From IMG/VR virus record IMGVR_UViG_3300044981_000210, positions 1 to 27,560 of that record: a stretch of DNA of 27,560 nucleotides. One strand, given 5' to 3'. The stretch is from a virus. This document shows positions 1-27,560 of this stretch, one piece after another. Position 1 is the first letter of the stretch, and the number at the start of each line of letters is the position of its first letter. The notes under the pieces are model-generated. The model ran no database searches and had not been told where the DNA came from. It saw only the letters and a list, made by a program, of their open reading frames with translations. The position numbers and the translations under genes are program-made.

Positions 1-330
1 CGCGTCTAGGAGGTTCGCGCCTAGGAGGTTCGCGCCTAGGAGGTTCGCGCCTTCAAGGTTCGCGCCTTCAAGGTTCGCGCCTTCAAGGTTCGCGTCTCGG
101 AGGTTCGCGCCTTCAAGGTTCGCGTCTAGGAGGTTCGCGTTTCGGAGGTCCGCGCCTTCAAGGTTCGCGCCTAGGAGGTTCGCGCCTAGGAGGTTCGCGC
201 CTTCAAGGTTCGCGTCTAGGAGGTTCGCGCCTTCAAGGTTCGCGCCTCGGAGGTTCGCGCCTCGGAGGTTCGCGCCTCGGAGGTTCGCGTTTCGGAGGTT
301 CGCGTTTCGGAGGTCCGCGCCTCGGAGGTT
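1..330 (-). repeat. 22 tandem copies of a 15-bp coding repeat
   Basis: Units of 15 bp (plus-strand form CGCGYYTHRRAGGTY) run without gaps. Three main variants alternate: CTAGGAGG, CTTCAAGG and CTCGGAGG cores, which code Leu, Glu and Arg at the variable position. Because the period is five codons, the array can expand or contract without breaking the frame. Confidence 0.93.
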
Positions 331-432
331 CGCGTCATTATCTATTGCCGCCATTACCAGCGCCGCAAAAGAATCCGCCTCATCTTTATAAATCACGGTG
401 CCGTCCCATTTATTTTTTATCTCGAATTGCAT
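1..432 (-). CDS. Pentapeptide-repeat protein, partial (C-terminus off the left edge)
   Basis: The reading frame stays open from the ATG at 432 to base 1, giving 144 codons with no stop. The start is preceded by an AGGAG-type ribosome binding site about 8 bases upstream. Residues 1-34 form a non-repeated head that begins [13 protein letters not shown]. From base 330 down to base 1 there are 22 exact-length 15-bp units, each coding N/D-L-R/E/L-G/D/N-A. This is the A(D/N)LXX signature of pentapeptide-repeat proteins, which fold into a right-handed quadrilateral beta helix. Head-plus-repeat proteins of this type are common in phages, but their role is usually unknown; some bacterial members mimic DNA and bind gyrase. 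The start overlaps the end of the upstream gene by 23 bases. The repeat class is very likely; the function is not known. Confidence 0.9.
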
Positions 433-634
433 TTTCTTTCTCCTCTTTTGAATTTTCAAACGAAACCCGGCTGGAATCGACCCAAACAGAGCCCGTTCCC
501 GATACCGGCGTTACTAAGTATCGGACGTTGCCGTAGGCTATCTTAGCATCCGTAATCGTGACGCGCACACTGAGAACAGACGCGGAAAGCAATCCAGTCT
601 TGCCGATTGCTTGAGATAGTTCTAAGGTGTTCAT
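410..634 (-). CDS. Small phage protein of unknown function (74 aa)
   Basis: The gene starts [14 protein letters not shown] and has a middle segment (about residues 18-60) rich in beta-forming residues that ends in [10 protein letters not shown]. The C-terminal 15 residues are highly charged. The start overlaps the upstream stop in a TAATG arrangement, so translation is probably coupled to the 88-residue protein. The end overlaps the start of the pentapeptide-repeat gene by 23 bases. Proteins with this general pattern occur in phage early or accessory regions, but I do not recognise a function. Confidence 0.7.
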
Positions 635-900
635 TAAAACCTGCTTTCTACGCGCACGCGAAAGTTGAATGGTTCAACGGGCAGACCATGATCGAAACGG
701 ACAATAAACCGTTCGACCGCACAAGAAGTGGGTTGCACCTTAGTGTGGTAAATTTTAGGTGTTATCTGCGAACGATACACTATTGCGCCGTCCAAACCCT
801 TAGAGCCTAGCGCACGATTGATAGCGCATGCAATCGGGCAGAGACGGGAGTCAGATTTACTGCCCGCGTCTATGTCTGCTTGTGTGACTCGAATCAACAT
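634..900 (-). CDS. Small conserved-type phage protein (88 aa), start revised to 900
   Basis: The protein begins MLIRVTQADIDAGSKSDSR and has a short Cys-containing motif (RLCPIACAI, about residues 19-27). A longer frame would start at 921, but the ATG at 900 has GGGAG six bases upstream and is the better start. The N-terminal pattern (hydrophobic-RVTQ-x2-ID-x-G, then Cys-Pro-hydrophobic) is one I associate with small uncharacterised phage proteins. It ends in a TAATG overlap with the next gene. The function is unknown. Confidence 0.72.
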   Translation of the reverse strand: MLIRVTQADIDAGSKSDSRLCPIACAINRALGSKGLDGAIVYRSQITPKIYHTKVQPTSCAVERFIVRFDHGLPVEPFNFRVRVESRF

Positions 901-929
901 ATTTACTCCCTTTCCGTTCACTATGTGAA

Positions 930-1010
930 CTAACTACGATTTTTCCGTTCGCCAAACGGGAGAATCAAGATAGCGGCCAGCCCGAAGAGAATAGCGCAGA
1001 CGGAGGTCAT
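930..1010 (-). CDS. 26-residue hydrophobic peptide, translationally coupled
   Basis: The ATG at 1010 overlaps the stop of the preceding 109-residue gene (ATGA). The peptide has a hydrophobic stretch from about residue 4 to 19 (VCAILFGLAAILILPF) followed by a basic tail (GERKNRS). It would make a single-pass membrane peptide. The next gene starts 30 bases downstream with its own ribosome binding site. The ATGA coupling and the clean hydrophobic/basic layout argue for a real gene; its shortness and lack of a recognisable family limit confidence. Confidence 0.5.
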   Translation of the reverse strand: MTSVCAILFGLAAILILPFGERKNRS

Positions 1011-1336
1011 AGCGTGTCTCCGGTCTCTCTTCTCATGAGCATTTTTAACGTGTTGCTCACTAGTACGTGTTTGGAATCTTTTGGACGAAACGCGAACGGG
1101 ACGAAACCCTTGGGACTAGCGGCTAACGCATTACTCCACAATTCAAGGCGATTCATAGTCTCATGCTTGGCGAGGAAGTCTAGTCCCGCTTGAAATTCTT
1201 CGCCAACCCATACCGTCTGATAGAATCCTTCTGGCGTAGTCTCTTCCACAAACAGAGTGTGTTCTTTGCGTGCGGTACGCTTGACGTCTGTTAGCAGGCA
1301 AGCTTCATAGAATCGGTTTGGGTTAGTACACCCCAT
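1007..1336 (-). CDS. Unknown protein (109 aa), start revised to 1336
   Basis: The protein starts MGCTNPNRFYEACLLTD. A frame extending to 1366 exists, but it would overlap the upstream gene by 29 bases. The ATG at 1336 follows the upstream TAA by one base and has GGAGG about ten bases before it. The sequence is mixed alpha/beta with no motif I recognise; a basic region (KMLMRRETG) is at the C-terminus. It ends in an ATGA overlap with the 26-residue peptide, so 1574 to about 410 reads as one coupled leftward operon. Confidence 0.65.
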   Translation of the reverse strand: MGCTNPNRFYEACLLTDVKRTARKEHTLFVEETTPEGFYQTVWVGEEFQAGLDFLAKHETMNRLELWSNALAASPKGFVPFAFRPKDSKHVLVSNTLKMLMRRETGDTL

Positions 1337-1337
1337 A

Positions 1338-1574
1338 TTAGTAGGTCCTCCGAATAGTTTCCGCACGTTCGCGGACCTTGACGGTGTAATAATATTCCGT
1401 ATGAGGTTGACCTTGCATATCAGTCAAGACGCGAATATGCTTCTCTGAGAATGCGAGCGCACAAGAGAGGCATGGACGGTCGAAGTAGATTGCCAGTCTT
1501 TTGACACGAGCTTGCCCGCGTCCCGCGTGTCTGGGCTCTTCCGATTCGTGGCCGCACTTGAACGTGTGTCGCAT
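1338..1574 (-). CDS. Small putative zinc-binding protein (78 aa)
   Basis: Cys7-x-His9 (KCGHES) and Cys35-x2-Cys38 (PCLSC) make a plausible four-ligand zinc site. The region between them is very basic (RHAGRGQARVKR). The ATG has a strong GGGAGGAAAC ribosome binding site. It is the first gene of the coupled leftward operon and sits just downstream of a promoter-like sequence and two operator-like dyads. The small size, basic charge and zinc knuckle would fit a nucleic-acid-binding regulator, but that is inference. Confidence 0.65.
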   Translation of the reverse strand: MRHTFKCGHESEEPRHAGRGQARVKRLAIYFDRPCLSCALAFSEKHIRVLTDMQGQPHTEYYYTVKVRERAETIRRTY

Positions 1575-1594
1575 GTTTCCTCCCTACGCTTGCC

Positions 1595-1622
1595 ACTATA
1601 ACAGATAGTGGATAGGGCGCAA
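1595..1622 (-). promoter_or_regulatory. Candidate leftward sigma70-like promoter
   Basis: On the minus strand TTGCGC (1622-1617) and TATAGT (1600-1595) are separated by 16 bases. The -10 matches consensus at five of six positions; the -35 is weak. It lies about 20 bases upstream of the 1574 start codon. The two dyads at 1671-1716 would lie about 80-120 bases upstream of its start point. Confidence 0.4.
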
Positions 1623-1670
1623 TAGTACTTCCGTACTTTTCTTTGGCATCGAACGTGCTCGGGTATGGGT

Positions 1671-1716
1671 GTCTCAAGATGAGACGGATTCGCTTGGCGT
1701 TGTCTCAAGATGAGAC
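1671..1716. promoter_or_regulatory. Pair of operator-like dyads GTCTCA-AGA-TGAGAC
   Basis: Two identical 15-bp sites (1671-1685 and 1702-1716) have perfect 6-bp half-sites around a 3-bp centre, with centres 31 bp apart (about three helical turns). They lie over the 3' end of the 182-residue gene, whose stop codon falls inside the first site, and upstream of the next leftward gene. A related pair is at 2817-2852. The spacing on one face of the helix suggests binding by a dimeric regulator. Confidence 0.6.
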
Positions 1717-2222
1717 GATTGGGGTTTGGACACCATAAACGGTCTACCTCGCCTGCCTCTTCCCGTTAACTCAACTACCCCGTTTTTTGCCCATTCCTTA
1801 ATTAATTGGATAACCTCGCGCCTGTCTCTTTGGCCGAAATGGCCGGGCAGAGACCGCAAGCGAATAGGCGCGTGAGAGTCTATGATCTTCTCCAGGCGTT
1901 GCGCCACCGTCAACAGGGAGTCGGTGGCGAGCTTGATTATATCTCCCGGCGTTGGCAGCGCTTGCCCATTCAAATCGTTGTCGAGAGCATGGTAGGCGTT
2001 GTCCCATCCATACTGCCACGTGTTTTTAGCCGCATAGCGGACGCGAGGATAGATGATCCTAGGGTTTCCTTTAGGCGTTTTGGCGACGCTAGACTCTTTT
2101 AGCTCGCCTATTTTCGGCCAGCCGTCGCGAGGCACACCGTCGTTGAACGCCTTGCGTCCCGCGTGATACCATAATAGCTCTTGCGCCTGTCTTAACTTCC
2201 GCCCTTCTTTGTTTAATCGCAT
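1674..2222 (-). CDS. Unknown 182-aa protein with basic, possibly DNA-binding C-terminus
   Basis: It starts MRLNKEGRKLRQAQELL after an AAGGAGAAAC ribosome binding site. The N-terminal 120 residues are mixed and helical. Residues about 132-165 (DRREVIQLIKEWAKNG, then VVELTGRGRRGRPFMV) look like the recognition and wing part of a small winged-helix domain, with GRGRRGRP resembling an AT-hook. The last residues are encoded by the operator-like dyads. As the first leftward gene next to the control region, it could be a replication or regulatory protein. I do not recognise the family, so the DNA-binding call is inference from charge and pattern. Confidence 0.7.
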   Translation of the reverse strand: MRLNKEGRKLRQAQELLWYHAGRKAFNDGVPRDGWPKIGELKESSVAKTPKGNPRIIYPRVRYAAKNTWQYGWDNAYHALDNDLNGQALPTPGDIIKLATDSLLTVAQRLEKIIDSHAPIRLRSLPGHFGQRDRREVIQLIKEWAKNGVVELTGRGRRGRPFMVSKPQSSHLETTPSESVSS

Positions 2223-2246
2223 TGTTTCTCCTTTTAGATGCCGTTT

Positions 2247-2544
2247 GTGTTATCTGTGTGCAGACGTAAGGTGTAACCCAACGTAAGTTAGCTGTCCTCA
2301 GACACGGGGAAGCTTTATTAATGGGAAAATAAATGCTAAATTACTAATATCATCTAATTCTCTTTGTGTTAACTTACGTAAGTATTATAATAGGTAATAG
2401 AATCAATAAGTTACAAAATGGGGTTTTTTGACTTTTAATGCTCAAAAGATCCCTTTAATTAATTTGTCGTCTCTTGGCTCTCCTCGGCACTGATGACGGG
2501 AAACTTACGTTGGGAGACACTTTGCGACTGCACACAGATAACAC
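2247..2544. repeat. Long imperfect inverted repeat around an AT-rich core
   Basis: The left arm 2247-2310 aligns without gaps to the reverse complement of 2481-2544: 51 of 64 positions match, including GTGTTATCTGTGTGCAG and CCCAACGTAAGTT. The axis is near 2395. Between the arms lie about 170 AT-rich bases holding a perfect palindrome ACTTACGTAAGT (2372-2383). The octamer ACGTAAGT/ACTTACGT also occurs once in each arm (2280-2288 and 2503-2511 regions). The element lies between the leftward and rightward gene sets. It could be a replication origin, a divergent operator or the remnant of a duplicated promoter. Confidence 0.75.
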
Positions 2545-2816
2545 CTTTCCCAAAGATGTTCAGGCGTGCCCTCTATTCTAAGGCAAGACTCGCGTCTAGA
2601 GATCAACAAAAAGAGGGTATAAAGAAACACCTTAGGGGAGACTAATTCACGCGCCCCCTTGACGATTGACCGCTAGTGACCTGTCTAAACGACGTGCCCA
2701 AATATGGGCACATAAGAAAGCGCCTCGTAACGTAATCAAAACGCCAGACTTGCGAACCCAACCTATTAAGGCGAACAGTCAGACCGTGATTCAGGCGCAT
2801 TATTTGAGAGCACCTT

Positions 2817-2852
2817 TCTCAAAATGAGACGGAAAAATTCTCAAAATGAGAC
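2817..2852. promoter_or_regulatory. Second pair of operator-like dyads TCTCA-AAA-TGAGA
   Basis: Two sites, 2817-2830 and 2839-2852, share the sequence TCTCAAAATGAGAC. Their centres are 22 bp apart (about two helical turns). They match the half-sites of the pair at 1671-1716, differing only at the central base. Both pairs therefore probably bind the same protein. Confidence 0.6.
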
Positions 2853-3152
2853 AAAAGTCTTGGATCGATAGCGCCAGAGAATACAGTCTTTTCTACGGAA
2901 GTCTGTAAGATGCTGATAATACGATGGATACGTTTCAGCAAGCAATCAGGCAACGATCCGCAACGACAAGAATTTAGGTCGAGCAAAGCAACGCGGTAAG
3001 TCAGGCCGTAAAAGCTAACCTCTTTATAATCAACGGTGTGACATGCTGGAATTAAAATTGCTCACCTAGCACGTTCGTTGCCAAAAGTTAGGGTGCCGGT
3101 AGGCCGTATGTCGTACCCGCCCCCAGGCTAAGTCCTTACCCGTCAACGAGTT

Positions 3153-3192
3153 ACGTGTCGAACGTGTCGATATATCGAGTACGTGACGTGAC
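3153..3192. promoter_or_regulatory. Tandem ACGTGTCGA repeat, palindrome and ACGTG repeats
   Basis: ACGTGTCGA occurs twice in direct tandem (3153-3161, 3162-3170). It runs into the perfect 12-bp palindrome TCGATATATCGA (3167-3178) and then two more ACGTG copies (about 3181-3190). The cluster sits roughly 70-100 bases upstream of the rightward promoter at 3256, so it may be an operator or an iteron-like site. Confidence 0.45.
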
Positions 3193-3205
3193 ATCGTAAA
3201 TCAGA

Positions 3206-3227
3206 GGCGGGGCGTAGTAGCCCCGCC
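3206..3227. promoter_or_regulatory. GC-rich perfect hairpin
   Basis: GGCGGGGC and GCCCCGCC pair perfectly across a six-base loop. There is no following T-run on either strand, so it is not a normal intrinsic terminator. It lies between the ACGTG repeats and the rightward promoter. Confidence 0.4.
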
Positions 3228-3255
3228 GCACCCACCCAGGCCACCCTCTTTCTGC

Positions 3256-3285
3256 TTGACGCGGTGGGCGCAGTGGTGATATATT
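3256..3285 (+). promoter_or_regulatory. Rightward sigma70-like promoter
   Basis: TTGACG (3256-3261) and TATATT (3280-3285) each match consensus at five of six positions, with an 18-base spacer. Transcription would start near 3292, giving a leader of about 80 bases before the HNH gene and its operon. Confidence 0.6.
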
Positions 3286-3374
3286 TTTGAAGTCTAGGAA
3301 CGAGTCGGCTCATTACCGTCTCGTATGTCAGCGGGGTGCTCCAACATCCCGCTGGCCCCTTCTTGGAGGAAGGT

Positions 3375-3809
3375 ATGAAGTGTCTTGAGTGCGGTGTTGA
3401 CTTAACGCAAGAAAATACGTCTCCATCAGTTATCAAAAGAAGCCGAGGAGCGTGTCGTTCTTGCGCGGCAGCACGAGGCAGGAGATTCCGAGTTCTTAAT
3501 CCCACATCGGCCATTGTTAATCGAGCCAGAGGCAACGCCAAGGTTCGCGGGATAGATTTCAATCTTACCGCAGCGGATATCCCCGCCATCCCAAAGTTTT
3601 GCCCAGTGTTCCCGTGGATTAAGTTGCTGTATCAAGTCGGAAAAGGTCATAACCCTGGGTCCCCTTCTTTGGATAGAACGGATAATCGACTCGGGTACGT
3701 TAAAGGAAACGTTCGGATAATCTCTGATCGGGCTAACCGATTGAAGTTCAACGCCACAGACGAAGAGCTGATCGCTCTCGGTAAAGACGCAGAATCAAGA
3801 AACGCATAA
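3375..3809 (+). CDS. HNH / endonuclease VII-like protein (144 aa)
   Basis: The start at 3375 is chosen over 3336 because GGAGGAAGGT lies directly upstream. A zinc ribbon is formed by CxxC at residues 3-6 and CRSC at 27-30. The C-terminal half carries PSLDRTDNRLGYVKGNVRII followed by RANRLKFNATDEEL. This S-LDR-x-D-N...GYV-x-GNV...RAN-x-LK pattern is characteristic of small phage HNH/endonuclease VII-like nucleases. Such proteins cut DNA as homing endonucleases or take part in phage DNA processing. It is the first gene of the rightward operon. The nuclease call is strong; its biological role is not determined. Confidence 0.85.
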   Translation: MKCLECGVDLTQENTSPSVIKRSRGACRSCAAARGRRFRVLNPTSAIVNRARGNAKVRGIDFNLTAADIPAIPKFCPVFPWIKLLYQVGKGHNPGSPSLDRTDNRLGYVKGNVRIISDRANRLKFNATDEELIALGKDAESRNA

Positions 3810-3860
3810 CTAAAAGAGTTCCCCCGGAGTCACGAATGCCGGGCGCATCGAGGAGGCAGT

Positions 3861-4154
3861 ATGGAATTCAGGATAGTTGAGATTAAAGGCTTGGGACTAG
3901 ACGAGGATGGATACACCGTGTGTCCGCACAGTCTTAGTTTGCGATTAGAAGGTAGAGCACCGATGTCCACTGGAGGACCGAAGTACACGGTTCACGCAGT
4001 TGTGCCTTTTACCCCAGAGTTTGGAAGCGCAAAGATCGGCGACGTGTTTAAGCTCAAACGATTCGAAAGTCCCCTTCAGTCTGGAATAAAATCAGAAAAG
4101 GCCGGAACCCTCAGCAACCCGCAAAGGGTCTTCCCCGAGAACTCAGGTTCCTGA
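3861..4154 (+). CDS. Unknown protein (97 aa)
   Basis: It has a good GAGGAGGCAGT ribosome binding site. The sequence is beta-rich (MEFRIVEIKGLGL, then KYTVHAVVPFTP) and ends in a polar Ser/Asn/Pro tail. No motif is recognised. It follows the HNH gene by 51 bases and precedes the Tat-signal gene by 19 bases, so it is in the same operon. Confidence 0.65.
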   Translation: MEFRIVEIKGLGLDEDGYTVCPHSLSLRLEGRAPMSTGGPKYTVHAVVPFTPEFGSAKIGDVFKLKRFESPLQSGIKSEKAGTLSNPQRVFPENSGS

Positions 4155-4173
4155 TGAGTGAAAGGAAATCGAG

Positions 4174-4503
4174 ATGAATCGCCGCCGCTTCTTGACAATG
4201 CTCGGGTTGGCTCCTGTTGTAGCAAAGGCAGCGCCGCTTCTAAAATTAACCGAGCCAGGTATCGCGACGTTGGGCGCATACGATAACCACTTCCACGAGT
4301 CTTTTATCGACATGCCGTCAGAAGAGATGGCGCGAGATAACCTGATTGGGCAATGGGTTTCGTATAAATTTACATATACCATGTTGCCTCCCCCTCCGCC
4401 GATATCGAGGCTAAAGAAGGAATTGCCGTACACCGAGACCATAGACGGTGTCATCGTTACTCATCAAGAGTACGTAAGAGATGGGCAGGTTGAGTTAGCA
4501 TGA
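4174..4503 (+). CDS. Small protein with Tat-like signal sequence (109 aa)
   Basis: The N-terminus MNRRRFLTMLGLAPVVAKAA has the twin-arginine consensus (R-R-x-F-L), a hydrophobic core and a possible AxA cleavage site near residue 20. The remaining ~89 residues include a Pro run (LPPPPPIS, about residues 71-78) and no domain I recognise. If the signal works, the protein would be exported in folded form by the host Tat system, which is unusual for a phage protein. It overlaps the next start by four bases (ATGA). Confidence 0.68.
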   Translation: MNRRRFLTMLGLAPVVAKAAPLLKLTEPGIATLGAYDNHFHESFIDMPSEEMARDNLIGQWVSYKFTYTMLPPPPPISRLKKELPYTETIDGVIVTHQEYVRDGQVELA

Positions 4504-4682
4504 GCAAAAAGAATATCACCAACGTCGAGAAGCTAGGCCCCAACAAAGTCCGAGTCACCTTTAAAACGGACGCCGGGGACAGAACCTACGAATACGCCAA
4601 CAGCAGTGCTCGCGCCTATCTACGCGGCAGCGATCCCGGACAACTCAGCGGCAAGCTTCTAGAAGACAAGAAAAAGAAATGA
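4500..4682 (+). CDS. Small basic protein, KTSC-like fold possible (60 aa)
   Basis: The protein starts MSKKNITNVEKLG and has a beta pattern VRVTFKTDAGDRTYEYANSS followed by a helical LSGKLLEDKKKK end. The F-K-T...G...Y-x-Y layout is loosely like the short KTSC domain found in phage and bacterial proteins. The match is weak and there is no clear catalytic motif. It overlaps both neighbours by four bases, which supports it as a real gene. Confidence 0.6.
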   Translation: MSKKNITNVEKLGPNKVRVTFKTDAGDRTYEYANSSARAYLRGSDPGQLSGKLLEDKKKK

Positions 4683-4921
4683 AGACCGCAGAATCCCATA
4701 ACGCCCAGTTGACAGGCAGCGTCCGATTTGCTACGATGTCGCCCATGTTTAAGACCACCGCAGTCGATTACGACACCTTGGTTAAGGCAGGCGAGATCCT
4801 CCACGCCAAGCTGGACCGCTTGAATGCAGGCACCCGAAAACAAAAGCGGATCGCGAAGGCGTACGCGCCCCAATTCAGGATGCTGGTTGATTTAATCGAG
4901 AAACGAAAACCCCCGTACTAA
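4679..4921 (+). CDS. Unknown helical protein (80 aa)
   Basis: It overlaps the previous stop (ATGA). After a Thr/Ser-rich N-terminus, residues about 30-76 form a basic amphipathic helical region (DYDTLVKAGEILHAKLDRL and KRIAKAYAPQFRMLVDLIEK). No family is recognised. It could be a small nucleic-acid- or protein-binding factor, but nothing in the sequence decides this. Confidence 0.6.
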   Translation: MKTAESHNAQLTGSVRFATMSPMFKTTAVDYDTLVKAGEILHAKLDRLNAGTRKQKRIAKAYAPQFRMLVDLIEKRKPPY

Positions 4922-4931
4922 GTGAGGCCGC

Positions 4932-5372
4932 ATGGCCCACAGAAAATACTCGCTAACATTCAAGTTCCGCGAGCAGCCGTTGAGATTAACGATTCACAGA
5001 TTGTTCCGCCTATTCGGTTGGAGCATAGCCTTAACAAGATTTGAGAGCACGGAGCCCCTGATGGCGATGCAACCAAAGGTCCCTCAAACGAGCGAGACCA
5101 AGAACGGTAACTTGAATCAAGCCGAGCAAGGCGAGCCCTTGGTGGCCGAAGGCGTCCACGGCACGAAGTCAAACGATTGTGAAGCCACGTTGAGGAAGGG
5201 AAGTCTTCCTGCCGCATCGGCGGTCACGACCGTTGATCGGGATAAAAACGCCGGTGCAGCACCCCGAGCGGCTCAGCATCAAAACGAATCGCCGATGTCA
5301 AACGGTGTCCGCGTCCTTAATCAGCCACCCAACAGTTCTAAGCGTCCTTCGACGACCGGCAGCGGCAACTAA
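4932..5372 (+). CDS. Low-complexity polar protein with basic N-terminus (146 aa)
   Basis: A GAGG sequence lies five bases before the ATG. Residues 1-40 are basic and partly hydrophobic (LTIHRLFRLFGWSIALTRF), possibly an amphipathic or membrane-associated helix. Residues 50-146 are polar and probably disordered, rich in Asn, Gln, Ser, Ala and Pro. Its size and frame are consistent with the operon, but the composition makes it less certain than its neighbours. Confidence 0.5.
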   Translation: MAHRKYSLTFKFREQPLRLTIHRLFRLFGWSIALTRFESTEPLMAMQPKVPQTSETKNGNLNQAEQGEPLVAEGVHGTKSNDCEATLRKGSLPAASAVTTVDRDKNAGAAPRAAQHQNESPMSNGVRVLNQPPNSSKRPSTTGSGN

Positions 5373-5381
5373 GGGGGCCAA

Positions 5382-5573
5382 ATGCTCCAAGTAACGGACA
5401 GAGACCTGGTCGTGAACAACGGCGGAGGCAGCACCCCTGACTCAGGCCATCGCTCGCACTTCCCCATTTGGAAGGATGAAAACGGCGACGAATTCATCTA
5501 TGTAAATGGCCAACACCCAGTAGAGATCGGCCAAACCGGGTTAACGGGAATTAGGGAAACGGTCAAACGGTAG
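5382..5573 (+). CDS. Unknown protein (63 aa)
   Basis: The start has an AAGGGGG ribosome binding site at normal spacing. The sequence contains an acidic/aromatic beta-like stretch HFPIWKDENGDEFIYVNGQ. No domain is recognised. It is spaced nine bases from the previous gene and five from the next, in the same direction. Confidence 0.6.
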   Translation: MLQVTDRDLVVNNGGGSTPDSGHRSHFPIWKDENGDEFIYVNGQHPVEIGQTGLTGIRETVKR

Positions 5574-5578
5574 TCACG

Positions 5579-5761
5579 ATGCCCAACGATTACGAACTAG
5601 CCCGGCAGGCTAGAAAAGATCCCAAGAAGTACACGGGCACAGATCCCGCCAAGATCCTGAAATCGGATATACAGCGGATCGATAAGAACGTCTACACGCC
5701 CGAGCAAATGATGCAAAAGAACCCTAGCCTCGGTGGTCAGGAACAAGTTCAAAAGACATAA
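5579..5761 (+). CDS. Small basic protein with YxxARQARK motif (60 aa)
   Basis: The protein starts MPNDYELARQARKDPKKYTG and is highly charged throughout, with a possible helix and a Gln-rich end. The motif Y-x-x-A-R/S-Q-A-R-K/R also occurs in two other small proteins of this window (23370-23612 and 24241-24477), suggesting a shared interaction or processing signal. No function is recognised. Confidence 0.62.
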   Translation: MPNDYELARQARKDPKKYTGTDPAKILKSDIQRIDKNVYTPEQMMQKNPSLGGQEQVQKT

Positions 5762-5770
5762 GGAGACAAT

Positions 5771-5944
5771 ATGAGCATTTTTCTCATAGCAGGTTTATTG
5801 GCCGTAGGCGGCCTCGCGACTAGCTACGCCGAGCACCGCTTCGCTTATAATTTGTACGAATACGTCGTGGCGGGCGTCAAGAAAGCGTTGGGCTTCGCCG
5901 CCAAGGCAGAAGCCCACGTGAAAGCAGTTGAGAAGAAACTTTAA
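5771..5944 (+). CDS. Small single-pass membrane protein (57 aa)
   Basis: The ATG at 5771 follows AAGGAGACAAT. Residues 2-20 (SIFLIAGLLAVGGLATSYA) form a membrane segment; the rest is an amphipathic, Ala/Lys-rich helix ending VKAVEKKL. It is the last gene of the operon before the tRNA cluster and lies eight bases upstream of the tRNA promoter. The role is unknown; a holin or spanin-like part is possible but not supported by motif. Confidence 0.7.
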   Translation: MSIFLIAGLLAVGGLATSYAEHRFAYNLYEYVVAGVKKALGFAAKAEAHVKAVEKKL

Positions 5945-5952
5945 AATAAGTC

Positions 5953-5981
5953 TTGACAAGATTCGAGAAGTTTGGTAGACT
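5953..5981 (+). promoter_or_regulatory. Strong sigma70-like promoter for the tRNA cluster
   Basis: Perfect TTGACA (5953-5958), a 17-base spacer and TAGACT (5976-5981, four of six). Transcription would start near 5988, ahead of the tRNA array. The spacer contains AAGTTTGG, close to the AAGTTTGA motif that opens several of the inter-tRNA elements. Confidence 0.75.
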
Positions 5982-5987
5982 TTGAAA

Positions 5988-6174
5988 GTCAGATAACTGA
6001 TTGCGGACTCAAGGTTAGAGATGCTTTGCACCTCAGCCTAGAGACGTAGTCCTAAGAGCAGCGAACAAGACGCTCGGTGGGTGGCCACCCTAAGTTCGCT
6101 GTTATTAGATTATCCGAAAGGCTCAATCGAAGGGCGTTCATTTCTAGAATGTTCGATTGATGTATACTATTTTT
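5988..6174 (+). ncRNA. Structured leader of the tRNA transcript
   Basis: No gene is seen. Two strong hairpins are visible. CAGCGAAC (6059-6066) pairs perfectly with GTTCGCTG (6094-6101) and encloses the palindrome GGGTGGCCACCC. TCAATCGAA (6123-6131) pairs perfectly with TTCGATTGA (6152-6160). No tRNA T-loop is present. It could be a leader that guides processing or an independent small RNA. Confidence 0.45.
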
Positions 6175-6250
6175 CGAGAGCTAGGGTAATGGCTATCCCG
6201 CCTGCTTCGGGAGCAGGATATTCTCAGTTCGAGTCTGAGGCTTTCGACCA
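6175..6250 (+). tRNA. tRNA-Pro (CGG)
   Basis: Acceptor CGAGAGC pairs with GCTTTCG (one G-U). The anticodon arm is CCTGC-TTCGGGA-GCAGG with anticodon CGG, the T-arm is CTCAG-TTCGAGT-CTGAG, and the CCA end is encoded. Confidence 0.88.
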
Positions 6251-6422
6251 TCTTCGCCGTATTCTAAAAGAACGCGGCAACAATCGGCTCGCTGAGCAAG
6301 CACACTGGCCACATCGCCAAAGGCGCACTCTGAGTCAGGTGTCGATTGCAGCCTAAGCAACGGCTTAAAATTTGCTGGCTAGCGAACCTAAACCGCTGTG
6401 GGCAATCACACGACGGATTGCA
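6251..6422 (+). ncRNA. Structured inter-tRNA spacer with a closed three-hairpin element
   Basis: CAATCG (6281-6286) pairs with CGATTG (6343-6348). Inside are three hairpins: GCTC-GCT-GAGC, CGCC-AAA-GGCG and ACT-CTG-AGT. Further on are TAAGC-AACG-GCTTA and GCAAT/ATTGC pairings. The layout is cloverleaf-like, but there is no 7-base anticodon loop and no T-loop, so it is not called as a tRNA. Confidence 0.4.
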
Positions 6423-6488
6423 AAGTTTGACCGCCGACAGGTTCCTCCATGGGGAACGGTTGCGCGCTGGTAAAACCACTGGCGGTCA
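6423..6488 (+). ncRNA. AAGTTTGA element 1, stem-closed
   Basis: It opens with AAGTTTGA (6423-6430). TGACCGCC (6428-6435) pairs perfectly with GGCGGTCA (6481-6488). Inside is GTTCC-TCCATGG-GGAAC, a 5-bp stem with a 7-base loop like an anticodon arm (it would read CAT but lacks U33), and TGGT-AAA-ACCA. It could be a degenerate tRNA or a separate RNA. Confidence 0.4.
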
Positions 6489-6593
6489 TGAAGCGAGTAG
6501 CTGACCATAAATGGTTCGGGCGCGGTCCCTCAGTCCCGACAACTCGCACGACCGAGGCTCCCGGTCAATAAATATAGGAGCCCGGATTTCTGT
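6489..6593 (+). ncRNA. Structured spacer before tRNA-Leu(UAG)
   Basis: GCGAGT (6493-6498) pairs with ACTCGC (6542-6547) around ACCAT-AA-ATGGT and a CGGG/CCCG hairpin. Downstream, GGCTCC and GGAGCC (about 6556-6582) can pair, or GACCG can pair with CGGTC. No tRNA T-loop and no gene are seen. Confidence 0.35.
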
Positions 6594-6678
6594 GCCCTGT
6601 TGGTGGAACAGCAGACACATCGCGCTTAGAACGCGACGGTTAACAGCCATCGGAGTGCAAATCTCTGACGGGGTACCA
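6594..6678 (+). tRNA. tRNA-Leu (UAG)
   Basis: Acceptor GCCCTGT pairs with ACGGGGT (with G-U pairs). The anticodon arm TCGCG-CTTAGAA-CGCGA reads TAG. A variable arm and encoded CCA are present. The T-loop is TGCAAAT instead of the usual TTCRANT. Confidence 0.85.
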
Positions 6679-6754
6679 AGTTTGAACGTAAGGCGACACG
6701 AACATCGTAACCTTCGTGCCTGTGTCTCTGTGTTACGACTGAGAATACGTTCAA
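6679..6754 (+). ncRNA. AAGTTTGA element 2, stem-closed
   Basis: It begins directly at the CCA end of tRNA-Leu(UAG), with AAGTTTGA at 6678-6685. TTGAACGTA (6682-6690) pairs perfectly with TACGTTCAA (6746-6754). Inside, AGG...CACGAA pairs with TTCGTG...CCT. No anticodon or T-arm is seen. Confidence 0.45.
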
Positions 6755-6763
6755 TTAATTTGT

Positions 6764-6838
6764 GGGCTGTTCGTATATCGGACAATGCGCTCCGTTTCTA
6801 CCGGAGAGAGGCGGGTTCAATTCCGGCACAGTCTTCCA
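6764..6838 (+). tRNA. tRNA-Arg (UCU)
   Basis: Acceptor GGGCTGT pairs with ACAGTCT (two G-U). The anticodon arm CTCCG-TTTCTAC-CGGAG reads TCT. The T-loop is TTCAATT with one T-stem mismatch. CCA is encoded. Confidence 0.85.
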
Positions 6839-6846
6839 ATTCTAAT

Positions 6847-6931
6847 CGGCCTCTGGCGGAACAGCAGACGCACTCGCCTCAAGAGCGAGCGTCCTAGTGA
6901 CGTGAAGGTGCAAATCCTTCGTGGCCGACCA
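6847..6931 (+). tRNA. tRNA-Leu (CAA)
   Basis: Acceptor CGGCCTC pairs with GTGGCCG with one mismatch. The anticodon arm CTCGC-CTCAAGA-GCGAG reads CAA. It has a long variable arm, T-arm GAAGG-TGCAAAT-CCTTC and encoded CCA. The T-loop has the same unusual TGCAAAT as tRNA-Leu(UAG). Confidence 0.87.
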
Positions 6932-7015
6932 AGTTTAGAGCACAGGCTGGAAAGTATGTGCGAATCGGGAAATTAGGGTAGCTCCCTGACACCGTGAACC
7001 AGCCGCCCGACTAAA
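6932..7015 (+). ncRNA. AAGTTTAG element with possible pseudoknot
   Basis: It begins at the CCA of tRNA-Leu(CAA) with AAGTTTAG. TTTAG (6934-6938) pairs with CTAAA (7011-7015). GCAC/GTGC and TCGGG/CCCGA form inner stems, and AGGG-TAGCT-CCCT forms a hairpin. GGCTGG (6945-6950), in the loop of the first stem, is perfectly complementary to CCAGCC (6999-7004), a possible pseudoknot. Confidence 0.42.
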
Positions 7016-7022
7016 ATGATTT

Positions 7023-7056
7023 GCGCGTGTGGCGGAATGGCATACGTGGTGGACCA
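7023..7056 (+). pseudogene. tRNA-Leu fragment: 5' part joined to a CCA end
   Basis: Bases 7023-7048 resemble the acceptor and D-arm of the tRNA-Leu genes here (for example TGGCGGAATGGCATACG against TGACGGAATGGCAGACG). They run straight into GGTGGACCA and then AAGTTTGA, the junction that normally follows a complete tRNA. The anticodon, variable and T-arms are missing. An internal deletion or recombination between two tRNA genes would explain it. Confidence 0.55.
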
Positions 7057-7201
7057 AGTTTGATGCGGTGCCGAAAGGCACTACATGGTTAGTCTTAGCT
7101 AACCGCGCTGATTGTCACCAGCTGACTCGCGATTGAACGCAAGACTAAGATTCTAGCGCTCTCGACGGGCTCCAGCTTGCGAAGTGGGTGAACGCATCAA
7201 A
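7057..7201 (+). ncRNA. AAGTTTGA element 3, long and stem-closed
   Basis: TTTGATGCG (7059-7067) pairs perfectly with CGCATCAAA (7193-7201). Inside are the perfect GNRA hairpin GTGCC-GAAA-GGCAC (7068-7081) and GGTTAG-TCTTA-GCTAACC (about 7087-7103); TTAGTC and GACTAA can also pair. At 145 bases it is the longest of the family. No tRNA is seen in it. Confidence 0.45.
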
Positions 7202-7207
7202 AGTTTT

Positions 7208-7293
7208 GCGGTTGTGACGGAATGGCAGACGAGGACGCCTTAAAAGCGTCCGCTCTTCGGAGCTTGCTGGTTCGAGTCCAGCCAGCCGCACCA
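7208..7293 (+). tRNA. tRNA-Leu (UAA)
   Basis: Acceptor GCGGTTG pairs with CAGCCGC. The anticodon arm GACGC-CTTAAAA-GCGTC reads TAA. It has a long variable arm, T-arm GCTGG-TTCGAGT-CCAGC and encoded CCA. It is fully canonical. Confidence 0.93.
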
Positions 7294-7299
7294 AGACCT

Positions 7300-7398
7300 T
7301 GATTTTGTACGTTACCGCCGAAGGCCTCTTATAAAAGCGTAAAGGAGAGCGTCCACCGGGTAAAGCTGGTGGCGGTAATGGCGCTTATGATTTTGTAC
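7300..7398 (+). repeat. Structured spacer flanked by an 11-bp direct repeat
   Basis: TGATTTTGTAC occurs at 7300-7310 and again at 7388-7398. Between the copies TTACCGCC (7312-7319) pairs perfectly with GGCGGTAA (7371-7378), and CCACC pairs with GGTGG inside. It is another stem-closed element; the direct repeats suggest insertion or slippage at this point. Confidence 0.45.
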
Positions 7399-7410
7399 AA
7401 ACGGCCACTC

Positions 7411-7474
7411 AGCAGAGAGGCTACGCGACGCCAGTATACGGCGAGCGCAACGAAATTTCTCTGCTAATATTTTT
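7411..7474 (+). terminator. Possible terminator at the end of the first tRNA block
   Basis: AGCAGAG (7411-7417) pairs with CTCTGCT (7459-7465) around an inner CGCC-AGTATAC-GGCG hairpin, followed by AATATTTTTAG. The stem is interrupted, so termination efficiency is uncertain. Confidence 0.4.
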
Positions 7475-7512
7475 AGTCGGTTGCGGCCCGTAATCCGCGA
7501 TGGGGAAGTCCA

Positions 7513-7662
7513 ATGACTTGGTGGTACTCCAAAGACGAGCGCGGCGAGCAGTTAATGACCGCTCACGAGGCTTACAAGGCGTTGATGGAGAACCTCGGCT
7601 TTGGCGTTCGTGAAGCCACGAAAGACTTGATCGAGAGCATTGAAAAATTTTTGATTTCGTGA
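7513..7662 (+). CDS. Small acidic helical protein inside the tRNA array (49 aa)
   Basis: The frame starts MTWWYSKDERGEQLMTA and continues with a helical region ending VREATKDLIESIEKFLIS. Upstream is GGGGAAG, a modest ribosome binding site at fair spacing. The residue mix is protein-like and the stop precedes tRNA-Ala by three bases. No family is recognised. It is short, but looks more like a gene than a chance frame. Confidence 0.5.
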   Translation: MTWWYSKDERGEQLMTAHEAYKALMENLGFGVREATKDLIESIEKFLIS

Positions 7663-7665
7663 CGT

Positions 7666-7740
7666 GGGCTGTTCGTTTAGTCAGGAAGACACCTCGCTTG
7701 CACCGAGGAGTGCGCGGGGCAGAGCCGCGACGGTCCACCA
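7666..7740 (+). tRNA. tRNA-Ala (UGC)
   Basis: Acceptor GGGCTGT pairs with ACGGTCC (two G-U). The anticodon arm CCTCG-CTTGCAC-CGAGG reads TGC. The T-stem CGCGG/CCGCG is perfect, but its loop is GGCAGAG and lacks the TTC motif. CCA is encoded. The unusual T-loop leaves some doubt about function. Confidence 0.75.
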
Positions 7741-7750
7741 ATATGTCAAA

Positions 7751-7811
7751 GCATATAATTGTGGGCTTTAGATATAAAAACACATATTAAAGCCTATAAT
7801 AGTGGGCCTTA
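7751..7811 (+). repeat. 20-bp direct repeat with TATAAT motifs, plus hairpin
   Basis: GCATATAATTGTGGGCTTTA (7751-7770) recurs at 7792-7811 with 17 of 20 bases identical. GGCTTTA (7764-7770) also pairs perfectly with TAAAGCC (7788-7794). The TATAAT boxes lack matching -35 boxes, so promoter activity is not assumed. Confidence 0.5.
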
Positions 7812-7885
7812 AGGCGACAGTTGTTAATTTCTATGGGGCGTCCCGAAAGGGAAGGACAATGTGGCGAAAGCCAGCCCATCCAATT
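7812..7885 (+). ncRNA. Structured spacer with two GAAA-tetraloop hairpins
   Basis: CCC-GAAA-GGG (7842-7851) and GGC-GAAA-GCC (7863-7872) are GNRA hairpins. GTGGGC at about 7802 can pair with GCCCAT near 7875-7880 to close the element. It has no T-loop, so it is not a tRNA. Confidence 0.4.
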
Positions 7886-7891
7886 TTCAGT

Positions 7892-7964
7892 TGCGGGGAG
7901 CTTTGGTAAGCAGCTAGCTCTCATAAGGCTCGGCACCTCAATTCGATTTTGAGCCCCGCAACCA
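7892..7964 (+). tRNA. tRNA-Met (CAU)
   Basis: Acceptor TGCGGGG pairs perfectly with CCCCGCA. The T-arm is CTCAA-TTCGATT-TTGAG. The anticodon loop CTCATAA reads CAT on a stem with one mismatch at the base. CCA is encoded. A CAU anticodon could also be an Ile tRNA if lysidine-modified; sequence alone cannot tell. Confidence 0.82.
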
Positions 7965-8006
7965 TTTTAATACCTCATGGACGCCAGCCCAAAAGAGGAA
8001 GCCTGA

Positions 8007-8303
8007 ATGCTAATAGAATTTGTATTGAATAAAAAAGACAGGGAATTAATTCACGAAGTTAGGAGACAGTTGATGGCATTCGCAGACAGTATCGCAAAGT
8101 TGCAAGCAGACGTGAACACCTTGATCACAGAGAATGGCCCGACAGCCGTGGCGACCGCAGTCTCGGCAGCCGTGGCAGCTAAGGACGCTTCCGACGCGGC
8201 GGCAGTTGACGCCGTGAACGCGACCGTGGTAGCGGCCATTACGCCTGCAACCCCAGTCCCCGCGTCCGCCTCCGTGGCAGCGGCGGCACCCGCCACGCAC
8301 TAA
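8007..8303 (+). CDS. Coiled-coil protein with Ala/Pro-rich tail (98 aa)
   Basis: The ATG follows GAGGAAGCCTGA. Residues 1-42 are helical with a heptad-like pattern (RRQLMAFADSIAKLQADVNTL). The C-terminal half is almost entirely Ala, Val, Thr and Pro. The layout of a short coiled coil with an Ala-rich tail is common in small phage proteins of unknown role. It sits between tRNA-Met and tRNA-Thr. Confidence 0.68.
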   Translation: MLIEFVLNKKDRELIHEVRRQLMAFADSIAKLQADVNTLITENGPTAVATAVSAAVAAKDASDAAAVDAVNATVVAAITPATPVPASASVAAAAPATH

Positions 8304-8412
8304 GTAATCCGATTTCGGCTCGTGAGAGTGGTGCTTCACTTCAGATTATACTTCTCTACCCAAGCAAGGATGAGAGCGGGCCGATTAGTTTTTAAGTAGT
8401 GATGGATCACGT
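8304..8412 (+). ncRNA. Structured spacer before tRNA-Thr
   Basis: TAATC (about 8304-8309) can pair with GATTA (8343-8347) around CCGA-TT-TCGG and AGTG-GTGCTT-CACT hairpins. A T-rich stretch follows near 8388. No gene is seen. Confidence 0.3.
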
Positions 8413-8486
8413 GCCTTGTTAGTTTAATGGTAGAACGGCGGGCTTGTACCTCGCAGGCGAGTTTTCGATTAACTCACTCGGCTCCA
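8413..8486 (+). tRNA. tRNA-Thr (UGU), imperfect acceptor
   Basis: The anticodon arm GCGGG-CTTGTAC-CTCGC reads TGT, the T-arm is GAGTT-TTCGATT-AACTC and CCA is encoded. The acceptor GCCTTGT against ACTCGGC has two adjacent mismatches in the middle. That could impair function or need editing. Confidence 0.75.
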
Positions 8487-8497
8487 CTTTAATCTGC

Positions 8498-8573
8498 TGG
8501 TAGCTAGCAAAATCGGCATTGCGCGATACTGTTAATATCGAGGGTCTCCGTTCGAGTCGGAGGTTACCAGCCA
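8498..8573 (+). tRNA. tRNA-Asn (GUU)
   Basis: Acceptor TGGTAGC pairs with GTTACCA. The D-stem is GCAA/TTGC, the anticodon arm CGATA-CTGTTAA-TATCG reads GTT, the T-arm is CTCCG-TTCGAGT-CGGAG, and CCA is encoded. Confidence 0.92.
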
Positions 8574-8583
8574 AATTTTCTCA

Positions 8584-8723
8584 GTCGTGTGCGACCCAGT
8601 CGGCGTTGAATCGGGTTGACCTAGCGAGAAACTAGGAATACCTCCGCCCCCGCGCTAGCTACTTTATACCCGTTCTTTGTGGGATCTGCTTGAAATACAG
8701 TAGACGAAAGCTAGCCACACGAC
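8584..8723 (+). ncRNA. 140-base stem-closed structured RNA before the membrane-protein genes
   Basis: GTCGTGTG (8584-8591) pairs perfectly with CACACGAC (8716-8723), flanked by A/T-rich arms. Inside are CTAG-CGAGAAA-CTAG and a GCTAGC-TACT pairing with AGTA...GCTAGC. It ends seven bases before the ATG at 8731, so it could also act as a 5' leader controlling translation. Confidence 0.42.
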
Positions 8724-8730
8724 AAATTTT

Positions 8731-9018
8731 ATGATACTACAAATTGCGGCGGTAGTAGTTAGCGCGACGAGCCTGGTTGACGGCATTAGTACAGTACGTT
8801 TCCTTAAAAAAGGAGACGTGGAAACTAATCCTCTGTTGGGAAAAAACCCCAGCTCTGTTCGAGTTTTCCTAGAAGGCGGAGCGATCATCGCGGCGGAGAT
8901 TGGCTTGGCCTTTGCCGCTAATTACTTCCTGATAGCGGCAGGCTACGTGGTGTCGGTGGGCTTGCTCGTGCAGTCCGTGTTTCACATTGTCTACGCAGTC
9001 AAAAATTTTCGGCTCTAA
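8731..9018 (+). CDS. Membrane protein, DUF5658-like (95 aa)
   Basis: Three hydrophobic segments lie at about residues 2-16, 48-66 and 68-88. After the first is D-G-I-S-T-x5-K-G-D-x-E-x-N-P, resembling the D...T...G...E-x-NP signature of DUF5658-type small membrane proteins. The next gene carries the same motif, so the two are likely diverged tandem duplicates. Function is unknown. No clear ribosome binding site is visible because the region upstream is in the structured RNA. Confidence 0.7.
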   Translation: MILQIAAVVVSATSLVDGISTVRFLKKGDVETNPLLGKNPSSVRVFLEGGAIIAAEIGLAFAANYFLIAAGYVVSVGLLVQSVFHIVYAVKNFRL

Positions 9019-9027
9019 AGAGGCAAA

Positions 9028-9369
9028 ATGATTTCTTCCGGCGCGGCTTCTGGTCCACAAATCGCGGTACTCGCGGCCCTTAGTGCTAGCACGTTGCTGA
9101 GCTTTCTAGGCGACAGCTATACGACCATGGTCGGTTTACAACACGGTCTCACGGAAGGCAACCCCATATCTCGGTGGCTTTTTAAAAAGATCGGGCAAGC
9201 AGGGACGTATTTCGCGGAAGCCGTTGCGCTGTTGTTTGCTATCGCCACGATCTCTAACTATGACCTCAACGCCGCCTACTTGTTCGCGGGAATCGTGACA
9301 GCGGGCGAAGCCGTGATGGTGGTTCGGAATTATCGACTGCTAAAGGCCAGGAAGATTTCTTTAAAGTAG
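9028..9369 (+). CDS. Membrane protein, DUF5658-like, paralogue of the previous gene (113 aa)
   Basis: AGAGGCAAA precedes the ATG. Hydrophobic segments at about residues 10-28, 62-74 and 80-98 frame the motif D-S-Y-T-T...G-L-T-E-G-N-P-I-S, matching the motif of the 95-residue protein. The C-terminus is basic (NYRLLKARKISLK). A two-component membrane complex is plausible from the pairing; holin or antiholin roles cannot be assigned from sequence. Confidence 0.7.
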   Translation: MISSGAASGPQIAVLAALSASTLLSFLGDSYTTMVGLQHGLTEGNPISRWLFKKIGQAGTYFAEAVALLFAIATISNYDLNAAYLFAGIVTAGEAVMVVRNYRLLKARKISLK

Positions 9370-9391
9370 GTTCCCGATCTTTTGAGGAAGC

Positions 9392-9811
9392 ATGGATATC
9401 CTTTACAAAATTTTATTGGGTGCAGAAATATCGGGGTTGGCGATTGTGGGGCTAATCGCAGTGTCCAAATTAATGGGTTATATTCGTCACAAGCTCTCGG
9501 GACCAGCACCCGTATTTGTGCCTTTGATAGATGTTGTAAAGCAAGAAGCGACAGCATCACGAGAAGGCTGGGCGCACAGAGCCCTGGTGGCCTTTGATAT
9601 AGCGTTTAATGTCATCGTTCTTCGGGGGCAACAAGACGAAACTATTAGCACGCATTCGGGACGAGCCGCCGCAGAAGGGCACTTGTGGGGCATATTGATG
9701 AGCGGTTGGCTTAATGGTTTTCAAGATAACCACTGTTTGAAAGCAGCGTCAGGGGATCTAGAAAGAGCAACGGCCAGAGTTACAACACTAAGAAAGTTTT
9801 TAGGTGTTTAA
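9392..9811 (+). CDS. Membrane-anchored protein of unknown function (139 aa)
   Basis: One membrane segment spans about residues 8-30 (LLGAEISGLAIVGLIAVSKL). A soluble domain then holds D-x-A-F-N-V-x-V-L-x-G-Q-x-D-E-T-I-S-T-H-S-x-R-A-A at about residues 68-93 and W-L-N-x-F-Q-x-x-H-C at 106-115. The conserved-looking charged residues (D, E, T, H, R) suggest a binding or catalytic site. I recall similar phage proteins with no assigned role. The stop overlaps the start of the GIY-YIG gene (TAATG). Confidence 0.7.
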   Translation: MDILYKILLGAEISGLAIVGLIAVSKLMGYIRHKLSGPAPVFVPLIDVVKQEATASREGWAHRALVAFDIAFNVIVLRGQQDETISTHSGRAAAEGHLWGILMSGWLNGFQDNHCLKAASGDLERATARVTTLRKFLGV

Positions 9812-10422
9812 TGATCTACATGGCGTATAACCCAATTTCTGAAAAGTATTATATTGGGCAAACAGTAGATTTAGCTAGGAGAAAAAGGGAGCATAAAGGC
9901 GAAGCCAACTCCGGTTGTTCTTTTTCTTTTCACCGAGCATTACGTAAGTACGGTGTAGATATTTTTGAGTGGCGCGTTCTTTCTGATGACTCGTCCTCGG
10001 ATGGTATGAACTCAAGAGAGACGTTGTTGATTTGGGCGTTCCGAGCAGACGATCCTGATTACGGATACAATATGTCCGTTGGCGGCGTTGGCGGCGGTAT
10101 GCTCGGTCGTAAACACACAGACGAATCTAAACAGAAAATGAGCAAGGCGCTCAAAGGAAGAGTGTTTTCTCCAGAGACGTTAGCTAGAATGAGCGCCGCT
10201 CAGAAAGGTAAGCAAAGCCCTAAAAAGGGCAAGCCTCAGTGGAGCGAAGAAGAAAAGAAGCGCATAGGCGACATCCACCGAGGTAAGAGGATATCCGAAC
10301 AGCAAAAGAAGCTAATTAGCGAAAGTCTTAAAGGGCGGCTATTTTCTATTGAGACTAGGCAAAAAATAAGCGCTGCTTTAAAAGGCCGCAAAGCCCCTTG
10401 GAATAAAAAGAAAATCCCATGA
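9811..10422 (+). CDS. GIY-YIG homing endonuclease with NUMOD3 repeats (203 aa)
   Basis: The catalytic domain occupies residues 1-90: YYIGQT (13-18) for the YIG motif, Arg and His at RRKREH (23-28), the metal-binding Glu in SRETLL (70), and a final GYN motif (85-87). Residues 98-195 hold at least four NUMOD3-type DNA-binding repeats (pattern F-S-x-E-T-x-x-K-x-S-x-A-x-K-G-R). This is the SegA/Mob type of free-standing homing endonuclease, which cuts DNA of phages lacking the gene and so spreads. It lies just before the second tRNA cluster, a usual place for such genes. Confidence 0.92.
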   Translation: MIYMAYNPISEKYYIGQTVDLARRKREHKGEANSGCSFSFHRALRKYGVDIFEWRVLSDDSSSDGMNSRETLLIWAFRADDPDYGYNMSVGGVGGGMLGRKHTDESKQKMSKALKGRVFSPETLARMSAAQKGKQSPKKGKPQWSEEEKKRIGDIHRGKRISEQQKKLISESLKGRLFSIETRQKISAALKGRKAPWNKKKIP

Positions 10423-10478
10423 ACACACGTAACACCAATTCGTTTAGTTCTTCATCTAGTTGCGCATAACAACTATCT

Positions 10479-10568
10479 GGAGGGCTGACGGAATCTGGTA
10501 ACGTGTGACTTTGCTAAAGTCAAGCCAAGAGTAATCTTGTTCCCGTTCAAATCGGGAGCCCTCCTCCA
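10479..10568 (+). tRNA. tRNA-Ser (GCU)
   Basis: Acceptor GGAGGGC pairs perfectly with GCCCTCC. The anticodon arm TGACT-TTGCTAA-AGTCA reads GCT. It has a long variable arm, T-arm TCCCG-TTCAAAT-CGGGA and encoded CCA. Confidence 0.92.
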
Positions 10569-10574
10569 ACTTGT

Positions 10575-10663
10575 GGAGGGCAGCGCTGAATGTTCGGCAA
10601 CGGTCCCGAAAACCGAGACAACTCGAAAGGGTTGACAGAGTTAGATTCTCTGGCCCTCCTCCA
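10575..10663 (+). tRNA. tRNA-Ser (CGA), atypical loops
   Basis: Acceptor GGAGGGC pairs with GCCCTCC, the same sequence as the neighbouring tRNA-Ser(GCU). The anticodon loop CCCGAAA reads CGA but has C rather than U at position 33. The variable arm CAAC...GTTG is present. The T-stem CAGAG/CTCTG is perfect with loop TTAGATT instead of TTCRANT. CCA is encoded. The loop changes suggest drift or unusual modification. Confidence 0.75.
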
Positions 10664-10664
10664 C

Positions 10665-10738
10665 CCTTGTTTGGTGTAGAGGTCGCACTCTTGTTTGAAG
10701 CACAAGCAGACGCCGTTCGATTCGGTGAGCAAGGGCCA
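10665..10738 (+). tRNA. tRNA-Phe (GAA)
   Basis: Acceptor CCTTGTT pairs with AGCAAGG (one G-U). The anticodon arm CTTGT-TTGAAGC-ACAAG reads GAA. The T-arm is CGCCG-TTCGATT-CGGTG and CCA is encoded. Confidence 0.88.
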
Positions 10739-10747
10739 ATTTTCCGT

Positions 10748-10821
10748 TTCCTTGTCGGCCAACGGTAGGCCGCGAGTCTTTGGAACTCGCTATGTACGTT
10801 CGAGTCGTACCGAGGAAACCA
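10748..10821 (+). tRNA. tRNA-Gln (UUG)
   Basis: Acceptor TTCCTTG pairs with CGAGGAA. The anticodon arm CGAGT-CTTTGGA-ACTCG reads TTG, the T-arm is GTACG-TTCGAGT-CGTAC, and CCA is encoded. Confidence 0.92.
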
Positions 10822-10983
10822 GTTTAGGTAGTACCGCTGTTAAGCGGGGCGAAAGCCGAAGTACTTCTTAGTTGAGTCCGCAAGATCGACTATATCACAG
10901 TGACATTGAAACGCGGGGCCTGTGAGCCCGCCCGAGGGTAGCGATTAGGCGCTAGAGAGTCAAAGTAACAAGGTAGTTGTAAC
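10822..10983 (+). ncRNA. Structured leader between tRNA-Gln and the virion genes
   Basis: AGTAC and GTACT close a three-way element holding CCGCT-GTTA-AGCGG and GGC-GAAA-GCC. AGTTGA/TCGACT and GGGC/GCCC hairpins follow. At 10965-10976 is GTAACAAGGTAG, identical to a near-universal segment near the 3' end of 16S rRNA; its AAGG may serve as the ribosome binding site of the gene at 10984. Confidence 0.4.
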
Positions 10984-11466
10984 ATGGCAGTACAAGTAAG
11001 GACCCCAACCGCTAATACGGTTATCGGGAGATTCGAAGACGCAAGTTGCGATATATTTCAAGTCGTGGGTCCCGGCGGAAACGTTATCGCTAGCATGACT
11101 CGCGACGGGTTATTGAATCCAACGGTTGTGCCTGTTGTTCAAAATTCTTTATTGGCTCTTAGCACGAACCAGCCTCAGTCTGTTTCAAACATAGCTGTCG
11201 CGACTTCGCTGTATAATCTAGCCTTATACGCGTCGTCCCCCGGCACAGGTGCTCCTGGGTCGAAATTGAATCTCACGCTGTCTTGGACGCAAGGCGAACC
11301 GAGATCCGTTGTGCTTCAACTCAGCGGGGACGTGGACAGTATTCAGCAAGAGAACTACGTTTTCTTGGTAAGAGCCGGGGGTAGTATGACCCTTACAACC
11401 TCTTTTACCTCAACCCCATTCTTCTACGATATCGCGGCAGCCATCGCGATTCTTCCAACGGGGTAG
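10984..11466 (+). CDS. Probable virion structural protein (160 aa)
   Basis: A beta-rich, Ser/Thr/Gly-rich sequence with almost no charged helices. Residues about 10-40 (VIGRFEDASCDIFQVVGPGG and on) resemble the short coat or fibre-attachment segments that begin phage appendage proteins. The rest looks like a jelly-roll type domain (TSLYNLALYASSPGTG and LSWTQGEPRSVVLQL). It is the first gene of a block of similar proteins. Likely a tail-fibre, baseplate or decoration component; the exact role is unknown. Confidence 0.7.
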   Translation: MAVQVRTPTANTVIGRFEDASCDIFQVVGPGGNVIASMTRDGLLNPTVVPVVQNSLLALSTNQPQSVSNIAVATSLYNLALYASSPGTGAPGSKLNLTLSWTQGEPRSVVLQLSGDVDSIQQENYVFLVRAGGSMTLTTSFTSTPFFYDIAAAIAILPTG

Positions 11467-11469
11467 ATT

Positions 11470-12363
11470 ATGGCGACCACAACAGATTTTAACGTTGGCG
11501 GAATTACGGCGAACGTAAACGCCCAAAGCATAAACTTTGCGGACGGAACGGTTCAATCAACAGCAGCGGGCGTCGGTCCTAATGGGAGCCAGTTTCTAGC
11601 CGCCCGAAGTAAAGCGTTGTTCGTTGACGGGTCTCGATCCGATACTTACGTCGCAGACGGGACCGTGCTTAAACCGTTCAAGACGATTACGGCTGCGGTG
11701 AACCAAGTCATCGCGAATGGCGACAATACCCCGGCGGTTCCGTATTGTATCACGGTGCTTGCTCCCGGCGTATATCACGAGACGGTGGATTTAGGTAACG
11801 CGGCAATCGTTAACGTGTCTATCGAGGGCCCAGGTACGGGTCTGGGATCTTGCTCAGCAGCGGTAGACGCGATTCAAAGTATCGCCAACAACGATCAGCA
11901 ATCGTTTCTTTGTTTCAAGAATCTCAACATCGGCACGCTCACGATGATAGGGGCTAGTAACGGAACGAATTTCGGCTCTAGCGATTGTACTTTTTTGTTT
12001 TGCCAAGTCGGCAGCGGGGTATTTACGAATTGCGGATCGCCGGGATTCATAACGTGTAAGCTGATCTCGACGGTCTCGTTCATCAATGTCGGGAACGGGT
12101 ATTTGGAAGCCTCGTCTATCGAGAGCGGCGCTTTGTCGCTTACCACGCAGGCAGGAAACACACCAGCAGGTTTTGGCGGCACTTTTGTCCTTATCGAGAA
12201 TAGTCGGGTGTCAGCGAATATCACACTCACAGGTTCTGGGACAGAACTTGAAGCGCTCTTCTCGACGCTTGGGAAGCTTGATGGGTCAACTACCATCACG
12301 AGCCCAGCGGGCACAACTTTGGTCACCAAAGCGTCTTATGTTAAAGGAACTTTTGTAGCGTAG
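11470..12363 (+). CDS. Right-handed beta-helix (pectin-lyase-like) virion protein (297 aa)
   Basis: The N-terminal part (INFADGTVQSTAA, about residues 21-33) is typical of phage tail-fibre heads. Residues about 50-280 contain DGTVLKPFKTITAAVNQVIA, the common entry to a pectin-lyase-like beta helix (a G-T...P-F-K-T-I-x-x-A pattern), followed by short repeated beta turns rich in Gly, Asn and Ser. Such folds make trimeric spikes that bind, and sometimes degrade, surface sugars. No catalytic residues can be assigned. The start is three bases after the previous stop. Confidence 0.75.
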   Translation: MATTTDFNVGGITANVNAQSINFADGTVQSTAAGVGPNGSQFLAARSKALFVDGSRSDTYVADGTVLKPFKTITAAVNQVIANGDNTPAVPYCITVLAPGVYHETVDLGNAAIVNVSIEGPGTGLGSCSAAVDAIQSIANNDQQSFLCFKNLNIGTLTMIGASNGTNFGSSDCTFLFCQVGSGVFTNCGSPGFITCKLISTVSFINVGNGYLEASSIESGALSLTTQAGNTPAGFGGTFVLIENSRVSANITLTGSGTELEALFSTLGKLDGSTTITSPAGTTLVTKASYVKGTFVA

Positions 12364-12380
12364 TCTTAGGAGCAACATTC

Positions 12381-13460
12381 ATGTCGGTTACTTCGCAGTT
12401 ACTTACGGCCGGAAATTATGCGGTGCTCGCCTTTAGTGGTATCACGAATAGCGGATTAACCGTTATCTCCGGCGGAAACATCGGGTCTGCCCCCACAACG
12501 ACAGAGACGGGATTCCCCCCAGGTGTTCTTTCTCCGCCCGCCGTCGTTGATAACGCCGATGCGACCCAAGCCAGGGTTGATGGTTTAGCCGCATTTAATG
12601 CTTTCGCAGCACTGGCGTTCACGTCTCTAGGCGCGTCCTCTGTCAATCTCTCCGTTTCAGGTAATGGCTCTTCAGCTTCTACCTACACCCCCGGCAACTA
12701 TTCTGCTGGAACAAGCATGGATATTCCTACAAGCATCACACTGGATGCGCAAGGAAATCCGAACGCCGTGTTCATTTTCAAAGCGGGTTCTACGGTTACT
12801 TTGGAAAGTGGCGCGTCCGTCCTCTTGGTTAACGGCGCAAACGCCGCGAACGTTGTTTGGCTTGTGGGATCGTCCTTCACGTCCATCTTTGCGGGCACGT
12901 CAGTTATGGTTGGCCAAATTCTCGCTAAAGTTTCTATCACGCTGGGCGGCGGAGTTCTGAGTGGTCGTGCCTTGGCTGGTTTGGGAAACGCCAGCGGCGC
13001 GGTAACTATTTCCACAGCGGAAGCAATCACTGTTCCGGCTGTGGCCGCCACTTCAAATGTCGGCAGTTCGCCAACCTCAGCGGGCGGCTCTATGCAGTGT
13101 CTTATCTCTCAAAATCTAGGCACGTCTATTATCGCCGCGTGGCCTCAAAATAGCCCCGGCGTTGGAGGGCAGTTTCTCGACTTGGTGCAGATTGTTGATG
13201 AAGGCGGCGGATTTGTTTTGAACGTGGACTTCGCTGGTTCTGTCCACTACCCCGCTGTTCTGCCCACTAACGGATATAGAATCGGTCAATATCTTACTCG
13301 TTTCGGTTTGGCTGGAAGCGGACTTCCTGTTACAACTTTAGCCCAAGTTATGCACGACGCGTTCACCAACCCCCAAGGTCTAGATATCATACAATGCATC
13401 AATGTGGGAGGGAATGTGAGCTATTGGTGGGACCAAAACGGGGTGGCACACGGTTCGTGA
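12381..13460 (+). CDS. Virion protein with ice-binding-like (DUF3494-like) domain (359 aa)
   Basis: Residues about 3-220 read like a DUF3494 domain: AGNYAVLAFSGITNSGLTVI with GGNIGSAP, then TGFPPGVLSPP, an A-x-x-D-G-L-A-A-F-N-A-F helix, TYTPGNYSAGTSMDIPTSITLDAQGNPNAVFIF in pieces, and ANVVWLVGSSFTSI. DUF3494 proteins are discontinuous beta solenoids; known members bind ice, and many others act in adhesion. Residues about 235-359 form a separate C-terminal domain with aromatic motifs (SYWWDQNG). In this block it is most likely an appendage that binds a surface or polymer. The domain assignment is by pattern only. Confidence 0.75.
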   Translation: MSVTSQLLTAGNYAVLAFSGITNSGLTVISGGNIGSAPTTTETGFPPGVLSPPAVVDNADATQARVDGLAAFNAFAALAFTSLGASSVNLSVSGNGSSASTYTPGNYSAGTSMDIPTSITLDAQGNPNAVFIFKAGSTVTLESGASVLLVNGANAANVVWLVGSSFTSIFAGTSVMVGQILAKVSITLGGGVLSGRALAGLGNASGAVTISTAEAITVPAVAATSNVGSSPTSAGGSMQCLISQNLGTSIIAAWPQNSPGVGGQFLDLVQIVDEGGGFVLNVDFAGSVHYPAVLPTNGYRIGQYLTRFGLAGSGLPVTTLAQVMHDAFTNPQGLDIIQCINVGGNVSYWWDQNGVAHGS

Positions 13461-13481
13461 CGCAATCATAAGCGCATAAAG

Positions 13482-13499
13482 AGACGTAAACGTCTTTTT
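13482..13499 (+). terminator. Short intrinsic terminator
   Basis: AGACG-TAAA-CGTCT is followed directly by TTTT and then A. It lies 21 bases after the stop of the DUF3494-like gene. The stem is short, so readthrough is likely. Confidence 0.5.
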
Positions 13500-13531
13500 A
13501 AAGCAACGGATTTAGTAGTTCGGAGGACTTT

Positions 13532-13624
13532 ACGTGGCGACGACTATGCGCACGATGTAAGTGCTTGTTGGAGAAGAAGACAGGCGAAGTCAAGGTCTGT
13601 CGATGTGGTTGGACTTGGCGATAG
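13532..13624 (+). CDS. Possible 30-residue zinc-ribbon peptide with ACG start
   Basis: The frame reads LCARCKCLLEKKTGEVKVCR, then CGWTWR and a stop, giving CxxCxC and CxCG knuckles of a small zinc ribbon. GGAGG lies five bases before the ACG at 13532, the only start-like codon in frame. A GTG in another frame at 13534 gives only eight codons. Either a rare ACG start, a frameshift, or a decayed ATG is needed. The Cys pattern is too regular to ignore, but the start is unproven. Confidence 0.35.
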   Translation, partial: TWRRLCARCKCLLEKKTGEVKVCRCGWTWR

Positions 13625-13640
13625 GTTAATTTAAGGAAAC

Positions 13641-14528
13641 ATGATAGGAAATTTTGAACTATTCGGTAGCCTTCAAGCCGATCACATTCGCGGCGGAAGC
13701 ATCATCGAGACCCGCGTCAGCGCTCCTCGAATACCAGATGCGGCGAAAAAGAACCCGAGTTTTTACCTCTCCTTGAAACAGTTTTTCCAAGACCCTTGGG
13801 CGTGGTATGCGCATAAACTCGACAGCTCGAAACCAATGAACTTGGTTACGTCCCAAGCCGTCACTGATTTGGTTGGGGAACTTGCGGCTGGCGCAGTGTC
13901 TATTACGGCATTTAATTTCCACGACTCCGGCACAGGAACGACCAATAATACGAACGACACAACGCATACTTTAAGTGGCGGATCTATTACTAACGCGACT
14001 CCGCAAGTTGTTACTACCCCATCGGCGCACGGTTTGACTACGAACGACATTGTCGTAATCGCGGGCGTTACCGGCGATACTTCCGCTAATGCTACTTGGC
14101 AAATTACAGTTAATTCAACTACGACTTTTACTCTTATTGGTTCATCCGCAGGCGGAGCGGCTACTGTTACTTCTGCGACTTATCAGCGGGTGAACGCTGC
14201 GCAAGATACTATTCTTGCAGCACAAGCAGGACCGACGACTCGTGCAACAGGTACGCAGGTTAACTCAGGCGCAGGAACCCCGGCCAACCCTGCCCTTTAT
14301 AAGTCCGTCGGCACGATCAACTACACATCGTCTCTAGCCATCACGGAGTGGGGTTTGTTCAATCAAGCCGCCCAAGGCGGACATCTTTGGGATCGCCGAT
14401 GGTTTAATACCGCAGGTGCGCCCGCAGTGACGGCGACCGCAGCGCTGGTTTCAGCCCCAATCAACGTGGTCTCGGGAGATTCGATACAATTTTCTTATAG
14501 TTTGTCGGCTTTGCAAGGCGGCTCGTAA
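13641..14528 (+). CDS. Virion structural protein (295 aa)
   Basis: A TAAGGAAAC ribosome binding site precedes the ATG. The first 95 residues form a mixed head domain; residues about 95-180 contain the segment TPSAHGLTTNDIVVIAGVTG then ATWQITVNSTTTFTLIGS. This H-G-L...D-x-V-x-I-x-G-V-x-G...W-x-I...F-x-L-x-G-S module occurs in many phage tail and baseplate proteins. The C-terminal part is beta-rich and ends FSYSLSALQGGS. Likely a tail or baseplate component. Confidence 0.72.
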   Translation: MIGNFELFGSLQADHIRGGSIIETRVSAPRIPDAAKKNPSFYLSLKQFFQDPWAWYAHKLDSSKPMNLVTSQAVTDLVGELAAGAVSITAFNFHDSGTGTTNNTNDTTHTLSGGSITNATPQVVTTPSAHGLTTNDIVVIAGVTGDTSANATWQITVNSTTTFTLIGSSAGGAATVTSATYQRVNAAQDTILAAQAGPTTRATGTQVNSGAGTPANPALYKSVGTINYTSSLAITEWGLFNQAAQGGHLWDRRWFNTAGAPAVTATAALVSAPINVVSGDSIQFSYSLSALQGGS

Positions 14529-14538
14529 GGGGTTATAG

Positions 14539-14871
14539 GTGCCACAAAATACGACAGTTCCTAATCTTGGTATAGCTGTAGGCTATCAGAACCCTGCAAC
14601 AACGAGTTTAGTTCTCGATGGGGAAGTTGTCGGCACAGATCCAGTAACCGGGGCGCAACTCACTCGTGAGTTTGTTGTTCCAGTTGAGAGTTTTTCGGCA
14701 CAAACCCCCGACACTCTTCTCGTTGATTTAATGGCCCAAGTTTTACAAGAATTGAAAGCGATTCGTGTTCTGTTAGAGGCTGATCAGCCCGCAGAAACCA
14801 TCGAAGCCGCAGAGCAAGCAGCAGCAGCAGGCGCGGAAGATTCTGTAGCCGAAGGTGTAGAGGAAAATTAA
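14539..14871 (+). CDS. Unknown virion-block protein (110 aa), GTG start
   Basis: The start is GTG at 14539, with AAGGGG upstream. The N-terminal 60 residues are beta-rich. Residues about 62-80 (LLVDLMAQVLQELKAIRVLL) form a helix, and the C-terminus is an acidic Ala/Glu-rich tail. The stop overlaps the next ATG (TAATG). This size and layout (beta head, helix, acidic tail) suits a chaperone or joining protein for its neighbour, but that is inference. Confidence 0.65.
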   Translation: MPQNTTVPNLGIAVGYQNPATTSLVLDGEVVGTDPVTGAQLTREFVVPVESFSAQTPDTLLVDLMAQVLQELKAIRVLLEADQPAETIEAAEQAAAAGAEDSVAEGVEEN

Positions 14872-15548
14872 TGGCAATTATTCGCACAAAACCCGGCGTT
14901 GTAACGGCGCAAGACGGAACGTATCCGGAACTGCGCGGTGGTCGCAAGGGCGGTTTGGTTTCTCAAGACGTTGGCGGTCGCTATGAAGAAGCCGCATATC
15001 GCAACGCTGTATATTCTATTTCAACAGGTGGCGCAGGTCAAGCACAAGCGGCAGCAAATCTGTTTTCCACAGCTATTGCAACGTTTCAGCCTATAGTCGG
15101 AGTTTATAACCCGTCTAATAGTCCTGTTCGTCTTTCTGTATTGAAGGCTTGGGTAGGCATTTCCGCGTATCCAGCATCTGCTACAATCACCGGCGCTTTT
15201 ATGTGGGTTGTTTCTTCAGGTCAAAATTCCATCACGCAAGCAGGTACAGTTCCGGTAAGTAACTCTACTTTTAAACAACAGGGGTCACAAGCTGTTGGAT
15301 TGGTCAACCAAGCGTTGACGGGTGCAACGGGTTCTTTGCTTGTACTTCGTCCTATGGCGGCAACTCTTCCAAACGCAGCCCAGATTAGTACACTGGCTGG
15401 TGATACTCCAGGCTTTTCAATTTATGAAGAACAAACAGAAGGGTCAATTATTGTTCCTCCCGCTGGAGTTCTTGGTATAGCAAACGGTATCACTGGAACA
15501 ACGAGCACTTTTGTTGCAGGTATGATGTGGGAAGAAATCCCGCTATAA
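14871..15548 (+). CDS. Virion structural protein (225 aa)
   Basis: It begins MAIIRTKPGVVTAQDGTYPE and continues with GRYEEAAYRNAVYSISTGG. Residues 60-225 are Ala/Gly/Ser/Thr-rich beta strands without acidic patches, typical of abundant virion proteins. It shares general style with the 17878 gene (both have a GVYNPS/AAN-like segment and Ser/Thr loops). A fibre, decoration or minor coat role is likely; no specific family is claimed. Confidence 0.68.
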   Translation: MAIIRTKPGVVTAQDGTYPELRGGRKGGLVSQDVGGRYEEAAYRNAVYSISTGGAGQAQAAANLFSTAIATFQPIVGVYNPSNSPVRLSVLKAWVGISAYPASATITGAFMWVVSSGQNSITQAGTVPVSNSTFKQQGSQAVGLVNQALTGATGSLLVLRPMAATLPNAAQISTLAGDTPGFSIYEEQTEGSIIVPPAGVLGIANGITGTTSTFVAGMMWEEIPL

Positions 15549-15557
15549 AGGATTGAA

Positions 15558-15845
15558 ATGATTACAACTAATTTTACTTTAGGGTTGAATCTTTGTGGAG
15601 ACGGAATTTCTACGTCAGTGGATATAGATGCAAATCTGTACGGTTTACAGAACAGACTAATAGAATCTTTTGTAAATGGGACAGTTTCATTAAATTATCC
15701 ATCTAGTACTCCAACTTCCGTATCATCTGTAGCTTTTAAGAAGGGGATAGTAACAGTCAGTTTTTCTGCGCCGCTAGACTCTTTTAATCAGTCTCAAAAT
15801 AACGTATACGTTGTGACTTTGAACTTTCTAATATCGTTATCGTAA
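15558..15845 (+). CDS. Unknown virion-block protein (95 aa)
   Basis: The sequence is beta-rich with alternating hydrophobic and Ser/Asn residues (VAFKKGIVTVSFSAPLDSF). It has lower GC than its neighbours. It sits in tight tandem order between two virion proteins. No motif is recognised. Confidence 0.62.
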   Translation: MITTNFTLGLNLCGDGISTSVDIDANLYGLQNRLIESFVNGTVSLNYPSSTPTSVSSVAFKKGIVTVSFSAPLDSFNQSQNNVYVVTLNFLISLS

Positions 15846-15857
15846 TCTGAGGGCTAT

Positions 15858-17351
15858 ATGCCCACAGCGGCAATTCTTAATCAGGAACGCGAACGCTGGG
15901 CGCGGAAACAAACAGCTACTTTGTTGGCCTCACAGGCTTTTTCTGCGACTGAGTCTAAGCAAATAAATGAAGTCGGACAACTTGCGGCGCAAACAACTAC
16001 GGAGTCCGCAACTATTTTTAAGCAGACAGGAGATGTAATCCCTGCTCAGTTTGGGCTGTTTGGCTCAACTAGCAAGCAATCTGGGGTTGGCATATCCGGC
16101 ATATTTGGTTTTGCTGGTTCGCTTGTTAGACAAACGGGAGCGAATCTATCAGCAGCGTTTGGTCTTGCTGGTTCCTTGGTGAGGCAGATAAGATCAGCAT
16201 TATCGGCAACATTTGGTCTTTTGGGCGCGACCGGAAAGCAAACAGGTATAGGATTATCAGCAATTTCCAGCTTCTCGGGTTCGTTGGCGCGTCAAACAGG
16301 ACTGGCTTTTAGCGCAACGTCGAGTTTCGCGGGGTTGGTAGTTCGTCAAACTGGGTCTAGTCTACGGGCAGCCTTTGGAATGTCCGCCTCGATGGCGCGA
16401 CAAACGGGCGCAACTTTATCGAGTATTTTCGGATTCGCAGGCTCCGTAGGCAAGCAAGTGAATCGAACGCTCGCCGCATCAACGTCTGCTTTCAACGGCT
16501 TGTTGAGTGAAACGCTAGTATTCGTGGTTGCAATCGCGGCGTCGATGCAAACATTCACGGGCGTGATTTCACGTCAGATGAAGGCTAATCGTTTTGCAAG
16601 TCTAGGTTTCGCGGCATCCGCAAGCAAGATGACATCGGTGGCGGTATCGGCTTCCGCAGGTTTCGTTGGTTCAATCGGTCGTCAAACTAGCCGTTTAGTA
16701 AACGCGATTACGCAAACGCTGTCGGTAATTTGGACGGCGATTAAGTCGTCTACTCCGATCCCGCCAACCCCGGCGGTATTTAAGCCAATCGTTGTCGGTA
16801 CGTTGGCGGCGTCATCAGGATTGAGTGTAAGTAACCCAGCCGAGATAGATAAGTTCTCCCCTAGTTTGCAAATTTTTTCAGGGTTAAGTAGACCGTTCGC
16901 GACAGCAGACGGTTGGTCATCTGGGGGTCAGCGCGTGATGGGCGGCCAATTGTTGGTTGCTCCTGGTAACGGAAGCGTACCAAACCGAATGTGCCAAGTC
17001 GTGATGGGTGGTATCGCGACGATCCCCGTGTCTGCTTCAGGCGTGAATCTAGTCGTAACTTTGTTTCAAAACTATTTTCAAAACGGCGTCTTGGCTCAAA
17101 GCGACCCGTTGAGCGTTATATCGGTTCCAGTAGTCGCTGGCGAAAGCACGGCGTGGTCGATGATTTGTCAGATATCAGGCAACGGGCACGGAAACGGGCA
17201 GCTAAGGGCGCAATCATCCGGCGCGGTTCGTTGGTCTACTTTTAACCCAATCGCGGAACCAAAGATACAAATTAGCGCGGGCGTAAACCTTCAAGGTAGT
17301 GGCCCGGATTTACCGCAAGTCCAGATGATGCAGTTTGATTTACAAACGTAG
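15858..17351 (+). CDS. Repetitive virion or fibre protein with 18-residue repeats (497 aa)
   Basis: Residues about 55-285 consist of some 11-12 copies of an 18-residue repeat. The consensus is R/K-Q-T-G-x2-L-S-A-x-F-G-x-A-G-S-L-V/A, for example RQTGANLSAAFGLAGSLV. The first eight copies are clear; later copies drift. A single basic residue and Gln begin each repeat. Residues 300-330 are a Pro-rich linker, and residues 330-497 form a beta-rich C-terminal domain. The regular period suggests a fibrous, tape-like or solenoid shaft bearing a terminal binding domain. I do not recognise the repeat family. Confidence 0.75.
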   Translation: MPTAAILNQERERWARKQTATLLASQAFSATESKQINEVGQLAAQTTTESATIFKQTGDVIPAQFGLFGSTSKQSGVGISGIFGFAGSLVRQTGANLSAAFGLAGSLVRQIRSALSATFGLLGATGKQTGIGLSAISSFSGSLARQTGLAFSATSSFAGLVVRQTGSSLRAAFGMSASMARQTGATLSSIFGFAGSVGKQVNRTLAASTSAFNGLLSETLVFVVAIAASMQTFTGVISRQMKANRFASLGFAASASKMTSVAVSASAGFVGSIGRQTSRLVNAITQTLSVIWTAIKSSTPIPPTPAVFKPIVVGTLAASSGLSVSNPAEIDKFSPSLQIFSGLSRPFATADGWSSGGQRVMGGQLLVAPGNGSVPNRMCQVVMGGIATIPVSASGVNLVVTLFQNYFQNGVLAQSDPLSVISVPVVAGESTAWSMICQISGNGHGNGQLRAQSSGAVRWSTFNPIAEPKIQISAGVNLQGSGPDLPQVQMMQFDLQT

Positions 17352-17360
17352 GAGATTAAA

Positions 17361-17744
17361 GTGGCGATTACACAGATTAGAGTCCAGAGTCCGTCGAACG
17401 AAGTGCTGTTCACAGACACTACGATGGGCAACGCAGTAGATTCGGTGAAAGGTTCTTCCACCCTTGTTTACTCCGTCACCGTTGATAACAGCGCGAACGG
17501 TGGCTCGGCGACGTACGTTAAGTTATTCAACCTTGCGGCAGGCTCTGTAAATTTGGGTACTTCCTCGCCCGACGAAGTCATCTTTGTGCCCGCAGGAGCC
17601 GTTGTCACTGTTACTTATTTCACCGGCGCGAACCCAGGTAAGACGTTTGGCACCGCGCTGAGCGCAGCCGCAGTCACGACAGGCGGCACGGCGGGAACAT
17701 CTTCGCCAGCGAGCGCGGTCATTTGTTCCATCAACTACGTATAA
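17361..17744 (+). CDS. Virion structural protein (127 aa), GTG start
   Basis: TAGGAGATTAAA precedes the GTG. The protein is a compact beta domain (VYSVTVDNSANGGSATYVKL and VIFVPAGAVVTVTYFTG) with a Gly/Thr/Ser loop near the C-terminus. The small Ig-like or jelly-roll layout suits a decoration or fibre-tip domain. The next 133 bases up to 17878 hold only a weak hairpin (17770-17797) and no gene. Confidence 0.68.
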   Translation: MAITQIRVQSPSNEVLFTDTTMGNAVDSVKGSSTLVYSVTVDNSANGGSATYVKLFNLAAGSVNLGTSSPDEVIFVPAGAVVTVTYFTGANPGKTFGTALSAAAVTTGGTAGTSSPASAVICSINYV

Positions 17745-17877
17745 GAGTTTAGCATTTCAATTTTGAGTGGCATGGTTAGCACGTTCTAAAACTATGCTTG
17801 CTTAATAAAAAGCGTCTGCCAGCGGCGAACCCGTATGGATGGCGTACAAATAAAGAAGTAACATAGGAGCTTTTCTC

Positions 17878-18555
17878 ATGTCGAATGTTCTGGATTTCGG
17901 AGTAAATGGCCAACAGCCCTCTAGAGTGGGCGGGACCGGGTTGGCGATAAAATATTTTCCCCGGCTTCTCGGTATCAACGGCACCATCATCGGCTCTGCC
18001 GGTCTTGGCGGCGTTAGCGGCAGCTCGGTAGCGGCCCCGTTGTTTGGGACCTCACCAGCAACGCCGTCCACCACAAACGCATCGGGCGCACTGTTTTTGT
18101 CCGCCGCGAACTCTTACAACGGCCAGCTAATTAACCTCATCGCGGTAGGAAACATCGGGAACGATTCCGGAGATCCGTCCGCAACCGTTAACGTTATTGT
18201 GCAAGCCGTTACTGGGCGTTTGACGGCCCCGGTTTATACCACGATTGCATCCACGAGTGCTTTGGTGCCCGGCTTCCAACCTGATCCTTTCATGCTTGAC
18301 GTTCAGCTGTTTGGCGACGCGACTTCCGGGATCTTGAGCGGGTATTACACCGCCATGCTGGGAACCACGGTTCACAGCACGTCGGGAACTTCCGGCTCGG
18401 TGGCTACTGACGTTGCCATCACGGGTCTGGATTTCTTGAACGGAAACCCCAACCTTCAGCAAGGCGCGGTTCTTGGATTCGTTATTGGCGTGCAGTTCGG
18501 TACATCCGACCCCACGAACAAGGCGTCTCTATTCGAGTTCACCGTCGAAAGCTGA
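17878..18555 (+). CDS. Virion structural protein (225 aa)
   Basis: AGGAGCTTTTCTC precedes the ATG. The sequence is rich in Gly, Ser, Thr and Ala with regular beta strands (TVNVIVQAVTGRLTAPVYTT; VLGFVIGVQFGTS). There are few Lys/Arg and no catalytic motif. It has its own intergenic leader and is followed by a strong terminator, which would suit an abundantly made protein. Likely a major appendage or decoration protein. Confidence 0.7.
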   Translation: MSNVLDFGVNGQQPSRVGGTGLAIKYFPRLLGINGTIIGSAGLGGVSGSSVAAPLFGTSPATPSTTNASGALFLSAANSYNGQLINLIAVGNIGNDSGDPSATVNVIVQAVTGRLTAPVYTTIASTSALVPGFQPDPFMLDVQLFGDATSGILSGYYTAMLGTTVHSTSGTSGSVATDVAITGLDFLNGNPNLQQGAVLGFVIGVQFGTSDPTNKASLFEFTVES

Positions 18556-18581
18556 TAAACCCCGTGCGAAATTCATAACAG

Positions 18582-18607
18582 GCTCCGTTATAGTCGGAGC
18601 ACTTTTT
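18582..18607 (+). terminator. Intrinsic terminator closing the virion block
   Basis: GCTCCG (18582-18587) and CGGAGC (18595-18600) pair across a 7-base loop and are followed by AC then five T. Confidence 0.85.
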
Positions 18608-18713
18608 CTCTTTCTTCGTGACGGCACGCCTTATTTAATCGGCGGCCTCCGAGAAGATCGGCGCAATCCCGAGCACGCCTCGTAATAGCCTTGGCAAATT
18701 TTCTAAGGATAAC

Positions 18714-19025
18714 ATGTTTGACCCCTCGACCACGGTAACTATAGGTCAGGTTATCTCGACGCTTAAAGATTTGGGATTTATTGTCGGAACGGGAGTCGTG
18801 GGCTGGAAAGCTCGCGACTTGTTTCAGCCAGCAGTAGATTTTTTCAAACGCGCAGTAGATCACATGGACATCATGGAATCTGGAGTAAAATCCCTTCAAA
18901 TGGATATGAATACTCTTTTGACTAACCACTTGTCGCACGTAGAGGCTGACCTAAAAGTTATTTCTGGCCGTATAACAAACCACGTCGTAGCGCTCGAAGA
19001 CGCCGACCCACCTTCGGAGAAGTGA
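18714..19025 (+). CDS. Small membrane-associated helical protein (103 aa)
   Basis: TCTAAGGATAAC precedes the ATG. A short hydrophobic stretch at about residues 17-28 (LGFIVGTGVVGW) is followed by a long charged helical region (residues 40-95) with coiled-coil character. One weak membrane helix plus a soluble coiled coil resembles some phage lysis accessory or hemolysin-XhlA-like proteins. The match is not strong enough to assign. Confidence 0.65.
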   Translation: MFDPSTTVTIGQVISTLKDLGFIVGTGVVGWKARDLFQPAVDFFKRAVDHMDIMESGVKSLQMDMNTLLTNHLSHVEADLKVISGRITNHVVALEDADPPSEK

Positions 19026-19026
19026 T

Positions 19027-19215
19027 TTGCCCGCCACATCAAAGGCCCAACAAATAGCAATGGCGATAGCGGAGCACCATCCTGAAAAGCTGCACAAAGA
19101 CAATCGCGGTTTGCTTGAAATGAGCCACTCTCAACTCCACGACTTCGCATCTACTCCGCGCAAGCATCTGCCTTCCTACGCTCACGCGCGAAAGGCCCGT
19201 AAAGATAATGCGTGA
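19027..19215 (+). CDS. DUF3008-like small basic protein (62 aa), TTG start
   Basis: The start is TTG at 19027, one base after the previous stop. The protein reads MPATSKAQQIAMAIAEHHPE, then LLEMSHSQLHDFASTPRKHL. The MPA-x-SK-A-QQ opening and the M-S-x-x-Q-L-x-D-F-A-S-T-x-x-K-x-L-P segment are the signature of the small DUF3008-type proteins found in phages and bacteria. Function is unknown. It overlaps the next gene by eight bases. Confidence 0.78.
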   Translation: MPATSKAQQIAMAIAEHHPEKLHKDNRGLLEMSHSQLHDFASTPRKHLPSYAHARKARKDNA

Positions 19216-19849
19216 TAAGCTGGTACAAATTGAACCCGAGTCTGGTGTCCAACGATGGGCGCTAGCATTCGTCGGCGGCAAGGACACAGGCAACGCCCCG
19301 AAGTCTTGCTTCGTCTGCCCGTTTTTGTACATCAACCAGAAACGTTGTCAGATACACGGGCCGAATATCATCATCGACCGCGTTACTAAGATGGTGGACG
19401 GCAAGGCCAAAATCTATACTCCTATTTGCTGCTATCAGCGCGGCGGCACTCCGCTCGCGGTAGGCGACGACAGGGTTATATACAACGTCAATGTCTTGGG
19501 CGAAAAAGCGGCGGATCAAACGGGTTTGGAGTGGGCCGAATCACCTACAGGAACTAACTGCGGCGGATTCGATCAAGGTGCCGACTGCAAGCACTTCGAT
19601 GTAACGGAAGGAAACGACGGCATGTGTACGCTCATGTCCAAGGACCAAGATGCAGCGTCGGACGCAATGAGCGAGCACAAAGGCCGCGAAGTTGATTGGG
19701 ATGATTGTTGCGACGGCCACGAAGGCAAGAATATCTCTTGGCGAGAGGCACAAAAGCTGATGCCGAATAAATCCCAAGAACCGCACGAAGCTAAACAGAT
19801 CGCCGATATCTTGAACTCGGCCACGGGCCAGACTAAAAAGAGCAAATAA
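19208..19849 (+). CDS. Cys-rich protein, putative metal or iron-sulfur binding (213 aa)
   Basis: Ten cysteines (34, 37, 47, 74, 75, 118, 127, 140, 167, 168) and nearby His50 are arranged as CxxC...C-x2-HG, CCYQRGGTP, NCGGFDQGADC, C and DDCCDGH. This spacing looks like a metal-binding or iron-sulfur scaffold. Some small phage proteins have similar Cys-poor-linker patterns, but I do not recognise the family. It lies two genes upstream of the flavoprotein, so a shared redox role is possible. Confidence 0.68.
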   Translation: MRDKLVQIEPESGVQRWALAFVGGKDTGNAPKSCFVCPFLYINQKRCQIHGPNIIIDRVTKMVDGKAKIYTPICCYQRGGTPLAVGDDRVIYNVNVLGEKAADQTGLEWAESPTGTNCGGFDQGADCKHFDVTEGNDGMCTLMSKDQDAASDAMSEHKGREVDWDDCCDGHEGKNISWREAQKLMPNKSQEPHEAKQIADILNSATGQTKKSK

Positions 19850-19851
19850 GA

Positions 19852-20127
19852 ATGCCTGATTACGGATTCACGGATGCCGGGTTAAGCGCTCTCAGCGGTG
19901 CGGATAAGAAAGCCCCGGAGATCTTCGACATCCAGCCGTTTCGAGAATACGACTATAGCAAGAAGTATTTCAAAGAAGGCGAGCCCGTCCTCGTCGGTCT
20001 CACGAGCGGCTTGACGAAAGTGGATTTCGTGCAAGAGATGTTTCCTTTGCCAGAGAAGTATGTTAAGATGCTAAACGGCGGCGAGAAGAAAATAGATACC
20101 CGCGATCTCTCGTATCCCTTGGTCTAA
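19852..20127 (+). CDS. Unknown protein (91 aa)
   Basis: It starts MPDYGFTDAGLSALSGADKK and is moderately acidic, with aromatic residues in the middle (FREYDYSKKYFKEGEPVLVG). No motif is recognised. It is two bases after the previous stop and one base before the flavoprotein gene, in a compact operon. Confidence 0.65.
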   Translation: MPDYGFTDAGLSALSGADKKAPEIFDIQPFREYDYSKKYFKEGEPVLVGLTSGLTKVDFVQEMFPLPEKYVKMLNGGEKKIDTRDLSYPLV

Positions 20128-20128
20128 T

Positions 20129-21094
20129 ATGAAAGCATCTGAATATATCCAAATAAAGAGTAAAGAGTGGTTTGAACTCGTCTCTATTGAAGAGGCCGCG
20201 AAGTACCACAAACGAAATGTGGAGCGGTGCCTTGCCGCCATTGAATACTATAAGAAGCAAGACCGGCCTATTAACATCTTGGCGGTTTACGGATCGGGAC
20301 GCAGCAATTACAATAGTTGTGCTCAAGAGTTATCTAATAGTCAGTTGCTGCTTCGCGGGGCGCTAGAGCAGTTTAGGAACGAGAAGTACGAGATCACCGA
20401 GATTCCTCTCCGTTCGTATAACATCGAACCGTGTAATAACTGTTACGCCACGTCATCCGCGCTCTGTGGGTTTCCTTGCAACTGTTTCCCATTAGATCCG
20501 ATGCAAGACTTGTATCCACTAGTTTTGAAATGCGATGTCATGTTTTGCGCCACTGGCGTTAATCAGTCTGATATGTCTTCTCGTATGAAGACGTTCCTAG
20601 ACAGGCTAATTTCTCTCGACGGCGGCTTCTACGTATCGCCCGAACAGTTCGGGCCTAAAGATTACGACTGGCGAGATAAGTGCATCGCGCTCTCAACCGA
20701 GTTGTCTAAGAAGAACGAAATCCACTACGACGCCCGCATGTGGGGTCGCACAGCGGCCTACTTTGTCAGTAGCAAGGATGAGAAGAACGACATAGACACC
20801 GTTGCCCGCGACTATAAAGAACTAGACGACTTGAGTTACATCGAACGGGTCGCGGCGGTTCTCCGAGAGGGCAACGCTGATTATGGTTTTCTACACGATA
20901 AGGAAGATTGGTACGCGGGTTGCTACGCCGACCCGAACGTAGAAATGGCCTACGATAAAAAGACTACATTCTCCAACCCCAAGTTCGCAGAAAGAGCGGC
21001 TTTGGTGGCGAGGAAGGCGGTCGAACTCGCGGAAAAGATTCGCAAAGACCCAGTTCCCTTCGACGGCGGGGGCCGAGGTAAGACAAGGACATGA
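20129..21094 (+). CDS. FMN-reductase / iron-sulfur-flavoprotein-like protein (321 aa)
   Basis: Residues 47-165 look like a flavodoxin-fold NADPH-dependent FMN reductase: a beta strand INILAVYGSGRSNYNS (48-63) forms the phosphate-binding loop, and CDVMFCATGVNQSDMSSRMK then TFLDRL (135-160) matches the usual P-x-Y-x-x-x-M-S-x-x-x-K-x-F-x-D-R segment. Between them Cys102, 105, 113, 117 and 119 form a cluster as in iron-sulfur flavoproteins. Residues 1-45 and 170-321 are additional helical regions. The likely cofactor is FMN with or without Fe-S. Phages rarely carry such enzymes; the substrate is unknown. It overlaps the ATP-grasp gene by four bases. Confidence 0.82.
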   Translation: MKASEYIQIKSKEWFELVSIEEAAKYHKRNVERCLAAIEYYKKQDRPINILAVYGSGRSNYNSCAQELSNSQLLLRGALEQFRNEKYEITEIPLRSYNIEPCNNCYATSSALCGFPCNCFPLDPMQDLYPLVLKCDVMFCATGVNQSDMSSRMKTFLDRLISLDGGFYVSPEQFGPKDYDWRDKCIALSTELSKKNEIHYDARMWGRTAAYFVSSKDEKNDIDTVARDYKELDDLSYIERVAAVLREGNADYGFLHDKEDWYAGCYADPNVEMAYDKKTTFSNPKFAERAALVARKAVELAEKIRKDPVPFDGGGRGKTRT

Positions 21095-21813
21095 AGTCCG
21101 GGATTTGGTGGGTAGGGGAATCCAACAACTGGAGAGCTCCCGTCAAGCCCGAGAGCCCGTTATTCGCGATGGCCTTGGTTGAGGAAGAAGTTCTTCCCGT
21201 GGCGTTTTCAAACGAGTACGCGGGCACTATTAGGTTGTCTAAAAGCGCCGCAATTAATTGCACGTCTCGGTTGGCCCAAAGGGTCGCGCTAGCGTCCACC
21301 GGACTTAATCCCCGATGGGAGCCGATCAAGATACATCAAGGCGTTCTTAAATATCCCGCTAGTTGCCACAACAACGGCGTCCATTTCATAAAACGAACCG
21401 AGCACATGGAGTTATTGGCGGCCTACGCGCCCGAGTTGGCTGAGTTCGGGGTCGCGGAGTCGTTTCTATACGGAGACCCGTATGAAATAGACGGCGTCAT
21501 TATTGGCGGCAAGATTCATTTCTTCCACACCATTCACCAAATCTGGAACGAAGAAAATGACAGCATCTTAGAGTATCGCCGCGTCGAAGTTACGGGCATC
21601 CATTACGCAGCAGAGCAAGCCTTGAAAGCGGTGGGTTTGGATAATAGTCCGTTTTGTATTGAGTTCAGGTTGCACGAATGCCAGTGGAGAGTCATCGAGG
21701 TCCACGCCAGGTTAGGCGAAGATCTAGGACTCCCCGCCGTAATGTCAGATATTTATCCACTCGATTTCATAAGTGGAAAAACTTTAGGAGATAGTCATGA
21801 AGAGTCAAGGTAA
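21091..21813 (+). CDS. ATP-grasp ligase-like protein, short form (240 aa)
   Basis: Residues about 85-225 carry ATP-grasp features: VLKYPASCHNNGVHFI (85-100, nucleotide-binding strand), FLYGDPYEIDGVIIGGKIHF (125-144, the Y/E-x-D-G...G-K strand pair) and FCIEFR...WRVIEVHARLGED (188-211). In the last, Glu191 and Glu203-x-His-x-Arg207 stand where the Mg-binding E...E-x-N-x-R residues lie, with His replacing Asn. The N-terminal pre-ATP-grasp domain is short. ATP-grasp enzymes join a carboxylate to an amine, thiol or hydroxyl through an acyl phosphate. Overlap with the flavoprotein suggests a shared pathway; the substrate is unknown. Confidence 0.78.
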   Translation: MKSGIWWVGESNNWRAPVKPESPLFAMALVEEEVLPVAFSNEYAGTIRLSKSAAINCTSRLAQRVALASTGLNPRWEPIKIHQGVLKYPASCHNNGVHFIKRTEHMELLAAYAPELAEFGVAESFLYGDPYEIDGVIIGGKIHFFHTIHQIWNEENDSILEYRRVEVTGIHYAAEQALKAVGLDNSPFCIEFRLHECQWRVIEVHARLGEDLGLPAVMSDIYPLDFISGKTLGDSHEESR

Positions 21814-22216
21814 CGAAGGCGCACACGGCGGTCGTAAGACGACCCCCGAGGGACCTCGCGGTGGACGAGCCGGGCAGGCTGCGGAAGGTTCTCGCGGCGG
21901 CAGAGCGGGCCAAGGCGTCGAGGGTTCGCGGAGCACGAAAGACCCCATGCGCGATGTCGCGCTAGGAGAAGGTTTGGAGATGGGCGCGGTTCATTCGGCG
22001 CACAAGAAAGGCATCGTGAACGGACTTGGCGGCAAGCAGGCCGCTAGCCCGGCACCGAGCGGCGAAAGCGATCACGAGACCTTGCGCCACGGCAAGAAGC
22101 CTCAACCTGAGAAGGTCGTGAACGTCGCAAAACACGATAAGGAAACCTTGGCTAAAGCGCGTATGTTTGCCGAGCGCTCGGAAGCCGGTAATGCTGAGAA
22201 GGAAGGCGGGTGGTAA
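21797..22216 (+). CDS. Gly/Arg-repeat, low-complexity protein (139 aa)
   Basis: Its start overlaps the ATP-grasp gene by 17 bases. Residues about 10-45 hold a 12-residue repeat: EGPRGGRAGQAA, EGSRGGRAGQGV and a partial EGSR. This is loosely like the KGG stress-protein repeat (G-G-K-A-x-H). The rest is polar, Lys/Glu/His-rich and probably disordered. It might bind nucleic acid or be a substrate of the upstream enzymes; neither is shown by the sequence. Confidence 0.65.
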   Translation: MKSQGNEGAHGGRKTTPEGPRGGRAGQAAEGSRGGRAGQGVEGSRSTKDPMRDVALGEGLEMGAVHSAHKKGIVNGLGGKQAASPAPSGESDHETLRHGKKPQPEKVVNVAKHDKETLAKARMFAERSEAGNAEKEGGW

Positions 22217-22218
22217 TC

Positions 22219-22485
22219 ATGGCAAAGCACAAAGACCACACGCACTCGACCGTGGATCACCACGAGGATGGGTCGCACACGTTGCACAGGCATCACAAAG
22301 ATGGCTCGAAGCACTCTTCGGCGCACGCCGATTTGGATAGTCTACACGATGCGATTCAAGATCATCTAGGCGAAGCCAATCCCGGCGAAGCGGAAGCAGA
22401 TGCGGGCCAGCACGGAGTTCCTGCCGACCACGCCGCGTCAGCAGGACTGCCGACACCAGGCGGAGTTCCCGGCGCAGGAGTTTAG
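22219..22485 (+). CDS. His-rich protein, putative metal binding (88 aa)
   Basis: The ATG at 22219 (two bases after the previous stop) is preferred; a GTG at 22210 would add three residues. Residues 1-40 are full of His (HTHSTVDHHEDGSHTLHRHH and KDGSKHSSAH). Then DLDSLHDAIQDHLGEANPGE and a Gly/Pro/Ala tail follow. This H-x-H...HH-x-D-G-S-H-T...HH-x-D-G-S pattern is one I associate with uncharacterised phage proteins. The His cluster could bind zinc, nickel or iron; that is inference. Confidence 0.72.
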   Translation: MAKHKDHTHSTVDHHEDGSHTLHRHHKDGSKHSSAHADLDSLHDAIQDHLGEANPGEAEADAGQHGVPADHAASAGLPTPGGVPGAGV

Positions 22486-22486
22486 T

Positions 22487-22678
22487 ATGGCGAAGCATAA
22501 CGCTTCTTTATATCGTAGTATGCACGGGCTCCGGAAAGGTCGTTTGCACCGGGCGCTTCACGTTCCAGAGAATGAGCCGATACCCGAGGCTAAGCTAGAG
22601 GCAGCCAAACATAGTTCTAACCCAACGGTGGTTCACATGGCAAATTTTGCTTCGACGCTCAAGGGTTTTAAGAAGTAA
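22487..22678 (+). CDS. Small basic protein (63 aa), start revised to 22487
   Basis: A frame opens at 22400 but would overlap the His-rich gene; the ATG at 22487 follows CAGGAGTTTAGT. The sequence is basic and helical (HNASLYRSMHGLRKGRLHRA, then H-V-P-E-N-E-P-I-P) and ends FASTLKGFKK. The K-G-x-L-H-R-x-L-x-V-P-E-x-x-P-I-P core is one I associate with small phage proteins near lysis or head genes, of unknown role. The stop overlaps the next ATG (TAATG). Confidence 0.68.
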   Translation: MAKHNASLYRSMHGLRKGRLHRALHVPENEPIPEAKLEAAKHSSNPTVVHMANFASTLKGFKK

Positions 22679-22962
22679 TGGATTGGAGATCTAAAGCCAA
22701 CCAGGCATTTCAAACAGCCACGACAGGCGGCGTCGCGTCTCGCTTCTTTGGCCTGTGGCAGGGACGATGCACTTTCTTCGCGTGCGTATTCTCTGTGGTC
22801 GGCCTTTATGGTTGGTTAGTTCTCAATCGCGACCTGACTTCGTTTGCGCTATTCGCGGGCTCCATTCAGGCCCTTCTTATCGCCCACTCGTGGAAACAGG
22901 ACGTGGCGGAACAGAACGAGATTAGAAATCAGCAAACCGTAGTAATCAATACATCAAAGTAA
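22678..22962 (+). CDS. Two-segment membrane protein, holin-like candidate (94 aa)
   Basis: Two hydrophobic segments lie at about residues 30-48 (RCTFFACVFSVVGLYGWLVL) and 53-70 (TSFALFAGSIQALLIAHSW). The ends are polar, with a Gln/Asn-rich charged C-terminus. This size and topology fits class II holins, which form the membrane lesion for host lysis, but many unrelated phage membrane proteins look the same. No endolysin gene is seen nearby. Confidence 0.65.
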   Translation: MDWRSKANQAFQTATTGGVASRFFGLWQGRCTFFACVFSVVGLYGWLVLNRDLTSFALFAGSIQALLIAHSWKQDVAEQNEIRNQQTVVINTSK

Positions 22963-22992
22963 GCCGAACAGAGGACCCAAGGGGCGGCAGTT

Positions 22993-23021
22993 ACGCGGTA
23001 GTGCTCTGAACAGAGCCGCGT
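22993..23021 (+). promoter_or_regulatory. Strong hairpin upstream of the 23033 gene
   Basis: ACGCG (22993-22997) pairs with CGCGT (23017-23021) and GCTCTG (23003-23008) with CAGAGC (23011-23016), the inner stem closed by AA. It ends 11 bases before the ATG and partly holds the upstream sequence; no T-run follows. It could modulate translation. Confidence 0.45.
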
Positions 23022-23032
23022 AGGATACGCAA

Positions 23033-23368
23033 ATGAAGATACCGCGCTGGACTCTGGTTACGGTTCCCGTCGCTTGTTTTTGTTTTGGTTTCGCGCTTAA
23101 CGCAATCGTTATGGCCGCTAACGGCGGGTCCATGCCAGTCCTTATGCCCCAAGGCCATTGCGAATTGATTGATGCGGACGACATCATACACTCGTGTTGG
23201 TCTTCTAGTGTTCACCTTAAGTTTCTCGCAGACTGGATTGTTATCCGTGGTTTCGGGATCGCGAGTCCTGGGGATTTCTTCGAGTGGTTCGCGGGCCTTG
23301 TAGGCGGGCCATCCTTGATTGCTTGGGCCGCTTTGATTCTGCAAAAAGCAGGAATTATCGGAGATTAG
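23033..23368 (+). CDS. DUF5317-like membrane protein (111 aa)
   Basis: Membrane segments at about residues 7-28, 62-78 and 86-106. Between the first two is N-G-G-S-M-P-V-L-M-P-Q-G, followed by D-D-I-I-H...S-S-V-H-L-K-F-L-A-D-W-I-V and later S-P-G-D-F-F. This N-G-G-x-M-P-V...D...H...K-L/F-L-x-D...S-P-G-D order resembles DUF5317-type membrane proteins. Their function is unknown. Confidence 0.68.
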   Translation: MKIPRWTLVTVPVACFCFGFALNAIVMAANGGSMPVLMPQGHCELIDADDIIHSCWSSSVHLKFLADWIVIRGFGIASPGDFFEWFAGLVGGPSLIAWAALILQKAGIIGD

Positions 23369-23369
23369 T

Positions 23370-23612
23370 TTGTCAACTTTTATCAACAACGCCTTGGCTA
23401 GTGCCCACAAAGTTTTGGACTCTGCGAATAAATCTAACGTTAGCACCCGCAGCGGGCACCCTTTCGGAGTCGCGCCCGTGTCCACGAGTGCCCCCGCGCA
23501 TGAGTATAGCCAAGCACCATACCGTTTGGCGTCGCAAGCTAGAAAAGACGCGAGCGATGTCGGCGCGGGTATAAAGAACAGGTTAGAGACTTTAAAGCAA
23601 CTCAGTGAATAG
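23370..23612 (+). CDS. Small protein with YxxASQARK motif (80 aa), TTG start
   Basis: The TTG at 23370 is preceded by CGGAGATTAG. The protein is polar, with a Ser/Pro/Ala-rich middle. Residues about 51-60 (YRLASQARKD) match the motif in the 60-residue protein at 5579 and the 78-residue protein at 24241. The C-terminal helix is GIKNRLETLKQLSE. Function unknown. Confidence 0.62.
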   Translation: MSTFINNALASAHKVLDSANKSNVSTRSGHPFGVAPVSTSAPAHEYSQAPYRLASQARKDASDVGAGIKNRLETLKQLSE

Positions 23613-23615
23613 TTT

Positions 23616-24236
23616 ATGCCATCAAAGATCGTCAGTTACTTCATAAGGCACGGCGAGACAGATCTAAATAAGAAGGACGAATTTAGGGGAGACGCAGACG
23701 TTCCCTTGAACGAAGAGGGCGAGAGACAGGCGCAAGCGCTTGTGCCCATATTTCGGCATCGTCAATTTAGCGCGGCCTTCCACAGCGGTATGCGCAGGAC
23801 TGCGCAAACCTTGGAGCCTTTGATGCGAGACAAGGGCATGGAGTCAACCAAGATTGACGACATGAATAGTTTGAATACGGGAGACTTTACCGGACTCCCG
23901 AAGACAGAAGAGAACAAGAAAAAACTTGAGTGGTATCGTCAGCACCCCGACGAAGTAATCCCCGGCGGGGAGCGCGTACAAGATTTTAGAGACCGTATAG
24001 ACCCGAAGATTATGATGGCGATTAGGATCGGCGAAGATGCCGGTCAGCCGACTATTTCAGCCGTGCACGGCTCCGTTATGCGTGAGCTATCGCGGCTATT
24101 CAACAACGGTGATTATAACAAGGTCAAAGTTGATCCTGGCGGCGTCGTGGGCGTATTCAAGACACCAAGCGGGTACGAGACAAAACCCCTTATCCGCGAG
24201 AACGACGGCGAAGAAGAGATTCAACCAGGGAGCTAA
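23616..24236 (+). CDS. Histidine phosphatase (phosphoglycerate-mutase-like) family protein (206 aa)
   Basis: The catalytic motif RHGET is at residues 11-15, with His12 as the phosphate-accepting residue. RGDADVPLNEEGERQAQAL (24-42), SGMRRTAQT (57-65, with the second Arg) and AVHGSVMREL (149-158, with His151) complete the family pattern. These enzymes remove or transfer phosphate on small molecules or proteins; the substrate cannot be read from sequence. Length is normal for the superfamily. A host-metabolite or protein phosphatase role in infection is possible. Confidence 0.88.
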   Translation: MPSKIVSYFIRHGETDLNKKDEFRGDADVPLNEEGERQAQALVPIFRHRQFSAAFHSGMRRTAQTLEPLMRDKGMESTKIDDMNSLNTGDFTGLPKTEENKKKLEWYRQHPDEVIPGGERVQDFRDRIDPKIMMAIRIGEDAGQPTISAVHGSVMRELSRLFNNGDYNKVKVDPGGVVGVFKTPSGYETKPLIRENDGEEEIQPGS

Positions 24237-24240
24237 TGCC

Positions 24241-24477
24241 ATGCTTAACCCAGCGGGTTTCCTCACTAACCCCGCGCAAGATACCGTAGCCAAAGCAGGA
24301 AACGAATTAGCTCGTGGAGCTAACGTGACCGCAAGTCTTGAAGGCAACCCAACAAACTCGTTTGCCCCGAAGCAACTAGAGATTCCTCGTTTGCCCCAAG
24401 CGCACACGAATGCTTCTTACTCCGTGGCGCGGCAAGCGCGACGCGGGGGAATAGCGGGGTTAACGCCAGGAGTGTAG
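24241..24477 (+). CDS. Small protein with YxxARQARR motif (78 aa), start revised to 24241
   Basis: A frame opens at 24037 inside the phosphatase gene, but the ATG at 24241 is four bases after its stop and follows AGGGAGCTAATGCC. The sequence is polar, with NPAGFLTNPAQDTVAKAG at the N-terminus and SYSVARQARRGGIAGLTPG at the C-terminus. The last part carries the shared motif. It ends the operon; the next promoter starts nine bases later. Confidence 0.65.
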   Translation: MLNPAGFLTNPAQDTVAKAGNELARGANVTASLEGNPTNSFAPKQLEIPRLPQAHTNASYSVARQARRGGIAGLTPGV

Positions 24478-24485
24478 GATTTTGC

Positions 24486-24514
24486 TTGACAGCGTAAAAG
24501 GTTTGTGGTAATAT
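24486..24514 (+). promoter_or_regulatory. Strong sigma70-like promoter
   Basis: Perfect TTGACA (24486-24491), 17-base spacer, TAATAT (24509-24514). It has the same -35 and spacing as the tRNA promoter at 5953. It drives the second GIY-YIG gene and probably the terminase. Confidence 0.75.
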
Positions 24515-24520
24515 GAATAT

Positions 24521-24606
24521 TCCTCGGTACCTAGGGTTTATAAGCGCCGAGAATTAGTCGGGGCGGCCTTCATCCGCCCTGACCACCCCTATGAAGGAGG
24601 GGTAGG
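24521..24606 (+). promoter_or_regulatory. Structured leader with two hairpins, one holding the ribosome binding site
   Basis: GGGCGG (24561-24566) pairs with CCGCCC (24574-24579). ACCCCT (24585-24590) pairs with AGGGGT (24598-24603), which places the AAGGAGGGG ribosome binding site in loop and stem. CTCGG near 24522 can also pair with CCGAG near 24547. The layout suggests translational control of the leader peptide and endonuclease. Confidence 0.5.
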
Positions 24607-24663
24607 ATGAAAACAAAGTTATGCGGTAGGCTGAAGAAGCACGAGCAACAGAGGGCCACATGA
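24607..24663 (+). CDS. 18-residue leader peptide coupled to the GIY-YIG gene
   Basis: ATG at 24607 follows GGAGGGGTAGG. The peptide is MKTKLCGRLKKHEQQRAT and its stop overlaps the endonuclease start (ATGA at 24660-24663). The endonuclease has no other ribosome binding site, so its translation probably depends on this short frame. Confidence 0.55.
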   Translation: MKTKLCGRLKKHEQQRAT

Positions 24664-25412
24664 AAGCTACTCTGTATCGTTACCCGCACCCGTTTGATTC
24701 AGAGAAATTTATTTATTGCGGCCAAACAACCGGAAAGAACAGAGACAAAAGGCATCGCGCAGGTTATGATGGTTTTGGTCGCCGTTTTAAAAAGAAGTTC
24801 CCCGGCATTGAGTTACCTAGCCCCATATTCGAGACCGTAGAAGTTACTGATCACCTAGAATTAAATTGGTTAGAAATTGAGTGGATGTTTCGCTACCGTA
24901 CTTGGCACGGCTATGCGGACGGAATGAACATAAGTGTACCTGGCTCCCACGATTATAAAAACATATCAGCCGCAGGGCGAATAATCCGCTCCTCGCTTTC
25001 TTTCGAAACGCAGTCTGAGATTATGAAAAGAGTCGCAGCAGGCGCGACCACTGAGGAACGTTCGGCTTGGGGAAAAGCAGTTCCAAAGGCAGTTCGGGTG
25101 GCTGCCGCAAAGAAAGCAATAGAAACGCTAGGCCCAGAAGGCCGCTCAGCTATGGCTAAAACTAGAGCCGAGAACATGACTTCGGAGCGCCGTAAAGAGA
25201 TAGCTTTGAAAGGTCTTACGACCCGCAGGTTGTTAGGTACGGATAAAGCTTCTGAAGAGTCCAAGAAGAAAATGAGCGCTAGTCAGAAATCTTTAGGGGC
25301 CGCTATTCCTCGTCGTATTAAATTTGGTCACAATAGTTGGCATGTCCGACGTAATAAGCCAAACCCCAGATGTGATTTTTGTATTGACGAAGGTTTAATA
25401 GTAGCATTTTAA
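24660..25412 (+). CDS. GIY-YIG family endonuclease, homing type (250 aa)
   Basis: The N-terminal domain has LYRYPHPFDSEKFIYCGQT (residues 5-23, the YIG motif with Cys in the second part), Arg and His at DKRHRAG (29-35), a catalytic Glu in NWLEIEW (Glu72 or Glu74), and GMN (88-90) as the last motif. Residues about 100-215 are a repetitive basic helical region (RKEIALKGLTTRR; EESKKKMSASQKS) like the NUMOD-type DNA-binding tails. The end has CDFC. It is more diverged than the 9811 gene but the same class. It sits just upstream of the terminase, a classic homing position. Confidence 0.82.
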   Translation: MKATLYRYPHPFDSEKFIYCGQTTGKNRDKRHRAGYDGFGRRFKKKFPGIELPSPIFETVEVTDHLELNWLEIEWMFRYRTWHGYADGMNISVPGSHDYKNISAAGRIIRSSLSFETQSEIMKRVAAGATTEERSAWGKAVPKAVRVAAAKKAIETLGPEGRSAMAKTRAENMTSERRKEIALKGLTTRRLLGTDKASEESKKKMSASQKSLGAAIPRRIKFGHNSWHVRRNKPNPRCDFCIDEGLIVAF

Positions 25413-25413
25413 T

Positions 25414-25441
25414 AGAGGGGCATCTCCTCTCTTTGGAGAGG
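25414..25441 (+). promoter_or_regulatory. Hairpin that sequesters the terminase ribosome binding site
   Basis: CCTCTC (25426-25431) pairs perfectly with GAGAGG (25436-25441) across TTTG, covering the GGAGAGG ribosome binding site five bases before the ATG. AGAGG (25414-25418) can instead pair with CCTCT (25426-25430), which would free the site. The two hairpins exclude each other. Confidence 0.5.
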
Positions 25442-25445
25442 CACA

Positions 25446-27560
25446 ATGTCCACCGAAGTTGAACCAATAGTAGTACAAGGCCCTTTAACAAACACCCAAA
25501 ACAAAGCCAATAGTCGTCGCAAACAAAAAGGTCTGCCGCCGAAATACGTGCGCATTCTTAAAGAGGATGTCGAGAGACAAACTACTAGACATCAGGATGC
25601 TCTTGCGTTTGCCCAGTCAGAAGACACAAAGGGGTATTACAAAAGCGAGTGCCGCTCTTCTGTTGAGTTACTAGGTATTTACGAAGGCGGCGGTTTACAA
25701 GAAGCGGACGAAGACGACAGCGATGATGACGAAGGGACCAGCGCAGCAAAAGCCAAGAAAGAACCGAAGTCAAAAAACCCCAACCCCTCGCTTAAGGCAA
25801 TAGAGATCCCCGAGTTTGAACGTGATGTTGAGCACGGTGTTCTCGATCCCTCTTTTACGATAACGTCTTTCCAAGATTGGCTTAAATATCGAGACAAAGC
25901 CCGCAAAGACTTATACTGGCTTTGCAAGTTGCTAGGGAAAGATTTGTTTCCCGGAGTCCATCAAGTTATTTGCGATTGCTTTGTGTCTAAAGACTTCGAT
26001 GGTATGTACCACAAAGGGTACACACTCGGCCAGTTCCACAAGATGATCGACGCCCAAAAGCGCTTCGACGCCAACGGAAACCCCACAAAAGAGATGATGC
26101 TCCTAGACTCTCGTGGGTTTTTTAAGAGTACGATTAACGGCATAGATTGTGTCCAATGGCTGCTTAACGCCCCTGACGCCCACATTTTTATTTTAACGGG
26201 AGAGTATAAGCTTGCCATACAGTTTTTGCAGGAAATTAAAGACTATTTTTATCTTCCGAGAGGCGGAGAACCCTCGGTTTTCCAGCTCTTGTTTCCAGAG
26301 TATATACTAACAGGTGTGGCGGGAAAATCTAAGCAGCCGCTAAGATGCCCCGCTAGGATTTTGAAGCAGAAAGGTAACAGTCTTTGGGTTAACGCCATTG
26401 TGGCGAACCTATCCGGTTGGCATTGCGACATCAAAAAAGGCGACGACATCGTCACCGACGAGAACTCAAATACGGAAGAAGCTCGTGCAACAATCAAAAT
26501 GAAGTACGACGGTACCGACGATCTTCTTGATCCTCACGGTTTTAGCGATCACATCGGGACGAGATATTTCACGGATGATTGGTACGGAACGCGACTTCAA
26601 GCCGATAAAGAAAGCGGCGAAATCGCCGCCGTCAAATATTTTAAACGCGGCTGTTGGGTAGTAAAACCCGAGTATGCAAATATACCCTTGACGATGCTGA
26701 CGGAGGAGATGGTTAAATTAACCTTTCCTCAACTCGGTAAAACTCCGTCAGAGGCGTTTAAGAAGCTCCGTCAAAAACTACTTAAGAAATCAGAGCGTTC
26801 TTTTCGCAATCAGCAACTTAACGAGCCAACAGACGCCAAAGAAGATAGCGGGTTTGTTGTTCACTTCAGTGATGTGGCGCTCCGCGCCCACAGCTATCCC
26901 AAGGAATCTGCTCCCCGCGAAGGCGACGTGTTTGTTTCTTGGGATTGGGCATATTCAGATAAAAAAACATCTGATTATTCCGTTGGCATAGCGGCCCGAG
27001 TCTATCAGCTTAAAGACGGTCGTTGGGGTCTTTGTATTTTAGACGTAGTCATAGACAAATGGCGTTCCTCCGAGTTGGTATACCAGATCATTGCCTTTGA
27101 CAAGAAGTGGAACCCAAAACGAACTCTTATCGAGAACTCGAACGGGGCCGAACTTCTAAAAATGGCAATCATGCAAAAGGCCCAAGTTTTGGGCTCGGAC
27201 ATCATTCATAGAATTTATTGGATGCCGGTTTCAACGCAACCAAACGCTAAAAAGAACAGAGTCAAAAGTCTCGAAATATTGCTCGAAGACGACAGACTCT
27301 ATTTTGTGAACGGCGCGTGGATGGATATAATTTTCTCCCAGCTATGTAAGTACACAGGCGAAAAAAGTTCAGCCTTTAAAAAAGACGACGGGCCAGACGC
27401 AATGGCGTACCTGGTGGAATTTTTGCCTAAGTCGGCGTTGAAGAGAGACGTTGATCCCGAAGAAGCGGAGAAGGAAGCAGAGCAAATAGCGGCAAAAGAA
27501 AGATTGGTCGCTTGGAAGAAAAAGATCTTCGGAGGCGATGACGGCGGTGGTGTTGGGGTT
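25446..27560 (+). CDS. terL: Terminase large subunit, partial (runs off the right edge)
   Basis: The frame is open for 705 codons to the last base. The Walker A motif is LLDSRGFFKST (residues 219-229), a variant of the usual P-R-G-x-G-K-S-T. Walker B is DDIVTDE (333-339). The nuclease domain begins FVSWDWAYSDKKTSDYSVG, with the first metal-binding Asp at 500, and the late acidic motif GPDAMAY has Asp651. Together these are the ATPase and nuclease of the phage DNA-packaging motor. The first ~150 residues are an unusual extension with an acidic run (EADEDDSDDDE, about residues 84-94) before the ATPase. The C-terminus is Lys/Glu-rich and incomplete. Confidence 0.93.
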   Translation, partial: MSTEVEPIVVQGPLTNTQNKANSRRKQKGLPPKYVRILKEDVERQTTRHQDALAFAQSEDTKGYYKSECRSSVELLGIYEGGGLQEADEDDSDDDEGTSAAKAKKEPKSKNPNPSLKAIEIPEFERDVEHGVLDPSFTITSFQDWLKYRDKARKDLYWLCKLLGKDLFPGVHQVICDCFVSKDFDGMYHKGYTLGQFHKMIDAQKRFDANGNPTKEMMLLDSRGFFKSTINGIDCVQWLLNAPDAHIFILTGEYKLAIQFLQEIKDYFYLPRGGEPSVFQLLFPEYILTGVAGKSKQPLRCPARILKQKGNSLWVNAIVANLSGWHCDIKKGDDIVTDENSNTEEARATIKMKYDGTDDLLDPHGFSDHIGTRYFTDDWYGTRLQADKESGEIAAVKYFKRGCWVVKPEYANIPLTMLTEEMVKLTFPQLGKTPSEAFKKLRQKLLKKSERSFRNQQLNEPTDAKEDSGFVVHFSDVALRAHSYPKESAPREGDVFVSWDWAYSDKKTSDYSVGIAARVYQLKDGRWGLCILDVVIDKWRSSELVYQIIAFDKKWNPKRTLIENSNGAELLKMAIMQKAQVLGSDIIHRIYWMPVSTQPNAKKNRVKSLEILLEDDRLYFVNGAWMDIIFSQLCKYTGEKSSAFKKDDGPDAMAYLVEFLPKSALKRDVDPEEAEKEAEQIAAKERLVAWKKKIFGGDDGGGVGV

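Follow-up and report, generated by a model that had tools for sequence, protein, structure and literature searches.

What lies between the tRNA genes of this phage? The window, which is the whole 27,560-base record of an uncultured phage, contains four inter-tRNA segments (6423-6488, 6679-6754, 6932-7015 and 7057-7201; segments 1 to 4) that a first-pass annotation had described as a repeated RNA unit with a common AAGTTT opening. All four are present at these positions, and the perfect closing stems of 8-9 bp claimed for three of them were confirmed (8 bp in segment 1, 9 bp each in segments 2 and 4). Neither ARAGORN nor Rfam (RF00005) detected a tRNA, with cloverleaf, anticodon and T arm, inside the segments, in agreement with the same annotation, and a search of the region against Rfam 15, permissive search included, returned only tRNA matches.

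The clade was reached by a terminase search and a pattern scan for tRNA ends. The terminase large subunit (TerL) of the window was 36-62% identical to those of IMG/VR relatives (best segment; 80 loci, among the matches listed), that of G023 being the closest among the matches listed, and the nearest TerL of a named phage was that of Tunturiibacter phage Tunturi_3 (27%). Searches of named phages gave no matches for the window DNA and two of its proteins, and weak partial matches only for a third protein. An acidobacterial host is only hinted at, through the distant Tunturi_3. In 18 of the arrays examined, 20-34 tRNA genes were detected in a broadly common order, and the terminase was downstream of the array wherever both were on the same contig. 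The window array is reduced, with 11 tRNAs by ARAGORN, and relatives carry more. For the cultured phage Tunturi 5, 43 tRNA genes are on record (PMC11924767).

Table 1. Features of the window discussed in the text (window positions).
Feature	Position	Strand	Remark
Probable Leu(tag) family RNA	6402-6593	+	segment 1 (6423-6488) as 5' domain; start set by model, may be early
TTGCAA palindrome	6418-6423	+	
Segment 1 stem	6428-6435/6481-6488	+	perfect, 8 bp
Hairpin	6441-6445/6453-6457	+	
Hairpin	6458-6461/6474-6477	+	loop GCGCGC+TGGTAA, 6462-6473
Stem	6493-6498/6542-6547	+	
Hairpin	6550-6554/6562-6566	+	loop 6556-6561 pseudoknotted to 6577-6582
tRNA-Leu(tag)	6594-6678	+	ARAGORN, Rfam; upstream neighbour of segment 2
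Segment 2 with linkers	6679-6763	+	closing stem 6682-6690/6746-6754, perfect, 9 bp
Segment 2 possible hairpin	6697-6702/6713-6718	+	
Segment 2 possible loop pseudoknot	6705-6711/6732-6738	+	complementarity
tRNA-Leu(caa)	6847-6931	+	ARAGORN, Rfam; upstream neighbour of segment 3
Segment 3	6932-7015	+	homologue with compensatory changes
Segment 3 closing stem	6934-6938/7011-7015	+	only 5 bp (TTTAG/CTAAA)
Segment 3 hairpin	6940-6944/6957-6961	+	
Segment 3 possible loop pseudoknot	6945-6950/6999-7004	+	
Segment 3 stem	6965-6969/7006-7010	+	
Segment 3 hairpin	around 6975-6987	+	
Truncated tRNA-Leu	7023-7056	+	5' part fused to GGACCA end; between segments 3 and 4
Segment 4 RNA	7057-7203	+	four family members, covariation
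Segment 4 closing stem	7059-7067/7193-7201	+	perfect, 9 bp
Segment 4 GNRA hairpin	7068-7081	+	loop 7073-7076
Segment 4 hairpin	7087-7104	+	loop 7093-7098 pseudoknotted to 7145-7150
Segment 4 inner stem	7115-7119/7187-7191	+	changes on both sides
tRNA-Leu(taa)	7208-7293	+	ARAGORN, Rfam; downstream neighbour of segment 4
Terminase large subunit (TerL)	25446-27560		

Several other features were observed in the window and in related arrays. A tRNA-Ala(tgc)-like gene at 7664-7740 was missed by ARAGORN (Rfam 7666-7737, 31.6 bits), and the stretch at 10575-10662, read from the sequence, resembles a tRNA-Ser(cga) that was likewise missed; relatives carry Ser(cga) at the matching place. A homing endonuclease gene (9811-10422; PHROG 314, E 2e-34) lies within the tRNA region, as segB does in the T4 tRNA cluster, and the product of the gene at 12381-13460 contains an ice-binding-like domain (Pfam PF11999, E 8.6e-34). 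Bacterial class A RNase P RNA was found in the tRNA arrays of two relatives (L277:1782-2071 in G028 and L327:6041-6341 in G043), with scores of 102 and 102.3, just above the Rfam gathering score of 100. Gaps in G002 and G034 resemble RNase P RNA by eye, and none was seen in the window.

We examined the AAGTTT opening across the clade. The commonest five bases after a tRNA CCA were ATTTT and AGTTT, which occurred in 50 and 32 of the 208 short gaps and in 27 and 40 of the 207 long gaps. Short gaps approach A(T/G)TTTC(T/A)GT, and many junctions in the same arrays consist of a linker of 5-11 nt and nothing more. Similar sequence was found at both ends of long gaps, with TTT within the first six bases in 68% and within the last nine in 75%, compared with 4% and 6% inside. 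Since AAGTTT-like sequence occurs in short and long gaps alike, AAGTTT marks the linker: judged from the gap sequences, A(G/T)TTT serves the array as its usual linker after a CCA and is not the signature of any element, and AAGTTT was ruled out as the shared mark of a family. Because linker-like sequence stands at both ends of a long gap, such a gap is read as linker, element and linker. Segment 1 is the exception: no tRNA CCA precedes it, and the AAGTTT there is probably not equivalent to the one in segments 2-4. No homology was found between segments 1-4, which belong to different families and not to one repeated unit.

Stems and folding energies were compared with those of shuffled sequences. 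Between 5.9 and 10.9 kb, perfect stems of at least 8 bp numbered 20, about twice the 11.5 ± 2.7 in dinucleotide shuffles. For the array-wide test we took 140 gaps of 55-260 nt, of which 101 had no tRNA-like sequence and 86 remained after collapsing homologues. Stems of at least 8 bp joining the gap ends numbered 24 against 8.0 expected (maximum of 2000 permutations, 19), and those of at least 9 bp numbered 15 against 2.8 (permutation maximum, 9). The folding z-scores of segments 1-4 were -2.2, -1.5, -0.6 and -3.5, so that folding energy alone supports only segments 1 and 4, segments 2 and 3 being little better than shuffles, and comparison decides. Loop pseudoknots were also considered as a general design and set aside, with only a moderate excess (44 gaps versus 27 in shuffles).

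Some element clusters occur at more than one tRNA junction, and several gave no consensus structure, perhaps through mixed sequences. The Gln(ttg)-Gln(ctg) gaps (e.g., L313:11871-11968) hold a conserved, stem-closed RNA of ~99 nt with covarying pairs in about eight phages. More stem-closed stretches were seen in the window array (7312-7378, 7411-7465 and 8584-8723); in addition, 7399-7453 has a homologue in G032, and 7741-7811 and 7851-7884 match sequence from the arrays of L286 and L262 at 80% and 89% identity.

Homologues of segment 4 were found in G001 (L007) and G002 (L082) by scanning for tRNA ends followed by CCAAGTTTGA, and a fourth member, in G032 (L284), was reached through the terminase search. 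Every member, the window included, follows the CCA of a tRNA-Leu; in the three relatives the RNA lies directly after Leu(caa), and in the window the CCA is that of the truncated tRNA-Leu. Changes on both sides were found in 11 of the 39 pairs, pseudoknot pairs among them, which none of 500 shuffles reproduced, and slid controls gave at most 3. The hexaloop pseudoknot takes the forms UCUUAG/CUAAGA, UCUAAG/CUUAGA and UCUCGG/CCGAGA; shuffles often contain loop pseudoknots of this type, and the evidence for this one is therefore its covariation alone. Both the GNRA loop and the possible pseudoknot of the first-pass annotation lie in this segment and are conserved with covariation. The closing stem is kept in the relatives, being invariant in all four members, as is helix 50-53/99-102, and since neither ever varies, covariation itself does not prove either. 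The window copy has the covarying helices, the GNRA hairpin and the pseudoknot, and is itself among the sequences that define the family. These results support segment 4 as a new small RNA family, as had been proposed, with covariation in four phages. Model R1 found no fifth member among 49 related records (next best, E 0.027), and scans with the core pattern returned known members and chance matches only, with no match in the genome contigs collection.

Segment 3 has one homologue, in G017 (L329:2875-2957), which is 88% identical over 84 nt and likewise follows Leu(caa). In G017, GCACA/TGTGC is replaced by GTGCG/CGCAC and GGG/CCC by GGT/ACC, and two hairpins are thus compensatory, supporting the view that segment 3 is a structured RNA. 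Compensatory changes in related phages, a check that had been suggested, were therefore seen for segments 4 and 3. The possible loop pseudoknot of segment 3 is invariant in both sequences and hence unproven. A pattern scan for segment 3 gave no match in the viral contigs collection. The hairpin GGG-UAGCU-CCC (window 6975-6987), or a close variant, recurs among different elements in several related arrays.

Segment 2 is an orphan, with no homologue found in related arrays. Its possible 7-bp loop pseudoknot was equalled by 31 of 400 shuffles, and the frame formed by its two ends (TTTGAACG...CGTTCAATTAATTT) is similar to that of a Glu-Glu gap in G043. The proposal that the segments are structured RNA rather than spacer thus stood for segment 4 (covariation), segment 3 (homologue) and probably segment 1, with segment 2 as a candidate only.

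We investigated segment 1 together with the gap that contains it. In 14 related arrays, an RNA of about 150 nt was found in the gap that precedes tRNA-Leu(tag). Nine sequences of this family showed two-sided changes at 17 pairs (0 of 500 shuffles), and its model recovered six members outside the building set, one of which (G006) is at a different junction. The hexamer that precedes TGGT in one hairpin loop is a palindrome in 15 of the 16 sequences (the window and G023 among them), and six different palindromes occur. Half-permutation of the hexamers never matched this in 100,000 trials, and 24 of 100,000 trials matched it when the seven distinct hexamers were used; where TGGT occurred more than once the palindromic site was taken, which favours the count slightly, and the 16 sequences are related. 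In the window, model R2 gave 3.9 bits (E 6.6) over 6528-6593. Model R3, a second attempt with a wider set built after R2 failed to place the window, returned 6402-6593 as the best match in 5.1 kb, a weak one (8.4 bits, E 0.15). G023, which scored 16.2 bits (E 0.0019), aligns with the window over this stretch, which ends GCCCGGATTTCTGT, adjoining Leu(tag). Read from the sequence, the window has the gap before Leu(tag), the palindromic hexamer with TGGTAA and the 3' hairpin pseudoknot of the family, and segment 1 is probably the 5' part of a Leu(tag) family RNA.

The conserved palindromic loop hexamer suggests kissing-loop dimers. The dimer initiation loop of HIV-1 is a palindromic hexamer in a hairpin loop, with GCGCGC and GUGCAC among its forms. 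The Leu(tag) loop shares these two hexamers with it, an analogy of working between unrelated RNAs. The likeliest special property of the Leu(tag) RNA would be self-association through the palindromic loop and the 5' palindrome. A more far-reaching proposal, which we regard as possible and rather doubtful, is that the clade carries varied structured RNAs among its ~30 tRNAs and that one of them (~6402-6593) would self-assemble during infection via its palindromes into RNA-only dimers or oligomers.

How would such elements be produced, and what might they do? We consider it fairly probable that the segments are separate small structured non-coding RNAs, or parts of them, which occupy tRNA-like slots of the array and would be freed by tRNA processing. 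The elements would be transcribed together with the neighbouring tRNAs and set free as the flanking tRNAs mature, the closing stem and pseudoknots would protect the freed RNA, and it would act in trans; our preferred guess is a stable RNA with a protein or RNA as its binding partner during infection. Release as discrete RNAs fits the conservation of the folds, the linkers that flank them on either side and the recurrence of clusters at different junctions. The main rival, which we hold to be unlikely, is a cis role in processing, in which the elements are precursor parts, folded spacers that hold large tRNAs apart or offer the pre-tRNA to processing enzymes before being degraded. Segment 4 (known from four phages only), segment 3 and the Gln-Gln element each keep to one slot, segments 3 and 4 always directly after Leu(caa) or its remnant, and a cis role predicts the same. 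However, many junctions of the same arrays hold no more than a linker of 5-11 nt, the element is absent from the same junction in relatives, and certain clusters are found at a number of different junctions. Such short linkers also make a tRNA-processing signal, one of the functions first suggested, a poorer fit.

Theta ribozymes, which are HDV-like and come from gut phages, have been described as lying no more than 5 nt from the 3' ends of phage tRNAs (PMC10879173), and the window elements resemble them in being pseudoknotted and directly 3' of phage tRNA ends. It is nevertheless very improbable that the elements are self-cleaving ribozymes forming the tRNA 3' end. The tRNAs beside theta ribozymes mostly have no encoded CCA, whereas CCA is encoded here; the opening bases of the elements are paired to the distant 3' end, in contrast to an HDV P1; and no Rfam ribozyme matched. 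A rough HDV-like descriptor (nested double pseudoknot, P1 at the tRNA 3' end) had 0 matches in the segments and 2 in 655 tRNA flanks, versus 3 after shuffling.

We give almost no credence to a line of degenerate tRNAs. A genuine tRNA-Leu remnant does lie between segments 3 and 4 (at 7020-7049, the 5' part of Leu(taa) from L066 is matched with 97% identity; repeats D2 and D8), and the relatives have more tRNAs than the window, but segments 3 and 4 have conserved folds other than the cloverleaf, which relatives keep beside intact tRNAs; the idea was rejected for the segments, by direct contradiction in the case of segments 3 and 4, and segment 2 may yet be of this kind. Ordinary spacer with chance stems, which the shuffle-like folding of segments 2 and 3 and the missing homologue of segment 2 would favour, is just as implausible overall: segments 3 and 4 contradict it by their covariation, and closing stems are in excess across the array, although segment 2 by itself may be such spacer.

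For separate RNAs released from the array, the closest known kind by analogy is T4 rnaC and rnaD, to which no homology was detected. In the T4 record, the tRNA cluster includes rnaC and rnaD (species 1 and 2 RNAs), annotated as small stable RNAs (139 and 119 nt); rnaD adjoins tRNA-Arg, and neither has an Rfam match in T4. The window elements are likewise placed within a phage tRNA cluster and have no Rfam match, whereas T4 has two such RNAs at one cluster end and here many different elements are dispersed through the array. A search of the T4 stretch with the segment 4 model R1 gave no significant match. ROOL and GOLLD are phage RNAs of unknown function that often lie near tRNA islands and form RNA-only complexes (PMC12286853). 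GOLLD is far larger (over 800 nt), and oligomerisation of the window RNA is only predicted. The ROOL and GOLLD models of Rfam had no match in the window or in the relative that holds both segment 4 and Leu(tag) RNAs, and that relative had no Rfam match beyond tRNA. A search of the open-licence literature, which is weak evidence, found no account of these RNAs.

The families are small and their structures testable; for the Leu(tag) family, a palindrome swap is predicted to keep the dimers and breakage of the palindrome to lose them. The usual view of a phage tRNA array is one of tRNAs with filler between them. If the reading of separate RNAs is true, some of this filler would consist of conserved RNA genes of a kind comparable to T4 rnaC and rnaD.
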